Source of the DNA: Ignavibacteriota bacterium
GTDB lineage: Bacteria; Bacteroidota; Ignavibacteria; SZUA-365
Length of the DNA stretch: 64,000 nucleotides
Direction: 5' to 3'
Assembly: GCA_016218045.1 (NCBI GenBank)
Contig: JACRFB010000040.1
Coordinates: 248,001-312,000, forward strand
Positions 1-64,000 of this stretch are shown here, piece after piece. The position numbers were made by a program, and so were the translations under genes. The notes under the pieces were generated by a model that saw only the letters and a program-made list of their open reading frames with translations, did no database searches and had not been told where the DNA came from. How positions within the stretch are numbered: the first letter of the stretch is position 1; every line of letters starts with the position of its first letter.

Positions 1-539
1 GCTTTCCCGCGGCCGTCCAAGCCCTGTTTGTCTCGGGCGCGTTGATGATGAGCGTCGAGTATGAGTCGAAAATCTCGTCCGCCATCAGGCGTATCAACAC
101 CATCAACCGCAAAATTTTCCCCGACGACCGCCTGCTGTCCCTGTTCTACTGCGAATTATTCGACGTCAAGGACGGACTGCTCCTCTATGCAAACGCGGGG
201 CATCCGGCGCCCATTCACTACCACGCGGCCACACGTTCGTGCAGCTCGTTGACGGTCACGGGTCCCATCATCGGCCTGCTTCCCGACGCGACGTTCACGG
301 TGGCCGGCATCAACCTCGCTAAAAACGACATCCTGCTCCTGTATACCGACGGCATCACGGAAGCCAACAATGGCAGCGAGGAATACGGCGAACAGCGTCT
401 CGCCGACATGCTCGCGGCGCGTGCGGACAAACCCGCAAAAACGATCTGCGCCGAGATTGTGCAGGACGCGCAGATTTTCGGCACACACGGCGTCTACGCC
501 GACGACAAAACAGTTGTGGTAATTAAACGTCTACGGTGA
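1..539 (+). CDS. SpoIIE/RsbU-type PP2C serine phosphatase, C-terminal part (5' end outside window)
   Basis: The reading frame is open to the left edge (frame starting at base 3), so only the C-terminal ~178 residues are present. Motifs of the SpoIIE/PP2C-like phosphatase fold are visible: YANAGHPAP, GPIIGLLPD, LLLYTDGITEA and a terminal DDKTVVVIKR. The Asp residues of the last two motifs bind the catalytic metals in this family. Such enzymes dephosphorylate anti-anti-sigma proteins or act as output domains of sensor proteins. The sensor or receiver part that would reveal the signal lies upstream of the window. The gene is followed 4 bp later by yajQ. Confidence 0.85.
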   Translation, partial: FPAAVQALFVSGALMMSVEYESKISSAIRRINTINRKIFPDDRLLSLFYCELFDVKDGLLLYANAGHPAPIHYHAATRSCSSLTVTGPIIGLLPDATFTVAGINLAKNDILLLYTDGITEANNGSEEYGEQRLADMLAARADKPAKTICAEIVQDAQIFGTHGVYADDKTVVVIKRLR

Positions 540-543
540 AGCC

Positions 544-1041
544 ATGGCATCACAACATTCCTTCGACATCGTTTCCCGCATCGACATGCAGGAAGTGGAC
601 AACGCGTTTCATCAGACCCAGAAGGAGATGCTCACGCGGTACGACTTCAAGGGATCGAAGAGCCGCATCGAGCTGAATCAGAAGGACCGCCAGATCGTGA
701 TCCTGGCCGACGACGACTTCAAACGCAAGGCGATTCTCGACATGCTGCAGAACAAGCTGATCAAGCGCGGCATTCCGGTCAAGGCCCTGCAGTACGGGAA
801 GATCGACGACGCGTCCGGAGGCATGCAGCGCCAAATCGTGACACTGCAAGCGGGCATCGACAAGGACAATGCGCGCGAACTCGTCCGCATGATCAAGGAT
901 ACCAAGCTGAAGGTGCAGGCAGCGATACAAGAGGACCAGGTGCGCGTCACCGGCGCGAAGATCGACGACCTCCAGACCGTGATCCAGCATGTACGCGAAG
1001 CGGACCTTCCCTACGACACGCAGTTCGTGAACTTCCGCTAG
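544..1041 (+). CDS. yajQ: YajQ family nucleotide-binding protein
   Basis: A 165-residue protein matching the YajQ/DUF520 family over its full length. The N-terminus has the family pattern FDIVSRIDMQEVDNA, followed by TRYDFKGS and a C-terminal QFVNFR. Members have two ferredoxin-like domains; some bind cyclic di-GMP and act as transcriptional co-regulators, but the role here cannot be read from sequence. The ATG is preceded by GGTGAAG and starts 4 bp after the phosphatase gene, suggesting co-transcription. Confidence 0.93.
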   Translation: MASQHSFDIVSRIDMQEVDNAFHQTQKEMLTRYDFKGSKSRIELNQKDRQIVILADDDFKRKAILDMLQNKLIKRGIPVKALQYGKIDDASGGMQRQIVTLQAGIDKDNARELVRMIKDTKLKVQAAIQEDQVRVTGAKIDDLQTVIQHVREADLPYDTQFVNFR

Positions 1042-1051
1042 GAAGCCCGCA

Positions 1052-2728
1052 GTGATTCCGCTTCGAATCTTCCGCAGGAACAACCGCGCACGCGGCATGA
1101 TGATCCACATCCTGTTTGCCGTCGCGCTCATCGTGCCCTTGTGCTCGGCGGTGCCGCAACCCCTGCGTACCATCACAGTGCAGCAGGGCGGCACGAGTCA
1201 TTCAATCCAATCCTTTGCCGACCGCAGTGTGATATATGCCTCCGCCGATGAACTTGCAGCGGCGGGATCGTTTCGTCTCTTCTCGGATGCGTCCATGAAA
1301 CGCATCGAGCTGCTCGTAGGCACCCGGAGGTTGAAGCTTTCGGCCGAGAATCCCTTCGTTCCGGTGATCGATCACGCGTCGAATGTTATTCAGCGTGTGG
1401 AACAACTGCCTCTGCCCGTCCGTGTGAAGGACTCCCGCTTCTTTGTGCCGCTCGACGCCTTCCTCGCGCTTGTCAACAGGTACACGGAGCCGCCCCTTGT
1501 GCTTTCGACCCCGCAGCAGGCCGGCGGCACGCGTGAGGCACGCACTCCCACACCGGATGAACCCCGCGTCAGTGACCGCGGCAGCGAACGTCTCGCTCCG
1601 CACGTGATCGCCGAGGAAAGCGCGGCACATTTCGATATACCGCGCGCGACGGTCGACGTCCGTAAAAACGGCACGGTGCTGCGCATCCATGCAAAGAAGG
1701 TGTTGGAAAAGCCCGTGACTGAAGACGGTGACGGCGGCGTGTTTGTGCTCACTATTCCGCATGCCACTGTGGATGAAAACGAATTTCGTCAGACGCCGTT
1801 GGTCGGAAATGATGTACGATCGATTTCGGCGGTGCAGCTCGGTGATCAGGCCCGCATCGAAATTTCGCTTGGACCAGGCATCGAGGCGCGTTCCATCCTG
1901 AAGGACGCCGGCAGCGATGATCTGCTCCTTACCCTGTACCGGACCGCTGAAGTCGGCCGCATACTCTCGGATGAGGAGCAGGATAAAAAGCCGCGCAAGG
2001 AACGGACAAAAAGCAAGTGGGCGCTCGATTGCATCGTCATCGACGCCGGACACGGCGGCCGCGATCCGGGCGCCATCGGTGTGTCGGGCATCAAGGAGAA
2101 AAACATCACCCTCGGCATCGCATTAAAACTCGGCGCGCTTATCGAACAGAATCTGAAAGGAGTCCGCGTCGTGTTCACACGCGACGACGACAGGTTCATC
2201 GAACTCGACCGCCGCGGAAAAATCGCCAACGAGGCCGAAGGCAAACTGTTCATTTCGATCCACTGCAACTCTACCGAGAAAAAACCTTCGACGGCCTCCG
2301 GCACGGAAATCTACCTGCTGCGGCCCGGCCGGACCGAAGAGGCGATTCGTGTCGCAGAATTTGAAAACTCCGTGATACGACTCGAAAAAGATTACGAGAA
2401 GCGCTACCAAAAACTCACAAACGAAAACTTCATCATCATCACCATGGCGCAAAGCGCCTATGTGAAATACAGCGAACGCTTCGCGGATCTTTTCCACGAA
2501 GAGGTTCGCGCAGGGAAAAAGCTCAAGAGTCTGGGCGTCAAACAGGCGGGATTTTACGTGCTTGTCGGCGCCTCGATGCCCAGCGTGCTTGTGGAGGCCG
2601 GCTTCCTCTCGAATCCGAAGGACGAGGCCTTCCTCTCGTCACAGGCCGGACAGTCGCATCTCGCCATGGTGATGCTGCGCGCCATCGAACAGTTCGCAAC
2701 CGAGTACGAGAAGAGTCTCAAGGAGTGA
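1052..2728 (+). CDS. Exported N-acetylmuramoyl-L-alanine amidase (Amidase_3, AmiC-like)
   Basis: A 558-residue zinc amidase that would cleave the lactyl-Ala bond of peptidoglycan in the periplasm. The N-terminus is basic followed by a hydrophobic signal segment (residues ~17-32). A long region (~35-320) with AMIN-like character precedes the Amidase_3 domain (~322-550). Catalytic/zinc motifs are DAGHGG (331-336), Glu349, SIHCN (402-406) and VEAGF (514-518). The GTG at 1052 has AGGAA 7 bp upstream and is preferred; an in-frame ATG at 1097 is an alternative and would keep the signal peptide. Confidence 0.92.
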   Translation: MIPLRIFRRNNRARGMMIHILFAVALIVPLCSAVPQPLRTITVQQGGTSHSIQSFADRSVIYASADELAAAGSFRLFSDASMKRIELLVGTRRLKLSAENPFVPVIDHASNVIQRVEQLPLPVRVKDSRFFVPLDAFLALVNRYTEPPLVLSTPQQAGGTREARTPTPDEPRVSDRGSERLAPHVIAEESAAHFDIPRATVDVRKNGTVLRIHAKKVLEKPVTEDGDGGVFVLTIPHATVDENEFRQTPLVGNDVRSISAVQLGDQARIEISLGPGIEARSILKDAGSDDLLLTLYRTAEVGRILSDEEQDKKPRKERTKSKWALDCIVIDAGHGGRDPGAIGVSGIKEKNITLGIALKLGALIEQNLKGVRVVFTRDDDRFIELDRRGKIANEAEGKLFISIHCNSTEKKPSTASGTEIYLLRPGRTEEAIRVAEFENSVIRLEKDYEKRYQKLTNENFIIITMAQSAYVKYSERFADLFHEEVRAGKKLKSLGVKQAGFYVLVGASMPSVLVEAGFLSNPKDEAFLSSQAGQSHLAMVMLRAIEQFATEYEKSLKE

Positions 2729-2799
2729 CCGCACCCGCGGACATTTGTTTGTGACACCGAAAAACCGTGTCTTGCGTACACGACATCGAAGGAGGTCTT

Positions 2800-3399
2800 A
2801 TGGCCGACGAAACACGCGAATCCGAATACCAATGCGCGGACTGCGGAAATCCCGTGATGCAGGAAGACGAATTCTGTCCGCATTGCGGATCCCTGTTTGT
2901 TGACGGCGTTATGTGCAGACGGCATCCGGAACAGGCGGCGAGGGGCGTTTGCATCGTCTGCTGCACCCCGTTCTGCGGCGATTGCGGCAAGACCAGTTCA
3001 AACATGTTCCTCTGCGAGGAACACCAGAAATATGAGATCTACGAAGGAATGGCCCGCGTGTACGGCACCAACGATGAAGCGGGGGCGCATTATATCGTCG
3101 AATGCCTCAAGCAGCAGGATATCCCTGCAGTTGCCTTTTCCCGTGTATCCAGCACTCTCACGTTTGGCGGACCAGATTACACGATGTTCAATGCGGTGGG
3201 CGACTACATGGGTCGTATCATCAACGAGTTCAAAGTGATGGTGCCGTGCCAGCTCGTCGAGAAAGCCGAAAGCCTGCTCGAGGAAATACTCACACACCCC
3301 GCGGCTGGCGTGGGATCGAGTATCGGGGACAGCACGGAATCCCGTGAACACGACCACACCGGCGGTGAGAATCCCGCCGACGTTGCTCCGCCGCGATGA
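2800..3399 (+). CDS. Zinc-ribbon/B-box-like protein with DUF2007-like C-terminal domain
   Basis: A 199-residue protein. The ATG at 2800 has an AAGGAGG Shine-Dalgarno just upstream, so a GTG at 2767 is less likely. Residues 12-29 form a CxxC...CPHC zinc ribbon. Residues ~39-75 form a second cysteine/histidine cluster (Cys39, His42, Cys51, Cys54, Cys55, Cys59, Cys62, Cys72, His75) resembling a B-box zinc finger. Residues ~88-170 resemble the DUF2007 'putative signal transducing' fold (Y-G-T-N-D-E-A...). No membrane segment is seen. Function unknown; probably a small cytoplasmic regulatory or scaffold protein. Confidence 0.8.
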   Translation: MADETRESEYQCADCGNPVMQEDEFCPHCGSLFVDGVMCRRHPEQAARGVCIVCCTPFCGDCGKTSSNMFLCEEHQKYEIYEGMARVYGTNDEAGAHYIVECLKQQDIPAVAFSRVSSTLTFGGPDYTMFNAVGDYMGRIINEFKVMVPCQLVEKAESLLEEILTHPAAGVGSSIGDSTESREHDHTGGENPADVAPPR

Positions 3400-3498
3400 A
3401 AACGCACGGCGTGTAGTCCTGTTGCGAACGCTGCACCCGCCTCGTGTATTTCCCTTGTGCGGGGCGGAACAGTACGATACATTGTGGCGAGGTCAGCC

Positions 3499-3684
3499 AT
3501 GAAAACGAAGACATTCCGCTGCGCCTGGTGTTTCGAGATCAACGAGATCCTTGTCGACATCAGCGAAGGCATGGACCAGGTCTTTGTGGAAGACTGTCAG
3601 GTGTGCTGCCGTCCCAACACGATCCATGTGACAATCGACGACGAGTCACTTGAGATAACGGTCTCCGCTGAAGCCGAGGGCTGA
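3499..3684 (+). CDS. CPXCG-type cysteine-rich small protein
   Basis: A 61-residue protein. The ATG at 3499 has GAGG 6 bp upstream; the longer in-frame start at 3457 lacks such a site. The pattern CAWC near the N-terminus, then a D-x-S-x-G-x-D-Q segment and EDCQVCCRPN, matches the conserved small 'CPXCG motif' family, with A-W replacing the usual P-Y inside the first CxxC. Probably binds one zinc. Function of the family is unknown. It converges with the CoA-binding gene 14 bp downstream. Confidence 0.8.
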   Translation: MKTKTFRCAWCFEINEILVDISEGMDQVFVEDCQVCCRPNTIHVTIDDESLEITVSAEAEG

Positions 3685-3698
3685 GTTTTCGCCCGCTC

Positions 3699-4094
3699 CT
3701 ACTCGAGCATTGCCAGTTCCACCGAAACGCAGCGATCCATCACCACGTCGAGTCCGGCCGCAAGCGCGCGCTGCGCGGACGCCGGGTCGATGACGCCCAC
3801 CTGCATCCAGACGGCTTTCGCTCCGATCGCAATCGCGTCATCCACGATGGGCGCGACATATTCGGAGCGACGGAAGATATTCACCACATCCACCGGAACC
3901 GGAATGGCGCGCAGATCGGGGTAACACGCGCGTCCATGCCACAGAGCGATGGACGGATTTACCGGAATGACGGTGTACCCGGCCTCCAGCAGATCCATCG
4001 CGATGCGGTGGCTGGTCCGGAAGGGATTGTCGGAGAGGCCTACTACTGCGAAGACGCGATGCGTCTTCAGGATTGCGTCGATGCGTGTATTCAT
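3699..4094 (-). CDS. CoA-binding domain protein (YccU-like)
   Basis: A ~131-residue single-domain Rossmann protein. The motif VFAVVGLSDNPFRTSH near the N-terminus is the CoA-binding signature. It is followed by AGYTVIPVNPS, a VDVVNIFRRSE segment and KAVWMQVGVIDP, all typical of the YccU/CoA_binding_2 family. The ATG at 4094 gives the family's normal length; an in-frame ATG at 4136 would add 14 residues. Neither has a good ribosome site. Physiological role is unknown for most members. Confidence 0.87.
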   Translation of the reverse strand: MNTRIDAILKTHRVFAVVGLSDNPFRTSHRIAMDLLEAGYTVIPVNPSIALWHGRACYPDLRAIPVPVDVVNIFRRSEYVAPIVDDAIAIGAKAVWMQVGVIDPASAQRALAAGLDVVMDRCVSVELAMLE

Positions 4095-4169
4095 ACGGAT
4101 ACGATGCGTGGGCAGCACAAACGGATGCAGTGCCATGCGCCCACGCGAATTCTGTGATATTGTGTTGTG

Positions 4170-4784
4170 TCAGTTCTCGACGCTCAATTCATCAACGTAC
4201 ATCAGTTCGCAGGCGCCGTTCCCCGTATCGTCTCGTCGCAGGGATGTGCCCCAGCGGAATCCTCCCGGTCCGCTCACGCGTACCAGCATGCCGCTCATAT
4301 GCACAATGCTTCCGCGCATCACCGCATCGAGTCCCTCTCGAATCGTTTCGTTGGCGGGAATGATGTGTGTGTTGGCGCTCGAAATCGAGATTTGTTTCAT
4401 CGAGATGGGAAGCCGTGAGGTTCGCCAGAGATAGAATCTGTTCGATTGCGAGATATCGAGATTGTCGATGACTGATTGATTCGACATGGCTCCCCAGCCG
4501 AGAGCCAGATCGATAGGCGACAGATCCGATGCGTCATCGGAGTATTCCTTCCTGCTGAGGATCAGCGCGCGTATGTCGTATGTCGCGACCGGCGTGAGGG
4601 TGTAACCTTCGAGTTGTATCGGTTCCGATATCTCGCATTCCTCCTGCAACGGTTCATCGGGGCAGAGAATGCCGGGTTCCCTCGTGATGGATGGCTCGGG
4701 CCATACGAGCATCACGGCGATAGTAACGGCGAACACTGCGAGCATGCCGAGGGTGACACGTAGAATCATTGTGTGTTTCTCCAA
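4170..4784 (-). CDS. Exported or membrane-anchored hypothetical protein
   Basis: A 204-residue protein with one N-terminal hydrophobic segment (residues ~7-28), either a signal anchor or an uncleaved signal peptide. The body contains distinctive conserved-looking blocks, LALGWGAMSNQSV, SQSNRFYLW and SSANTHIIPA, followed by a C-terminal part with SGPGGFRWGTSLRRDDTG. The look is of a beta-rich periplasmic domain. An alternative ATG is at codon 6. I do not recognise an assigned function. It stands alone between convergent or co-directional genes without operon partners. Confidence 0.7.
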   Translation of the reverse strand: MEKHTMILRVTLGMLAVFAVTIAVMLVWPEPSITREPGILCPDEPLQEECEISEPIQLEGYTLTPVATYDIRALILSRKEYSDDASDLSPIDLALGWGAMSNQSVIDNLDISQSNRFYLWRTSRLPISMKQISISSANTHIIPANETIREGLDAVMRGSIVHMSGMLVRVSGPGGFRWGTSLRRDDTGNGACELMYVDELSVEN

Positions 4785-4859
4785 GTACCATCGTCAAACT
4801 ACACCGACGGGAGAACTGCACACAGCACTTTTTTTCCCGCATGTGCAGCTTCTGCACCT

Positions 4860-7070
4860 TCAACCCTGGAAGCGACGGAGCCGGAGCGCATTACCGAGCA
4901 CGCTCACCGAGCTAAGCGCCATGGCCGCCGCGGCGATCATCGGATCGAGGAGTCCGAATGCCGCGAGTGGTATGCCCGTCACATTGTAGACAAAGGCCCA
5001 GAAAAGGTTCTGCCGGATGGTGACGCGCATCTTCGCCGAGAGGCGGACCGCGCGCACCAGCGCCCGCAGATCGCCGCCCGCGAGTGTCAGGCCGGCGGCG
5101 TCCATGGCTATGTCGCTGCCGGTGCCCATGGCGATGCCCACGTCGGCCTGCGCGAGTGCGGGCGCGTCGTTGACTCCGTCGCCCGCCATCGCGACAATCG
5201 TGCCCCCGCCCTGCAGTGCGGCGATGTGTCCCGCCTTTTGCTCGGGCAGCACGCCGGCAATCACGCGGCTCACGCCTGTTTCCGCGGCGATATGCCGCGC
5301 TGCGTTCTCTGTATCACCTGTGAGCATCACCGTCTCGATGCCAAGTTCGCGCAGGGCTGCAAGTGCGCCCGCCGCGCCGTCTTTCACATGATCGGCCACC
5401 GAGATGACACCCGCGGTCACGCCGTCGATCGCAATGACGATGCAGGTCCAACCCGCACCCGTATGCTCGTCCACCAGCGAAGCGGCTCCGCCAGCCGACA
5501 CGGAAAATTCGCGAAGGAGTGAGAGATTTCCCGCGAGGACGGGCATACCGTTGATGGTCCCTGCCACACCGAGACCGGGGTACGATTGGAATGAGTCCGG
5601 ATCGGAGGGAACGATACCCGCCTCGCGGGCGTGCCGGACCACGGCGTCTGCAAGCGGATGCTCCGACAAGCGTTCGAGCGCCGCCCCGCGGGCGAGAATG
5701 TCGTCCTGCTCGAATCCGCCAAGCGCGTCGATGCGCACCACTGCTGGCCGCCCCTCCGTGATTGTTCCCGTTTTGTCGAACGCCACGACCCGCACAGCAT
5801 GAAGCTGTTCCAGACTGGCAGCATCACGAACAAGGACGCCAAGCCGCGCGCCCACTCCCGACGCCACCATTACAGCGGCCGGCGTCGCGAGTCCCAGCGC
5901 GCAGGGACAGGCGATGATGAGCACTGCAACACAGCGGAGAAGCGCATCCGATACTCCGATTCCTCCGACGCCGAGCCACAGCACAAATGTCAGCGCCGCG
6001 AGTACGATCACCACCGGCACAAAGACGGCCGCGATGCGGTCCACGTACTGCTGCACCGGCGCCTTCGACCCCTGCGCCTGCTCGACCATCGCAACGATAC
6101 GCGCCAGCACGGTCGACGATCCGATGGCCGTCGCTGTACACACGAGACTGCCGCTCATCAGAATGGTGCCTCCTGTCAGTGTGTCGCCCGTTCCCTTTTC
6201 CACCGGGGCGCTTTCGCCTGTCAGCATCGATTCGTCCGCATACCCCGAGCCGCGAAGCACGGTTCCATCCACCGGAATACGCTCGCCGGGTCGGACGCGG
6301 ACCATATCACCCACGCGTATTGCGGCCAGTGGCACATCCTCCTCGATATCCCCGCGCAGCAGCCGCGCTGTGTCGGGCTGCAGCCGCAACAACGCACGTA
6401 TGGCATCCGACGCCTTGCGTTTCGCACGCGCTTCGAGCCGCTTGCCGAGAAGGATCAGCGTGATGATCGTGGCGCTTGTGTCGAAGTACACGTGCGGCGC
6501 GTGGTGCGCTGCGCCGAAGGCCTCGGGTGCGAGGGCGGCGGCGGCGCTGTAGACAAAGGCCGCCCCGGTGCCGACGGCGACGAGCGTGTTCATGTCGGCC
6601 ACCTTGTGCCGCGCTGCTTTCCATGCAGCGACAAAAAAGCGCCTGCCCGGAACCAGCATCACCGGCGCGGTGAGTGCAAGAAGAATGAGATTGGTGGTCC
6701 GAAGGGAAAAAGGAGACCAGGCCTCGTACCCCGACAGCATCGATGCCATGCCCAGCAGCATGATGGGCACCGTCAGGACCGCTGAAGTTAACAGGTCGCG
6801 ATGCAGGCTGTCTTCGTGTGTGTTCGGTCCTGCTTCCGCCACCGGGGCGTCGGCATCAGGCTGCGCGCGCAGCGTATATCCCGCGTCCGAAACCGCGGCG
6901 CGCATGTCCTCGAACGAGACCTTCGAAGCGTCGTACCGGACCCGCGCCTGCTCCGTAGCGAGATTCACGGTGGCGTCTTCGATTCCGTCTATTTTTTTCA
7001 GCACCTTCTCCACGCGCAGCACACAGCTCGCGCAGGTCATGCCTTCTATTTGCAGAGTATCGGTGTTCAT
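4860..7070 (-). CDS. copA: Copper-translocating P1B-type ATPase
   Basis: A 736-residue Cu+ exporter. It has one N-terminal heavy-metal-associated domain with GMTCASC (10-16), then eight predicted membrane segments. The other catalytic elements are the actuator TGES (~283), the membrane CPC (~387), the phosphorylation motif DKTGT (~432), EHPLADAV, TGDTENAA and GDGVNDAP (~628). CPC plus the MxCxxC-type domain support Cu(I) as substrate. It lies downstream of an HMA-AraC regulator, separated by 98 bp holding an operator-like dyad, so it probably responds to that regulator. Start ATG at 7070 has a weak ribosome site. Confidence 0.95.
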   Translation of the reverse strand: MNTDTLQIEGMTCASCVLRVEKVLKKIDGIEDATVNLATEQARVRYDASKVSFEDMRAAVSDAGYTLRAQPDADAPVAEAGPNTHEDSLHRDLLTSAVLTVPIMLLGMASMLSGYEAWSPFSLRTTNLILLALTAPVMLVPGRRFFVAAWKAARHKVADMNTLVAVGTGAAFVYSAAAALAPEAFGAAHHAPHVYFDTSATIITLILLGKRLEARAKRKASDAIRALLRLQPDTARLLRGDIEEDVPLAAIRVGDMVRVRPGERIPVDGTVLRGSGYADESMLTGESAPVEKGTGDTLTGGTILMSGSLVCTATAIGSSTVLARIVAMVEQAQGSKAPVQQYVDRIAAVFVPVVIVLAALTFVLWLGVGGIGVSDALLRCVAVLIIACPCALGLATPAAVMVASGVGARLGVLVRDAASLEQLHAVRVVAFDKTGTITEGRPAVVRIDALGGFEQDDILARGAALERLSEHPLADAVVRHAREAGIVPSDPDSFQSYPGLGVAGTINGMPVLAGNLSLLREFSVSAGGAASLVDEHTGAGWTCIVIAIDGVTAGVISVADHVKDGAAGALAALRELGIETVMLTGDTENAARHIAAETGVSRVIAGVLPEQKAGHIAALQGGGTIVAMAGDGVNDAPALAQADVGIAMGTGSDIAMDAAGLTLAGGDLRALVRAVRLSAKMRVTIRQNLFWAFVYNVTGIPLAAFGLLDPMIAAAAMALSSVSVLGNALRLRRFQG

Positions 7071-7132
7071 CGCCGTTCTTTCGGATTGTGGAAAATTCGA
7101 AAGACAAACTACTCCGGGATGCTGGCTCTTTC

Positions 7133-7154
7133 TTTATACAATTCCGGAAATTGT
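7133..7154 (-). promoter_or_regulatory. Candidate copA operator dyad and -10 element
   Basis: In the gap between the HMA-AraC regulator and copA an inverted repeat ACAATT-N5-AATTGT (7138-7154) directly abuts a TATAAA (7133-7138 on the minus strand) that could be the copA -10. The position just upstream of the -10 suits a metal-responsive regulator site. No good -35 is visible, consistent with an activated promoter. The dyad is seen directly; the role is inference. Confidence 0.5.
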
Positions 7155-7168
7155 TTACACCCGCGACA

Positions 7169-7762
7169 TTATCCCCCCGGCCTTGAACGCCGGCCAACGC
7201 GGTCGAGCGGAATACGCGCCTCGGAGGCCATGGAACGAAACCGGCTCGGCGTCAAACCTGTCACCTTTTTAAATTGGCTTGAGAGATGCTGCACGCTGCT
7301 GTATCCCAACCGGTCGGCAATTTCGCTCAGTGTCAGTTCACCGTATTTGAGCAGCTCTTTCGCGTATTCGATGCGCTGAAGAATGAGAAACTGTTCGATG
7401 GTCACTCCCTCGACCGAGGAAAAAAGAGCGCTGAGTCCGGAATAGTCCCTGCCGATCTCCGCGGCCAGCGCGTCCGATACACGCCATCCTCGCGGACGTC
7501 CTGCCGCGTCCTCGCGGGCAATTTGCAGCACGGCGCGTTTGATGCGTTCGATGGTTTGCAGTCGCGCATCCTCGATGAGTTCGAATCCGTTCTCCAGCAG
7601 CATGCTTCGCAGCCGCGTCATCCCTTCCTCGCCGGGCTGTTCACTCAACACCGCTTCGCCGAGGGAGATGCTGCGCACATCGTGACCGAGGGCGGACAGT
7701 TCGTCGCGAACGACACGAATGCAGCGGTTGCAGACCATGTTCCGTATATGGATCGTCATCAT
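7169..7762 (-). CDS. AraC-family regulator with N-terminal HMA-like metal-binding domain
   Basis: A 197-residue protein. The N-terminal ~70 residues look like a heavy-metal-associated domain, with MVCNRC giving Cys11 and Cys14. The C-terminal ~100 residues contain an AraC/XylS double helix-turn-helix (LTLSEIADRLGYSSVQHLSSQFKK split over two helices, then GLTPSRFR). The ATG at 7762 overlaps the stop of the upstream CYTH gene by 4 bp, indicating coupling. This architecture is common in Bacteroidota beside metal ATPases. Its likely job is metal-responsive control of copA; copper as the ligand is inference. Confidence 0.88.
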   Translation of the reverse strand: MMTIHIRNMVCNRCIRVVRDELSALGHDVRSISLGEAVLSEQPGEEGMTRLRSMLLENGFELIEDARLQTIERIKRAVLQIAREDAAGRPRGWRVSDALAAEIGRDYSGLSALFSSVEGVTIEQFLILQRIEYAKELLKYGELTLSEIADRLGYSSVQHLSSQFKKVTGLTPSRFRSMASEARIPLDRVGRRSRPGG

Positions 7763-8328
7763 GACACGGTGGCTCCAGTTTCTGCACTCGTGTGCTGTTC
7801 TGTTACGCGATGGTGATCGCTGTGTTGGAGCAGGTCCACATAGGCGCCGGCGACCAGGCAATCGTCGCCGAGGCCAAGCAGGGACAGGATTCTGCGGGCC
7901 TCGTCCGATCCGCTCTCCGCGGATTCAGTCTCGCCGAGCACAACTTCCAATTCCAGAAAATCGCCGAGCCCTTCGACTCTGTCGAGGTGCACGCGCGTCC
8001 TGCCCAGCATGTACAAGAGCCGCGACTTCCGTACGCGTCCGGAAATGCCGAGAGCGTTTTCCAGCGCCAGGCGCAGAGCAGCGGGTGAGGATGTCGGGGC
8101 GAGTACGTATCTGGACTGCTTCGGTCCGTCGATGTCGTCGCGCTCGTAGTGGATCAATTCTCCGCTGCCGTCCCCGAAGTCTCGCAACTTCAGACGGCCG
8201 CGTGCGGACACAAAGAACGTGTCATCCTGTGTGATATGCTGCGGTTCCTCACCGCACAGCAGGCGCACCCTGGGTTCGATGTCCTCGATTCGCGTGACGC
8301 GCGCTTTTATTTCCACATTGCTTGGCAT
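7759..8328 (-). CDS. CYTH domain protein (class IV adenylate cyclase/thiamine triphosphatase fold)
   Basis: A 189-residue protein starting MPSNVEIKAR, with the ExxK-type start of the CYTH triphosphate tunnel (VEIKAR). Further family features are an RGRLKLRDF strand, R-Y-V-L, RLLYMLGRTRVHLDRVEGLG and FLELEVVL. Length fits single-domain CYTH proteins of the CyaB type. The substrate (ATP, thiamine triphosphate or inorganic triphosphate) cannot be assigned. The ATG at 8328 fits the family N-terminus. The stop overlaps the start of the HMA-AraC gene by 4 bp. Confidence 0.87.
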   Translation of the reverse strand: MPSNVEIKARVTRIEDIEPRVRLLCGEEPQHITQDDTFFVSARGRLKLRDFGDGSGELIHYERDDIDGPKQSRYVLAPTSSPAALRLALENALGISGRVRKSRLLYMLGRTRVHLDRVEGLGDFLELEVVLGETESAESGSDEARRILSLLGLGDDCLVAGAYVDLLQHSDHHRVTEQHTSAETGATVS

Positions 8329-8450
8329 GACACAATGATACAAAACCCTGCCGTCACGCGGCAGTCCCTGCAACGTTCCCACAAATTGCGCACACGAGGC
8401 GCCGCTCCGTTAAGCTGGGTGCCCTCCGTCGAAGAACGGATACGGATCGT

Positions 8451-8479
8451 AAAAAAAACGGGGACGCGTCGCGTCCCCG
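8451..8479 (-). terminator. Rho-independent terminator after gcvP
   Basis: A GC-rich stem (cggggacg/cgtccccg, 8459-8466 with 8472-8479) with a short loop is followed on the minus strand by eight T residues (8451-8458). It lies 25 bp past the gcvP stop and has the full form of an intrinsic terminator. Confidence 0.9.
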
Positions 8480-8503
8480 TCCAGTGGACATTCCGGAGGG
8501 ATG

Positions 8504-11377
8504 TTACATGTACGATTCGATCGGCGGGCAGGTACAGACCACGTTCCTGTCGCCGTACGAGTTGTTTACACGGCCGACTGCGGGCCAGAATTTGTTGATG
8601 CGGACGTAGGGTAGAGGATAGACTGCCCGCTCGCGCGAATACGAATGCGGCCAGTTGTCTCCCGTCGCGGCGTGCGCGGTATGCGGAGCATTTTTCAACG
8701 GATTGTCGTGTTCGCCGAGTTTCCCGTCAAGCACGTCCTGTATCTCGCCGCGGATCGCAATGAGGGCCTCCGCGAAACGGTCGAGCTCGGCTTTGGATTC
8801 GCTTTCCGTGGGTTCGATCATCAGCGTGCCCGCGACCGGGAACGACACCGTCGGCGCGTGGAAGTTATAATCCATGAGACGCTTCGCCACATCCTCGGCT
8901 TCGATATGCGCGTCCTTGAAGGGGCGCAGATCCAGGATGAATTCATGCGCCACGCGGCCGTTGGATCCCACGTAGAGAATCGGGTAGTGGTTCTCGAGCC
9001 GGGCCTTGAGATAGTTGGCGTTCAGGATTGCAAACTTCGACGAATCGGTCAGGCCTCGCGCACCGAGCATACGGATGTATGCGTAGGAAATGAGAAGGAT
9101 GCTGGCGCTTCCCCACGGAGCCGATGAGATGGCGGTGATCGACTTCTCTCCGCCAGTGCTGACGACGGGATTACCCGGGAGATACGGCGCGAGATGCGGC
9201 GCGACGCAGATCGGGCCCATGCCCGGTCCACCGCCGCCGTGTGGAATCGCGAAGGTCTTGTGCAGGTTGATGTGACATACGTCGGCACCGATGGCCGCGG
9301 GACTGGTGAGGCCGACCTGCGCGTTCATGTTTGCGCCGTCCATGTACACCTGTCCGCCGTGTTCATGGATGATGGAACAGACTTCGCGGATGGTCTCTTC
9401 GAATACGCCGTGTGTCGACGGATACGTCACCATCAGGGCCATGAGCTGCGCGCTGTGCTCCGAGGCCTTTGCCCGCAGGTCCGCGATGTCGATGTTCCCC
9501 ATCGCGTCGCAGGCCACCACCACCACCTTGCATCCCGCCATGACGGCGCTTGCCGGATTTGTCCCATGCGCTGAAGCGGGGATGAGTGTCACATCGCGCT
9601 GCGTTTCACCCCGGCCATGCTGATAGGCGCGGATGACCATCAGTCCGGCATACTCACCCTGCGCGCCCGAGTTCGGCTGCAGTGAACATGCGGTGAATCC
9701 GGTGATGCGGCATAACGCGTCTTCGAGTCCGCGGAATATTTCGGCGTAGCCCTCTGCCTGTTCTTCAGGCGCGAAGGGATGCATGGCCGAAAACGCGGGC
9801 CATGTGATGGGAATAAGCTCGGTTGTTGCGTTCAGCTTCATCGTGCAGGAACCGAGAGGAATCATCGAATGCGCGAGCGATAGATCCTTGTTCTCGAGGC
9901 GCTTGATATAGCGCAGCAGTTCCGTCTCCGAATGATTCATGTTGAAGATCGGGTGCGTCAGAAATTCGCTCGAGCGGCCGTGAGGCGCGGGATACGTTGT
10001 GTCGACGCCTTCGAATACGTCGGCGGACTTTGCATCCGAACCCTTCAACCCCGCAAACAGCGATAGCACGAGCTGAATTTCGCGGACTCCCGTCGTCTCA
10101 TCGACTGCGATTCCGACGTCGCCGTTCTCGAAGTAGCGGAAATTCACCTGCGCGGCTTCGGCGCGGGCACGCAGCAGCGCCGCATCCGGAACACGCACGC
10201 GCAGCGTGTCGAAGAACAGCGTGTTGCGCTGTTCAAAACCGAGGCGCACAAGGCCGTGGTCGATCGCGCAGGCGGCCGCATGAATGTTGCCTGCTATGCG
10301 GCGCAGCCCCTGCGGACCGTGATACACGGCATACATGCCGGCCATCACTGCAAGAAGCGCCTGAGCGGTGCAGATATTCGATGTCGCCTTGTCGCGTTTG
10401 ATGTGCTGCTCGCGGGTCTGCAGTGTCATGCGGAACGCGGGATGTTCCTGCGCGTCCACCGACACACCTATGATGCGCCCGGGCATCATGCGGATGTATT
10501 CCTGCTTTGTCGCAAAAAAGGCCGCGTGCGGTCCGCCGTATCCCATGGGCACACCGAAGCGCTGTGCGCTTCCAACCACCACATCAGCGCCGAATTCACC
10601 CGGAGGCGTCAGGTGCACGAGACTCATCATGTCCGCCGCCACCACAACCTGAATGCCCTGCGCGTGCGCGGCATCGATGAAGGCGCGATAGTCGATCACC
10701 TGGCCGTCCTGCGCGGGGTACTGCACCAATGCGCCGAAGAACGAGGCGTCGAGCTGCGCATCGGCGTGGTTTCCCACCACGATTTCGAATCCGAGCGGGA
10801 GGGCGCGGGTCTTCAGCACGTCGAGCGTCTGCGGGTACACCGTGTCCGACACAAAAAACTTCATGCTCCCTGCGCGGTCCGATTTCCTGTGCACAATACC
10901 CGCGACCATGATCATCGCCTCGCCAGCAGCCGTGCCCTCGTCGAGCAACGAGGCGTTCGCGACCGCCATGCCTGTCAGGTCGGTCACGAGCGTCTGGAAA
11001 TTGAGCATCGCCTCAAGGCGGCCCTGTGCAATCTCGGCCTGATAAGGGGTGTACTGCGTGTACCAGCCCGGATTCTCGAGGATATTCCGAAGAATGACCG
11101 TCGGCGTGTAGGTGCCGTAATAGCCCATACCAATAAAGGATGTGTAGGTCTTGTTTTTAGAAGCTACCGCCGCGAGTTCGTGCAGCAGTTCCTGCTCGCT
11201 CAATCCTTCGGAGAGGGGGAGCGGATCGCCGAGGCGAATGCTCTGCGGTACTGTTTCCTCGATCAGCGCGTCGAGGTTCGGCACACCCAGCAGGGCGAGC
11301 ATGTCGCGCTCTTCCTGCACGCTGGGACCGAGATGGCGCACGTCAAACGTTTCATCGATGATGCGGGTCGTATTCAT
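8504..11377 (-). CDS. gcvP: Glycine dehydrogenase (decarboxylating), P protein
   Basis: A 957-residue, full-length single-chain P protein of the glycine cleavage system. It decarboxylates glycine with PLP and transfers the aminomethyl group to lipoyl-GcvH. The PLP lysine sits in [18 protein letters not shown] (~Lys706). Other family blocks include GYYGTYTP near the N-terminus, [11 protein letters not shown] and [13 protein letters not shown]. The ATG at 11377 gives the N-terminus [20 protein letters not shown] longer in-frame start at 11431 is unlikely. Genes for GcvT and GcvH are not in the window. An intrinsic terminator follows. Confidence 0.96.
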
Positions 11378-11487
11378 GGCGGGCTTTCGGGTTGGTGAAG
11401 AGGGCTCCCGGTGCCCTGGCTTCGGGGCCATGGTCCGGGCAGGTGCTGTACGGGGATGACGGGGATGGATGTGTGCGGGATGCGGTG

Positions 11488-12309
11488 CTATGAAGCGCCT
11501 GGCGCTTCAGGGACGGTGAGAAATTCAAGGGCCTTGGCCGCGGCCTTTTGTTCCGCCGCTTTCTTGCTGCCACCGGCGCCTATGCCGACAGGGACGCCGT
11601 TTACCTGCACTTCAACGGTAAAAATGGGGCTGTGATCGGGCCCGCTCTCGTCGATGGTCACGTAGCGGGGAATGCCCATGCCGCGGGCCTGCGCGAATTC
11701 GAGCAGACGGCTTTTGTAGTTGTCGTCGGTTGTGAGGCGCGAGCTTGGGAACTGCGAGAGAAGCTGATCCTCGATGAACGTCTTTGCCGCCTTGTAGCCG
11801 CCGTCGAGATAAATGGCGGCGACAAACGCTTCAACGGCATCCACCAGAATCGAGTCGCTTCCGGAGCGGATCGATTGATGCGCGCTCGGACTCATGAGGA
11901 GGAAGTCCTCGAACTCGAGCCGACGCGCGCACTCCGAGAGCGCCGTCCTGCTGACAACACGCGCCCGGAGTTTCGACAGTTCCCCTTCCTCCGCATCGGG
12001 AAAGAGGTTGTAGAGATGCTCGGCCACCACGAGATTCAGAATCGCATCGCCGAGAAATTCCATGCGCTCGTTCGACTTTGTGATGCTCGGCGGGCACAAC
12101 TGCAGATACGACCGGTGGACGATCGCCTGGATGAAATACTTCTCGTGCCGCACATGGTACCCGGTGCGGCGTGTAAATTCCGCGCTGTCGAAATCGACAG
12201 TCGCGGTCAGCGCAACGCGTCCTTCCTCCTCCTGTTGCGAGGGCGGGACAACAGGTGTTTTTCGCGAGGTGCTGCGTGGTGCGAGGAGGATCTTCAGCAG
12301 GCGGAACAT
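11488..12309 (-). CDS. rnc: Ribonuclease III
   Basis: A 273-residue endoribonuclease for double-stranded RNA, used in rRNA and mRNA processing. The catalytic signature [12 protein letters not shown] (80-91) and the second acidic site [15 protein letters not shown] are present. A double-stranded RNA-binding domain occupies ~200-270 ([19 protein letters not shown], then [16 protein letters not shown]). The first ~40 residues are a basic/Glu-rich extension beyond the usual start. It follows fabF by 20 bp, the widespread fabF-rnc arrangement, and probably shares the lipid operon transcript. Confidence 0.95.
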
Positions 12310-12329
12310 ACAGGAAGGTGGTCAACCCC

Positions 12330-13577
12330 TCATGCGCCGTTGTACTTCTTGAGGACTATCGACGTGTTGTGTCCGCCGAAGCCGAAGGTGTTTGTGACGG
12401 CCGCGTTCACCACATGGTCGATGGCGGCGCCGGGCACGTAATCGAGATCGCAGTCCGGATCGGGTGTGATCTGATTGAGCGTCGCATGCACTTTGTTCTG
12501 CTGCACCATGAGCGCTGTGGCGATAACCTCGACACCGCCGGCGGCGCCAAGCAGGTGACCGATCATAGATTTGGTGGAGTTGACCTTCAACTTCGACGCG
12601 TGGCTGCCGAAGACCGACTTGATGGCGGCCGTCTCGTTCCTGTCGTTATACGGTGTCGACGTGCCATGCGCGTTCACGAGATCGATTTCCTCGGGCTGCA
12701 TGCCGGCGTCCTTTATTGCCAGCTTCATCGAACGCACGGCGCCTTCGCCGCCCGGAGCCGGTTCCGTGATGTGGTATGCGTCGCCGGTGAAACCGATGCC
12801 GCACAACTCGCAGATGATGTTGGCGCCGCGCGCGAGCGCGTGTTCGAGTTCCTCGAGGATCACGATGCCCGAGCCCTCGCCCATGACAAAACCGTCACGG
12901 TCCTTGTCGAAGGGACGGCTCGCGGTCGCAGGATCGTCGTTGCGTGTCGACAGAGCCCGCATTGCGCCGAACCCGCCGAGGCCCATCGGGGTGATCGCCG
13001 CTTCGGCGCCGCCCGTGACCATGACGTCGGCCATGTCGCGCTCGATGAGCATGTACGCATCACCAATCGCGTGCGAGGCGGTGGCACAGGCCGAGACCGT
13101 GCCGTAATTCGGACCTTTATATCCGAACATGATCGAAATGTATCCGGCCGCGATGTCGGTGATCAGCATCGGGACGAAAAACGGGCTGATCTGGCGCGGA
13201 CCACTCTCGTGAAAGAGCTTCTGCTGCTGGAAATTAGTCCACATTCCTCCGATACCGGACCCGACCACGACGCCGGCGCGATCCTTGTCGACGCCTCCTG
13301 TGTCAAGACCGGCGGACGCAACCGCCTGAACGGCGGACGCTACTGCGTAATGTGTGAACGGATCCATCCGCTGCGCCATCTTGCGGTCGAAAAACGTCGT
13401 CGGATCGAAGTTCTTCACTTCGGCGGCGATGTTGGTGCGGTAGGCGGACGTGTCGAATCGAGTGATGGGCCCGACTCCACTGGCGCCGGCGAGGAGATTG
13501 TTCCAATACTCCTCAACGGTGTTGCCCAGGGGATTGATGGTTCCCATGCCCGTAATAACGACGCGGCGCTTCTTCAT
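12330..13577 (-). CDS. fabF: Beta-ketoacyl-ACP synthase II
   Basis: A 415-residue thiolase-fold condensing enzyme for fatty acid elongation. The catalytic triad is visible: Cys164 in VSACATASHA, His in NAHGTSTP and His in GHLLGAAGG. The ATG at 13577 has GGAGG 6 bp upstream and matches the family N-terminus MKKRRVVITGMG. It sits between acpP and rnc in the fab cluster. Confidence 0.97.
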   Translation of the reverse strand: MKKRRVVITGMGTINPLGNTVEEYWNNLLAGASGVGPITRFDTSAYRTNIAAEVKNFDPTTFFDRKMAQRMDPFTHYAVASAVQAVASAGLDTGGVDKDRAGVVVGSGIGGMWTNFQQQKLFHESGPRQISPFFVPMLITDIAAGYISIMFGYKGPNYGTVSACATASHAIGDAYMLIERDMADVMVTGGAEAAITPMGLGGFGAMRALSTRNDDPATASRPFDKDRDGFVMGEGSGIVILEELEHALARGANIICELCGIGFTGDAYHITEPAPGGEGAVRSMKLAIKDAGMQPEEIDLVNAHGTSTPYNDRNETAAIKSVFGSHASKLKVNSTKSMIGHLLGAAGGVEVIATALMVQQNKVHATLNQITPDPDCDLDYVPGAAIDHVVNAAVTNTFGFGGHNTSIVLKKYNGA

Positions 13578-13662
13578 GTACAACCTCCAAATGGTGTGGT
13601 GCCCCGGGTCCTTGCCGGAGCGGAGTGGGGTGCGGCCGCGCGAACGCCGGCCGCATCTCGAA

Positions 13663-13902
13663 TCAGGACACGTGGGTGGTGATGTATTTGACGGCGTCGC
13701 CGACGGTGGTGATCTTTTCGGCATCCTCATCCGCGATGGTGAGATTGAATGCCTTCTCGAGTTCCATCACCAGTTCCACTGTGTCGAGGGAGTCCGCGCC
13801 GAGGTCGTTCGTGAACGACGCGCTCTCTGTGATCTGGCTCTCTTCGACGCCGAGTTTGCTGACGATGATCTGTTTGACTTTTTGGACGAGCTCTTCGGAC
13901 AT
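13663..13902 (-). CDS. acpP: Acyl carrier protein
   Basis: A 79-residue acidic protein. Ser38 in GADSLDTVE is the site for 4'-phosphopantetheine. Start ATG at 13902 has GGAG 7 bp upstream. It carries growing acyl chains for the surrounding Fab enzymes; fabG lies 68 bp upstream and fabF 85 bp downstream. Confidence 0.97.
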
Positions 13903-13970
13903 GGGAAAACTCCGATTGAAGGGTGGGACAGAAAAGTATGTGTTTTGAGAGAACGAGCGATGTGAGGCCC

Positions 13971-14717
13971 TTACATCACCATGCCGCCATCGACGCAAAG
14001 GACCTGTCCAGTAATATACGCAGATTTTTCGGAAGCGAGGAATGCGGCGGCTCCCGCGACATCGGCGGGTGTCCCGCCTCGTTTGAGCGGGATAACAGTC
14101 ATAAACGCTGCGCGCTGCTCCTCGCTGAGCACCGCGGTCATCTCGGTTTCGATGTATCCGGGGGCGATGGCGTTGACGGTGATGTTGCGGCCTGCGAGTT
14201 CCTTCGCGATCGATTTCGTGAACCCGATCAGGCCCGCCTTCGATGCGGAATAATTCGACTGCCCGGCATTGCCCATCACGCCGACGACGGAACTGATGTT
14301 CACAATGCGGCCGAAACGCTGGCGCATCATGATACGCGAGGCCGCGCGTGTCATGAGAAATGCGCCCTTCAGGTTCACGGTGAGCACGGCGTCCCAGTCG
14401 TCGTCGGTCATGCGCATGAGCAGCTTGTCGCGCGTAATGCCCGCATTGTTGATGAGCACGTCGATGCGGCCAAGTGATGCCGCGACTGCATCGACCGCGG
14501 CGTCAACAGCAGCGGCGTCGGTGATATCCACCGCGCGGCCCTCCGCCGTGCGGCCCATGGCCTGCACTTCGGCGAGAAACGTCTCGAAATCCGGCGGGAA
14601 GGCGCGGTCGAAGATCACGATGTTTGCGCCTTGAACGGCAAATTCCCTCGCTATTTCGCGGCCGATGCCACGCGCGCCGCCGGTGATCAGTGCGATTTTA
14701 TTTTCGAACGGAAGCAT
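13971..14717 (-). CDS. fabG: 3-oxoacyl-ACP reductase
   Basis: A 248-residue short-chain dehydrogenase/reductase reducing beta-ketoacyl-ACP with NADPH. Motifs: TGGARGIG (12-19) for cofactor binding, NNAG, and the catalytic Ser...YSASK. The C-terminal block [14 protein letters not shown] is typical of FabG. The ATG at 14717 has GAGGAG upstream. It follows fabD by 29 bp. Confidence 0.96.
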
Positions 14718-14746
14718 GTGGCTCTCCTCTTGCAGATGACGTCGGT

Positions 14747-15646
14747 TTAATGCAGATCGGCGGCTGTGCCGATGCACAGGCACTCGGCGTCGGGTTCAAT
14801 GCGCTTCAACAGCCCCTGAAGAACGTTGCCCGGACCCACTTCACGGAAATGGGTCACGCCGTCGCGCAGCATGTTACGCATGCTTGCCTCCCACAGCACC
14901 GGACTCGTGATCTGTCGGAAGAGCATTTCGCGCACAGTGGCCGCATCGTGTACCGCTTCGCCCGTAACGTTGGTATACACCGGGAAAGTGGGATCACTGA
15001 CGGGCGTGGCCGCGAGCGTTTCCCCGATTTCGTCCTGTGCAAACTGCATCAGCGGGGAATGGAACGCTCCGCTGACCGGGAGCTTCTTTGCCAGCCGGAC
15101 ACCCCGCGCCTTGAGAAGCTCGATCGCCTTGTCGACTCCTTCGACACTGCCCGAAATGACGATCTGGCCTGGCGAATTGAAGTTGGCAGTCTGAACAATA
15201 CCCGCGGCCGCGGCTTCCGTGCAACACTGTTCCACAAGTTCGGGTTCCGCGCCGATGACTGCAGCCATCGCGCCGGGCGACCGCACACCGGCTTCCTGCA
15301 TGAGTTCACCACGCCTCTTCACGAGACGGAGCCCGTCCTCGAAGGTAAGAGCACCGGCGGCGACAAGCGCCGAATATTCGCCGAGTGAATGACCGGCCGC
15401 GGCGTCGGCCTTCGCGCCGAGCAGACGCGTCACCACGACGCTATGTGTGAAAATCGCCGGCTGCGTGTACTTGGTCTGCTTGAGCACGTCTTCCGGACCC
15501 TCGAAGCAAATCCGCGAGAGATCGTCGCCCATGATGTCGTTTGCGATGTTAAAGAGCTCGCGGGCTGCGGGATACGCTTCGACAAGATCCTTCGCCATGC
15601 CCACAAATTGTGACGCCTGTCCGGGGAATAGAAACGCGGTCTTCAT
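14747..15646 (-). CDS. fabD: Malonyl-CoA:ACP transacylase
   Basis: A 299-residue acyltransferase. GQASQ (9-13) forms the oxyanion loop, and GHSLGEYSAL carries the nucleophile Ser87. GAFHSPLM supplies the catalytic histidine. It loads malonyl groups onto ACP. The start ATG at 15646 is 10 bp after fabH. Confidence 0.96.
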   Translation of the reverse strand: MKTAFLFPGQASQFVGMAKDLVEAYPAARELFNIANDIMGDDLSRICFEGPEDVLKQTKYTQPAIFTHSVVVTRLLGAKADAAAGHSLGEYSALVAAGALTFEDGLRLVKRRGELMQEAGVRSPGAMAAVIGAEPELVEQCCTEAAAAGIVQTANFNSPGQIVISGSVEGVDKAIELLKARGVRLAKKLPVSGAFHSPLMQFAQDEIGETLAATPVSDPTFPVYTNVTGEAVHDAATVREMLFRQITSPVLWEASMRNMLRDGVTHFREVGPGNVLQGLLKRIEPDAECLCIGTAADLH

Positions 15647-15656
15647 CGTACGCCCC

Positions 15657-16643
15657 TTAGATCGACCAGCGGACGTATGCGCCGCCCCAGGTGTACCCCG
15701 CGCCGAAGGCAGCGAGAACGAGGCGGTCACCACGCTTGAGTGAACCGTTGCCGTAGTATTCGGCCAGACAGCTTGGGATCGTTGCTGCGGTGGTGTTTCC
15801 GTATCGGTCGATATTCACCATCACCTTGTCCATACCGATGCCCATGCGCTCGGCAGTGGCCTGAATGATGCGCATGTTCGCCTGATGCGGCACCAGCCAC
15901 GCGACGTCTTCGCTGGAGAGGTTGTTCCGTTTCATGATTTCGACCGAGACGTCGGCCATGCCCACGACTGCGACTTTGAAAACGGCCTTTCCGTCCTGGT
16001 AGATGTAATGCCAGCCCTTGTCCACCGTTTCGTGCGTCGCGGGATTGCGGCTTCCGCCGCCCTTCATGTGCAGCGCGTCCTCGCCGCTCCCGTCCATATA
16101 ATTCACCCAGTCAACGATGCCATAGCCCGGTTCGTCGCCCGGCTCGAGCAGCACTGCCGCACCGCCGTCTCCAAACAGGATAACGGTATTGCGATCGTTT
16201 CTATCGGCGATGGCGGTCATTTTATCCGCGCCGATCACCAGCACCTTTTTGTACGTGCCCGCCTGAATAAACTGCGATCCCGTTGCGAGGGCATAGAGGA
16301 ATCCCGAGCAGGCGCCGCTGAGGTCGAAACCCCACGCGTTTTTTGCTCCGATTTTGTTCTGGATCAGAGCGGCCGTGCTGGGGAAGAACATGTCGGGTGT
16401 GACGGTCGCGACGACGATCAGGTCCACTTCTTCCGGACCGATCCCGCGCATTGCGAGGGCGCGACGGGCGGCCTCGGCGCCGAGATCTGATGTAGCGCCG
16501 TCGAGAAGGGCGCGCCGTTCGCGGATGCCTGTGCGCGACAGTATCCACTCGTCGGTGGTATCGAGATACGACACAAAATGCGCGTTGTCGTAAACAGTAT
16601 CGGGCGCGTAATGGCCGATGGCGGTGATGTTGACGGTCTTCAT
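15657..16643 (-). CDS. fabH: Beta-ketoacyl-ACP synthase III
   Basis: A 328-residue enzyme initiating fatty acid synthesis from acyl-CoA and malonyl-ACP. Catalytic Cys112 is in [11 protein letters not shown], His in [11 protein letters not shown] and Asn in [10 protein letters not shown]. The ATG at 16643 starts [15 protein letters not shown]. It lies 24 bp after plsX. Confidence 0.97.
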
Positions 16644-16667
16644 ATGGTCTTTCTATGTGCGTGTTGG

Positions 16668-17687
16668 TTAGGCAGCGGGAGGGAGCGTCGCCATTGCCTC
16701 AGCGATGCGCTCGTTCACGCGCCGGTCAATCATTTCTTTGGCTTTGAGAATCATGTGTTTGATGGCGCGGGGAGACGAACTGCCATGCCCGATGATGCTC
16801 ACACCGTTCACTCCGAGCAGCGGCACGCCACCGTGTTCCTGATAATCCCACTCCTTCATCATGGCGCGCATGGGGCTGCGCAGCAGTCCCAGCGAGAGCT
16901 TCGCGACGAGTCCCCGTTGGGCGAGTTCTGTGAACTTCGCCTTCAGGAATCCGGGAATCGATTCGGCAAACTTGAGAATGATGTTGCCTGTGAATCCGTC
17001 GCAGACGACTACGTCCACCGTGCCTTTGAGAATGTCTCGTCCTTCGACGTTGCCGGCGAAACGCAGCGGAGCATTCTTCAGCAGCTTGTAGGCCTCGATA
17101 GTCGCTTCGTTGCCCTTGCCCTCCTCCTCGCCCACGTTGAGGAGCCCGACGCTCGGGTTCTCGACTCCGCGCAGCAGTTCCGTCAACACGGCGCCCATGA
17201 CACCGAATTGTGCAAGATGATGCGGTTTGGAATCGACGTTGGCGCCCGCGTCGATGACAAGTGTCCAGCCCTTCTGCGAAGGAAGGAACGTCCCAATGGT
17301 CGGACGTGCAACACCGGGCAGCCGCCCGAGAATCAGAGTGGACGCGGCCATGACAGCGCCGGTATTCCCCGCGCTGATGAAACCATGAACTTCCCCGGCC
17401 TTGTGCGCTTCAAGAGCACGCACGATCGAGGAATCGCGCTTGCTCTTCAGGGCTGTAGTGGCGCTCTCCCCCATTCCGATCGTTTCCCGTGTGTGTACAA
17501 CGGTTATCCCTTCGGGAAGAGGACCGGCGGGAAGGAAGGGCTGGATACGTTGCTCGTCGCCAAAAAGTACGACGCCGAAATCGCAGCGCGGATCGGCGAC
17601 GCATTCGAGCGCGCCGCGCACGGCCGCTTCGGGCGCGAAGTCGCCGCCCATGGCGTCGACGGCAATCTTGACCGGAGAAACGCTCAC
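16668..17687 (-). CDS. plsX: Phosphate acyltransferase PlsX
   Basis: A 339-residue soluble enzyme converting acyl-ACP to acyl-phosphate for phospholipid synthesis. The family start KIAVDAMGGDFAP is followed by ISAGNTGAVMA, VIDAGANVDSKP and VVCDGFTGNIILK. Translation starts at a GTG (17687); no clear Shine-Dalgarno is visible. It lies 78 bp downstream of rpmF in the usual yceD-rpmF-plsX-fab order. Confidence 0.96.
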   Translation of the reverse strand: MSVSPVKIAVDAMGGDFAPEAAVRGALECVADPRCDFGVVLFGDEQRIQPFLPAGPLPEGITVVHTRETIGMGESATTALKSKRDSSIVRALEAHKAGEVHGFISAGNTGAVMAASTLILGRLPGVARPTIGTFLPSQKGWTLVIDAGANVDSKPHHLAQFGVMGAVLTELLRGVENPSVGLLNVGEEEGKGNEATIEAYKLLKNAPLRFAGNVEGRDILKGTVDVVVCDGFTGNIILKFAESIPGFLKAKFTELAQRGLVAKLSLGLLRSPMRAMMKEWDYQEHGGVPLLGVNGVSIIGHGSSSPRAIKHMILKAKEMIDRRVNERIAEAMATLPPAA

Positions 17688-17765
17688 GCGGGATGTATCC
17701 GGCGCATCAACCGCAACACGCGCGGCGTTGAAGCCGCGCCCTATGCGGTAATTGCGCGCGAAACC

Positions 17766-17945
17766 TTAGGCCTTGGGTGAAACGATGGAACGGCCGTTGT
17801 AGTATCCGCAGTTCGGACACACGCGGTGCTGGAGTTTCGCCTCGCCGCAATTCGAGCAGGTGCTCACTGAGGGGGCCTCTGCCTTGTAATGCGTGCGGCG
17901 TTTCCGCGAACGCGTCTTCGAGTGGCGATGGGTTGGATTCGGCAT
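17766..17945 (-). CDS. rpmF: 50S ribosomal protein L32
   Basis: A 59-residue basic ribosomal protein with the family start MPNPTHRHSKTRSRKRRTH. It has a zinc ribbon with CSNC and CPNC pairs, the zinc-binding (C+) form. The ATG at 17945 follows yceD by 28 bp, the conserved yceD-rpmF pairing. Confidence 0.96.
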   Translation of the reverse strand: MPNPTHRHSKTRSRKRRTHYKAEAPSVSTCSNCGEAKLQHRVCPNCGYYNGRSIVSPKA

Positions 17946-17973
17946 GGTGTTGGATCCTTGGTGTATGGTTGCG

Positions 17974-18516
17974 TTATGTCGTTTCGTTTCGAAGTTTTTG
18001 CAGGGCTTCCCAGCGGGGATCGATCTTGTCTGCCCCCGAATCCAGATGCTCCTCCGGTATCGTGACAGGGCAGCTCGGATTCCCGTCCGCATCCTCTTCG
18101 TGAATGCGGCGCATCGGTATCGCGAGCAGTGCGAAGTCTCGCACATCGGCCGATATGTCGATTACGGGCTGGTTTGGATCGATAATGCGCACGTCTTCTT
18201 CGTCCAATTCGCGGGCGGACGATAATTCGCGTGCGTAGAAAAGAGAAAATTCACCGGCAAAGGGAATCCGGACCGGCTCGAGACAACGGTCGCACGGGAA
18301 CGTTGCGCCTGAAGAGAGTGCGACGCGCAGTATGAGCTGCGCATGTGTTTTGTCCATCACCGCATGTACGACGACTTCCTCGTTGTACTCGGCGGGCAGA
18401 CCAATCTCGTCAGGACGAGCCGTAATGTCGAACGTATGTTCGCCATCGGCCAGACCCGAGATACGGATGGGAATATGGTAATCTGTCTGTTTCACTGTCA
18501 CAGAACACTCAAGCAA
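17974..18516 (-). CDS. yceD: YceD/DUF177 family protein (23S rRNA accumulation factor)
   Basis: About 180 residues with the DUF177 hallmarks: a central CDRCLEPV cysteine pair, then LDEEDVRIID and a late DFALLAIPM block with a downstream cysteine. In other bacteria YceD homologues affect 23S rRNA accumulation, and the gene almost always precedes rpmF, as here. The frame opens at a TTG (18516). GTG codons at 18501 and 18495 are alternative starts; the one at 18501 has GAG ~6 bp upstream. The start is therefore uncertain by up to 7 codons. Confidence 0.88.
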   Translation of the reverse strand: MLECSVTVKQTDYHIPIRISGLADGEHTFDITARPDEIGLPAEYNEEVVVHAVMDKTHAQLILRVALSSGATFPCDRCLEPVRIPFAGEFSLFYARELSSARELDEEDVRIIDPNQPVIDISADVRDFALLAIPMRRIHEEDADGNPSCPVTIPEEHLDSGADKIDPRWEALQKLRNETT

Positions 18517-18733
18517 GTAAATCTAGGGAAAAGGGTCAAGGAAAACAAGAACGGTATGTCGGTGCTCTTCCAGGTTTGTTTTCCGGCCCGAACGGCGGAT
18601 ATTGGCGCGTTGCGCACACAGTGCCTGCCGCGCGTCACGCGCCAACCCGTTTCGACGTACGGCCGTTCCCGAAAAATTCGCCGGCAACGCTGCTTTGAAC
18701 GGCTTTCCGCATCAATCCGCCCGTATCCCGAAA

Positions 18734-20245
18734 GTGAAACCGCCTTTCTCGTCATCACGCATTTTATACAATGCGGTTCTGGTGCTGCTCTGCTGCAGTC
18801 CCGCGATACTTCGCTGGATTGTTGCGCCCGATTACCCCGGAACGGACGATGCGTTCATCCATGCCGCAATTATCGAGAACATTCACGAAGGTGCGGGCTG
18901 GGGCGTCAATGCGGGCGACCGCGTCTTCATGACCACGAGTCCCCTCTTTACCGCGGGATTTGTCTGCCTCCGCGCGTGCACACATGCGTATATGGAAATC
19001 GGCATGGCTCTGTCCCTGCTCGCGGGAATGGCTGCCATTGCCGGAGTGTACACTCTCACCCGGCTGCTAGGCGCACGCGGAAGCATCGTACCCCTCGCCG
19101 CGGGGGCCCTGACAGCGGCGAACCTGCACCTCTGGCGATGGAGTGGCGCATTTATCGAGGCGTCGTTTGCTGCGGCCGCTGTGATATGGGTGCTCTGCTT
19201 GTACTACTTTCTTGTCGAAAGAACGAAGCATCCGGCGGCGGCGGGCTGGCTTCTGCTTGGTTCCGCCTGTGGACTGCTTGTTTTGTTGCGCCCCGAAGCG
19301 GGTCTGCTGATCCCCGTCCTTTGTGCAGGTATTATCACGGCGAAACGGCCGCATGTCAGGACGCGGGTTGCCGCGCTCGCCTCGGGCGCGGCGTTTGTGC
19401 TTCTTGCAGCGGGTCTCGCGCTTTTTATGAACTTCGGCGACGTCCTGCCCTCCACGTTCTTTGCCAAATCGGAGTACGGTGTCCTTTGGATCAATACACG
19501 CGTCTGGACGCAGCTCGGATCCGTCATAACCACGGGATATGGCGGAGCGGCGCTGTGTGCGTCTGTGGTGCCGGTGTTGTTGTGGCGACGAAGCAACGCC
19601 GCCACGCGCGAGCGGCTGCGCCTCGTGCTGCCGCTGTTGCTTTTCCCCCTTGCAGGATGCGTGTTCTATTCTCTGAAACTCCCCTCACTGCAGAGCGCGG
19701 GCCGCTATACGCTCCCCTTTCTGATTTCTGCACCCTCACTGGTGGCGCTTACCTCGCAGTTCGCGAATCAGCGTCTCTGGACGCGACTCGTGCTGTGCGT
19801 GGCGGGTGTACAATTCGCGGCCGCTCTCTGGCTGCACGTGTCCACGACGGGACCGGTGTTGCGCACGATGCGCAGTGGATATGTGGAGGCGATGCGCGCC
19901 TGCGCCGGAGAGTTGAACCGGCGCGCGTTTCACAACGACAGTGTGCTCGTCTATATGGACATCGGTGTGATATCGCTCGAGCGGCGCCCTGATATCCGTA
20001 TCGTCGACGCTGCGGGACTCGCATCGCCATGGCTGCAAAACCTCGAGCTGTCTAACATCTTCTCCACCACATCAACACGCTTTGTCATCGAGAGTCTCGG
20101 CACGGAAGACCGGTATGTCGAGAAACACATGGCGGCCGCAGGTGTGCGCTACCGCGAGGTATGGAGTCGCAGCTTCCCCTCACCCGCGCTTGAAGGACGC
20201 GGGGCGCCGGTTACGGTGCGTCTGTTCGAGATCGCGGCGAAATAG
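18734..20245 (+). CDS. Multi-pass membrane protein, GT-C/ArnT-like glycosyltransferase fold
   Basis: About 503 residues with 10-11 hydrophobic helices. The first periplasmic loop contains PGTDDAFIHAAIIENI and a following TTSPLFTAGF block, the acidic-pair and TSPL pattern found in lipid-phosphosugar-dependent GT-C glycosyltransferases. A soluble C-terminal region (~380-503) follows the membrane part. Substrate unknown; probably glycosylates a cell-surface component. GTG at 18734 is chosen because the upstream extension (to a TTG at 18602) is basic and lacks a ribosome site; the start is uncertain. It is convergent with the ammonia-lyase gene. Confidence 0.75.
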   Translation: MKPPFSSSRILYNAVLVLLCCSPAILRWIVAPDYPGTDDAFIHAAIIENIHEGAGWGVNAGDRVFMTTSPLFTAGFVCLRACTHAYMEIGMALSLLAGMAAIAGVYTLTRLLGARGSIVPLAAGALTAANLHLWRWSGAFIEASFAAAAVIWVLCLYYFLVERTKHPAAAGWLLLGSACGLLVLLRPEAGLLIPVLCAGIITAKRPHVRTRVAALASGAAFVLLAAGLALFMNFGDVLPSTFFAKSEYGVLWINTRVWTQLGSVITTGYGGAALCASVVPVLLWRRSNAATRERLRLVLPLLLFPLAGCVFYSLKLPSLQSAGRYTLPFLISAPSLVALTSQFANQRLWTRLVLCVAGVQFAAALWLHVSTTGPVLRTMRSGYVEAMRACAGELNRRAFHNDSVLVYMDIGVISLERRPDIRIVDAAGLASPWLQNLELSNIFSTTSTRFVIESLGTEDRYVEKHMAAAGVRYREVWSRSFPSPALEGRGAPVTVRLFEIAAK

Positions 20246-20264
20246 TCGGCACGGAGTGCCTGCA

Positions 20265-22142
20265 TCAAACGAGCGCGTCGGCGGCGACGCCGGCCACGCC
20301 CCCCTCGAGCACAAGGCGTGACAGCTCTCGCAGCTCGCGCGACATGTACCGGTCCTCGGTCACGGCCGGGAAGACCTCGAGTATACGCGCGCGTACACGT
20401 TCGCACACTGGACTCAGGACACGCGCGTCGGGATCGATGCGGTGGCGCGCGGCGAGTTCCACACGGACGACGCGCGGCCCCGCAGCTCGCTGCTCCGCGT
20501 CCTCATCACGGGATACGGCAAGCCGCCTGTTCATGACCTCGGTGGCGCGTTGTTCCAGCACCTCCTTGAGAGCGCGCAGCTCTGCTCGCTCTTCGGCGCG
20601 GATAGAACGCTCGGCGGCATCAGAATCAGGCAGCGGCTCCTCGTGATCATCCTCCTCGTCGAGGAACAGGGATATCTTTGTCGGAACGGCCTCGGCCTGT
20701 CGTCGCGACTCTGCGGCCTGGGCGGCAAAGGCGAGCTCGATTGCAAGAATGTCTGCAAGGCGTGGAAGTGTGTCCCACAGCCGGGCCGCGAGTCCGGCCG
20801 CCATGCTCACATGATCTTCCTGACCCGCGTCCGTCGCGATCGAGAACAGATGCGACGGCATGGCCGCGCCCCAGATATGGTTCGCCAGGGCCGCGGATGC
20901 GTATTCGGGAATCATCATACCCGACGATACGGCGTCGAGCAGCGCATCGTCGTCACGCCATTCGTCGCGCCACTTGACGTCCTCGTTCAGGCCCTTGTTC
21001 TTTTTCCCGTCCACATACCGCGCGCAGCGGGTGTTCGAGAGTTTGGCCATGATGGCGGCCGCCTGCATCAGATTGTACAGCTTCACGGCGACGGGCATCG
21101 CGTGAAAATTGCCTCCCGAAACGATGTCGGTCCACGACTCCGCTCCGGTCAAAGGATCGTGTTGCGGAAGGATGAGCGGATTGTCGGTGGCGCTGTTCAG
21201 TTCGATTTCGAATGTTGCGCGTGCCTCCTCGAGCAGGTCGTGGCATGTGCCGAGTATCTGTGGGGCGCATCGAAGATTGTACGGATCCTGCACCTCGCCG
21301 TCGATGTCGAAGCCGCGGTGTGTCTCGCGGATCGGCGAGCCGTCCATCAACTGCCGCACCCAGCGGGCGATGGTGCGCGCGCCCTCGTGCGGGCGGAGCG
21401 CGAGCAGATCGTCGCGGAACGGCCGGTCGGATCCGAGCATGACCTGCGTGCTCATCGCTGTCGCGATCGAGGCGGTTTTGATCAGCGTGCACATGCGGTC
21501 GTAGGCGAATATCCCCGCGCCGGTGCTGAACGTCGTTCCGTTGTTCAGCGCGAGGCCTTCCTTCATCTCAAGCTGCACGGGTTCGATGCCGGCGCGACGC
21601 ATGGCTTCACACGCGGGGATCGGCGTTTCGTCGTCTCCGTACCACGCCTCGCCGTCGCGTGTATCTGTTGCTATCATCACGAGGGCGACGTGGGATAACG
21701 GAGCAAGATCGCCGCTGGCACCCACCGAGCCGTACCAGGGGATACACGGTGTCACCCCGCGGTTGAGCATTTCGAGAAGTGTTTCGACGATCAACGGCCG
21801 CACGGCGCTGGCGCCGCGTGTCAACGACAGTGCGCGCACAAAAAGCACAGCGCGGACGATGTCCCGCGGTACGAGCGGCCCCATGCCCGCCGCATGTGAA
21901 CGGATCAGGTTCTCCTGCAGCAATTTGATTCGTTCTTCGCCGTCGACGCGTTGATCCACATTGTGACCGAAGCCGCGGTTGAATCCATACGACGGGGCGC
22001 GGTGTTCGCGTACGTACCGTACCACCTGGGCGCGGCGTGTCTCGAGCATCGCGGCAGTCTCCGCCGCAAGCTCCACCTTCTCGCCGCGTACAACCGCGAG
22101 TACGTCGTCGAGCGTGTACCTTCTGTCGTGAGCGACGATCAT
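20265..22142 (-). CDS. hutH: Histidine ammonia-lyase-like enzyme with large charged insertion
   Basis: A 625-residue MIO-type ammonia-lyase, about 110 longer than usual HutH. Residues 142-144 (GASGDLAPL) form the MIO cofactor. The active-site Tyr is in SYGFNRGFG (Tyr52), Ser-His at 82-83 suits histidine as substrate, and QDPYNLRC (285-292) is conserved. Residues ~478-575 hold an insertion rich in Glu, Asp and Arg, predicted partly coiled coil, before the normal C-terminal block. The gene overlaps the hisS stop by 4 bp (ATGA), so the two are coupled. A fused FtcD elsewhere in the window (38844) supports histidine catabolism. Substrate assignment is inference. Confidence 0.85.
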   Translation of the reverse strand: MIVAHDRRYTLDDVLAVVRGEKVELAAETAAMLETRRAQVVRYVREHRAPSYGFNRGFGHNVDQRVDGEERIKLLQENLIRSHAAGMGPLVPRDIVRAVLFVRALSLTRGASAVRPLIVETLLEMLNRGVTPCIPWYGSVGASGDLAPLSHVALVMIATDTRDGEAWYGDDETPIPACEAMRRAGIEPVQLEMKEGLALNNGTTFSTGAGIFAYDRMCTLIKTASIATAMSTQVMLGSDRPFRDDLLALRPHEGARTIARWVRQLMDGSPIRETHRGFDIDGEVQDPYNLRCAPQILGTCHDLLEEARATFEIELNSATDNPLILPQHDPLTGAESWTDIVSGGNFHAMPVAVKLYNLMQAAAIMAKLSNTRCARYVDGKKNKGLNEDVKWRDEWRDDDALLDAVSSGMMIPEYASAALANHIWGAAMPSHLFSIATDAGQEDHVSMAAGLAARLWDTLPRLADILAIELAFAAQAAESRRQAEAVPTKISLFLDEEDDHEEPLPDSDAAERSIRAEERAELRALKEVLEQRATEVMNRRLAVSRDEDAEQRAAGPRVVRVELAARHRIDPDARVLSPVCERVRARILEVFPAVTEDRYMSRELRELSRLVLEGGVAGVAADALV

Positions 22143-23704
22143 GATCGTGCGAGCATCCCCTTGACTGTTTCGACCATGTCGGTCACGGTCACTTCCACCT
22201 GCGCCGGATTCGCCGCGAGCCAGGTTTCCCGGTTCTCGGCGTTCTTTGCGTATTCTTTTCCGAGGTAGAGATCCTTTATCGATACGGTCCCCTTCTCGAA
22301 TTCATTCCCGCCGGCAATGATGGCTACGGGACAGCCGCGCGCATCTGCATAGGCGAACTGGCCCTTCAGGCGCTTCTCACCGCCGTAATACACTTCCGTC
22401 TCGATGCCCGCCGCGCGAAGCTGTTGCGCAAGCGCCTGATACTCGGCCATACGCGGCCTGTCCATCACCGTCACCAGCACCGGGCCGCGCATGCCTTTGC
22501 CCTCGCCCTGCAGCGATAACAACTCCGCGAGTCGGTCGACGCCGATCGATGCGCCCGTGGCCGGCACGGGCACATGCAGAAGTTTTTCGACGAGATTGTC
22601 GTAGCGGCCTCCGCCGCTGATCGCGCCAAAGCGCCTGAGCAATCCCGATTCGTCGCGCACTTCGAGCGTCGACACCGCTTCGAATACCGGCCCGGTGTAA
22701 TAGGCGAGCCCGCGCGCGATGGACGGATCAAAACGCACACGGTCGTCGCCGTAGCCAAGTCCCGCGAGCGTCTGGTGAATCAGGATCAGTTCATCGAGGC
22801 CTTCCCTGCCCGCTGGAGTCTGGCCGAGCAGCGGCTCGAGCCGCGCGAGCATGGTGGATCTGTCGCCTTCGACCGACGAGAGTTCCACGTAGTCGAGCAG
22901 TGATGCTATCGCGGAATCGGGGAGCGCAAGTCCGGGAATGCGGGCGCCCGATGAATCCGTGCGGCCGGGTCCGAGTTCGCCGGCGATGCCGTCGCGACCG
23001 ATCTTGTCGTACTTGTCGAGCACGCGCATGATGTCGCCGCCAATGCCCTGCTCTTCCAGACCCAGTTTTTGGAAAAGACCCGCGTGTAACTTGCGGTTGT
23101 TGACACGCACTTCATAGGTGCCGCGTGCGAGACCGATTGCCTCGAGCGCGTCGCTCAGGATGCAGCACACCTCGGCATCACACGTGATGTCGGCAACACC
23201 GACCGTGTCGAAATCGAGCTGCCAGAATTCGCGGAACCGTCCCGGGTCGAGTTTCGCCTCGAAGCGGTACACGGGTCCGTACTGGAAACGGCGGAACAGC
23301 GGCATGCCGACTTTGCGGTCCTTCGCCGTGTGACGGTCGTCCCACAGGTCGCTTGCGTATTTTCGCGCGAGCGGCGCGGTGAGGTCGTAGCGCAGCGACA
23401 GGAAGTGATTCTCCAACAGCACGTTGTTGTCGTTGTCGCGCAGTTCCCGCCCGTCGGTGTCGAGGATGGGTTCGCGCTCCGGATTCCTGAATGAATAGAC
23501 GCCCTGGTCTATCGTGTCGGAATCGGGCAGATACTTGCCGAGACATTCGGCGTACTCCACCACGGGCGTGTCCCAGTGCTCGAAGCCGTAGCTGCGGTAC
23601 ACGGCCGATGCGGCGTTGATGATCCTCCACCGCAGTTCGTTCAGATTCGGGCTCACGTCGCGGAAACCACGCACCGTGCGTGGAAGAGTGCCTCGATTCG
23701 CCAT
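22139..23704 (-). CDS. hisS: Histidyl-tRNA synthetase, divergent alphaproteobacterial-like type
   Basis: A 521-residue class II synthetase, ~100 longer than the common bacterial form. It has LRYDLTAPLARKYA where typical bacterial HisRS has an LRPEGT motif. Its motif-2 loop FEAKLDPGRFREFWQ lacks the usual R-P-Q that contacts G-1. LGKYLPDSDTIDQGVYSF and YEVRVNNRKL resemble the Caulobacter-type enzyme. The histidine-binding RGLAYYTGPVFE is intact. The ATG at 23704 has GAGG 7 bp upstream. It lies 52 bp downstream of a tRNA-His gene with matching unusual identity bases, and its stop overlaps the hutH start. Confidence 0.94.
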   Translation of the reverse strand: MANRGTLPRTVRGFRDVSPNLNELRWRIINAASAVYRSYGFEHWDTPVVEYAECLGKYLPDSDTIDQGVYSFRNPEREPILDTDGRELRDNDNNVLLENHFLSLRYDLTAPLARKYASDLWDDRHTAKDRKVGMPLFRRFQYGPVYRFEAKLDPGRFREFWQLDFDTVGVADITCDAEVCCILSDALEAIGLARGTYEVRVNNRKLHAGLFQKLGLEEQGIGGDIMRVLDKYDKIGRDGIAGELGPGRTDSSGARIPGLALPDSAIASLLDYVELSSVEGDRSTMLARLEPLLGQTPAGREGLDELILIHQTLAGLGYGDDRVRFDPSIARGLAYYTGPVFEAVSTLEVRDESGLLRRFGAISGGGRYDNLVEKLLHVPVPATGASIGVDRLAELLSLQGEGKGMRGPVLVTVMDRPRMAEYQALAQQLRAAGIETEVYYGGEKRLKGQFAYADARGCPVAIIAGGNEFEKGTVSIKDLYLGKEYAKNAENRETWLAANPAQVEVTVTDMVETVKGMLARS

Positions 23705-23756
23705 GGGTATCCTCAGGATGGACTCGAAGTGGGAGGATGCGGCCCCGTCAGGGGTG

Positions 23757-23833
23757 TGGTACCGTCGATAGGGATCGAACCTATGACCTCCAGATCCACA
23801 ATCTGGCGCTCTAACCAACTGAGCTACGACGGC
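23757..23833 (-). tRNA. tRNA-His (GTG anticodon), lacking encoded G-1
   Basis: A complete cloverleaf on the minus strand: acceptor GCCGTCG/CGACGGT, D-stem GCTC/GAGC, anticodon stem CCAGA/TCTGG with loop TTGTGGA (anticodon GTG), T-stem ATAGG/CCTAT with loop TTCGATC. CCA is encoded (23757-23759). Unusually the base before G1 is T, the 1:72 pair is G:U, the discriminator is A73, and the D-loop AGTTGGTTA has U20a. Canonical bacterial tRNA-His has G-1 opposite C73. These features match the aberrant tRNA-His known from Caulobacter-type alphaproteobacteria. Confidence 0.97.
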
Positions 23834-23842
23834 AAGAGAACC

Positions 23843-23873
23843 GCAATGTACGCAGAACTAATTGGATTTCAAA
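23843..23873 (-). promoter_or_regulatory. Candidate promoter of tRNA-His-hisS-hutH unit
   Basis: On the minus strand TTTG (23870-23873) is separated by 19 bp from TACATTGC (23843-23850), close to the Bacteroidota pattern TTTG-N19-TAnnTTTG. The predicted start would lie within a few bases of the tRNA 5' end. The element overlaps the 3' end of the lipocalin gene. Confidence 0.55.
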
Positions 23874-24391
23874 CCGTCGCAATCGTGGGTGGTAACTTGC
23901 ATGGTGGCCGTGTCGAAGCCGCGCGCGGCGAGCCGGTCGGTGAGCATGCGCAAGGTGTCGGGATGCATCCGGGGTGTCCGCGACAATATCCAGAAGTACT
24001 TGCGGCTCGGAAGGCCCACAACCGCGTAGGAATAATCGTCCGCGAGATCGAGTATCCAGTAGTCTCCGCGGAAAGGCCAGAAAAACTGCACTCGCAGTTT
24101 TGTGTTGTTCGTGTTCGGGACGATGAAGGCCTTGCCTTCCGCCTGGCTGATTTCCCCACCCTTCCGGCAGGTGTTCACGACGCGGATGTCGCCGTCCTCG
24201 CGGATCGAGTACTCGGCCGTCGTGCAGCGGCATCCTTCCTGCTGACTCACCGGCTTCGAGGCGATCTCGTTCCACAACCCGGTGTACCGTTGCAGGTCGA
24301 CGGATTGGACAGTGTCGAGCGGAGCGTAATTGCCGCCGCATCCCGCCAAGCAGGCCAGCACCAGTATCATCCCCACGATATTTCGCGCCAT
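23858..24391 (-). CDS. Lipocalin-family outer-membrane lipoprotein (Blc-like)
   Basis: A 177-residue lipoprotein. The signal peptide ends in LAGC, so Cys18 would be lipidated. The body matches bacterial lipocalin Blc: YTGLWNEIASKP (GxW motif), a C-x-C-T-T-A-E-Y strand, RVQFFWPFRGDYWIL and VVGLPSRKYFWILSRTP. These bind lipids such as fatty acids or lysophospholipids at the outer membrane. The ATG at 24391 has GGAGGAGG upstream. It ends 24 bp before the tRNA-His gene. Confidence 0.92.
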   Translation of the reverse strand: MARNIVGMILVLACLAGCGGNYAPLDTVQSVDLQRYTGLWNEIASKPVSQQEGCRCTTAEYSIREDGDIRVVNTCRKGGEISQAEGKAFIVPNTNNTKLRVQFFWPFRGDYWILDLADDYSYAVVGLPSRKYFWILSRTPRMHPDTLRMLTDRLAARGFDTATMQVTTHDCDGLKSN

Positions 24392-24508
24392 TGTGACCTC
24401 CTCCGTTGACAGGTTCGTTTTCCGCCAACTTACTCCGACCCGCCTCGATCTCCTAGCCACGCCCGGCGTCGACTAGTACGTGCGTCCGCCCCGCTTTGTG
24501 CCCTGCAT

Positions 24509-24537
24509 AAAAAACGGGAGCGGTGTTCCCGCCCCCG
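24509..24537 (-). terminator. Rho-independent terminator of the nitrite operon
   Basis: A 9-bp GC-rich stem (24515-24523 pairing with 24529-24537, one G:U) with a 5-base loop is followed on the minus strand by six T residues (24509-24514). It lies 35 bp past the stop of the HAO-like cytochrome and closes the operon. Confidence 0.92.
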
Positions 24538-24571
24538 TATGTTTGCGCTTGAATACTGCGTTGTGAACGCC

Positions 24572-25810
24572 CTATTTCTTCGCCTTCTCCCGAAGATCCG
24601 CCGCGATGGTGCGTATTTCGGTCAGATCTCGCTGGAGTTCGCTCCATCCATACCAAAGCGCATAGTCGGGGTTCGCATGGAAGGTGCCCTGGAAGGCGCG
24701 CATGCGATGCTCGAGGAACATCACAAACAGTTTCTGTTCGATGACGGTCGGGGCATCGTGGAATGTGAGCAGATCCGGGAAATCAAAGTTGTAGTTTTTC
24801 GGCTTGGCGAGGACGCCGTCCTTGTACAGAGCGGCCACGATGCGTATGGCCTCGGCCATGACGTGATCGGCTTCGCGGATCATGTCGTCGCCCTTCGCGA
24901 GTTCGCCCTTCGCAAACTCGGATGCGTGACACTTGTTGCAGGTGCGCTGCATCTTGTCGCGCTCTGTTTGCCACGATTCCTGTGTGAGGCGCGCCACATC
25001 GGCGGCCTTGACCACATCGAGCCGCGCGGTGGGTTTGCCGGAAGGATCGAGCACGCCGAGCGCCTGGAGAATCGTGGCGCGGTCGGCTGTCCACTGCGCA
25101 TCATCGGGCATGGGAAGTCTCACCGCGAGGAAGCCCCAGGCCGTGCGTACTTCATGATTGCCCTCCTGCATGTGACAGTCCTGACAGGTCGGAGCGGCCG
25201 TGCCCTCGGGCAGGGTCTTGTTCTGTTTCAGGAGATACCGCACACCGTGTTTGGAACCCGAGTACATCTCCCACTGCGCGTGGTCGAAGCCCGTGTGGCA
25301 GGTCTGACATGCCTGCGGCTGCCGTGCCTCGGTCGTGGAAAATGTGTGCCGCGTGTGGCACGCGTCACAGGCGGCAGTGCCGAAACCGGGGCTCGTCTTT
25401 TTGAGTTCGGTGATGTCGGCTTCACTCTTTTCACCGATCTTGTGGCAGCCGCCGCATCCTTTCATGCCAACGGTCATCGCCATCGGCTGGAAATGCGCCG
25501 TGGGCATTGCTTTCATCGACGCCCACGCAATCGAGTGTTTGCCTTTTCGGTACTGCGCGACCTGATCCGCGTGGCAGGTCTTGCATGTTTCCGGGGTCGG
25601 GATGCGGGCCTCCTTCACATTGGACGGTCCGTTGTGTTTGTCGCCGTGGCAGTCGTCGCAGCCGATCGAGTTCTGCGCATGTTTGCTGAGCTGCCAGTCG
25701 CTGACGATCTGTGGCGTTTTCATTTTGTGACACGTGACGCATTGCTGCGCGGTCATCGGGACCACCGCGAAGACAAGCATTGCCGCGAGGAGAGAGAGGT
25801 ACTTTTTCAT
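24572..25810 (-). CDS. Octaheme HAO-family cytochrome c
   Basis: A 412-residue exported protein with a signal peptide (1-21) and eight CxxCH heme sites: ~24, 51, 76, 119, 148, 168, 209 and 284. The C-terminal half has blocks typical of hydroxylamine oxidoreductase-like cytochromes: RTAWGFLAVRLPMP, FPDLLTFHDAPTVIEQ, MFLEHRMRAFQGTFH and NPDYALWYGW. The family oxidises hydroxylamine or, in ammonifiers, reduces nitrite or hydroxylamine. I cannot tell whether the HAO cross-linking tyrosine is present. It is the last gene of the operon containing nrfHA, which favours a reductive or detoxifying role. ATG at 25810. Confidence 0.9.
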   Translation of the reverse strand: MKKYLSLLAAMLVFAVVPMTAQQCVTCHKMKTPQIVSDWQLSKHAQNSIGCDDCHGDKHNGPSNVKEARIPTPETCKTCHADQVAQYRKGKHSIAWASMKAMPTAHFQPMAMTVGMKGCGGCHKIGEKSEADITELKKTSPGFGTAACDACHTRHTFSTTEARQPQACQTCHTGFDHAQWEMYSGSKHGVRYLLKQNKTLPEGTAAPTCQDCHMQEGNHEVRTAWGFLAVRLPMPDDAQWTADRATILQALGVLDPSGKPTARLDVVKAADVARLTQESWQTERDKMQRTCNKCHASEFAKGELAKGDDMIREADHVMAEAIRIVAALYKDGVLAKPKNYNFDFPDLLTFHDAPTVIEQKLFVMFLEHRMRAFQGTFHANPDYALWYGWSELQRDLTEIRTIAADLREKAKK

Positions 25811-25902
25811 GATGCACCGTGATGGGGATTGAGGTATGTGGGGTGTGGCAATGTCCTTTCTGTACCGGGCTGCCGACCGGAGATTGTTTATTCCGGCGCG
25901 TG

Positions 25903-26418
25903 TCAAGCCCCGGCGACCGAGAAAAATGTGATGACTGCGCCCTCGGCGTCCTTGCGCGTCCACGATTCGTACCCGCGGCCATGCGCCATGTCGATGAGTG
26001 GACCCGGCCGGAAGGGCGTGACGAGTTGATACACGCCGCCCGCCGGAAGTTCCGAAAGTTCCCGCATCACTCGCTGCGCGGGATGTACCCCGGCGGCCAG
26101 ATCCTCGCGCGCGTCGTAACGCACCAGCACTGTCGCGGACACAACCCACGAGGGCGTGCCGTCATGCGCGCCGTCCTGCGCCGCGGCATCGCGCGTCTCG
26201 TTCTGGCCCACGCGTTCGCGGAGCAGATTCACGAGCGCGCCCGGCGTCGTTTTGTCGAGAGCCGCCAGTTGTGCAATCGTGGTGACCTTTGCGATCGCGC
26301 TGCGCAATACGGCGTTTCGCGGTGTCGCAAACGCCGGCGAATGCGCGAGCAACGCTTCTTCGAGCTGCGGGTATACTTCGAGCAGCGCGGCGATGTTTGT
26401 TTCCGGCATTATGTGCAT
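25903..26418 (-). CDS. DUF1858/DUF2249 two-domain protein
   Basis: A 171-residue cytoplasmic protein. Residues ~1-65 (MPETNIAALLEVYPQLEEAL, then SPAFATPRNAVLRSAIAKVTTI) match DUF1858. Residues ~90-171 (VLVRYDAREDLAAGVHPAQR, then LPAGGVYQLVTPFRPGPL) match DUF2249. This pairing is often found with DUF438/hemerythrin proteins in anaerobes exposed to nitric oxide. The ATG at 26418 has an AGGAAGGGAAG stretch upstream. Its biochemical role is unknown. It lies 44 bp after the DUF438 gene. Confidence 0.85.
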   Translation of the reverse strand: MHIMPETNIAALLEVYPQLEEALLAHSPAFATPRNAVLRSAIAKVTTIAQLAALDKTTPGALVNLLRERVGQNETRDAAAQDGAHDGTPSWVVSATVLVRYDAREDLAAGVHPAQRVMRELSELPAGGVYQLVTPFRPGPLIDMAHGRGYESWTRKDAEGAVITFFSVAGA

Positions 26419-26462
26419 GTCGGGCTTCCCTTCCTCAGTGTGTGTGTCATCATTGCACCGGC

Positions 26463-27695
26463 TCAGGAAACGTAGTCGAGAATACGCTGCTCGCCCGTGA
26501 GCGCGCGTTTTGCTGTCAGATCCTGGCTCACTTCCAGCGTGCCGAGATACTCGCCGTCGATGCCGCGCACCGCGAAATATTCGATGTGGATGAACTTGCC
26601 GCCAAGGGTGATCCAAAAGGCGGCGCGGTCCTGCGTCCCGCTCCGGAAATCGTCGAGAATTTTCTGAACAACATGGACGCTCGACGGGGGATGGCAGAAC
26701 TGCACCTTCCTCCCGAGTATTGCCCGGTTCCGGTCGAAAATGCGCTCCCGGCCCTGCGTGAAATATCGGACTGTGTCATCCTTATCTACCCAGGTAAGAT
26801 CCACCGGCAGTGTGTTCAATACGGCGGTCAGTTCCGGCAGCGAAAAGCTTCCGCTCGGCATCTGTATACGTTCGCCGACCGGACCCGCGGGCACGACTCC
26901 TTCACCCAGGTCGGGTTTCCATTCGTCGCGCGGATCAACGAGGCAGAATCCGATTTCGGGACTCTGCCGCGCAATTTCGAACCATTCCACATCGGTCAGC
27001 CGGTCGAGACACATCGGGAAAAGTATCTGTTCCTCCTTGAACACCATTTCCTGAATGCCTTTGATCGCGGGCTTCAGAACCAACTCCGACACGGTGAATA
27101 CTTCGTCCACCGTCAGCTCTCCGGCCTGCGCGAGCACCTCCGACGCGGCGCGGAGCTGATCGCGAATCTGGTCATGTTTCGCCCACATGACCGTGGGTGG
27201 GCCTGTCACTCCGTATTTCTCGAGGTACGGGAAGACAAGATTCTCCTTGCGTCGGTAGTGTGTGTCCACACCCATGAGCCGGTTGAATACCGGTCGGATG
27301 GTGTTGATCGCATCGGCGAGCGCGTTCTGCTCGGTCACCGAGTCGAGTTCGGCCAGCAGTGGGCGGAGCGCGTCGATCTCGCCTTCCAGCGCGCGGTTTT
27401 CCTCCATGAAGGTATGCACCGGATGGCCCGGGGCGACGTCCTTCATGCCTGCCAGCGATATGTTGCCCTTGAGCACTTCGCCGTGCATGTCGCAGAGGTT
27501 GATTACCTCTTCGTGGGGCAGGCCCTCGTTCATCAATTCCTGCTCCACTTCCACGACAAGTCCGTAGGGGACCTCGCCGAGCATTTCCGACACGCGCGCT
27601 TTCACATCCGCAGTGTCGTTTGTTTTGTGCAGCTCGCGGATCAGTTCCTTGAGCTGCTGTTTTTTTTGTGCGGTGTTGTCGATCAGTTCACTCAT
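26463..27695 (-). CDS. DUF438-hemerythrin-PAS protein
   Basis: A 410-residue protein. Residues ~1-95 form a DUF438 domain (ELIRELHKTND...VEVEQELMNEGLPHEEV). Residues ~95-240 form a hemerythrin-like four-helix domain (HPVHTFMEENRALE, HYRRKENLVFPYLEKYG, KHDQIRDQL, EEQILFPM). Residues ~295-405 are PAS-like (LTWVDKDDTVRYF and GRKVQFCHPP). Homologues are linked to nitrosative stress, with the di-iron site sensing or consuming NO or O2. It begins 8 bp after nrfA, so it is part of the operon. Confidence 0.9.
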   Translation of the reverse strand: MSELIDNTAQKKQQLKELIRELHKTNDTADVKARVSEMLGEVPYGLVVEVEQELMNEGLPHEEVINLCDMHGEVLKGNISLAGMKDVAPGHPVHTFMEENRALEGEIDALRPLLAELDSVTEQNALADAINTIRPVFNRLMGVDTHYRRKENLVFPYLEKYGVTGPPTVMWAKHDQIRDQLRAASEVLAQAGELTVDEVFTVSELVLKPAIKGIQEMVFKEEQILFPMCLDRLTDVEWFEIARQSPEIGFCLVDPRDEWKPDLGEGVVPAGPVGERIQMPSGSFSLPELTAVLNTLPVDLTWVDKDDTVRYFTQGRERIFDRNRAILGRKVQFCHPPSSVHVVQKILDDFRSGTQDRAAFWITLGGKFIHIEYFAVRGIDGEYLGTLEVSQDLTAKRALTGEQRILDYVS

Positions 27696-27703
27696 GGTAT
27701 AGG

Positions 27704-29191
27704 TTACTTTTTTTCCTTGGGCATCGCCGCCTGGCGTGCGGCCGCCTTCTTGTCCCATTCGGGCAATACGGTGTTCTTGAATTCAGTTTTTTCGGCAATG
27801 AGTTTCGGCATGTCGAGTCCGATGTACGCCTGCGCCTTTGCCTTGGTGCTGATATCGGGCAGGACGACGGGACCCGTGACACCATGTTTTGCAAGCACAC
27901 GGCTGAGCTGCACGCGCGCCTCCTGCGCACGGTCGATCGACGCGCCGAGCAGACGGCCGGATTCGACGGGCGAGTGGAAGCCCACGCCGTTGGCGGCGGC
28001 GACATAGTCCCAGCGCCACTGCGCCTGACGGATCAGCGCGAGCACGGGCTTCATTTCCGCGTCCGTCGCTCCGGCGTCCCATGCGGCCTTGGCTTCGATG
28101 TGCGCGCGGGCTATCGCACTCTCGGCTGATCCGCGCAATTCCTCGATCTTGTCCTGGCGGTCGTGGACGTTATTAATCAGGTTCTGTTCGCTTTCACGAT
28201 GACACACCTGGCACGAGTTGGCGATATTGTACAGCGGGCTCTGAATCTTGTGATCTGTGAACTTTACGCCGCCCTCGCTGCGGTATGGCATGTGGCAGTC
28301 GGCGCACGACACTCCGCGCTGCGCGTGGATGCCGGTCATGTACAATTCGAAGTCGGGATGCTGCGCCTTGAGGATCGGCGTTTTGCTGAGTTTGTGCTCG
28401 AAGTCCTTGTGCTCCACGCCGTCGTAATACTTCTCCATGTCCTCGGCGGAGAACCCGTTGTCCCACGGGAAGGTGAGATACTTCTCCTCCTTGCCTTTGA
28501 AGTAGTATTCGACGTGACACTGTGCACACACGAGCGAACGCATCTCCTGATGCGTGGCCTTGGTGATATCCTTGCCCATGCGCTGATATGCCTCGATGAG
28601 CGCGGGGCGTGTGATGCGGAGATTCATCGACTTGGGGTCGTGACAGTCCTGGCATCCGATGTTGTTCACAATCTCGCTTCCGAGATTTGCCCACTTGTCC
28701 TTGTAGAAGTCCGCCGCGCCACGCTGTTCGATCACGCGGGGCACGTCGGTGCTCTTGCACGACCAGCAGGTGCCCGGCTGGGGCACACCGGTGCGCAGCG
28801 TGTTCCGTATGTCTTCGATCGCGTGATAGTGGCCGCGCCCCTGGTTGTAATCGCGTGAGAACGCGTAGCCGGCCCAGAGGATCACGAGGTTCGGATACTT
28901 CTCGAGATAATCGATCTTGGCGGATCCTCCGTGTTTGCTCGCGAAGCTCGTGTCGGCCGTGGCGGAATACGTTTCGTACTCGCGCGGGAAGTTCTCGCCC
29001 CAGACCTCATTGCGCGGCTCCCAGTCGTTGATCGGTTTGACCATCTGGTATGCGAGCTGGGCTTCGCCGCGCCTCTCCATGATGGAGGCGCCGAACAAGC
29101 CCACAAGAAATACCACGATGACGGTGGCGAGGAAAATGGCCCAGCCAAGCCAGGGCTTTTCCTGAATCAGATCCATGATGCGACGTTTCAT
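27704..29191 (-). CDS. nrfA: Ammonia-forming cytochrome c nitrite reductase, catalytic subunit
   Basis: A 495-residue pentaheme enzyme reducing nitrite to ammonia with six electrons. The active-site heme motif is CWSCK (142-146), with Lys as the axial ligand. The other hemes are CQDCH (180), CAQCH (222), CADCH (296) and CQVCH (327). Catalytic residues expected near VEYYF and GIHAQRG are present. An uncleaved N-terminal membrane anchor (~15-35) replaces a cleavable signal. It follows nrfH by 69 bp and pairs with it as a quinol-dependent NrfHA complex on the periplasmic face. Confidence 0.97.
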   Translation of the reverse strand: MKRRIMDLIQEKPWLGWAIFLATVIVVFLVGLFGASIMERRGEAQLAYQMVKPINDWEPRNEVWGENFPREYETYSATADTSFASKHGGSAKIDYLEKYPNLVILWAGYAFSRDYNQGRGHYHAIEDIRNTLRTGVPQPGTCWSCKSTDVPRVIEQRGAADFYKDKWANLGSEIVNNIGCQDCHDPKSMNLRITRPALIEAYQRMGKDITKATHQEMRSLVCAQCHVEYYFKGKEEKYLTFPWDNGFSAEDMEKYYDGVEHKDFEHKLSKTPILKAQHPDFELYMTGIHAQRGVSCADCHMPYRSEGGVKFTDHKIQSPLYNIANSCQVCHRESEQNLINNVHDRQDKIEELRGSAESAIARAHIEAKAAWDAGATDAEMKPVLALIRQAQWRWDYVAAANGVGFHSPVESGRLLGASIDRAQEARVQLSRVLAKHGVTGPVVLPDISTKAKAQAYIGLDMPKLIAEKTEFKNTVLPEWDKKAAARQAAMPKEKK

Positions 29192-29260
29192 AGGTGTGTG
29201 GGATTATGGTGTCTGTATGCGTGAATGAAAATGCTGACCCTGTGCCGTCGGTCCGCCGCG

Positions 29261-29860
29261 TCAACGCACGGGGGAGGACGATGTGCGCACATCTTTTTCG
29301 AGCCATTCCGGAACGATCGTCGTGGGAATCGGCACACGCGCGTACGGTGTGGACGCAAGACTGTTGACGCGGCCGTGCGGCACCTCGCGATGGCAGTGCC
29401 AGCAGTACACACCCTCTCCTGCGCGGGCATCGTGTCCCGTCATGGAGGTGAGCGAAACCGTGTGCAGAAGCTTATCGTGGCACCGCTTGCAATTCTCCTG
29501 CACGGCGTCGGCCCCGGCCTCCTTGATCTGTATCACTTGCGGCTCGAGCCGCAGGGTGAACATCGTCGCGTGACGCAATCCGTCCTGGGCTTTAAATGCA
29601 TAGGTCCGGACGATGTTATCCTGCGGCACGTGGCAGTCGTTGCATGTTGCCACACGGCCGTGACTGCCATGCTGCCATGTCGCGTACTGCGGCGCCATCA
29701 CATGGCAGTTCATACACGCCGCCGGATCGTTCGACATGTAGGATGTCGCGTTGGAAATGTGCAGCACCACGCCTCCGAGTCCGACGAGTATGCCGAGAAG
29801 CACAAGCACGGGGAATCGCCAGGCCGGAGGCGGGATGAAGAAACGGAGAAGTGATTTCAT
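29261..29860 (-). CDS. nrfH: Cytochrome c nitrite reductase small subunit, quinol dehydrogenase
   Basis: A 199-residue NapC/NirT-family tetraheme cytochrome. One N-terminal membrane helix (~16-36) precedes four heme sites: CMNCH, CNDCH, CKRCH and CWHCH. It takes electrons from menaquinol and passes them to NrfA. The ATG at 29860 has AGAGGAT upstream. It stands directly upstream of nrfA, the standard order. Confidence 0.95.
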   Translation of the reverse strand: MKSLLRFFIPPPAWRFPVLVLLGILVGLGGVVLHISNATSYMSNDPAACMNCHVMAPQYATWQHGSHGRVATCNDCHVPQDNIVRTYAFKAQDGLRHATMFTLRLEPQVIQIKEAGADAVQENCKRCHDKLLHTVSLTSMTGHDARAGEGVYCWHCHREVPHGRVNSLASTPYARVPIPTTIVPEWLEKDVRTSSSPVR

Positions 29861-29901
29861 ACGTGCATCCTCTCTGGTTTCGCCTTCTGCGGTGGAACCT
29901 T

Positions 29902-31128
29902 CTAGAAGTTGACAGTGGTCATGGCATAGGCCCAGTTCGTGGTCTTGCGACCGGGCAGCATGATGCGGTCCTTCGCTCCGTCGAACACGGCATACCCGGC
30001 GCTCATCTGCACGGCCTCGGCGACCGTCCAGGTGACGTATGTATCGAGTTCCATACCGATCGACCCGGTGGTCTCAGGCGCTGCGCCGGGCAGCGCCACG
30101 GGATCGCTGGCGGTGCTGAACAGATGCACATCGGCGTTCACTCCGAGCGAGCCGGCGGGTTTTGCGCTGACCTGGAAATAGAGATCGTTCAGTCCCAGGT
30201 CCAATGCCGTCGAAGGGAAATAATCCATGTGTCCGTATTTGGCGTGATTGCTTGCGTACAGCGTGTTGAAGACGCCGTACGTCTTCGATGCCGGATCCGT
30301 GTCCTTGCCCGAGAGGCGGTCGAAGCCGACGCCGATCCGAAGCGCGGATCCTTCGTCGATGGTATATCCGGCGCGGAGACCGAGCATGTGTGCTCCGATA
30401 CTAAACGTCCCGTTGCGCATGATATAGTCGCCGAACTGGTAGGCGCCGTCGATGGAGTAGTCGAATCCACTATACGCGCCTTGCACCTGCAGCCACGCGG
30501 TGTAACGATTCTGGCGCACCGCCGTGTCCTTCGGATTGTCGAACACCAACAGCAGTTGCGCTGTGCTCCCGGCGCCCGCGGGCTTCCACGCCGCCGCGAG
30601 TCCCGAAGCGAACACGTCGCGATTGTACGACGTGCCGTTGTCGTTCCGCGCCACCGCCGCGCCAAACACCTCGGCCGACACCGCGCCCGACCGGTATGTC
30701 ACCATGCCCGCGTCGAACGACTGGCTGAAATTGTTCCACTCGATGGGGCCGATCAAACGCTCATTGCCCCAGGCGAAGACCTGCCGGCCAAGTCGGAAGC
30801 CGAATGCGGACTCGCTCAGACTCGCAACCTCTACATACCCCTGCCGCAGATCGAACGCCGGTGAACCCGTGTTCAACGTCGACTTCTTTTGTCCGAACGT
30901 GCGGGCATCCTGCACTTCGACGGCGACCTGGACGTTGGGATTCAGCCGCGCCAGCGCTTTCAGCCGTGTGCGCAGGAGATGAAAGACGTCGGGATTCTGA
31001 CCAATGCGGAAGCTCTTTGCATCCAATTCGCTCCGCTCGCGAAGCTGGCCGGAAAAACGAATCTCCTGCGCGGACGAGGAGCTGAGGACGCACAAGAGCG
31101 CTGTGAGAACGATCAGGAGGTGTTTCAT
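29902..31128 (-). CDS. Alginate-export-type outer-membrane beta-barrel porin
   Basis: A 408-residue protein with a signal peptide (MKHLLIVLTALLCVLSSSSAQ). The body has alternating beta strands and the Alginate_exp/AlgE-like features RFSGQLRERSE, RTRLKALARLN, GFRLGRQVFAWGNERLIG and a C-terminal aromatic residue (…TTVNF). It is a likely 18-stranded anion or solute channel. Alginate export is improbable here, because it lies between a membrane polyferredoxin and nrfH; passage of nitrite or related anions is more likely (inference). The ATG at 31128 is followed by a normal signal peptide. Confidence 0.85.
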   Translation of the reverse strand: MKHLLIVLTALLCVLSSSSAQEIRFSGQLRERSELDAKSFRIGQNPDVFHLLRTRLKALARLNPNVQVAVEVQDARTFGQKKSTLNTGSPAFDLRQGYVEVASLSESAFGFRLGRQVFAWGNERLIGPIEWNNFSQSFDAGMVTYRSGAVSAEVFGAAVARNDNGTSYNRDVFASGLAAAWKPAGAGSTAQLLLVFDNPKDTAVRQNRYTAWLQVQGAYSGFDYSIDGAYQFGDYIMRNGTFSIGAHMLGLRAGYTIDEGSALRIGVGFDRLSGKDTDPASKTYGVFNTLYASNHAKYGHMDYFPSTALDLGLNDLYFQVSAKPAGSLGVNADVHLFSTASDPVALPGAAPETTGSIGMELDTYVTWTVAEAVQMSAGYAVFDGAKDRIMLPGRKTTNWAYAMTTVNF

Positions 31129-31216
31129 GACGGGTTTCGTGATAATAGGAGTTTGTATTGCTGAAATATCAGTATTTGACCGGATGCTTCCTATGGCTGC
31201 GCACGCGACGCCGGGA

Positions 31217-32293
31217 TCAGTGTTCCGACTCGGCAATACGCGTTGCTTCTTCCGACGGCGCACTTCCCTGGTTGTGCTGATAGATCGGATTATCGATATC
31301 CTTGATGCGGCGGCTGTACTCCTGCTCGGTCACGCTGCTTTTCCAATTGCCGCTGAGCATTGCACCGCCCGTGACGAGCAGGAAAAGGGTGATGATGGTG
31401 ACCGCGAGCCGCACCGGCGTCACCTCGAATCGCGCGCGGGGTTTCGCCTTGAGTTGCAGCGTGTTTTTCACGGGACAGATGTCGACACACGCCAGACAGC
31501 TCGTGCATTCGTCCGACATCACCACGCGGGCAACGTCCACACGAATCGCGGCGGGGCAGACCTTGGTGCACTTCGAGCAGTCGATGCAGGTGTCCGGATT
31601 GCGTGTGATACGGAAGGGACTGAACAGGCCGGCAAATCCGAGCAGCGCGCCGTAGGGACACAGGTAGCGACACCAGAAATTCTTGATGGGCAGCGACAGC
31701 AGCACGAGCGCCACAAGTATGATGACGGCTGTGCGCGACAGGTCGGTAAAAAAGAGCATCATCTTCACATCGGCCACGCGGTTGTAGGGGCTTTCGAGAA
31801 ATGCGCCCAGTGACGCGGCATCCATCTGGAAGAATACCACATACACAAGAAACGAGAGCAGGAGGTACTTCACAGCCCGCAACGGAATATCGAGCCACTT
31901 CCACGGTGTAAAATTCCTGCCGAACAGCTTCCTGCCGAATTCGCCGATGTTCTCGGACAGGGTCCCTATCGGACAGAACCAACTGCAGAACGATTTTTTA
32001 AAGACGATCGACATGCCCAGTATCGCGGCGAGGATCACGGTGCCGGCGGGATGGACTCCATGAAAGTCGCCCGTCTGTATCCAATACCAGAAACTCATGA
32101 GAGCGCTGATCGGGAGAAATCCTTCAACTCCCGGAGGCCTGTTCACCGGCGGCACTGCGCCGCTGCTGTGCGCATGGTGCCACAGGACAAATTCCACTCC
32201 TATCCACAGGCAAAGGACTATAAACGCGCTCTGTACCCAAAATCGGAGCTGCTGGCCCTTCCCAACGCTTCGTCGTTCAAACTGCTTTTTCAT
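31217..32293 (-). CDS. Membrane-bound polyferredoxin (NapH/YccM-like 4Fe-4S protein)
   Basis: A 358-residue protein with about five membrane helices. Two CxxxCP motifs face the membrane part (CSWFCP and CRYLCPYG). Two 4Fe-4S ferredoxin clusters follow (CIDCSKCTKVCP and CTSCLACVDICP). A last helix precedes a short polar tail ending in IAESEH. The family moves electrons between the quinone pool, cytoplasm and periplasmic reductases, as in NapH or NosR. As the first gene of the nitrite operon it probably supplies or balances electrons for NrfHA or the octaheme cytochrome (inference). Confidence 0.9.
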   Translation of the reverse strand: MKKQFERRSVGKGQQLRFWVQSAFIVLCLWIGVEFVLWHHAHSSGAVPPVNRPPGVEGFLPISALMSFWYWIQTGDFHGVHPAGTVILAAILGMSIVFKKSFCSWFCPIGTLSENIGEFGRKLFGRNFTPWKWLDIPLRAVKYLLLSFLVYVVFFQMDAASLGAFLESPYNRVADVKMMLFFTDLSRTAVIILVALVLLSLPIKNFWCRYLCPYGALLGFAGLFSPFRITRNPDTCIDCSKCTKVCPAAIRVDVARVVMSDECTSCLACVDICPVKNTLQLKAKPRARFEVTPVRLAVTIITLFLLVTGGAMLSGNWKSSVTEQEYSRRIKDIDNPIYQHNQGSAPSEEATRIAESEH

Positions 32294-32362
32294 CTACGAG
32301 GTGCTTTCTGTCTTGTAATTCTGAACGTCCGCCGCACTTGGGCCGCGGACACGTGCTTGTTG

Positions 32363-32836
32363 TCAGGCGGATGTGAGTCGCGTCTCCATCAACGAGGTGA
32401 CGGGGTCGAGCAGTGACGCTATTTTGCTGCGTGAGATCGGGAGCAGATCCTCGAGTGATTCCTTCGAGAGCATGTCCCGGATCGTATTCCGCAATTCACC
32501 CCAGATCTGATGGACCGGGCAGGGATGCTCGTCGCCGCAGTTGGGGAAACCCAGGACACACCGGCAAAACAATTGGTCGCCGTCTATCGCCTGCACGATA
32601 TCGAACAACCTGATGGCCGATGGCTCGCCGTTGAGCGTGAAACCCCCGCTGCTTCCCTTGAACGACTGCAGGATTCCCTTTTCGCTGAGTGTCTGCAGTA
32701 TCTTCGCGAGAAAATGCACCGGAATCTGAAGCTCCTGGGCTATCTCCTTGATACCCACACGGCGCTCGTGCTGCGTTGCGATGAATAACGCCGCCTGCAT
32801 GCCGTATTCACATCCTTTTGAGAAAATTATAGCCAT
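32363..32836 (-). CDS. Rrf2-family regulator with Fe-S-type cysteines (NsrR-like)
   Basis: A 157-residue regulator. The N-terminal winged helix is typical (MAIIFSKGCEYGMQAALF, then GGFTLN). Cysteines Cys93, Cys100 and Cys106 (CRCVLGFPNCGDEHPCP) match the cluster ligands of IscR/NsrR-type proteins; Cys91 is extra. It stands directly upstream of the nitrite operon on the same strand, so a role in sensing nitric oxide or cluster damage is likely. Whether it is truly NsrR cannot be proved from sequence. Its own promoter lies at 32865-32896. Confidence 0.92.
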   Translation of the reverse strand: MAIIFSKGCEYGMQAALFIATQHERRVGIKEIAQELQIPVHFLAKILQTLSEKGILQSFKGSSGGFTLNGEPSAIRLFDIVQAIDGDQLFCRCVLGFPNCGDEHPCPVHQIWGELRNTIRDMLSKESLEDLLPISRSKIASLLDPVTSLMETRLTSA

Positions 32837-32864
32837 ATCGATAATCGAGTCTTTTATCTACATT

Positions 32865-32896
32865 CAAACATAACACAAGACATGGAGCGTGTCAAG
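32865..32896 (-). promoter_or_regulatory. Candidate promoter of the Rrf2 regulator and nitrite operon
   Basis: On the minus strand CTTGACA (32890-32896) and TATGTTTG (32865-32872) are separated by 17 bp measured from TTGACA. The upstream element is a full sigma-70 -35 box and the downstream one fits the Bacteroidota -7 pattern TAnnTTTG. The start codon of the regulator lies 28 bp further on. No other strong promoter was seen before the polyferredoxin gene, so the whole operon may be read from here. Confidence 0.65.
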
Positions 32897-33034
32897 CATT
32901 TTTTTTCATCCATCGAGTCCTGTTTTCATGCGTGTCGCTCTGTATTTTATTGTCCTCAACCTGTTCTCCAGAATTTGAGCGCGACCAGTATGCACCTTTA
33001 CGCTGCCACCACGATACAGCCATCACGACCCAGC

Positions 33035-33751
33035 ATGCATCTGCGGGCGGGATTATTCCTGCTTGTGGCAGCGTGTTGTGTGTTAACGCAGTATCAGGCG
33101 GAGGCACAGTCCGCGCGAGCGGCAGCCACGATTCGGGGAAATGTTGTTGCCACCACGCACGAATCACCTGAAGACGCGGTGCGCCGTTTCGCGCTTCTTA
33201 ACAAATACGCGATTGCGAAGGCGCTCGCCGCCGCTTCGGACAGTGCAACGGAAGGACGTCCGACACTCGCTGAAAAAGTGGTTGTCTACCTCGAGAGCCC
33301 GGTGTTCAAAGGCATGAAATTCCCGGCGTCGGCAAAAAGACCCGTACTCGATCAGCGGGGCATGCAGTTCCGGCCCCAGGTGCTCGCAATACTTGCGGGG
33401 ACCACCGTCGAATTCCCGAATCAGGATAATGTGTTCCACAATGTCTTTTCGTATTCCGAGCCAGGGGACTTCGATCTCGGACGATATCCCAAGGGTGATT
33501 CGAGATCCGTCCGTTTTGATACGCCCGGCATCGTGCGTGTGTACTGCGACATCCACGCATCGATGAACGCGATCATCCTGGTGCTGGACAATCCTTTTTT
33601 TTCCGCTCCGGATGAACGGGGCATGTATGAGATCTCCGACATACCACCGGGCGAGTATGTGGTCCACTGCTGGTATGGACGCGCGCATGTATCACAACGT
33701 ACGGTGACGCTGCGTCCTGGCGACAATCTGACAATTGATTTTGTGCTGTGA
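33035..33751 (+). CDS. Exported cupredoxin-like protein (methylamine-utilization/plastocyanin type)
   Basis: A 238-residue exported protein with signal peptide 1-~25. The C-terminal ~120 residues are cupredoxin-like, with a plausible type-1 copper site: His135 (NVFHNVFS), Cys171, His174 and Met177 (VYCDIHASM). The last part (GMYEISDIPPGEYVVHCWYG) looks like a carboxypeptidase-regulatory-like beta domain. ATG at 32990 is an alternative start that adds 15 residues before the signal peptide. It precedes a porin and a two-component system. Electron transfer or copper handling in the periplasm is likely but unproven. Confidence 0.8.
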   Translation: MHLRAGLFLLVAACCVLTQYQAEAQSARAAATIRGNVVATTHESPEDAVRRFALLNKYAIAKALAAASDSATEGRPTLAEKVVVYLESPVFKGMKFPASAKRPVLDQRGMQFRPQVLAILAGTTVEFPNQDNVFHNVFSYSEPGDFDLGRYPKGDSRSVRFDTPGIVRVYCDIHASMNAIILVLDNPFFSAPDERGMYEISDIPPGEYVVHCWYGRAHVSQRTVTLRPGDNLTIDFVL

Positions 33752-33896
33752 GGCGCGGATGTCCTGTCGAATACGCGTTCAACCTCACGATACCCCGTAC
33801 ACGCCGCCACGAGTCTCGCCACGCGCCGCGCAGATCGTGCCGGGAGTCGCATCGTCTCATGCCATTCCAGCGACACACGATTCACCGGAGTCGACC

Positions 33897-35078
33897 ATGG
33901 CCACTCCATCTCCACACACACCATCACGCAGGCCTTCGGCGATGCTTCTGCACACTCTGTTGACCGGCTCGATCCTTTTCCTTTTGATACACGGACAGGT
34001 GTTGTCTCAAATTGTGTTCAGCGGCGAAGCGGCCGTTCATGGTATACAGACGGATCGCACGATATCAAACCGTACGACGGCACAGGGACGGGCCACGTTC
34101 GGTTGGAGGGTTGATTTTTTTGCCGATGCAATCGTGGCTGAAAACGTCTCCTTCCTCAGCGGACTCCGTGTGTTCCAAAACGAGGATCCGACCTTCGACT
34201 TTCTCGCGATTCGAGTGATGGATCTCCCTCTCGGCCTCAATCTCCAGGTTGGAAAATTCGACATCCCTTTCGGCAATCTCGGTGAACGACGTTTCGCGAT
34301 GCGGAACACCTTGTACAGTCTCCCCGCTCCGTACGACTATTCCACCGCCCTGCCGGCCGAACGCGTTCCGACGCAGGACTTGCAACGCCGTCGTGGCGCC
34401 GGAGGCGGCATGCGTCTCATGGATTTCGGCATCTACGACATCGGCGCGATGGTGTACGGTTCCTCTGGCATCGTCGGTTTCGCCGCAGCGCTCACAAATG
34501 GTACTGTAAGCGCGCCCGGGAATCGTGCGCTGAATACGAATGGCGACTTCGGGAAGGTCCTGCGAATCACCGTCGAACCGCTACAGGGTTGGATTCTGGG
34601 CGGCGGCTTGTGCTTCGGTGCCTATCTCGCCGATGCGGCGCAGGACTCTGCGCGCCTCGGCCGTGTGGTGAACGTCCGGGACTACAAACAATACACTGCC
34701 GAAATCGATGCCGAGGTGACGATCGGCCATCTTGCCGTGTACGCGCAGGGTACCTGGTCCGATTCACGGTACCCGCTCGAACAGCGCGATGAACACTTCC
34801 GCGCTCTCGGGTATAACGCGGAAGTCTCGTACGCGGTCTCACCACGCCTCACGCTTGCCACCCGTCTGAGTGGAATCACGTTTGACGACGCCCGCCTCGA
34901 CGACACGCAGGCGCAGGCCTCCGCGTGGGACGACGACATACTGGACATCGAAAGCGGACTTGTGTACCGTATCGACAGAAACGTGCTTGCAAAACTCGCC
35001 TGGCGGCATTCCCGGCTCGCCGCGACACAAAGCAAAATCAGCGATCAGATCGTTTCGCAGCTCGCCGTCCGATTCTGA
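33897..35078 (+). CDS. Outer-membrane porin-like beta-barrel protein
   Basis: A 393-residue protein with a signal sequence after a short polar N-terminus (LLHTLLTGSILFLLIHG). The mature part is strand-rich: GWRVDFFADAIVAENVS, LNLQVGKFDIPFGNLGERRF, FGIYDIGAMVYG, and a C-terminal Phe (SQLAVRF) as expected for barrel assembly. It resembles OprO/OprP-like or uncharacterised porins. The ATG at 33897 has GGAG 7 bp upstream. Its stop is directly followed by the ATG of the histidine kinase (TGAATG), implying translational coupling. Confidence 0.78.
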   Translation: MATPSPHTPSRRPSAMLLHTLLTGSILFLLIHGQVLSQIVFSGEAAVHGIQTDRTISNRTTAQGRATFGWRVDFFADAIVAENVSFLSGLRVFQNEDPTFDFLAIRVMDLPLGLNLQVGKFDIPFGNLGERRFAMRNTLYSLPAPYDYSTALPAERVPTQDLQRRRGAGGGMRLMDFGIYDIGAMVYGSSGIVGFAAALTNGTVSAPGNRALNTNGDFGKVLRITVEPLQGWILGGGLCFGAYLADAAQDSARLGRVVNVRDYKQYTAEIDAEVTIGHLAVYAQGTWSDSRYPLEQRDEHFRALGYNAEVSYAVSPRLTLATRLSGITFDDARLDDTQAQASAWDDDILDIESGLVYRIDRNVLAKLAWRHSRLAATQSKISDQIVSQLAVRF

Positions 35079-36920
35079 ATGAGGTTCCGAAACAAAATAC
35101 TTGTCTCCATTTACGGGGTCGTGGTCTCGCTTCTCCTGATCACGTTTTTCATCGCCGACAGGTGGATGCGCTCGCGTATCGAGGCCACCTTCGGCGCCGA
35201 GCTGCAGACCAACGCCTCCACACTCGCCGTGCTCGGCGACCTGCAGGCCGAACAGCTCGTTCGCAGTTGCACCGTGATCGCCGAATCGCCGCGCCTGCGC
35301 GCCGTCATCGAATTGGGAGACGCCGGCACGGCGGAACAGCTTGCCGCGGAAATCTCGAACACAACCGTCACCGATCTTCTGTTGCTCACCGACGCGCAGG
35401 GACGGCCTCTGGCCGGACTACTCGAGGGCCGCAAGACCGTCAGCCCTTTTGTCGGATTGCCGACAGTCGAAGCCGCGCTGCAGGGGACGCCCTCCACAGA
35501 CCTCTGCGCGCTTGATGCACAACCCTATCGCATCGTCACCGCGCCCTTCCGTATCGGGTCCACCGTCTTCGGCTCTCTGACGCTCGGATATCGGATACGT
35601 GTGTCCGATGTTTTGACACTGCGCCGCGCGACCGGCAGCGACGTGGTTATCCTGGATGATGCGAGGGTCCTGCTGTCGAACGTGCCGGAGGCCGAGGCGC
35701 AGCGCCTGGCCGCCGCCTTTGTCGGCGTCGCGGGCGCACGCGACGCGTCGACCGCACCCGCCGCTGAACCTGTGCGCTTTGTTTCAGGGGATGAGTCCTA
35801 TGTCGCCCTCGAGCGAGTATTCGGGAGCGGACACGGCCACACGCGCGCGCTGCGCTACCTCCTCGCAAAACCCATCGGACGAGCACTGCGCGAGGGGATG
35901 CAGCCCGTGCGGGACGCCTTTGTGTTCCTGTCCCTTCTCTTCCTCGCCGTGACGACGGTGCTGGGTCATGTCATTGCGCGAGGCATCACGCGTCCGATAA
36001 ACGCACTGGTGCGCGGTACGGCGGAAATTGCCCGCGGCAATTATGACATCGGCATCGATGTGCGCGGGAGGGACGAATTTTCGGATCTGGCCGCCCGTTT
36101 TGTCGCGATGGGCTCCGCACTGAAGGACACGATCCGCCGCCTCGCGGAGGTGAATGCGGATCTGGTGGGCCGGAACAAGGACCTCGATGACGCGCTCAAC
36201 AAACTGCGCGAAGCGCAGGAAGAGATCATCAAGAACGAACGGCTGGCCGCCTCGGGTAAACTCGCCGCGCAACTCGCGCACGAGGTCAACAATCCCGTGC
36301 ATAATATCCGAAGCTGCCTGCAGACTGCGCTCACACGCCTGCCCTCCGACGTAAAGGGTCGCGATCTGATAGAAGTTGCGCACGAGGAAATCGAACGCAT
36401 GTCGCGATTGACGCGGCAGTTGCTCGATCTATACCGCACCTCCATCGTGCGCGAGGAACTCTCCCCGGTGGATCTAGGCGAAGTGCTGCGCGACGTGCTT
36501 GCACTTGTGTCCAACGACCTGCGGGAATGCGGCATTGAACAACACCTGCATCTCGCCTCCGATCTGCCACGCGTCGATGGAATCGCGGACAAACTGAAAC
36601 AGGTGTTCCTCAACCTGGTGCTCAATGCCCGTGATGCGATGCCGGAAGGCGGGATGCTCGACATCCGTGGTCACTGTGACGGCGCAACCATCGCCGTGTC
36701 TGTCACCGATACCGGGACGGGCATACCCCGCGAGCATCTGCCCAAAATCTTCGACGCCTTTTTTACGACGAAGGGAAAAGTGAGCGGAGTCGGCCTTGGC
36801 CTTTCCGTCGTCTACGGCATTGTATCCCTTCATGGCGGCTCCATCAACGTCGAAAGCGAGCCGGGCGCGGGAACCACGTTTACCATCACACTGCCTGTCA
36901 CGCAGCACGCGGCCGCCTGA
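35079..36920 (+). CDS. Membrane sensor histidine kinase (HAMP, HisKA, HATPase)
   Basis: A 613-residue kinase. One helix (~9-27) and a second (~287-308) flank a ~260-residue periplasmic sensor resembling a double-CACHE domain. HAMP (~310-365) and a coiled linker lead to HisKA with phospho-accepting His401 in LAHEVNNPVHN. The ATP-binding domain has NLVLNARDAMPEGG, DTGTGIP, FDAFFTTK and GVGLGLSVVYGI. It would phosphorylate the NtrC-type regulator encoded 42 bp downstream. The signal is unknown, but the coupled porin and cupredoxin genes suggest an envelope or redox cue. Confidence 0.94.
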   Translation: MRFRNKILVSIYGVVVSLLLITFFIADRWMRSRIEATFGAELQTNASTLAVLGDLQAEQLVRSCTVIAESPRLRAVIELGDAGTAEQLAAEISNTTVTDLLLLTDAQGRPLAGLLEGRKTVSPFVGLPTVEAALQGTPSTDLCALDAQPYRIVTAPFRIGSTVFGSLTLGYRIRVSDVLTLRRATGSDVVILDDARVLLSNVPEAEAQRLAAAFVGVAGARDASTAPAAEPVRFVSGDESYVALERVFGSGHGHTRALRYLLAKPIGRALREGMQPVRDAFVFLSLLFLAVTTVLGHVIARGITRPINALVRGTAEIARGNYDIGIDVRGRDEFSDLAARFVAMGSALKDTIRRLAEVNADLVGRNKDLDDALNKLREAQEEIIKNERLAASGKLAAQLAHEVNNPVHNIRSCLQTALTRLPSDVKGRDLIEVAHEEIERMSRLTRQLLDLYRTSIVREELSPVDLGEVLRDVLALVSNDLRECGIEQHLHLASDLPRVDGIADKLKQVFLNLVLNARDAMPEGGMLDIRGHCDGATIAVSVTDTGTGIPREHLPKIFDAFFTTKGKVSGVGLGLSVVYGIVSLHGGSINVESEPGAGTTFTITLPVTQHAAA

Positions 36921-36962
36921 TTTCCACGCCCGCATCCTATCACACGCAGACCACGCAGCCCG

Positions 36963-38351
36963 ATGAACGAACACATTCTGATTGTCGACGACGATAAGGC
37001 TTTCCGGATCGCAACGACGGCGCTGCTGGAAGACGAGGGGTATGCGGTGCGCAGTTGCGGCGATGCGCGTGACGCCATGCCCCTGCTCCTAGACGCCCGC
37101 TACGACCTACTGCTTTCCGATCTCGTGATGGAAGGGATGAACGGCATCGAGTTGCTGCAGTGGCTGTCGGTTCACGCTCCCGATACACCGGCAATCATGA
37201 TCACCGGATTCGGATCCATCAATACCGCCGTCGAGGCCATGCGGCTCGGCGCGTTCGACTACATCACGAAGCCGTGCGACAATGCCGAGCTGCGGGTAAA
37301 AATCCGCCGCGCGCTCGACGCCCGCTCGCGCGACCGCGAACTCGAGAGACTCCGCGAAACCGTGCGCGACACCTCGGCCTTCGGAAACATCGTCACACAG
37401 AATGAGGCGATGCACAAGGTGTTCTCGCTGCTCCGCCGCGTGGCCGATACGGATCTCACGGTTCTTCTATTGGGCGAAACGGGTACCGGCAAGGAACTGG
37501 CCGCCCGCGCGGTCCACTACTCGAGCGCGCGTCGGAATGGCCCGTTTATCGTGGTTAACTGCGCGGCTCTCCCCGAGACGCTGCTCGAAAGCGAGCTGTT
37601 CGGCCATGAACGGAACGCCTTCACGGGAGCTCTCCGGCAGAGGATCGGCAAATTCGAAGAAGCGCAGGGCGGCACCGTGTTTCTGGATGAAATAGGAGAT
37701 GTCCCTCTGCAAATGCAGACGAAGTTGTTGCGCGTCCTGCAGGAACGCGAGATTCAGCGCCTGGGCGGCAATGATTCCATCCCCATCGATGTGCGCGTGA
37801 TTGCGGCCACACATCGTGATCTCACGGCGATGATAGCAGCGGGCGAATTCCGCGCGGACCTCTTCTACCGCCTGAACGAGGTGCCGGTGCAGCTCCCGCC
37901 GCTCCGTGAGCGGCGCGACGATCTTCCCCTCCTCGCGGATACGTTCCTTCGCAAACATGCGTCGATTGCAGGAGGCACGGTGGCCCACATACACCCGGAA
38001 GCATTGCAGGTGATGATGCGATACGACTGGCCGGGCAACGTCCGCGAACTCGAGAACCTGATGAAGCGCGCGCTTGTCACCGCCACGGGCGATTCCATCC
38101 TGGCCGTCGATATTCCTGTTCAGACTCATACCTCCCCGCCCGCGGGGAATACGAATCCTGCCGCGTCAGACCTGCCGTTCAAAGAGTATATGCGGAGTGT
38201 TGTGCAGGCAGCCGAGACCGCGTTTATTACACAAGCGCTCGAAGATCATCGCGGCAACATCAGCGCCGTGGCCGAACGTATGGATGTCGATCGAAAGACC
38301 GTCTACAGAAAAATCGAAGAACTTGGGATCGACGCATCCCGGTACCGATAA
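36963..38351 (+). CDS. NtrC-family sigma-54-dependent response regulator
   Basis: A 462-residue regulator. The receiver domain (1-~118) has phospho-acceptor Asp53 in LLLSDLVMEGM. The AAA+ domain has Walker A GETGTGKE (~172-179), Walker B GGTVFLDEIG and GDVPLQMQTKLLRVLQERE. The sigma-54 contact loop reads NAFTGA (from Asn218) rather than GAFTGA. A Fis-type helix-turn-helix closes the protein (ISAVAERMDVDRKTVYRKIEE). It partners the adjacent kinase. No convincing -24/-12 sigma-54 promoter was found near its neighbours, so its targets are unknown. Confidence 0.95.
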   Translation: MNEHILIVDDDKAFRIATTALLEDEGYAVRSCGDARDAMPLLLDARYDLLLSDLVMEGMNGIELLQWLSVHAPDTPAIMITGFGSINTAVEAMRLGAFDYITKPCDNAELRVKIRRALDARSRDRELERLRETVRDTSAFGNIVTQNEAMHKVFSLLRRVADTDLTVLLLGETGTGKELAARAVHYSSARRNGPFIVVNCAALPETLLESELFGHERNAFTGALRQRIGKFEEAQGGTVFLDEIGDVPLQMQTKLLRVLQEREIQRLGGNDSIPIDVRVIAATHRDLTAMIAAGEFRADLFYRLNEVPVQLPPLRERRDDLPLLADTFLRKHASIAGGTVAHIHPEALQVMMRYDWPGNVRELENLMKRALVTATGDSILAVDIPVQTHTSPPAGNTNPAASDLPFKEYMRSVVQAAETAFITQALEDHRGNISAVAERMDVDRKTVYRKIEELGIDASRYR

Positions 38352-38405
38352 CGCCGTATCACACTGGTCACGTCAATACGACACAATCACCACAAGGGGT
38401 CAATC

Positions 38406-38726
38406 ATGTTACTCACAACAACAAACACCGTCGAAGGCCGTTCCATCGTCGAGTACAAAGGGATCGTGACCGGCGAAGCCATTCTTGGCGCGAACATCTT
38501 CAAGGATTTTTTTGCGGGCATCCGCGACATCGTCGGCGGACGCTCGGCGACCTATGAAAACGAATTGCGCACGGCCAAGGACATTGCGCTGCAGGAGATG
38601 ACCGAACGCGCGCAGCAGATGGGCGCAAACGCGATTGTCGGCATCGACCTCGACTACGAAAACCTCGGAGCGAGCGGCGGTATGCTCATGGTCACGGCCA
38701 GCGGCACCGCGGTGGTAATCAAGTAG
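38406..38726 (+). CDS. YbjQ family heavy-metal-binding-domain protein
   Basis: A 106-residue protein matching the YbjQ (UPF0145) family along its length: [22 protein letters not shown], then [19 protein letters not shown] and a terminal [12 protein letters not shown]...GTAVVIK. These small proteins form oligomeric beta/alpha folds of unknown role. The ATG at 38406 follows AAGGGGTC. It lies 54 bp after the response regulator. Confidence 0.92.
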
Positions 38727-38771
38727 CCGCACCGCGGCTAGTTGTCCGAGCGAGGGAATCGCTCTATTTTT

Positions 38772-38805
38772 GCGGGCGCGCTCCGGTCTCACGGGGCGCG
38801 CCCGC
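38772..38805 (+). other. GC-rich hairpin between ybjQ and ftcD
   Basis: An inverted repeat gcgggcgcgc...gcgcgcccgc (38772-38781 and 38796-38805) encloses a smaller ccg...cgg pairing. No T-run follows on either strand, so it is not a standard intrinsic terminator. It lies 39 bp before the ftcD start. Confidence 0.45.
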
Positions 38806-38843
38806 GCCATTCATCCCCTCTCACCTTCTCTCCCCGCATCTCC

Positions 38844-40466
38844 ATGAAAAAAATCGTTGAGTGTGTTCCGAATTTTTCGGAAGGCCGCGACCCCCGCATC
38901 ATCGAAGCCATCGCCGAAAGCATCCGTAAAACTCCGGGTTGTACGCTTCTCGATGTCGATCCCGGAAAATCGACCAACCGTACGGTGTATACCTTCGTCG
39001 GCTCGCCCGAGGCGGTGGTCGAAGGCGCTCTCAACTCTGCCCGCGCTGCGCAATCGCTCATCGACATGCGCACGCAGTCGGGAGAACATCCGCGTGTTGG
39101 GGCGATGGACGTCTGCCCCTTCGTGCCTGTCGCTGGAGTGACGATGGAGGACTGTGTCGCCCTCGCGCACGAATTCGGGCGGCGAGCGGGCGAGGAACTC
39201 GGCATTCCCATATACCTCTACGAGGAAGCATCGACACGCGAGTACCGGAAATCGCTGCGGCAGATACGCGCGGGCGAGTATGAGGGTCTTGCCGATCGTA
39301 TCGTGACGGAGGAATGGAAGCCCGACTATGGCCCCGCAGCGTTTGTCCCAGCATGGGGTGCGACGTGCACCGGCGCGCGTTTCTTCCTCATTGCCTACAA
39401 CGTGAATGTGCTGGGCACAAAAGAGCAGGCGCACCGCATCGCGTTGAATATCCGTGAGCAGGGCCGCGGCCCGGGCGAACCTGGTCGGCTCGAAGCGGTG
39501 AAGGCCATCGGGTGGTGGGTCGACGAATACAACATGGCACAAGTCTCGATCAACCTCGACAACTACAAGGTCACTCCCCCGCATGTCGCGTTCGAGGAAG
39601 TGGCCGCCGATGCCCGCGCCCTGAATCTGGCGGTCGCTGGATCCGAGCTTGTCGGACTCATCCCGCTCGAAGCCCTGCTCATGGCCGCCGACTACTACAT
39701 CGAAAGGGAAAATCTCTTTATCATCGACGAGCATCAAAAAATACGCCTCGCCGTCGAACGCCTCGGACTGAATTCCGTGTCGCGCTTCGAACCGCAAAAA
39801 CGCATCATCGACTATATGATCGAGGACGGCGCGCAGGAACCTCTGGCATCACTCACTGTGCGGGGATTCGTCGAACTGCTCGGCGCGCGCACCCCCGCTC
39901 CGGGCGGCGGCAGTGCCTCCGCTCTTATCGCGTCCATGGGCGCGGGCCTCGGAGCGATGGTCGGCTGGATGACCTACGGCAAGAGGAAATTCGAGGAGAA
40001 GGACGCTATCATGCGCGAACTGATTCCACCCCTCGACGCGGCGATGCGCGACCTGATCCCCATGATCGATGCCGACACCAATGCTTTCAACGACTATATG
40101 GCCGCGCTCGGACTTCCGAAAGAAACGCCCGAACAGAAAGATGTGCGGAGCCAGGCCATGCAGGACGGCCTCAAAAAGGCCATCGACGTCCCGCTCTCGA
40201 CGATGCGCATCGCCGACCGCTGCTGGCCACAGATGCTGCAAATGGCGGAGCATGGGAACATCGCATCCAAATCCGATCTCGAAGTCGGCGCAAAGGCGCT
40301 GGAGACGGGCATCTGGGGCGCATATAAAAACGTGCTCATCAATCTCGGTTCCGTGACCGATACCGCATACCGTGACAGGATACGCGGTGAAGCGGATCAG
40401 TTTGTCAACCGCGCGCGTGAATTCTCGATTGCAGTGCTGTCTGCTCTCGACTCACGCGCGAACTGA
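38844..40466 (+). CDS. ftcD: Glutamate formimidoyltransferase fused to formimidoyl-THF cyclodeaminase
   Basis: A 540-residue bifunctional enzyme. Residues 1-~325 form the glutamate formiminotransferase (KKIVECVPNFSEGRDP, MDVCPFVPVAG, NYKVTPPHVAFEEV). Residues ~345-540 form the cyclodeaminase, an all-helical domain with GARTPAPGGGSASALIASMGAG. Together they move the formimino group of histidine-derived N-formiminoglutamate to tetrahydrofolate and release ammonia. The ATG at 38844 gives the family N-terminus. It is the only other histidine-degradation gene in the window besides the ammonia-lyase. Confidence 0.95.
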   Translation: MKKIVECVPNFSEGRDPRIIEAIAESIRKTPGCTLLDVDPGKSTNRTVYTFVGSPEAVVEGALNSARAAQSLIDMRTQSGEHPRVGAMDVCPFVPVAGVTMEDCVALAHEFGRRAGEELGIPIYLYEEASTREYRKSLRQIRAGEYEGLADRIVTEEWKPDYGPAAFVPAWGATCTGARFFLIAYNVNVLGTKEQAHRIALNIREQGRGPGEPGRLEAVKAIGWWVDEYNMAQVSINLDNYKVTPPHVAFEEVAADARALNLAVAGSELVGLIPLEALLMAADYYIERENLFIIDEHQKIRLAVERLGLNSVSRFEPQKRIIDYMIEDGAQEPLASLTVRGFVELLGARTPAPGGGSASALIASMGAGLGAMVGWMTYGKRKFEEKDAIMRELIPPLDAAMRDLIPMIDADTNAFNDYMAALGLPKETPEQKDVRSQAMQDGLKKAIDVPLSTMRIADRCWPQMLQMAEHGNIASKSDLEVGAKALETGIWGAYKNVLINLGSVTDTAYRDRIRGEADQFVNRAREFSIAVLSALDSRAN

Positions 40467-40477
40467 TACGCGATCGT

Positions 40478-41647
40478 TCAAGCCGAGCGCAGCGCACTGA
40501 CAATATTCAGTCGCGCTGCGCGCACGGCGGGCACGACGCCCCCGGCCAGTCCCATCACGACCGAAAACACGAGCGATTGTATCACGATCTCCGGCGAGAG
40601 CGTAAATCCGAACGCGAGCTCGGAGAACGAACCCCAGTTCACGGTTGAGATGGTCACGAATTGAAGGGTTGATGAGAGGAGCAGCCCGCCTGTTCCGCCA
40701 ACGAGCGACAGGAACACCGACTCGAGTACAAAGGCGGTGAGGATGCTTCTCCTTCTGAAGCCGAGCGCGCGAAGCGTGCCGATTTCTCGCGTCCGGTTGG
40801 CTACCGCCGCGTACATGGTGATCATCGCCCCGATCATCGCGCCGAAGCTGAAGATGATGGTGATCACCAGCCCGAGGATGCTGATGAATTGCGACATCAT
40901 TTCCGACTGGTCCGCGAAAAACCGGTTCTCCTGTTTTGCATCGAGCTGCTGGAGGCGGGGATCGGCCGCGAGCCGCGCCTGAAAGGCCTCGACCGTGGCA
41001 CCGTCACGAAGGCGCACGGCAACCGATGAATACACGGGCCGCCGGAATGCAGCGGTCAGTTGTTCGACATCGCCCCATACTTCCGAGTCGTACGCGCTCC
41101 GGCCCGCGTCGAACACACCCGTGATAGTCCAGTCCTGCGCGCCGAAACGAAGTGTCTGACCGATGCTGCACCCTTTGAAGCGGGTGTGAATCGATGAACC
41201 GACGACGATTTCCGTCGTGCCCGGCTCGAACATCCTGCCTTCCGCGATCACGACCTGCGGCCGTATCGTGAGGCCCTCGGTGTCGATGCCGCGCACGATC
41301 ACGTTTCCCATGTCGTTGGTTCCCATCTTGCTAAGATTGATGATCACGCTCATTTCGCTTGAAGCGAGCGGCGCGCCCTCCGTCGAGGTTGCGACCTCTC
41401 GGAAGGTGCGAACGATCTCCGCTGATTCGCGGCTCACGGCGCTGATCATTTCAGTCTCGGCCGATTTGCGGATGACAAGCACATTGTCTTCCCGTCCGGT
41501 TCCGACCATCGTCTTTGTGATTCCGTTCGAAAGCATCAATACCGCCGCAAAGACGAACACCACGAGCCCGATGCCGGCCATGGTGAGAATCGAGGTGAGC
41601 CGCCTCGTCCAAAGATTCCTGTAACTGTAGCTGAGGGGAATTTTCAT
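40478..41647 (-). CDS. ABC transporter permease (MacB/FtsX type)
   Basis: A 389-residue membrane protein with one N-terminal helix (~15-40), a large periplasmic domain (~45-260) and three C-terminal helices. FtsX-like features include NLWTRRLTSILTMAGIGLVVF and ANRTREIGTLRALGFRRRSI. It forms an exporter with the ATPase and second permease just upstream and is last in the four-gene unit; it starts 4 bp after the preceding gene. Confidence 0.92.
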   Translation of the reverse strand: MKIPLSYSYRNLWTRRLTSILTMAGIGLVVFVFAAVLMLSNGITKTMVGTGREDNVLVIRKSAETEMISAVSRESAEIVRTFREVATSTEGAPLASSEMSVIINLSKMGTNDMGNVIVRGIDTEGLTIRPQVVIAEGRMFEPGTTEIVVGSSIHTRFKGCSIGQTLRFGAQDWTITGVFDAGRSAYDSEVWGDVEQLTAAFRRPVYSSVAVRLRDGATVEAFQARLAADPRLQQLDAKQENRFFADQSEMMSQFISILGLVITIIFSFGAMIGAMITMYAAVANRTREIGTLRALGFRRRSILTAFVLESVFLSLVGGTGGLLLSSTLQFVTISTVNWGSFSELAFGFTLSPEIVIQSLVFSVVMGLAGGVVPAVRAARLNIVSALRSA

Positions 41648-41651
41648 GGCG

Positions 41652-42809
41652 TCATCCGATGTGCCGCAGGCCTTCCACAATGCTGGTGTTCATGGCGCGG
41701 TACACCGGCAGAATCGAGGCAATGATCCCGACAACCATGGCGAAGGTCATCGCCAGCACCATGGTCTCGGTCTCGATGAGGAACACAGGGAAGAAGTTCG
41801 ACAGGGCCTCCGCAATCGCGTGCGTGATCGGGAAGGTGAGCAGGAGCCCCGACATGCCGCCGAGGGCGGCAATGAGCAGCGATTCACCCGTGATCAGTCC
41901 CGCGATATGCAGTGCGCGGAAGCCGAGTGTTTTCAGCACGGCGTATTCGACGACGCGCTCGCGCGCCGTCATGACCATGGTGTTCGCAAGCACAAGGAGA
42001 ATGATGCCTATGATGATGTACGAGATGAACTCCATCGCGAGGATGATGGTGCTCGTCATGGAGATGAATCCCTGGGTGAAGGCCTTTTCAGTCTCGGTCT
42101 TGGTTTCATTGGGCGAATTCCGGAACAGCGCGTCCACGGACTGGGATATCTGGGCCGACTGACTGGGTTCCGCGATTTGCACCACGTACCACCCCACGAC
42201 GCCGGCACGCACCGGCATGTCGCGTTTCAGCAATTCCTCGAGGTATTGCCAATGGAAGAACATCTGCGTCTCGTCCGTCGCGCGATCCCTCCCGGTGTAC
42301 ACGCCTTGCACGACAAACTCGTAACGTCCGGGAAAGATGTCGCCGTCGATGGTCATGACATCGCCGGGTTTCAAATTGAACTTGCGCGCCGTTTTCACGC
42401 CGACGAGGCAGGCGTTGCGGCGTTTTTTGAATGCGTCGAGATCCTCCTGCGGCACGAGCAGTTCGGGATACAGATCGAAGAATGTTTCGGCGTCCACCGC
42501 CATGCGCGGGAAGAAATTCCGTTCATCGATGTACACACCCTGGAACCACGTGGCGAAGGAGACCCCGGTGACACCCGGTACCGACGCGATGCGTTCCTTG
42601 TACGCGACGGGAAGGGGAAAGATGAACGACACCGAATGCCGCGTGATAAGGCGGTTCGGTGACGTTGCCTCGAGACCCACATTCCACGCGCCTATCACGG
42701 TGCGTATCAGGCCGAACGACATGACGGCGACCGCGAGTCCGAGCACGGTCAGCGCCGAACGCAATTTATGGCGCAGCAGATTCTTGAATATGAGTTTGAA
42801 TACTTTCAT
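41652..42809 (-). CDS. ABC transporter permease (MacB/FtsX type), second subunit
   Basis: A 385-residue paralogue-like partner of the next permease. The N-terminal helix follows LLRHKLRSALTVLGLAVAV. The C-terminal FtsX domain has TARERVVEYAVLKTLGFRALHI. Start ATG at 42809; it overlaps nothing but lies 49 bp after the ATPase gene. Two different permeases suggest a heterodimeric exporter rather than a MacB homodimer. Confidence 0.92.
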   Translation of the reverse strand: MKVFKLIFKNLLRHKLRSALTVLGLAVAVMSFGLIRTVIGAWNVGLEATSPNRLITRHSVSFIFPLPVAYKERIASVPGVTGVSFATWFQGVYIDERNFFPRMAVDAETFFDLYPELLVPQEDLDAFKKRRNACLVGVKTARKFNLKPGDVMTIDGDIFPGRYEFVVQGVYTGRDRATDETQMFFHWQYLEELLKRDMPVRAGVVGWYVVQIAEPSQSAQISQSVDALFRNSPNETKTETEKAFTQGFISMTSTIILAMEFISYIIIGIILLVLANTMVMTARERVVEYAVLKTLGFRALHIAGLITGESLLIAALGGMSGLLLTFPITHAIAEALSNFFPVFLIETETMVLAMTFAMVVGIIASILPVYRAMNTSIVEGLRHIG

Positions 42810-42858
42810 GCCCGAATGCGGCGGAAAAATTCCGAGGTGTGACCGGATGAATCCTGTG

Positions 42859-43530
42859 TCACAACAGTTCACCCTTCTCCAGATGACGCTGTGTGTGTGC
42901 GCGCTCCGCTGCGCGCGGATCGTGCGTGACCATCACGATGGTCTTGCCGTTGACCGAGTTCAGCGTATCGAGGAGCGAAAGGATTTCTTCCGCGGAACGA
43001 CGGTCGAGATCACCCGTCGGTTCATCCGCCACGATGATGGTCGGATCCGTCACGATGGCCCGTGCAATTGCGACACGCTGCTCCTGTCCTCCGGAGAGTT
43101 GTTTGGGGTAGTGTTTCATGCGGTCGGCCAACCCCACCACTTCGAGCGCCGCCTCGACGTGTGCGCGCCGTTCCTTCGCGCTGAGAGATGTCAGCAGCAG
43201 GGGCAGTTCCACATTTTCGAAGGCCGTGAGAACCGGAAGCAGATTGTAGAACTGGAACACAAAACCGACATGCTGCGCGCGCCATGCCGCAAGCTCGCTT
43301 TCGTTCAACGTCGGAACATCGGTCCCGTCCACCAAAATGGCTCCGTCATTCGGACGATCGATTCCGGCGATGAGGTTGAGAAGCGTCGTCTTGCCCGAAC
43401 CTGAAGGACCCATGAGCGCGAGAAACTCCCCGCGCTCGATGTCCATCGTGATGCCGTTCAGAACCGGAATTTCAAGCGAGTCGCGATAGTAGGATTTCCG
43501 CAGTCCGCGGATGGCGATGATCGTGTCCAT
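42859..43530 (-). CDS. ABC transporter ATP-binding protein (MacB/LolD type)
   Basis: A 223-residue ATPase. Walker [11 protein letters not shown]-loop VFQFYNLLP, signature [14 protein letters not shown], Walker [13 protein letters not shown] and H-loop VMVTHDP are intact. It powers the exporter with the two FtsX-type permeases downstream and lies 6 bp after the periplasmic adaptor gene. Confidence 0.95.
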
Positions 43531-43536
43531 GTCTCA

Positions 43537-44775
43537 TCACTGCGCGTCGATCTCGACACGCATCCCGTCTTCGAACGACGGATCGGGGCGCAGCACCACT
43601 ACATCGCCCGCCTTGAGTCCCGAGAGAACCTCCACCATCGAGACCGCCTCAGTCCCAAGACTGACGGCCCGCTTTGCGAGAACCCCGTCATTCACCACAA
43701 ACACCGTCACGGCGCCGCCGTCGCGCACGACCGCCGAGGCGTTTACAACGAGTTTCGGCTTTTGCGTGAGCAGGTCACCGCCGCCTTCCATCGGTAAATA
43801 CGACACTTTGGCGCTCATCTCCGGGAGCACCCGTTTATCGAGGTTGCGGAAACGGATTTTGGTCATGACCGTCGCTTTCGCGCGGTCGGCCGTCGGTACA
43901 ATTTTACTCACTTCACCGCGGTAGCGCGTGTTGGGATACGCGTCGAGAATGATTTCGCAGGGCTGGCCGATGCTCACTTTTTCGATATTCGACTCCGAAA
44001 CATCCGCTTCAACTTCCAAGGACCGCATGTCGGCCATGGTCACCACCGCGCCGCGTGCGTTTGCGGCGGCGCCGAAGGGCGCGACCACTTCACCCACATC
44101 TGCATTTTTTGTAAGCACCGTGCCGTCGAACGGCGCGCGTATGACGGTGTTTTCGAGCTGCACGACGGTCGCGCGGACGGCCGCCTCGGCGGCCTTGATA
44201 TTCGACGATGCCGCCTTCACCGATGCACGAGCTCGTTTGTCACGGGCTTCCGCGATGTCGAAATCCGCCTTCGACACACTCCCGTTGGCATACAGCGTCC
44301 GAACGCGTGCAAAAGCGGTCTCGGCATCGGAGGCCTCGGCCTCGGCCTGCGAGAGCGCCGCGCGGGCGGACTCGAGCAGCGAGCGGGCCTGCGCGACCGC
44401 CGCTTCGATTTCACCGCTTTCGATCCGCGCGAGCACCACATTGCGCGCGACATAATCACCTTCCACAACGTTCAGCTCCACCAGCCGTCCTGTGCCTTTT
44501 GACGCGACAGCGGCTTTTCGTTGTGCCACCACATAGCCACTGGCAACTAGCACGCGGTGCAGTTGGGCGGGGTAGAGCACCGACACCGGCGCCGTCTGCA
44601 CCTTGGGCGGAGGATTCAGCGCGCCTCCCATGCCGAGCACAAGGAGAATCAGGACCAACAGTCCCGCCAAACCAAGCAGTATTTTTTTTCTCTTCCCGCG
44701 CACCTTGCGGGTATTCTCGAAACGATCGCGATCGATGCGCAACGTTGCGAGCGGTTCTTTCTCGTTTTCAGCCAT
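43537..44775 (-). CDS. Periplasmic adaptor subunit (HlyD/MacA family)
   Basis: A 412-residue membrane-fusion protein anchored by one helix (~29-50). The lipoyl-like half-motifs (GRLVELNVVEGDYVARNVVLA and VIRAPFDGTVLTKNADVGEVV) flank a long Ala/Glu-rich coiled-coil hairpin (~115-190). Beta-barrel and membrane-proximal domains follow. It links the ABC exporter to an outer-membrane channel not present here. The substrate is unknown; the operon resembles MacAB or DevBCA-type exporters. First gene of the unit. Confidence 0.92.
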   Translation of the reverse strand: MAENEKEPLATLRIDRDRFENTRKVRGKRKKILLGLAGLLVLILLVLGMGGALNPPPKVQTAPVSVLYPAQLHRVLVASGYVVAQRKAAVASKGTGRLVELNVVEGDYVARNVVLARIESGEIEAAVAQARSLLESARAALSQAEAEASDAETAFARVRTLYANGSVSKADFDIAEARDKRARASVKAASSNIKAAEAAVRATVVQLENTVIRAPFDGTVLTKNADVGEVVAPFGAAANARGAVVTMADMRSLEVEADVSESNIEKVSIGQPCEIILDAYPNTRYRGEVSKIVPTADRAKATVMTKIRFRNLDKRVLPEMSAKVSYLPMEGGGDLLTQKPKLVVNASAVVRDGGAVTVFVVNDGVLAKRAVSLGTEAVSMVEVLSGLKAGDVVVLRPDPSFEDGMRVEIDAQ

Positions 44776-44882
44776 GGGTACGGATGACTTGTGGAAGTGT
44801 GAGCGGTCTGGATGTATTCATCAAAGTACGGCTTTTTTCTCTCCGCCTTCAACAGAAGAATGATCCTTAGTTGTTCCAATAC

Positions 44883-44917
44883 AAAAACAGGAAGCGAACG
44901 AATCCGTTCGCTTCCTG
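44883..44917 (-). terminator. Rho-independent terminator after the cytochrome c gene
   Basis: A perfect 13-bp stem (caggaagcgaacg at 44888-44900 with cgttcgcttcctg at 44905-44917) and 4-base loop are followed on the minus strand by five T residues (44883-44887). It lies 132 bp past the stop of the cytochrome c gene read on the same strand. Confidence 0.85.
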
Positions 44918-45048
44918 TGGGAATTGGGTGCTTTGTGATTCAAACAGTCAGGCTGCCTCTACCATGGTTAATCGTGCCACACGCCATCACGGTGATCCTG
45001 GCTGCTGTCTTCCTGCCGCATCCTCCTCCGGTTTTGTGTCCTGATTTC

Positions 45049-45444
45049 CTAGTTGTCCTTCGCGCCTTCGTTGATCCAGTCCTTGATGATCTGGATCGTC
45101 GTTTCGTTCAGAGGCGTACCGCCGCCGGGCATGCGATTTCCGAAGGGCGGCATCGGGCTCAGTTTCTTGATGATCAGGCTCGAATCGGCATTGCCCGCAA
45201 TAACTGCCGGTCCGTGTACACCGCCGGTCAGTATTGACGGTACCGTTGCCAGACTCAGATTCGCCTGCGTTCCGTGACAACCCAGACAGCCGTGCGCCTG
45301 GAATATCGGTTTGATGTCCGATTGGAACGATTTCGCCTTTGTCACCGGCGCTGCTGTCGGTGTGGTGCTGTCGTCGCTGGAACATGCCGAGAGAAGGGCT
45401 GCGGTGAGTACAACGACAAACACGGCGGATAGAAGACGAAACAT
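45049..45444 (-). CDS. Single-heme cytochrome c lipoprotein
   Basis: A 131-residue lipoprotein with lipobox LLSAC (Cys21) and one heme site CLGCH (53-57). A downstream Met in SPMPPFGNRMPGG could be the distal ligand. The layout KSFQSDIKPIFQAHGCLGCH...IQIIKDWINEGAKDN matches the small periplasmic cytochrome domain seen in Planctomycetota and Bacteroidota. Likely an electron carrier. It is divergent from the beta-propeller gene. Confidence 0.9.
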   Translation of the reverse strand: MFRLLSAVFVVVLTAALLSACSSDDSTTPTAAPVTKAKSFQSDIKPIFQAHGCLGCHGTQANLSLATVPSILTGGVHGPAVIAGNADSSLIIKKLSPMPPFGNRMPGGGTPLNETTIQIIKDWINEGAKDN

Positions 45445-45752
45445 GGCGCTGCTCTTGGAAAAATGTATACAATCTGTGACTGTCTATCCTATCCCAATCA
45501 TTGTGCCAGAAATCGTTCAGGACAAACGGGAGGAATTATCCCCTTTTTTGCAGCCCTTGTGGCAGTGTGTTCTGTGAGTGCCGCATCTGTTCCCCACAAG
45601 ATGGTGATCAGTGTTGCACGAATGCCACACACCGGGGATGATGCTGTGCCACGCGCGGGGGGCGCCGCAGATCCTTGATTGCAAGTCAACAGATTGCTAC
45701 CATTGTATTCGGATCATTCGATTCACATCTCACCCACCATCCCCCTCCTGCC
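45445..45752 (+). other. Divergent intergenic region, 308 bp
   Basis: No gene is supported here. The right part holds a candidate plus-strand promoter (45674-45705). The left part is AT-richer than its surroundings (TATACATTTTT read on the minus strand) and may hold the cytochrome promoter, but no clear -33/-35 element was found at the right spacing. Confidence 0.5.
45674..45705 (+). promoter_or_regulatory. Candidate promoter of the beta-propeller gene
   Basis: CTTG (45674-45677) and TACCATTG (45698-45705) are separated by 20 bp, near the Bacteroidota -33/-7 pattern with one mismatch in the -7 element. The start codon is 47 bp downstream. Confidence 0.4.
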
Positions 45753-46781
45753 ATGAGACGCTTCCACGTTACCATCGCACTCGCGGTCGTGATACTCGCG
45801 GGGCTGTGCCCAAATCTGCATCCGCCCCTCACCGCCCAGAAGCACATCGTGTACGCCGCGCTGCACGACGAGAATAATCTCGGTATAGTCGACCCGGTCG
45901 CGGGGAAACTTATCCAGAGAATCCAAGTCGGCCGCAATCCTGATATGATCGCGTTCAACTCCGACAACAGCCGGCTCTATGTGAGCAACACAGGCGAAAT
46001 CACCGTCTCGATCGTCTCACTCGCCGAAACGAAAGTCGTGCAGGCCCTGCGCCTTCCCGTGAACCGCCGCAATATCTACGCTGGTCCGCTCACGCGCACG
46101 CCGGACGGATTGAAGATCTTTGTCGCGGAACGCGCCGACAACAACGAGGAACTCCGCATCTACGTCATCGACACAAAAAGAGAACAGATTGTCTCACAGT
46201 TTGATGCGGGGAAAAACATCACCGCTCTTTCTGTGTCGCACGACGGAGCGAAACTGTTTGTGTTGAATCAGGGCGAAGGCGTGCGTGTGTTCGACGCGGG
46301 CAATTACACGCAGCTTGGAAGCGTTGAGTTGCTCCCCGGACTCGCTGCCGATCTTTCCGGCCTCGCATGCAGTCCGAATGAAGCCAAGGGATATCTCTCC
46401 TTCGGCACCAAGAACCGTGTCGAGGCATTCAGCACTGAGACGCTGAAATCGATCAAAGATATTCCCGTGCCCAAATACCATACCGGGAACCAGTCCTCCA
46501 TCGTTTTCAGTGCAAACGGAAAATGGGCGTACATCGTGAACAGGAAGGTTGCGTTAAAGGAAGTGGACGGCATCAACGTGCTCGACACACAGAAAAATGA
46601 AATCATCAAGCTCTTTAATTCCGGCGTTGTCAATCGTGGCATCATGAGCGCCCCGACAGGCGACCTCTGCTACATCGCAGCCGAGGAGCTGAAGTGGTAC
46701 AACATGTCGACGCTGGAACATCAGCGCTCCATCTCTCTGCGCACACCGATCTACGGTATCGCCGTCATCCAGAAACCGTAA
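45753..46781 (+). CDS. Exported YVTN-type beta-propeller protein
   Basis: A 342-residue protein with a signal peptide (1-~28). Repeated blades contain V-x-N-x-x-x-x-x-VSIVSLA and DGAKLFVLNQGE-like segments typical of YVTN/cytochrome-D1-like propellers. Examples are IVDPVAGKLIQRIQVGRNPD, LYVSNTGEITVSIV and LRIYVIDTKREQIVSQFDAG. No heme-binding motif is present. Role unknown; could be a surface or periplasmic scaffold or enzyme. Followed by a strong terminator. Confidence 0.82.
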   Translation: MRRFHVTIALAVVILAGLCPNLHPPLTAQKHIVYAALHDENNLGIVDPVAGKLIQRIQVGRNPDMIAFNSDNSRLYVSNTGEITVSIVSLAETKVVQALRLPVNRRNIYAGPLTRTPDGLKIFVAERADNNEELRIYVIDTKREQIVSQFDAGKNITALSVSHDGAKLFVLNQGEGVRVFDAGNYTQLGSVELLPGLAADLSGLACSPNEAKGYLSFGTKNRVEAFSTETLKSIKDIPVPKYHTGNQSSIVFSANGKWAYIVNRKVALKEVDGINVLDTQKNEIIKLFNSGVVNRGIMSAPTGDLCYIAAEELKWYNMSTLEHQRSISLRTPIYGIAVIQKP

Positions 46782-46809
46782 ACGATAGTATACGTCAATC
46801 GACATTCAA

Positions 46810-46840
46810 GGGCGCCCCGAAAGTTTCGGGGCGCCCTTTT
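46810..46840 (+). terminator. Rho-independent terminator after the beta-propeller gene
   Basis: The inverted repeat gggcgccccga...tcggggcgccc (46810-46836, loop aagtt) is followed by TTTT on the plus strand. It lies 28 bp past the beta-propeller stop. Confidence 0.88.
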
Positions 46841-46980
46841 CATTCCCATGGTGTGAAGGACGATGCCGGTGTCACGATCCGCAACAGCGTCGCCTCGAAA
46901 ATCCCTACTGCGCGCTGCCGCGATAGCACGCTACTCCTGCGTGGAAGAATTGCTGATCGTGAATGCGCACTGGGCAGATG

Positions 46981-47595
46981 TTAGAAACATGTGGCGGCCC
47001 CTGACTCCGCCCGTCGTATGCAATCACCTTGTGTTTGAATCGGCATGTCGCAGTGGGGAAATCCGAGGTAGTTCAGTGTCATCGGCATGACCACACAACA
47101 GTTTGCGGTGGTAATAGTCTCTTTCTTCATGACGATGTTGCCGTCGGGATCTCTGAAGACCACCTCCGTGTTGGATATCACAGGGATGCAGCGGCAGAGC
47201 CACTTAGCTTCCGAGGCGATGAGCGGCAGGAGAAAACGCAGGGACGCGGAGACCGCCGGGGCGAACCAGGGCCACCGGGTTGCGACAAATCTCTCCACCA
47301 GCATGGCTCCGAAGTACTGATACATCTTCAGTGCACCGTCGAGCATCATGTTCAGAGTGCCATTCTGGCAGGCCATCTGACCGGCGGATGCGTACTGCCC
47401 GATGCGTGTCTCCCACTCCTCGAAGGTAAAATCGGGCGTGGGATCTTCCAGCGGTGAGGACGCGATGCCTGCGTGCGCCGTGACTGCCGGTTCCGCAGCA
47501 TATGCCGATCCTGCGTCGGTTTCGGCGTAGGTGGTCGGCGTGTGCGCGAGAAGGCAGAGAGCCAGCACTGCGAGAGTGCAGAATGCGAATTTCAT
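46981..47595 (-). CDS. Exported cysteine-rich hypothetical protein
   Basis: A 204-residue exported protein with a signal peptide (1-~24). The mature part has several cysteines in a row of motifs: MACQNG, WLCRCIP, TANCCVVMP, FPHCDMP, GDCIRR and a terminal ATCF. A hydrophobic segment (~90-125) could be membrane-associated or a packed core. The ATG at 47595 has AAGGAGG upstream. I do not recognise the family. It lies 9 bp after the following exported protein's gene and is probably co-expressed with it. Confidence 0.72.
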   Translation of the reverse strand: MKFAFCTLAVLALCLLAHTPTTYAETDAGSAYAAEPAVTAHAGIASSPLEDPTPDFTFEEWETRIGQYASAGQMACQNGTLNMMLDGALKMYQYFGAMLVERFVATRWPWFAPAVSASLRFLLPLIASEAKWLCRCIPVISNTEVVFRDPDGNIVMKKETITTANCCVVMPMTLNYLGFPHCDMPIQTQGDCIRRAESGAATCF

Positions 47596-47604
47596 GGCGC
47601 CTCC

Positions 47605-48762
47605 TTAGCGTTGCGTGCGGATGAGTGAATAGTTGACTGATTCGCCTCGTCGGATAAAGGCGAGGAAGGCGGCGTGCTCGAGCATCGAAGCAGGCAGGAC
47701 AAACTGCACCGGGGCGGAACCGTGTGCGAACCGAAGGTCCTCGTGCAACATCCGGCCCGCCATATCGACGCAATGGATTGCCACCGCGTCACCATCCTTC
47801 ATGGAGGGATCGGAAACCCGCAGGACTGATTCAGACGGCGAGAGGAGATTCGGGTACACGGTCAGGCTCGGATTCTGAACACTCTTTCCCTCGCCTCCGT
47901 TCTTCGGGAGGGGCAGGGTCAACAGAATGGAATCCGCAAGATGCTCGATGTTTTTCTCGATGCTCTTGTACCCTTCCACGAGTGTGTGTGATACACGGGA
48001 GAACTGTTTGAATCGTGCATACAGTGCCCGTTCGGTAAAACGGCCCTCATCCTGCCCCTCAACCTCGGCAGTGATTCGTACAACGCAGCGCCTTCCGGCA
48101 AGCGCGGCCGGCGCGGCGAAGGTCAGCATGTACGGTTTCTCGACGGCTAATGTCGCGGTACCCTGCGCGATCGCAAACATGGCCTCCGAGAAATCGGTCC
48201 AGTTGCTGCATCGAGGGAAATTGAGTTGCTCCATGACACTGACAACCTCGTGCGTCGATGCATCGAGCAGCTCGATGCGGAAACGTACCGCGTCAGGGAC
48301 GTCCAATTCCGCGGTATCCTGATCGATGCCTCGTGCCCCCTCATCCTTGTTCGTCGTCGGAAAGCGGAAACCGAAGTCGCGGAACATCGACAGGGTTTTT
48401 CCCTGTTCAAGAACAAATGGTTTGGTGACAAGCTCGTTGGCGTACTCGAGCGAATTGTACTTGTAGAGAGGCATATAGGGCGAGGTGAATTCGCCTGCGA
48501 GTGGATGGTCCCACTCAACATCCGTCGATTGGCCGTTTTCCCCAACGAGCGCCACTTCCGCGACCATCAGGCGCAGCGATATGGTCGGAAAGAACTGACC
48601 AAGTTCGACGTACGTCGTCCATGGTGTGCCATCGGGGTCGCGGACGTCCTTTGTGATGATCGTGACCCTGTCGGATGGATCCAGGCCAAGGTCCTGTGCT
48701 TCAACGCCTGGCGGGCGAAGCGCCGCGAGTATGAGCAGCGCGAGAATTGCGTGTGATTTCAT
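47605..48762 (-). CDS. Exported hypothetical protein with degenerate T9SS-like C-terminal domain
   Basis: A 385-residue exported protein (signal ~1-22). The last ~85 residues (SLTVYPNLLSPSESVLRVSD, then VAIHCVDMAGRMLHEDLRF, ending VNYSLIRTQR) have the pattern of a T9SS type A sorting domain, though weaker than usual. The rest shows beta-rich blocks such as VTIITKDVRDPDGTPW and YVELGQFFPTISLRLMV and no recognised enzyme motif. The ATG at 48762 has GGGAG upstream. It heads a two-gene unit with the cysteine-rich protein. Confidence 0.72.
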   Translation of the reverse strand: MKSHAILALLILAALRPPGVEAQDLGLDPSDRVTIITKDVRDPDGTPWTTYVELGQFFPTISLRLMVAEVALVGENGQSTDVEWDHPLAGEFTSPYMPLYKYNSLEYANELVTKPFVLEQGKTLSMFRDFGFRFPTTNKDEGARGIDQDTAELDVPDAVRFRIELLDASTHEVVSVMEQLNFPRCSNWTDFSEAMFAIAQGTATLAVEKPYMLTFAAPAALAGRRCVVRITAEVEGQDEGRFTERALYARFKQFSRVSHTLVEGYKSIEKNIEHLADSILLTLPLPKNGGEGKSVQNPSLTVYPNLLSPSESVLRVSDPSMKDGDAVAIHCVDMAGRMLHEDLRFAHGSAPVQFVLPASMLEHAAFLAFIRRGESVNYSLIRTQR

Positions 48763-49075
48763 GATGATCTCCCATGTTGCTGAAAATGGTGGTCGCTGCA
48801 TCCGTGCCGGCGGATGCTAGCAGTGTGTGACTCAGGTGTATTTCCGCCGTGTTCTCCTCCTGCTGTGACGACTCTGTTCCATGCTCCATCCCGTTTCCGC
48901 GCCGGCCATGAAACGGCAGGGGCTCTACCCTTTCACGCGGCAAATCGAAAAATGTTCCCGCACGTGCCGTGCATCCTCACCAGCACGGTCCGACACGAAA
49001 GCCGTGTTTTGTTTGCTCTGGACCGCTGTGTAACTTGCAAGATTAAATCTCTTTTGTCCCCAGCCAGCGAAAATT
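48763..49075 (+). other. Divergent intergenic region, 313 bp
   Basis: No gene is supported. It holds a small hairpin (gcatccg/cggatgc, 48798-48804 with 48811-48817) in the leader of the exported hypothetical gene. A candidate plus-strand promoter for the dehydratase gene is at 49008-49038. Confidence 0.5.
49008..49038 (+). promoter_or_regulatory. Candidate promoter of the polysaccharide gene cluster
   Basis: TTTG (49008-49011), 19-bp spacer, TAACTTGC (49031-49038). The arrangement is the same as that before tRNA-His (TTTG-N19-TACATTGC) and near the Bacteroidota consensus. The GTG start follows 37 bp later. Confidence 0.5.
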
Positions 49076-50110
49076 GTGGAGCCCTCCCCCTCGTACTCAC
49101 CGGAAAACGTGCTGATAACCGGTGGCGCCGGTTTTATTGGAAGCGCCTTTGTCCGCACCGTTCTTGAAGGATCTCTGTTTTCGGGGCGGATTGTTGTTGT
49201 CGACAAACTCACGTACGCCGGAAATCTGGAAAATCTGGCAGATCTGAAGGGACAGTTCGACTTCGTCCAGGCCGACATCTGCGACCAGGACGCGATGCAG
49301 CGAGTCTTTGAGACGTATCCAATCGATACTGTCGTTCATTTTGCGGCGGAATCGCATGTCGACCGAAGCATTCTCGGACCGCTCGTTTTCACGCATACCA
49401 ACGTGCTCGGCACACAGATCCTTCTGGAAGCGGCGAAGCGGGCGGGCGTGGGCCGTTTCCTGCACGTCTCCACAGACGAAGTGTACGGGTCGCTCGGGCC
49501 CGAGGGCGCCTTCACCGAATCTTCACCCATCGATCCGACAAGCCCCTATGCCGCCAGCAAAGCCGCGTCGGATCTCATAGTGCTCGGGTATGCAAAGACC
49601 TTTGGCTTTCCGGCGATCGTGACGCGTTGTTCGAACAACTACGGGCCGCGGCAGTTTCCGGAAAAACTGATCCCGCTGATGATCATCAACGCCTTGCGCG
49701 ACCTGCGGCTTCCTGTGTACGGCGACGGACTCAATGTGCGCGATTGGATACATACACGAGACCATGTATCGGCGCTGCTCGCCGTTCTGCGGCATGGCGC
49801 GCCGGGCGAAGTGTACAATATCGGAGGCCGGAACGAGCAGAAGAACATCGACATTGTGCGCGCGGTACTCGCGGCTTTGGGAAAACCCGAAAGCCTCATC
49901 GAATTCGTCCGAGACCGGCCTGCGCATGATCGCAGGTATGCGATCGATCCATCAAAGATCGCCGCGGAGTTGGGCTGGGTCCCCCGCGTCGATTTCTCCA
50001 CAGGCATACGTGAAACGATCGACTGGTATGCCTCCAATACGGAATGGTGGACGCGCGTCTTGAACGGCGCCTACATGGAATACTACAACACGCAGTATTT
50101 TTCCAAATAA
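49076..50110 (+). CDS. rfbB: dTDP-glucose 4,6-dehydratase
   Basis: A 344-residue extended SDR enzyme making dTDP-4-keto-6-deoxyglucose. Motifs: ITGGAGFIGSA (NAD binding), DKLTYAGNLENL (family-specific), HFAAESHVDRSI, STDEVYGS, catalytic YAASK (Tyr158) and CSNNYGPRQFPEKLIPL. Translation starts at GTG (49076). The rhamnose partners rfbA/C/D are not adjacent. Followed by a nucleotide-sugar dehydrogenase 27 bp later. Confidence 0.94.
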   Translation: MEPSPSYSPENVLITGGAGFIGSAFVRTVLEGSLFSGRIVVVDKLTYAGNLENLADLKGQFDFVQADICDQDAMQRVFETYPIDTVVHFAAESHVDRSILGPLVFTHTNVLGTQILLEAAKRAGVGRFLHVSTDEVYGSLGPEGAFTESSPIDPTSPYAASKAASDLIVLGYAKTFGFPAIVTRCSNNYGPRQFPEKLIPLMIINALRDLRLPVYGDGLNVRDWIHTRDHVSALLAVLRHGAPGEVYNIGGRNEQKNIDIVRAVLAALGKPESLIEFVRDRPAHDRRYAIDPSKIAAELGWVPRVDFSTGIRETIDWYASNTEWWTRVLNGAYMEYYNTQYFSK

Positions 50111-50137
50111 TCATCGCTCATCGCAACGAGGGTCGGC

Positions 50138-51457
50138 TTGAAACTCCAGGAAAAAATCTCATCGAAGAACATCACCGTCGGCGTTGTGGGCCTCGGATAT
50201 GTCGGGCTCCCTCTTGCTGTCGAATTTGCAAACGCAGGTGTCCGGACGCTCGGTATCGATGTTGACGCGGCCAAAGTCGCTTCCATCAACAAGGGCAAGA
50301 ACTACATCGACGACGTCGACGATGCGGAGCTGCGCAAAGCTGTGAGCGCAGGGATGCTTCGCGCGGAGGACCACTACAGGAGCGTCGCATCGCTCGATGT
50401 GATATTCATCTGCGTGCCGACGCCTTTTACGGAAAACAAGGACCCTGATATCAGCTACATCGTGGAAGCGAGCAAAGGCATCGCGTCCGGGCTGCGCAAA
50501 GATCATATCGTGATTCTGAAAAGCACCACTTTTCCCAATACAACGGAAGGATTCGTCAAACCCATCCTCGACGCCACGGGCCTCAAGGTCGGTGCCGACT
50601 ACTATCTCGCGTTTTCCCCGGAGCGTATCGATCCGGGCAACAAGCAGTTCACAACCAAGAACACACCTGTTGTTGTGGGTGGTGTCACAAAAAAATGCAC
50701 CGAGCTCGCGGCTCTCGTGAACGGACTCGTCATCGAGCAGGTTGTCACAGTCTCGAATCCGAAAGTCGCCGAAATGGAAAAGCTGCTGGAGAATATCTTC
50801 CGCAGCGTGAACATCGCGCTTGTGAACGAGATGGCGATGCTGTGTGATCGTATGGGAGGCATCAACATATGGGAAGTGGTCGATTCCGCTAAAACCAAAC
50901 CTTTCGGCTTCATGCCCTTTTATCCGGGTCCGGGAATCGGCGGCCACTGCATCCTCATCGATCCGTACTATCTGTCCTGGCTCGCGCGGAAGTACGATTT
51001 TCAGACGAAGTTCATCACGCTGGCTGCAGAGACAAACGAGAACATGCCCTTCTATGTGAAGAACATGATCTATCAGGAATTCGGCGTGCGCAAGGCGTCA
51101 CTTCGCGACGCGCGCATACTGGTCCTCGGAGTCGCGTTTAAAAAGGATGTCGATGACACGCGCCACTCCCCGGCGCTCCGCGTGATGGAGCTTCTGCTTG
51201 AAGACGGAATCAGCAACCTTGTGTACAACGACCCCTTTATCCCCACGGTCGACGTGCACGGCAAGACTTTCCGTTCGAAGAAGCTCACAAAGGAACTCGT
51301 CGAAAGCGTGGATTGTGTGCTCATCACCACCGACCACTCGCAATACGACTACGACGACATTGTCCGCTCCGCAAAACTGGTCATCGATACGCGCAACGCG
51401 ACCAAGTCGGTGAAGGGGGCCAAGAAAAACGTGGTTGTGCTCGGAGACGGGAAGTAG
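50138..51457 (+). CDS. wbpA: UDP-N-acetylglucosamine 6-dehydrogenase-like nucleotide-sugar dehydrogenase
   Basis: A 439-residue enzyme oxidising the C6 hydroxyl of a UDP-sugar. The NAD motif GVVGLGYVGLPLA, FICVPTP, the segment SPERIDPGNKQF and catalytic Cys in GPGIGGHCILIDPYYLSW are typical of the UDP-GlcNAc(/GalNAc)-type branch rather than UDP-glucose dehydrogenases. Translation starts at a TTG (50138). It is followed 2 bp later by a UDP-GlcNAc 2-epimerase, which fits a route to UDP-N-acetylmannosaminuronic acid-type sugars; the exact substrate is inference. Confidence 0.9.
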   Translation: MKLQEKISSKNITVGVVGLGYVGLPLAVEFANAGVRTLGIDVDAAKVASINKGKNYIDDVDDAELRKAVSAGMLRAEDHYRSVASLDVIFICVPTPFTENKDPDISYIVEASKGIASGLRKDHIVILKSTTFPNTTEGFVKPILDATGLKVGADYYLAFSPERIDPGNKQFTTKNTPVVVGGVTKKCTELAALVNGLVIEQVVTVSNPKVAEMEKLLENIFRSVNIALVNEMAMLCDRMGGINIWEVVDSAKTKPFGFMPFYPGPGIGGHCILIDPYYLSWLARKYDFQTKFITLAAETNENMPFYVKNMIYQEFGVRKASLRDARILVLGVAFKKDVDDTRHSPALRVMELLLEDGISNLVYNDPFIPTVDVHGKTFRSKKLTKELVESVDCVLITTDHSQYDYDDIVRSAKLVIDTRNATKSVKGAKKNVVVLGDGK

Positions 51458-51459
51458 GC

Positions 51460-52590
51460 GTGCCTGTATTTCTCTCCGTCGTCGGGGCGCGGCCGAACTT
51501 CATGAAGGTCGCGCCGCTCCACCATGCGTTCCGTGCATACGCCGGACTGCTGACCCACCGCATATTGCACACGGGGCAGCACTACGACGAAAAAATGTCG
51601 AAGGTCTTTTTTGACGACCTCGAACTGCCGCAACCGGACGTGTTTCTCGGTGTCGGTTCGGGAACGCATGCGCAGCAAACCGCGCGTGTGATGATCGAAT
51701 TCGAAAAGGCGCTGCAAACCGAACGCCCCGATCTTGTCATCGTCGTGGGTGATGTCAACTCGACGCTCGCCTGTTCGGTAACCGCCAGCAAACTCGGCAT
51801 CCCGGTCGCGCATGTGGAAGCCGGGCTGCGGAGCTTCGACCGCGACATGCCCGAAGAGATAAACCGGCTCGTCACGGATGTGTTGTCGGACTATCTTTTC
51901 GTGACCGAGCAGGCCGGCCTCGAGAATCTGGCACGCGAGGGCGTACCCGCATCCAAGGTGCATTTTGTCGGTCACGTGATGATCGATTCGTTGATGCGGT
52001 ATCGCGGGCGCCCTACTGCCGCTCAGGCGCTTGCCGCACACGGTGTCGAACCATCCCGCTATATTCTTGTGACCCTGCATCGGCCGTCGAACGTCGACAG
52101 CGAGGAGAATCTCGTCAAGATCCTGCGCATATTCGAAGGCCTTCGCGATGAAGCCCCCATCCTTTTTCCCGTACACCCACGGACGCGGCAGCGCCTCGCC
52201 GATACGGGCCTCTCATCCTCGTTCGAAGCCCTGCCGAATCTGCGGCTGTGCGATCCGATCGGATACGTGGATTTTCTCGCGCTCGAGGAACACGCAGGCG
52301 TGGTGATGACGGACTCGGGTGGAATACAGGAGGAGACCACCTTTCTCCAGGTGCCCTGCCTCACCCTCCGCGAAAACACCGAACGCCCTGTCACCGTCAC
52401 ACACGGTACAAATCAACTTCTGGGACTCGACGTCGAAGCGGCCGTGCGGCTTGCACGCGAAGCCCTGGCGGGAAACGGAAAACGCGGCGTGATCCCCGAT
52501 CTGTGGGATGGGCACGCGGCTGAACGCATTGCCGCCGTGCTGGCACGCGACTTCGGCATTACACTGACCGGCGGGACGGTCCCGGCGTGA
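51460..52590 (+). CDS. wecB: UDP-N-acetylglucosamine 2-epimerase (non-hydrolysing)
   Basis: A 376-residue GT-B-fold epimerase converting UDP-GlcNAc to UDP-ManNAc. Motifs: GARPNFMKVAPL, TGQHYDEKMS, GDVNSTLA, HVEAGLRSFDRDMPEE, TLHRPSNVD, HPRTRQRL and DSGGIQEET. GTG at 51460 is 2 bp after the dehydrogenase stop and matches the family start. Its stop overlaps the ATG of the glycosyltransferase. Confidence 0.95.
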   Translation: MPVFLSVVGARPNFMKVAPLHHAFRAYAGLLTHRILHTGQHYDEKMSKVFFDDLELPQPDVFLGVGSGTHAQQTARVMIEFEKALQTERPDLVIVVGDVNSTLACSVTASKLGIPVAHVEAGLRSFDRDMPEEINRLVTDVLSDYLFVTEQAGLENLAREGVPASKVHFVGHVMIDSLMRYRGRPTAAQALAAHGVEPSRYILVTLHRPSNVDSEENLVKILRIFEGLRDEAPILFPVHPRTRQRLADTGLSSSFEALPNLRLCDPIGYVDFLALEEHAGVVMTDSGGIQEETTFLQVPCLTLRENTERPVTVTHGTNQLLGLDVEAAVRLAREALAGNGKRGVIPDLWDGHAAERIAAVLARDFGITLTGGTVPA

Positions 52591-53372
52591 TGACCGACCT
52601 CTCCATCGTCCTCATCTCGTGGAGGATGCGCGACATGCTCGAGCGGCTGCTCGAGTCCGTATTCACCCTTACACAAGGCATCACGTTCGAGATCATCGTC
52701 ATCGACAACGACTCGCGCGACGGCACGGCCGAGATGGTCGCGGCGCACTTCCCCGCCTGTCGGCTGATTCTGAACGAGGTGAACAAGGGTGTCGCCCCGG
52801 CGCGCAACCAGGGCCTCGCTCTCGCACAAGGGCGCTATATCGTCACGCTCGACGCCGACATGGTGCTGCAGGAGAACTCCCTCGCGCGGCTCGTCTCCTT
52901 TATGGACGCAACCCCCGACGCGGGAATTGCGGGATGTAAACTCGTCTTCGAGGATGGAACCGTTCAGCCAAGCGGGCGGCGTTTTCCTACCCCCATGGCC
53001 TTCCTCATGCGGCGCCTGCAGGCATTCGAAATATTTCGAAACAGCCGCATCCTTCATGAGCACGAAATGACGGGCTGGGACCGCAACGACACGCGCGAGG
53101 TGGACTATCTGATCGGCGCATGCCAGTGCATCCGCCGCGAGGCCATGGAACGCGTGGGACTTCTCGACGACCATATCTTCTACGGTCCGGAAGACATCGA
53201 CTACTGCGTCCGCATGCGACGCGCCGGCTGGAATATCTACTACGTGCACGACACACGCATCGTGCACTACGAGCAGCGCATCACGCGTAAGAAACTTTTT
53301 TCCCGACTGTCCTGGGTTCATCTCAAGGCGGTCGCGTATCTCTTCTGGAAATACGGCGGACGCCTCGACTGA
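52590..53372 (+). CDS. Family 2 glycosyltransferase
   Basis: A 260-residue GT-A glycosyltransferase (rhamnosyl/hexosyl type). Motifs: SIVLISWRMRDML, VIDNDSRDGTAEMV, NKGVAPARNQGLALA, the DxD-like TLDADMVL, and FYGPEDIDYCVRMRRAGW. The ATG at 52590 shares the A of the wecB stop (TGATG), so it is coupled. Last gene of the four-gene polysaccharide unit; acceptor unknown. Confidence 0.9.
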   Translation: MTDLSIVLISWRMRDMLERLLESVFTLTQGITFEIIVIDNDSRDGTAEMVAAHFPACRLILNEVNKGVAPARNQGLALAQGRYIVTLDADMVLQENSLARLVSFMDATPDAGIAGCKLVFEDGTVQPSGRRFPTPMAFLMRRLQAFEIFRNSRILHEHEMTGWDRNDTREVDYLIGACQCIRREAMERVGLLDDHIFYGPEDIDYCVRMRRAGWNIYYVHDTRIVHYEQRITRKKLFSRLSWVHLKAVAYLFWKYGGRLD

Positions 53373-53377
53373 CCGGC

Positions 53378-53938
53378 TTACCTATTCGCGGCGGGTTTCC
53401 ACTTGATGCTGCAGCCCATGGACGGGACTGGATCGATGCTGATTGAACGTCCCGCAAGCACATCGCTGATGACGGTGTCGAGATCGTGGCGGGTTGCGGC
53501 CGCGGGATCCTTCCAGTTGTCATCGATGCGACCGTTGTACTGAAGGCGCCGCTTCGTGTCGAACACGAAAATGTCCGGCGTACACACCGCGTCGTATGCC
53601 CGCGCCGTCTCCTGCGTTTCGTCGTAGAGATACGGGAAGGGGAAGTCCTTCGCGCGTGCTCGCTCGATCATCGCGTCGAACGAGTCCTCCGGGTAATTCT
53701 CCACGTCGTTGGGATTGATCAGAACAAATCTCGCGCGCGGTGAATACTTTTTCTGGAGGTCGATGAGCCGGTCCTCGCTCGCCATGGCGTAAGGACAATG
53801 ATTGCACGTAAAGACCACAACAAGCGTCTCGGCGCGTGCAAATGAATCGAGTGTGTATTCGTTCCTGTCTACGCCTATCAGGCGGAAATCGGGCGCCGGT
53901 GTTCCCACCGGCATTCCTTTCGAATGCATCAAAGCCAT
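53378..53938 (-). CDS. Thioredoxin-fold redoxin (AhpC/TSA-like, CNHCPY)
   Basis: A 186-residue redoxin. VGTPAPDFRLIG is the family entry and FTCNHCPYAM carries a CxxC site. FDTKRRLQYNGRIDDNW follows the pattern of PRX-like proteins. No signal peptide is evident from ATG 53938, so a cytoplasmic disulfide or peroxide role is likely. A second in-frame Met lies 3 codons in. Convergent with the glycosyltransferase gene. Confidence 0.88.
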   Translation of the reverse strand: MALMHSKGMPVGTPAPDFRLIGVDRNEYTLDSFARAETLVVVFTCNHCPYAMASEDRLIDLQKKYSPRARFVLINPNDVENYPEDSFDAMIERARAKDFPFPYLYDETQETARAYDAVCTPDIFVFDTKRRLQYNGRIDDNWKDPAAATRHDLDTVISDVLAGRSISIDPVPSMGCSIKWKPAANR

Positions 53939-54110
53939 TGTCGTACCGGGATAGTGATACAGAAACGCGCGCCTCGTTCCGGCGCTTCGCGAAAATACGA
54001 CAATCTGTTCCCCTCTGCAGACTCCTTCCTCCTGTCTTGTTCCTCCCATGGCCCTCCCGTATTTTTATGGATGTAGTTTTTGAACATCGAAGCAGGAACG
54101 GAGAATACTC

Positions 54111-55508
54111 ATGGCCCAGTCATTTGACGTCGTTGTTGTCGGCGGTGGTCCCGGCGGATATGTCGCGGCGATTCGTGCTGCACAACTCGGATTTAAAACC
54201 GCGTGTATCGAGGCAAAACACCTCGGAGGCATTTGTCTGAACTGGGGCTGCATTCCGACAAAATCCCTTCTCCGTAATGCAGAGGTCTGGGAAACCATCC
54301 GTCACGCCGAAGAGTACGGCATCACGGTCGAGAACGCGCGCTTCGATTTTTCGAAGATCATACAGCGCAGCCGGGGCATCGCCGACAGAATGTCGAAGGG
54401 CGTGGCATTCCTTTTCAAGAAATACAATGTGACACACATTGCCGGGCGAGGGATCCTCGCGGCAGCCGGGCGCCTCACGGTGAGTGATGCGGAGGGAACC
54501 GTGATCGACGAGATCACCGCGCCGCATATCATCCTCGCGACAGGCGCGCGTCCGCGCAGCATCCCGGGTGTGGCGTTCGATGGGAAGCGGGTGATTTCGT
54601 ACTTCGAGGCCATGTCGCTGACAGAGCGTCCGGAGCGCCTCATCGTGCTCGGCGCGGGCGCCATCGGAGTCGAGTTCGCATATTTCTACAACACGCTCGG
54701 CAGCCAGGTGACCATCGTCGAAATGCTGCCGAACATTCTCCCGATCGAGGATGAGGACGTGTCGAAGGAACTCGAACGCAGCTTCCGCAAAAGAAAAATC
54801 GCGATCAAAACGAAGACCCGCGTGGAAGGGATCGAAACCACCGGCGAGGGTGTGCGCGTCCGCGTCTCGAACGACAGCGGCGAGGAAGTGCTCGAGGGCG
54901 ACATTGCTCTTATGTCGATCGGCATCCAGGGCAATATCGAAAACATCGGGCTCGAGCAGAACGGCATCGTGGTCGAGAAGGGCTACATCAAGGTCGACGA
55001 GTATTATCGCACCAATGTGCCGGGCGTGTACGCAATCGGCGACGTTGTCGGACCGCCCTGGCTTGCACATGTGGCATCGGCCGAAGGCATCACCTGCGTT
55101 GAGGCGATTGCAGGCAAACACCCGGTCCCCGTCAATTACGCGAACATACCCGGATGCACATACTGCCAGCCGCAGGTTGCCAGCGTGGGATTGACCGAGA
55201 AAAAGGCGCGCGAGCTCGGATACGAATTACGCGTCGGAAAATTCCCCTTCACTGCGTCGGGAAAGGCCGTCGCTGCGGGGCATACGGAGGGTTTTGTCAA
55301 GATGGTGTTCGACGCCAAACATGGCGAATTGCTCGGCACGCATATCATCGGCTCGGAAGCGACCGAACTGATCGCCGAAGCGGCGCTTGGGCGCGCGCTG
55401 GAGACGACGGAACACGAATTGATCAAAACCGTGCACGCGCATCCCACGCTGTCGGAAGCGCTGATGGAAGCGTCCGCGGTTGCGTACGGCGAGTCCGTCA
55501 ACTTCTGA
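54111..55508 (+). CDS. lpdA: Dihydrolipoyl dehydrogenase
   Basis: A 465-residue FAD-dependent disulfide reductase, E3 of 2-oxoacid dehydrogenases and of the glycine cleavage system. FAD motif VVVGGGPGGYVAAI, redox pair CLNWGC (Cys42, Cys47), NAD motif LGAGAIGVEFAYFYNTLG and the C-terminal HAHPTLSEA supplying the active-site His. It could serve the GcvP encoded at 8504, but other E1/E2 genes are absent here. ATG at 54111 has GGAG upstream. Confidence 0.96.
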   Translation: MAQSFDVVVVGGGPGGYVAAIRAAQLGFKTACIEAKHLGGICLNWGCIPTKSLLRNAEVWETIRHAEEYGITVENARFDFSKIIQRSRGIADRMSKGVAFLFKKYNVTHIAGRGILAAAGRLTVSDAEGTVIDEITAPHIILATGARPRSIPGVAFDGKRVISYFEAMSLTERPERLIVLGAGAIGVEFAYFYNTLGSQVTIVEMLPNILPIEDEDVSKELERSFRKRKIAIKTKTRVEGIETTGEGVRVRVSNDSGEEVLEGDIALMSIGIQGNIENIGLEQNGIVVEKGYIKVDEYYRTNVPGVYAIGDVVGPPWLAHVASAEGITCVEAIAGKHPVPVNYANIPGCTYCQPQVASVGLTEKKARELGYELRVGKFPFTASGKAVAAGHTEGFVKMVFDAKHGELLGTHIIGSEATELIAEAALGRALETTEHELIKTVHAHPTLSEALMEASAVAYGESVNF

Positions 55509-55578
55509 GCACGCTCCAGACGCGCGCACGCTGTGTGCGCTCACTCGTCGCGGTCCGTACCAACAACAGGTGTTTTCT

Positions 55579-56355
55579 ATGACCCGATTCCCGTACCGGC
55601 TCATCGGCATGGTGCACCTTCTGCCCCTGCCCGGCTCACCGCGTGCCGCCGCCTCACGCGATGAGATCCTCGCACGTGCGCTCATCGACGCCCAGGTACT
55701 GGAGGAGGCCGGCTTCGACGCACTCCTCGTCGAGAATTACGGGGACGTGCCTTTTCGAAAGGAACGCGTCGAGGCGCATGTGATAGCCGACATGACCCGC
55801 ATCGCTCTCGAACTGCGGCGCGCCTGCTCGCTTCCGCTGGGAGTGCAGGTACTGCGCAATGATGCCGCCGCAGGACTGGGGATCGCCGCGGCGACTGGCG
55901 CTGCGTTTATTCGCGTCAACGTGCATGCGGGATCGATGCTGACGGATCAGGGACTGATAGAAGGTCGAGCTGATGAAACGCTTCGCGCGCGGAGAATGCT
56001 CGATGTGGACGTGCGGATCTTCGCGGACGTGCTTGTGAAACATGCCGTGCCGCCCGCGCCTGTCTCGATTGCGGATGCAGCGCGCGACGCCGTTGTGCGC
56101 GGCTGCGCCGATGCGGTCATTGTGTCGGGACGAGGCACGGGCGAACCCACCGATCCGATCGACGTCGACGTTGTGCGCTCGGCCGTCAGCGCTCCGGTGC
56201 TGATCGGGAGCGGTGTGTCGGAGGCAAACATTGGCTCATTGCTCGCCAAAGCCGATGGCGTCATCGTCGGCACCTCGGTGAAAGAGCAGGGTGTTACCAC
56301 CAATCCCGTTGACGCTGATCGCGCGCGCGCACTTGTTCGTGCGGCACGCGGCTAA
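55579..56355 (+). CDS. BtpA/SgcQ family TIM-barrel protein
   Basis: A 258-residue cytoplasmic protein matching the BtpA family: IGMVHLLPLPGSPRA, DALLVENYGDVPF, GVQVLRNDA, FIRVNVHAGSMLTDQG, FADVLVKHAVP and GTSVKEQGVTTNPVD. The founding member affects photosystem I in cyanobacteria, but most relatives are in non-photosynthetic bacteria and may act on nucleoside or sugar metabolism. It lies 70 bp after lpdA. Confidence 0.88.
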   Translation: MTRFPYRLIGMVHLLPLPGSPRAAASRDEILARALIDAQVLEEAGFDALLVENYGDVPFRKERVEAHVIADMTRIALELRRACSLPLGVQVLRNDAAAGLGIAAATGAAFIRVNVHAGSMLTDQGLIEGRADETLRARRMLDVDVRIFADVLVKHAVPPAPVSIADAARDAVVRGCADAVIVSGRGTGEPTDPIDVDVVRSAVSAPVLIGSGVSEANIGSLLAKADGVIVGTSVKEQGVTTNPVDADRARALVRAARG

Positions 56356-56370
56356 CCCGGCCGCAGTCGG

Positions 56371-58395
56371 TCAGGGCATGCCCTCGCCAAGTACGATCTG
56401 CACTTTACGCTCGCGCTGACGCTGTTCGCCCGATGCTTTTGCACCGGACCGCGTACGGCCTACACCATGTGAATGGATGCGTGTGTCCGGAATCTGCTTG
56501 CGGTTCAAATACTCGTACACGCGGTCGGCGCGTCTCTGCGAAAGCAACACGTTGTAGGCATCGTCCCCAATTTCGTCCGCAAATCCGCGGATCTCGGCGT
56601 TCAGCTCGGGGTGCTGCTGCAGTAATTGCGCGACATTGTCGAGAAGGATCTTCCCCTCTTCGGTGAGCTGCGCGCCGTCGAAGGGAAAGTACACTTCTCC
56701 CAGAACGGTCGACAGGCGTTCCGGTGTGCCGGGCGCTTTCGCGGCTGCGTTCAGTATCACCAACGACTTGTTGAATGATTCGCGCAGAAGCGCTGACAGG
56801 AAGGCCTGCTTCTCGCCGGAGGTACTGCCCGAGGGCGCAAGAGCAAGTGCTTCGCGGATGACGCCACTCGATGACGCCGTCTCCTCGGCTGACGGGTCCA
56901 CCGCCCCGGCTGTTTCCACACGTGCGAAATCTCGCCCGAAGGTATTGAACATGACCTCGTTGTTCGGCTGAATGGAGACCCCGCTCCGCCCTGTCTGCAC
57001 CAGGTAGCGCACCCGCTCGGCGTCGCTGCCGAAAAGTGATTCGTAGTCCACGTGTGCAAAACGCATCGAGAGCATTTCTTCCTCGGTGCTCCCGTCGGGA
57101 CGCACACCGATCCGCATTTCGTATTCCCCGGTCGGAAGACGTTCCGTCGATACATCGCCGCCGGACATGCCTGCAAAGTCGAGGAATTCCCGTGCGGTGA
57201 ATTTTTGAGAAGGTTCACGAAGCGTCATGCGTCGCGTGCTCTGCGCAATGGTCAGTCCGTCTCTGAGCAGCTCGAAGCGCACATCCACGTTGATGTCTTC
57301 TGATTTTTTCTTTTGCAGCACAAGCTCCACGGACTCGGCATCACGCTTAAGACCCGGTATGCCTTCAAAATCGCTTACCGCAATGGTCGGCGACACAACG
57401 GGCTCCCGTCTGGGGGCGGGCAACGGCGCAGCTTCAGAAGCGGTCTCTCCCGTCTGTGTATTTCCATCACGTGCGGTCTCCGCATCACGTCCTTCAACGG
57501 AGCCGGTCTCGCGGTCCGGGTCCGCCGTTGTCCGTCCATCCGTTTGTCCGTTCCCGCGGTTGTTGCCGGCAGATCCATCCCCGTTTCGGTCGTCCCCACT
57601 TCGCGAGTCGCCGCCCCTCTGACCCGCGATGACGGGTGGACCGCCCGGCGCTGTTTTCGGCGGTGCGGGAAACTCCGGGGATTCTCCGCGTGGCCTTGTC
57701 TTTTCCGACAGATCGGGCGCGTTCAGAGTCCAGCGTACACCAACTGTAAACAGAGACATTCCGTCGCGGTTGCTGCCTTCGAAATGCACTCCGTCGAGAT
57801 GGTCGGTGGTCGTAAACATCGCGGAATACTGCGCACCGAGCGTCAGCGTCTCCGTGAGTGGATACTCGATCGCGAGCGCCGGTCCGAACGCCAGCTCCAC
57901 CGCGCTGCTCGATTCGGAACGCTGGTCGAAATTGATGTTGGTGGAATGATACATCAGACCACCGCGGAAGGAAAGCACGCCGTGTATCCCGAACAATGAG
58001 GGCGTCACGACGGAAGGTCCGGCGGTTAAAACGAAGAGCATCGTTGTGTAGTCGATGCTGTTGAAGGTCAGCTTGTAGTACTTCTTGAGTATGAGATCCC
58101 CGGCTTTGTTCTGCAGAAATCCCCCGAGAAGATCGGCGCGCACACCGATGTTGTCGGTCAGGAAATACTCGATGCCGGCACCCCCGAACGGACTGATAAG
58201 GTAGTCGCTTTGTTCGCGCGTAAAATCATCGCCGGGCATCGAGATGCCTCCGTCGATCGCCAGCCGCCAACGGCCTTCCTGGTACTGCTGCGCGGCCGCA
58301 TCGTGCGGTCTGCAGACAAACACCATAGTCAGACACAGGATGATAACGAAACGTCTCACCCGATGTGTGATCTGTTCCAGCGATGTGGATGGCAT
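56371..58395 (-). CDS. OmpA-family outer-membrane protein with N-terminal barrel
   Basis: A 674-residue protein. A signal segment (~17-38) precedes an eight-stranded barrel-like domain (~45-230; GRWRLAIDGGISMPG, GAGIEYFLTDNIGVRADLLGG, YPLTETLTLGAQYSAMF). A disordered Gly/Asn/Asp/Arg-rich stretch (~245-325) and a further region lead to the C-terminal OmpA peptidoglycan-binding domain (~555-674; YFPFDGAQLTEEGKILLDN, IRGFADEIGDDAYNVLLSQR, SHGVGRTRSG). ATG at 58395 is preferred over the longer TTG at 58422. It probably tethers the outer membrane to peptidoglycan; it follows the VCBS gene by 46 bp. Confidence 0.87.
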   Translation of the reverse strand: MPSTSLEQITHRVRRFVIILCLTMVFVCRPHDAAAQQYQEGRWRLAIDGGISMPGDDFTREQSDYLISPFGGAGIEYFLTDNIGVRADLLGGFLQNKAGDLILKKYYKLTFNSIDYTTMLFVLTAGPSVVTPSLFGIHGVLSFRGGLMYHSTNINFDQRSESSSAVELAFGPALAIEYPLTETLTLGAQYSAMFTTTDHLDGVHFEGSNRDGMSLFTVGVRWTLNAPDLSEKTRPRGESPEFPAPPKTAPGGPPVIAGQRGGDSRSGDDRNGDGSAGNNRGNGQTDGRTTADPDRETGSVEGRDAETARDGNTQTGETASEAAPLPAPRREPVVSPTIAVSDFEGIPGLKRDAESVELVLQKKKSEDINVDVRFELLRDGLTIAQSTRRMTLREPSQKFTAREFLDFAGMSGGDVSTERLPTGEYEMRIGVRPDGSTEEEMLSMRFAHVDYESLFGSDAERVRYLVQTGRSGVSIQPNNEVMFNTFGRDFARVETAGAVDPSAEETASSSGVIREALALAPSGSTSGEKQAFLSALLRESFNKSLVILNAAAKAPGTPERLSTVLGEVYFPFDGAQLTEEGKILLDNVAQLLQQHPELNAEIRGFADEIGDDAYNVLLSQRRADRVYEYLNRKQIPDTRIHSHGVGRTRSGAKASGEQRQRERKVQIVLGEGMP

Positions 58396-58441
58396 GACTG
58401 CATCGGGTGAGACGTTGTGCAAATCGCGCTGATGAATACGG

Positions 58442-60856
58442 CTATTTCAGCACAACGAGCTGTTTTGTCAAGAGTGTGCCGTTGGCACGGAGGATATACT
58501 GATACGTGCCGCTGGGTACGGACTCGCCTCTGTCGTTCTTTCCGTCCCACGCCATGAAGTGCATTCCGGCGGGCTGCATCTCGCGAACAAACGTTTTCAC
58601 GAGCGAACCGCGCATATCGTACAGCTCAAGACGTATGTCCGCCGCGGAAGGCAGGTTGTACGCGATGCTTGTCGAGCCGTTGCGTGACTTCGAGAAGGGA
58701 TTCGGGTAATTCTGCTGCAGGTCGGGTGTGCGCACAACCGTCTCTTCATTTTTGACAGATGTGGGCGGCTTCTCCGAAAGCGTGAGTATCTGATTGATCG
58801 CCAGCCCCTTGAAGGTCTCGTTCTTTTTACCCGGCCAGCGGACGATGATGGAATCGATCGAAGCGGCTGTGCCAAGACCGACGTGAAGGACGTAGGGCTG
58901 CTGCGATCCCGCGCCCTTGCCCGCCGTCACCTCGCGCAGATACACCGCGCCGCCCGCAAACACGCGCACTCGCGCGCCTATTGCATGACTGTTTCCGGTG
59001 CTGGCCTGCAGGCGCAGCTCGGTCCAACTGCCTTTCTGTGTCAATTCGTTGCGGTAGAGTCGAAGGCCGAATTCGGAGGCGACACCAAGATCGAGATCGC
59101 CGTCGTTGTCGAAGTCCGCCCAGGCAACGCCGAAGCCGCCTTCAAGTCCGGTACCCGATTCGTAGGTCACGTCGGTGAAGCTCCCATCCTGATTCTGCCG
59201 GTACAGCGACGATGTGAAGCACTGTTCGCCCGATGTCACATAGAAATCGAGCAAGCCGTCGTTGTTGAAGTCGGCCCATGCGACATCGGCCTGGTACACC
59301 GTGTACCCGAGTTTCGATATTGCCTGACTGTTGGTGAAGCTGAAGGCCGTGGCGGCGTTGTTGCGCCAGATCGAAGTGACGTCGCTGTACATAAGCTCGT
59401 ACGGAATCGCGGTCTCGCCTGTCAGCAGGTCCATCGTACCGTCGTTATTCACGTCGCCGAAGTCGCAGCCGCGCGTGTTGCCGTAGAGTCCGGGGTAGGC
59501 CGACTTGGTGCCGCCCTGCGCTCCGTGCGCCTGCGCGATGCTACGGAAAAACGGCGTGCCCTGATTTTCGAACAGGTAGTTCGACTGCAGCCGGTCGTTT
59601 CCGACAAAAAGATCCATATCTCCGTCATTGTCGTAATCCGTCCACTGCACGCAGCTCGCGGGACGCCAGCCCTCCACGGTCTGATTGCGGTTGTAGGGAT
59701 TCCTGCCGTACTGGCCCTTGGTGTAGCCACCCACATTCGCGGTATTATCGAGGAACGTGCCGCCCTTGTTGGTGTAGAGGAAGCCCTGCCACGCTGCTCC
59801 TTCGACCATGGCGGAGTCCTGCTGATTCGTCGGATTCTTCATGAACATGTATTCACCGTTGCCGACGAAGAAATCGGGAAGCCCGTCGTTGTTGTAATCG
59901 GCGAATGCCATCGCCTGTGTGTTCACTGAACGGCTGAGACCCGGGGAAGCCTGCAGGCTGAACGACCCGGCGTTGTTGAGATACACGAAGTTGTCGGGCT
60001 GGCACACGATGTCGAGATCCCCGTCGTTATCGACGTCGACGAACATTTGCACCTGGCTGCCGATGTTGAAACCGACGGCCTTTGCCACATCCTCGAATGT
60101 CCCGTCGGGCTTGTTACGATACAGGCGGTCGCCGCTCAACAGATCCTGGCGGCCGTCTCCGTCGAAATCGCCCCAGGAGAGACGCGGATTCGTGCTCTGC
60201 CGCGCGTTGAGACCCGTCTCAACGGTCGCGTCGCTGAAATACTGCGGGGGATTGTCATTGTAGTATTCGCCTGCGGCGCCGATGTACCAATTGTTCGTCG
60301 GCTTGTTGCCTTGGAACCATGCCCCGAAGCCGTAGGACGACGTCGCAGAATTGTATTGCGCGAACAGATTGGTGAAGGACGAATCGCCCTCGCTGTTGCC
60401 GCAATTGATGGCCTGCGTCACATTGTCCATACGCACAAACAGATTGTCGCTGCGCTTGATGATGCCCACAAAGAACTGGCCCGGACCACCGACATCGATC
60501 GGCGTGCTGAAGCGGAACCGGAACAGGGAATCGATGCCCGCTGGGATACCCACGCGGACCGGCTGAAACAGCGGACGCAACTGATACGGAAAGGCGAAAC
60601 CACCTTCCTTTCCGAACATCACCAGATCGGCCGAATCGGCGGGCGAACCCGCCGTGGAGCGCGAAACGAACCACGCCGAAATCTCCTGAATACGCACCGG
60701 CGCCGTCGCGTCGAAGCGCGCGAGCATGATCGAGTTGGTGGGAAGGTTGAGCAACATGTAATTGTTCTCAACATTGTAGTACTCGAACTTCACTTGTGCG
60801 TGTGCTGTGCCAAGCAAAAACGCTGCAACCGCCAGCAACCGGAATACGTGCTTCAT
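58442..60856 (-). CDS. VCBS/FG-GAP-repeat ASPIC/UnbV protein with T9SS sorting tail
   Basis: An 804-residue secreted surface protein. Signal peptide (1-20), then several FG-GAP/VCBS repeats with calcium-binding-like motifs (WGDFDGDGRQDLLSG, VDVDNDGDLDIVCQ, YNNDGLPDFFVGN, WTDYDNDGDMDLFVGN). An ASPIC/UnbV domain (~620-700; HAIGARVRVFAGG, IIVRWPGKKNETF) precedes a C-terminal T9SS type A sorting domain (~720-804; QNYPNPFSKSRNG, LELYDMRGSLVKTF, DRGESVPSGTYQYIL). The tail implies export by the type IX system. ATG at 60856 has GAGG upstream. Function unknown; likely adhesion or carbohydrate binding. Confidence 0.92.
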   Translation of the reverse strand: MKHVFRLLAVAAFLLGTAHAQVKFEYYNVENNYMLLNLPTNSIMLARFDATAPVRIQEISAWFVSRSTAGSPADSADLVMFGKEGGFAFPYQLRPLFQPVRVGIPAGIDSLFRFRFSTPIDVGGPGQFFVGIIKRSDNLFVRMDNVTQAINCGNSEGDSSFTNLFAQYNSATSSYGFGAWFQGNKPTNNWYIGAAGEYYNDNPPQYFSDATVETGLNARQSTNPRLSWGDFDGDGRQDLLSGDRLYRNKPDGTFEDVAKAVGFNIGSQVQMFVDVDNDGDLDIVCQPDNFVYLNNAGSFSLQASPGLSRSVNTQAMAFADYNNDGLPDFFVGNGEYMFMKNPTNQQDSAMVEGAAWQGFLYTNKGGTFLDNTANVGGYTKGQYGRNPYNRNQTVEGWRPASCVQWTDYDNDGDMDLFVGNDRLQSNYLFENQGTPFFRSIAQAHGAQGGTKSAYPGLYGNTRGCDFGDVNNDGTMDLLTGETAIPYELMYSDVTSIWRNNAATAFSFTNSQAISKLGYTVYQADVAWADFNNDGLLDFYVTSGEQCFTSSLYRQNQDGSFTDVTYESGTGLEGGFGVAWADFDNDGDLDLGVASEFGLRLYRNELTQKGSWTELRLQASTGNSHAIGARVRVFAGGAVYLREVTAGKGAGSQQPYVLHVGLGTAASIDSIIVRWPGKKNETFKGLAINQILTLSEKPPTSVKNEETVVRTPDLQQNYPNPFSKSRNGSTSIAYNLPSAADIRLELYDMRGSLVKTFVREMQPAGMHFMAWDGKNDRGESVPSGTYQYILRANGTLLTKQLVVLK

Positions 60857-60908
60857 GTGCGCCTCGTGGGATGACCGAATAGTGTCTGTGCGTGATGGTG
60901 TATCATGG

Positions 60909-60941
60909 CAAATGTACCAAATTCAAGCTTCTGAAGCCAAT
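60909..60941 (-). promoter_or_regulatory. Candidate promoter of the VCBS/OmpA unit
   Basis: On the minus strand ATTG (60938-60941) and TACATTTG (60909-60916, exact match to TAnnTTTG) are separated by 21 bp, slightly longer than the usual 19-20. The ATG of the VCBS gene is 52 bp downstream. Confidence 0.4.
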
Positions 60942-61077
60942 GTCCACTGGCTCCGAAGTCTCATGGAAGCGGATCCCCGCCGCCCCGGCGGCAAGACCTG
61001 CACCACGCGCATGGACTGAGACTTCTTCCGAACGAGCGGCGAATTTGTGGATGACGCCGTGCCGCACTTGCCGAGGA

Positions 61078-62088
61078 TCAGCGTGAGAACGGAAGCTCTA
61101 TCCCTTCGAGTGGATGGACCAGCTCGCCGGGTTCGGCAGCGCTGAGGGCAAGCATACGCTCGATCGGCGCAAGCGCGCGCAGCCGCAGCGTATCATCGAG
61201 AAGTATTTCCGGCGCACGGGACGACATGCAGCGATGGATCTTCTCGAGTGTGTTCAGTTTCATGAACGGACATTCATTGCACGCGCAGGGAGCCTCGGGA
61301 GGCGCGGCGATCAGTTCCGTGTCCGGGCATGCCTTGCGCATTTGATGGAGTATCCCCGCTTCCGTTGCGACGATAAACCGGGTCCCGGGATTGCGGCGGA
61401 CGTGTGCAAGCAGCGCACTCGTCGATCCGATGAACGACGCATGCGAGAGAACCGTTTCCTCGCATTCCGGATGCGCGATGATCTCCGCGTCGGGATACTC
61501 CTCCCGGAGCGCAAGCATCTTCTGTTCGCTGAATTGTTCATGCACGCTGCACGCGCCTTGCCATAGCAGCATACGTCTTCCGCTGCGGCGCGCGAGCCAG
61601 GCGCCGAGATTTTTGTCGGGAGAAAACAGGATGGGCACGTCTGTCGGGATGTGTGCCAGTATCTTCTCCGCACTGCTCGAAGTGCAGATGATGTCGCTGA
61701 GGGCTTTTACTTCGGCTGTGCTGTTGATGTATGTGATTGCGAGGTGATCCGGATGCTCCTGCCGGAAGCGGCGGAAGAGATGCGCGGGCGCTCCTTCCGC
61801 AAGCGAACACCCGGCATCGAGGTCTGGCAGAAGAACCGTGCGGCCGGGATTGAGGATCTTGGCCGTCTCCGCCATGAAGTGCACGCCGGCGAAAACGATC
61901 ACATCGGCGTCGGTCGAGAGAGCGGCACGCGAAAGCTCAAGACTGTCGCCCACAAAATCCGCGATGTCCTGTATGTCCGGCGTCTGATAATAGTGCGCGA
62001 GTATCACGGCATTCATCTCGCGTTTGAGCGAGAGGATGGCGTCTTCGAGTTGTGCCTTCGGGATATGTGTGGTCGCGGAGTCCGCCAT
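61078..62088 (-). CDS. nadA: Quinolinate synthase
   Basis: A 336-residue 4Fe-4S enzyme condensing iminoaspartate with dihydroxyacetone phosphate to quinolinate for NAD synthesis. Cluster ligands are Cys94 (DAGCSLAE), Cys180 ([10 protein letters not shown]) and Cys273 (CACNECPFM). [21 protein letters not shown] at the N-terminus is typical. nadB and nadC are not in the window. The start overlaps nothing but lies 2 bp after the deacetylase stop. Confidence 0.95.
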
Positions 62089-62090
62089 TG

Positions 62091-62804
62091 TCAGTCCGGA
62101 AGAGATTCAAACAGGCCGCCGAGCGGCGGGGAGAAGGATTCCCCCCAGAACACGTAATGCTCGATTGGCCGCATGAGCACTCCGCGGATGTTATCGGAGG
62201 CGATGACTTCGCGGATGCTGTCCTGTAAGTCGAGTGCGACCCGCTTCGTGTCGAGGAACTCTCGCACGTCGACGGCGCAATCGATATCGTCGTCGCTGTC
62301 GAATCGCAGCACGCGGGCGGCGCGCTCCGCGTTTTCCCGGTCGACTGTCTGCATCGCGAAACGGCGGGGTCCGCCGGGGCGCTCCCGCGCCTCGACGAAG
62401 CAGCGCTTGACAACGGCATGAGCGACGAGATGGTCGATGAAACCCGAGATGCCGTGCGCGGGATACGACACAATTACCTGCGGCCGCACCTTCTCGATGG
62501 CGGCGTGCACCGCGTGCTCGAGCAGGCGCGGATCAAGCTCGGCGAGGCGTCCGTCGGGAAAATCGAGGAGTATAAGCTCCGATAATCCGAAATGATCGCG
62601 CAGCGCTGCCATTTCCGCGGCGCGTTTCTCACCCATCTGTGCCCGCGTGAGACCGAGTTTCGGCCCCTGGCTCGACGCTTCGCCGCGTGTGAGGGTCAGC
62701 AGTGTCACCGCGGTGCCCTCGGCGACCTCCTTGGGTATGGTCCCGCCGCATCCGTAGGTTTCGTCGTCGGGATGGGGGAATACGATGAGCAGGCGCTTGT
62801 CCAT
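62091..62804 (-). CDS. PIG-L family zinc deacetylase (BshB1-like)
   Basis: A 237-residue deacetylase with the zinc motif HPDDE (11-15), then GCGGTI, LTRGEAS and [19 protein letters not shown] with a His. The family removes N-acetyl from GlcNAc-containing molecules; BshB1 acts in bacillithiol synthesis, but mycothiol- or glycan-related substrates are equally possible. It sits between glmS (5 bp upstream) and nadA, so all three probably form one transcript. Role in bacillithiol is inference. Confidence 0.85.
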
Positions 62805-62809
62805 GCGCG

Positions 62810-64000
62810 CTACTCCACTGTGACGCTCTTTGCGAGATTCCTGGGCTGATCGACGTCGCAGCCACGGTAGACGGCGGTGTAGTATGCGAGCAACTGCAGG
62901 GGAATAATTGTGAGGAGCGGGCTGAGGAAGTCCACTGTCTTCGGCACCTCGATGACGTGCTGGGCCATGTCCTCGATGATGGAATCATCGTGGTTCACGA
63001 CGGCGATCACCCGGCCTTTGCGCGCGCGCACTTCCTGGATGTTGCTGATCACTTTCTCGTGTATCCTGTCCTGCGGCGCAATAAACACCACGGGCATGTT
63101 CTCGTCGATCAGCGCGATCGGGCCATGTTTCATCTCGGCCGCGGGATAGCCCTCGGCATGAATGTACGAGATCTCCTTGAGTTTGAGCGCTCCTTCGAGC
63201 GCGGTCGGGAAATTGTAGCCGCGGCCGAGATACAGGGCGTTGTTCGCGGCGGCGTTCTGTTCCGCGAGACGACGGATCGGCTCCGTGCGGTTCAGAATTT
63301 CCCGGACCTTGTCCGGTATCTTCAGCAGCTCGTCGGCGAAGCGCTGGCCGTCTTCCAGAGAAATGAAACCACGGTTGCGCCCGAGCATCAGCGTAAGCAG
63401 GGAAAGCACCACGAGCTGCGATGTAAACGCCTTGGTCGATGCCACGCCGATTTCGGGTCCCGCGTGGGTGAACACGCCGGCCTTCGTTTCGCGCGCGATG
63501 GTGCTGCCCACGACGTTGCAGATGCCGACAACCGTCGCGCCGCGTTTCTGGGCCTCGCGCAGTGCCGCGAGTGTGTCGGCTGTCTCGCCGCTCTGGCTTA
63601 TGGCGATGATGACGTCGTCTTCCGTGATGATCGGATTCCTGTAACGGAATTCCGAGGCGTATTCCACTTCAACGGGGATGCGCGCGTACTGCTCCAGCAT
63701 GTATTCACCGACCAGCGCCGCGTGCCACGAGGTACCGCAGGCCGTGATGATGATGCGCCGCGCGTTGGTCAGGGCCGTGGTGACGTCGCGCAGGCCGCCG
63801 AGTTTTGCCGTGCCCTTGTCGCGAAGTATGCGACCGCGCATCGAATCCATGATCGTCTGCGGCTGCTCGTGAATCTCCTTGAGCATAAAATGTTCGTAGC
63901 CGCCCTTTTCGATCTGTTCGATGTCGTACGTGATCTCCTCGATCTTGTGCTCGATGACTTCGTCGCCGATTGTCTTCACCTCGCAGCCGTCACGTGTGAG
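62810..64000 (-). CDS. glmS: Glutamine-fructose-6-phosphate aminotransferase, C-terminal part (5' end outside window)
   Basis: The frame is open to the right edge. The visible ~396 residues hold the end of the glutaminase-isomerase linker and both SIS sugar-isomerase domains: TACGTSWHAALVGEYMLEQ, ISQSGETADTLAALRE, TKAFTSQLVVLSLL, LGRGYNFPTALEGALKLKE and the terminal NLAKSVTVE. The N-terminal glutaminase domain with Cys1 lies beyond the window. The enzyme makes glucosamine-6-phosphate, precursor of UDP-GlcNAc. It heads a unit with the deacetylase and nadA. Confidence 0.95.
   Translation of the reverse strand, partial: LTRDGCEVKTIGDEVIEHKIEEITYDIEQIEKGGYEHFMLKEIHEQPQTIMDSMRGRILRDKGTAKLGGLRDVTTALTNARRIIITACGTSWHAALVGEYMLEQYARIPVEVEYASEFRYRNPIITEDDVIIAISQSGETADTLAALREAQKRGATVVGICNVVGSTIARETKAGVFTHAGPEIGVASTKAFTSQLVVLSLLTLMLGRNRGFISLEDGQRFADELLKIPDKVREILNRTEPIRRLAEQNAAANNALYLGRGYNFPTALEGALKLKEISYIHAEGYPAAEMKHGPIALIDENMPVVFIAPQDRIHEKVISNIQEVRARKGRVIAVVNHDDSIIEDMAQHVIEVPKTVDFLSPLLTIIPLQLLAYYTAVYRGCDVDQPRNLAKSVTVE

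Follow-up and report, generated by a model that had tools for sequence, protein, structure and literature searches.

The closest described system is the tRNA-His/HisRS pair without G-1 of Caulobacter crescentus and its relatives among the Alphaproteobacteria, reported by Ardell and Andersson (2006), Wang et al. (2007) and Yuan et al. (2011) as given in passages of PMC9976931, PMC3937112, PMC5370408 and PMC3875453. The combination of lost G-1 and A73 is held to have a probable single origin among bacteria, within one group of Alphaproteobacteria, and transfers of foreign identity rules for tRNAs are held to be relatively rare events (PMC3937112). In the open-access literature, we found no reports of G-1-less tRNA-His in bacteria outside the Alphaproteobacteria.

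Here, we analysed a stretch of 64,000 nt (the window) from a Bacteroidota genome, probably of the class Ignavibacteria, a draft of 4.77 Mb in 72 contigs that is 99.09% complete. The genes for tRNA-His, HisRS and a lyase lie there in that order and in the same direction, on the minus strand (Table 1). An earlier note on this DNA had described U before G1, a G1:U72 pair, A73, U20a and an encoded CCA in the tRNA gene, and direct reading of the gene confirmed the observation. The acceptor stem (GCCGTCG/CGACGGT) has seven pairs with T at -1, and two bases (20 and 20a) separate G19 from A21. The ARAGORN call agrees with the Rfam match (RF00005, 73.4 bits, E 3.5e-14). Read at the ends, the gene lacks both canonical bacterial traits, G-1 and C73, and has all the Caulobacter-type ones (no encoded G-1, U72, A73). 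The tRNA-His gene is located 52 nt upstream of the hisS start, which agrees with the note in placing the two genes side by side. A promoter consensus scan gave two matches against 1.0 expected by chance, and the support for a promoter just upstream of tRNA-His is weak.

The window HisRS scored 303.7 bits with TIGR00442 (cut-off 286.75) and contains an HGTP anticodon-binding domain (PF03129, 48.5 bits). The best fold matches of its AlphaFold model (pLDDT 86.6) are HisRS structures. The translation has all the motifs that had been named before, LRYDLTAPLAR, LGKYLPD...GVYSF and a motif-2 loop without R-P-Q, which reads KLDPGRFREF. In place of the R-P-Q Gln, the Caulobacter-type enzyme has Gly, whereas the window HisRS has Asp. 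This residue, D153, is the motif-2 residue that tracks the 1:72 pair of the tRNA.

Table 1. Features of the tRNA-His, hisS and lyase block in the window
Feature	Position	Strand	Evidence and remarks
Segment between yceD and nrfA, at the place of the native tRNA-His in same-family genomes	18517..27703		synteny with L296, L297, L298, L300
Histidine ammonia-lyase-like MIO enzyme	20265..22142	-	PF00221, 472.7 bits; start overlaps hisS stop (ATGA)
hisS, HisRS of the G-1-less clade, 521 aa, ATG start	22139..23704	-	TIGR00442, tree, AlphaFold model
Motif-2 loop codons, residues 147-160	23225..23266	-	alignment; D153 codon at 23246-23248
Clade-specific HisRS insertion, about residues 76-104	23393..23479	-	alignment; absent from enzymes of the f4/f7 class relatives
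tRNA-His(GUG), U-1, G1:U72, A73, encoded CCA	23757..23833	-	ARAGORN, Rfam RF00005, end bases read directly
Possible promoter, TTGAAA-16-TACATT, just upstream of tRNA-His	23845..23872	-	consensus scan only, weak

The window pair resembles the alphaproteobacterial pair in having no encoded G-1, U72 and A73 and a HisRS without R-P-Q, and the two are sisters in the tree. It differs in its loop (KLDPGR, as against KPGPGR in Alphaproteobacteria) and in the clade insertion of the HisRS. Moreover, its clade lies outside the Alphaproteobacteria, has the tRNA next to hisS and includes extra acceptor variants (C1:G72, U1:A72, G73, U73). With the canonical E. coli-type pair it shares the amino acid, the anticodon and the synthetase fold, but it has none of the G-1:C73, G1:C72 and R-P-Q loop features. 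A73 is also common to eukaryotic tRNA-His, in which G-1 is added post-transcriptionally by Thg1; a search of the window genome gave no PF04446 match for Thg1, and the same search does detect Thg1 in Methanosarcina. The archaeal-like TyrRS and TrpRS of CPR bacteria similarly combine a foreign synthetase with changed tRNA identity rules (PMC5370408). They concern other amino acids and lineages, whereas in the window the two histidine genes are neighbours and occupy the site of the native tRNA.

To place the enzyme, we used a tree of 97 HisRS rows, including seven alphaproteobacterial rows from two orders. The window HisRS stood nearest to the enzyme of an Oligoflexales MAG (L078), with 64% identity and a support of 94, and both fall in a clade of 51 rows (SH-aLRT 100). 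The sister of this clade (support 99) is formed by the seven alphaproteobacterial HisRS, with the window enzyme not inside them, and five enzymes from class relatives make up the next branch. The sampled same-family HisRS group with the E. coli enzyme. The tree check proposed in the earlier note thus puts the window enzyme with the alphaproteobacterial side and apart from its own family. As for the Caulobacter-type identity that had been claimed, the kinship with alphaproteobacterial HisRS stood, but the pair was not copied directly from that group; its place is in a distinct sister clade with members in several phyla. The window HisRS is thus akin to the Caulobacter type without deriving from any of the sampled alphaproteobacteria.

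The place of the block was compared with that of the native tRNA-His in five same-family genomes. In four of them, the native gene is located beside yceD, at the end of a gcvP-fabH-plsX-yceD run, and its other neighbour is nrfA or a gene following nrfA; in L298, it lies between yceD and g31217. The fifth genome (G201) has the two flanks at different places, with tRNA-His still beside nrfA. At the same site, the window carries a segment with the lyase gene, hisS, the foreign tRNA-His and a small number of further genes. A search for remnants of the native tRNA-His around the block gave nothing. The earlier note had proposed a transferred or an independently evolved identity switch; since a foreign block stands at the native locus and the tRNA has a foreign body as well, the result favours transfer over an independent switch. 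We saw no integrase or clear att repeats around the block, and the mobility of the pair therefore rests on its distribution. One 20-nt direct repeat (85%) was found at 18553 and 28740 and could be due to chance. With a GC content of about 0.63, the block differs little from its surroundings, so composition lends no support to a foreign origin.

We consider it very probable that the linked block of tRNA-His, hisS and lyase was gained by horizontal transfer and took over the locus of the native G-1/C73 tRNA-His, with an enzyme that would be independent of G-1. There is good support for the transfer of the two identity genes in linked form. Under this proposal, the block would have been acquired in the order tRNA-His, hisS, histidine ammonia-lyase, and the native hisS, apparently with the native hutH type, would have gone along with the native tRNA. 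RNase P would remove the whole leader of the foreign tRNA. The HisRS would read the GUG anticodon, position 72 and base 73, with the loop K-L-D-P-G-R, in place of R-P-Q, contacting the end of the acceptor stem, and G-1 would not be needed. Each HisRS should be poor at charging the other's tRNA, the foreign one with a G-1/C73 tRNA and the resident one with the foreign tRNA; the native pair would therefore be replaceable only if both genes arrive together. Such a need for joint arrival would explain why the adjacency has been kept across phyla. By analogy with the Caulobacter work, the window pair is expected to be orthogonal and the mature tRNA to have its 5' end at G1.

Within the clade, the acceptor ends of the tRNA-His genes vary. 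G1:U72 with A73 is found in many members, C1:G72 with A73 in Saprospiraceae and Chitinophagales, and U1:A72 with A73 in two tRNAs, while four tRNAs have G73 and two have U73. A search of the open-access literature gave no report of the C1:G72/A73 type. Residue x of the motif-2 loop K-L-x-P-G-R follows the 1:72 pair in 48 of 49 cases (Asp where the pair is G1:U72, some other residue where it is not), and only L083 departs from this. On the tree, Asp changed three times and the 1:72 pair five times, too few independent events for significance. The equivalent loop position holds Gln (of R-P-Q) in canonical HisRS and Gly in alphaproteobacterial HisRS. A Gln-to-Gly change in the motif-2 loop is described as one that covaries with G-1:C73 (PMC3937112), and we take its site to be position x.

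The base at -1 bears on another explanation, in which RNase P keeps U-1 and a non-G:C -1:73 pair, here U-1 with A73, serves as the identity element. T at -1 is found in 40 of the 47 tRNAs with A73 and A at -1 in both tRNAs with U73, where the two bases would pair. We regard this explanation as unlikely: the tRNAs are related to one another, and T-1 is common in bacterial leaders anyway (21/43 tRNAs of the window genome, about half, as a background from one genome). Furthermore, some members have C-1 or A-1 opposite A73, and according to a review, the G-1-less tRNA-His of Alphaproteobacteria carries no added nucleotide (PMC6471195).

Acquisition of the block as a unit agrees with the linkage found in other organisms. 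One scan of a genome collection yielded 56 clade loci; most of the comparison genomes used here are MAGs. In 42 of the loci, hisS is preceded by tRNA-His in the same orientation, and 40 of these 42 have the two genes 23-204 nt apart. None of the 42 linked tRNA-His has G-1 or C73. The linked loci belong to Bacteroidales, Saprospiraceae, Chitinophagales, Ignavibacteria, a Kapabacteria MAG, Acidobacteria, Aminicenantes and Oligoflexales. Eleven clade loci have at least 1 kb of upstream sequence yet no tRNA-His there, and the linkage can therefore be lost. No tRNA was found within 1.5 kb of hisS at the seven alphaproteobacterial hisS loci examined; the tRNA-hisS adjacency is a property of the sister clade. 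A single HisRS over the cut-off was present in 24 of 25 tested genomes with a clade or related enzyme.

The adjacency of tRNA-His and hisS in most clade loci also speaks against the transfer of the synthetase alone, with a resident tRNA-His that lost G-1 and became A73 in place. For the Alphaproteobacteria, Ardell and Andersson reportedly proposed such an in-place change of tRNA-His in 2006. A line of explanation of this kind is set out for the alphaproteobacterial case in passages of PMC3937112 and PMC5370408, and it would fit the position of the foreign tRNA-His at the native tRNA-His locus. We nevertheless find it quite improbable for the window, given the tRNA itself. The window tRNA-His is 88-89% identical to the closest G-1-less tRNAs and 70% identical on average to the family tRNAs. 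Outside the acceptor stem, its body reaches 90-92% identity to G-1-less tRNAs, whether from the clade or from class relatives, whereas no family tRNA exceeds 80% there. Its D-loop is the longer one typical of the clade. This closeness to the G-1-less tRNAs indicates that tRNA and enzyme arrived together.

Same-family genomes were compared for both members of the pair. All eleven match the window HisRS weakly and partially, as ordinary bacterial enzymes do. The ends of tRNA-His could be read in ten of them, the eleventh gene being cut off by a contig end, and all ten have G-1, G1:C72 and C73. We also surveyed 395 Bacteroidota genomes by tRNA-His pattern, where a missing pattern match does not prove C73, and found only nine genomes in which a matching tRNA-His has a base other than C at position 73. 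Among the 198 surveyed genomes that were also searched with the window HisRS and have a typed enzyme, non-C73 tRNA-His occurs in exactly the six with the alpha-like enzyme. Vertical inheritance of the pair, followed by its loss in relatives, is suggested by related G-1-less pairs in other families of the class (f4, f7 and f12). This history is very unlikely, considering that the type is absent from all eleven same-family genomes, that those examined have the ordinary pair, that the native tRNA-His is still at the syntenic site in family members, and that the nearest relative of the window enzyme belongs to another phylum.

The window genome encodes 44 tRNAs, with one tRNA-His among them, and one HisRS over the TIGR00442 cut-off. 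The remaining TIGR00442 matches are weak and partial (28-32 bits) and lie in other long frames. The earlier note had called for a search for a second tRNA-His and a second hisS, and neither was found in the whole 99%-complete draft assembly. The gcvP gene on the same contig as the block is 65-72% identical to full-length copies of the same family, so the contig is not contamination, which is ruled out by this identity and by synteny on the same contig. Although the genome is a draft in many contigs, a binning or assembly artefact is hardly credible, as the block lies within a contig of 314 kb, flanked to the left and right by syntenic genes typical of the family, and the assembly has no other tRNA-His or HisRS.

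Beyond the horizontal gain of the block in this genome, we lean slightly towards a broader reading, a transferable translation-identity module. In such a module, tRNA-His and a G-1-independent HisRS would travel between phyla and displace the resident pair. The acceptor code would shift again inside the module (G1:U72 to C1:G72 and U1:A72; A73 to G73 or U73). The outcome would be a natural set of histidine pairs, possibly orthogonal to the canonical pair and in part to one another. Loss of G-1 with A73 is now seen in Bacteroidota/Ignavibacteria, Acidobacteriota, Aminicenantes and one genome of the Oligoflexales, in most cases with tRNA and synthetase genes side by side, and the window is a clear case of a resident tRNA-His displaced at its own locus. 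Part of the decoding apparatus seems capable of moving in one piece, and the movement of identity rules between organisms becomes directly testable. In addition, natural histidine pairs, including the C1:G72/A73 type, are on offer for genetic code expansion.

The third gene of the block encodes a lyase in which the MIO motif and the active-site residues aligned with those of HutH are conserved, but which scores below the NCBIfam HutH cut-off (432 bits against 539.15). The order tRNA-hisS-lyase is common to the window and the Oligoflexales locus L078, and the two lyases are 55% identical. The idea that the lyase is a third member found solely in this module is weakened by its place next to hisS in 4 of 24 ordinary Bacteroidia loci and by its absence from most Saprospiraceae loci; the lyase is thus not confined to the pair described here. 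Same-family genomes have a standard HutH-like enzyme and a second type, while the window genome has the window lyase and the second type only. The arrival of the block may have replaced hutH too. The hutU gene is present in the window genome.

The tRNA-His acceptor end varied at the 1:72 pair among the compared genomes. We found C1:G72 with A73 in Saprospiraceae and Chitinophagales (loci L086-L117 and others) and U1:A72 with A73 at loci L109 and L115, and an open-access literature search found no report of either tRNA-His type. Two further tRNA-His genes (loci L081 and L127) carry U73 with A at -1, and these two nucleotides could pair. In both HisRS enzymes, His precedes the motif-2 loop Lys (EHKLDPGR).

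The HisRS of the genome containing L083 has the loop DLDPGR and is the single exception to the rule linking loop Asp to G1:U72; the sole tRNA-His found in this genome (L174) has G-1, G1:C72 and A73. The tRNA-His genes L164 and L165, from the genomes of L123 and L104, have G1:C72, A73 and C at -1, with two mismatches in the acceptor stem.

Two metagenome-assembled genomes carry mixtures. G241 (SZUA-53; L080, L130, L234) has two tRNA-His-hisS pairs, one G73 and one A73. A further tRNA-His gene, lying apart from these pairs, carries G-1 and C73; either the bin is mixed or the types truly coexist. G288 (Kapabacteria; L132, L236, L237) has a pair of the G-1-less clade type, and on other contigs a canonical HisRS and a G-1/C73 tRNA-His. 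Either this bin is mixed or the genome is at an intermediate stage.

In Bacteroidota and others, hisS genes of differing HisRS types have MIO ammonia-lyases as neighbours, and these lyases belong to several subtypes. Within the replaced segment, a large membrane-protein-like frame lies on the opposite strand; a Pfam search of this frame, tested from 18692, gave no match. A putative glutamate formimidoyltransferase-like protein (histidine breakdown), identified by eye only, is encoded close to the tRNA-His-hisS block.

Coordinates and loci of the features
Feature	Position	Other loci
MIO ammonia-lyase adjoining hisS	window 20265-22142	L051, L052, L056, L062, L066, L068; 18 clade loci
tRNA-His, U73	L081:2090-2163; L127:5796-5869	
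Membrane-protein-like frame	window 18602-20245	
Putative formimidoyltransferase-like gene	window 38742-40466
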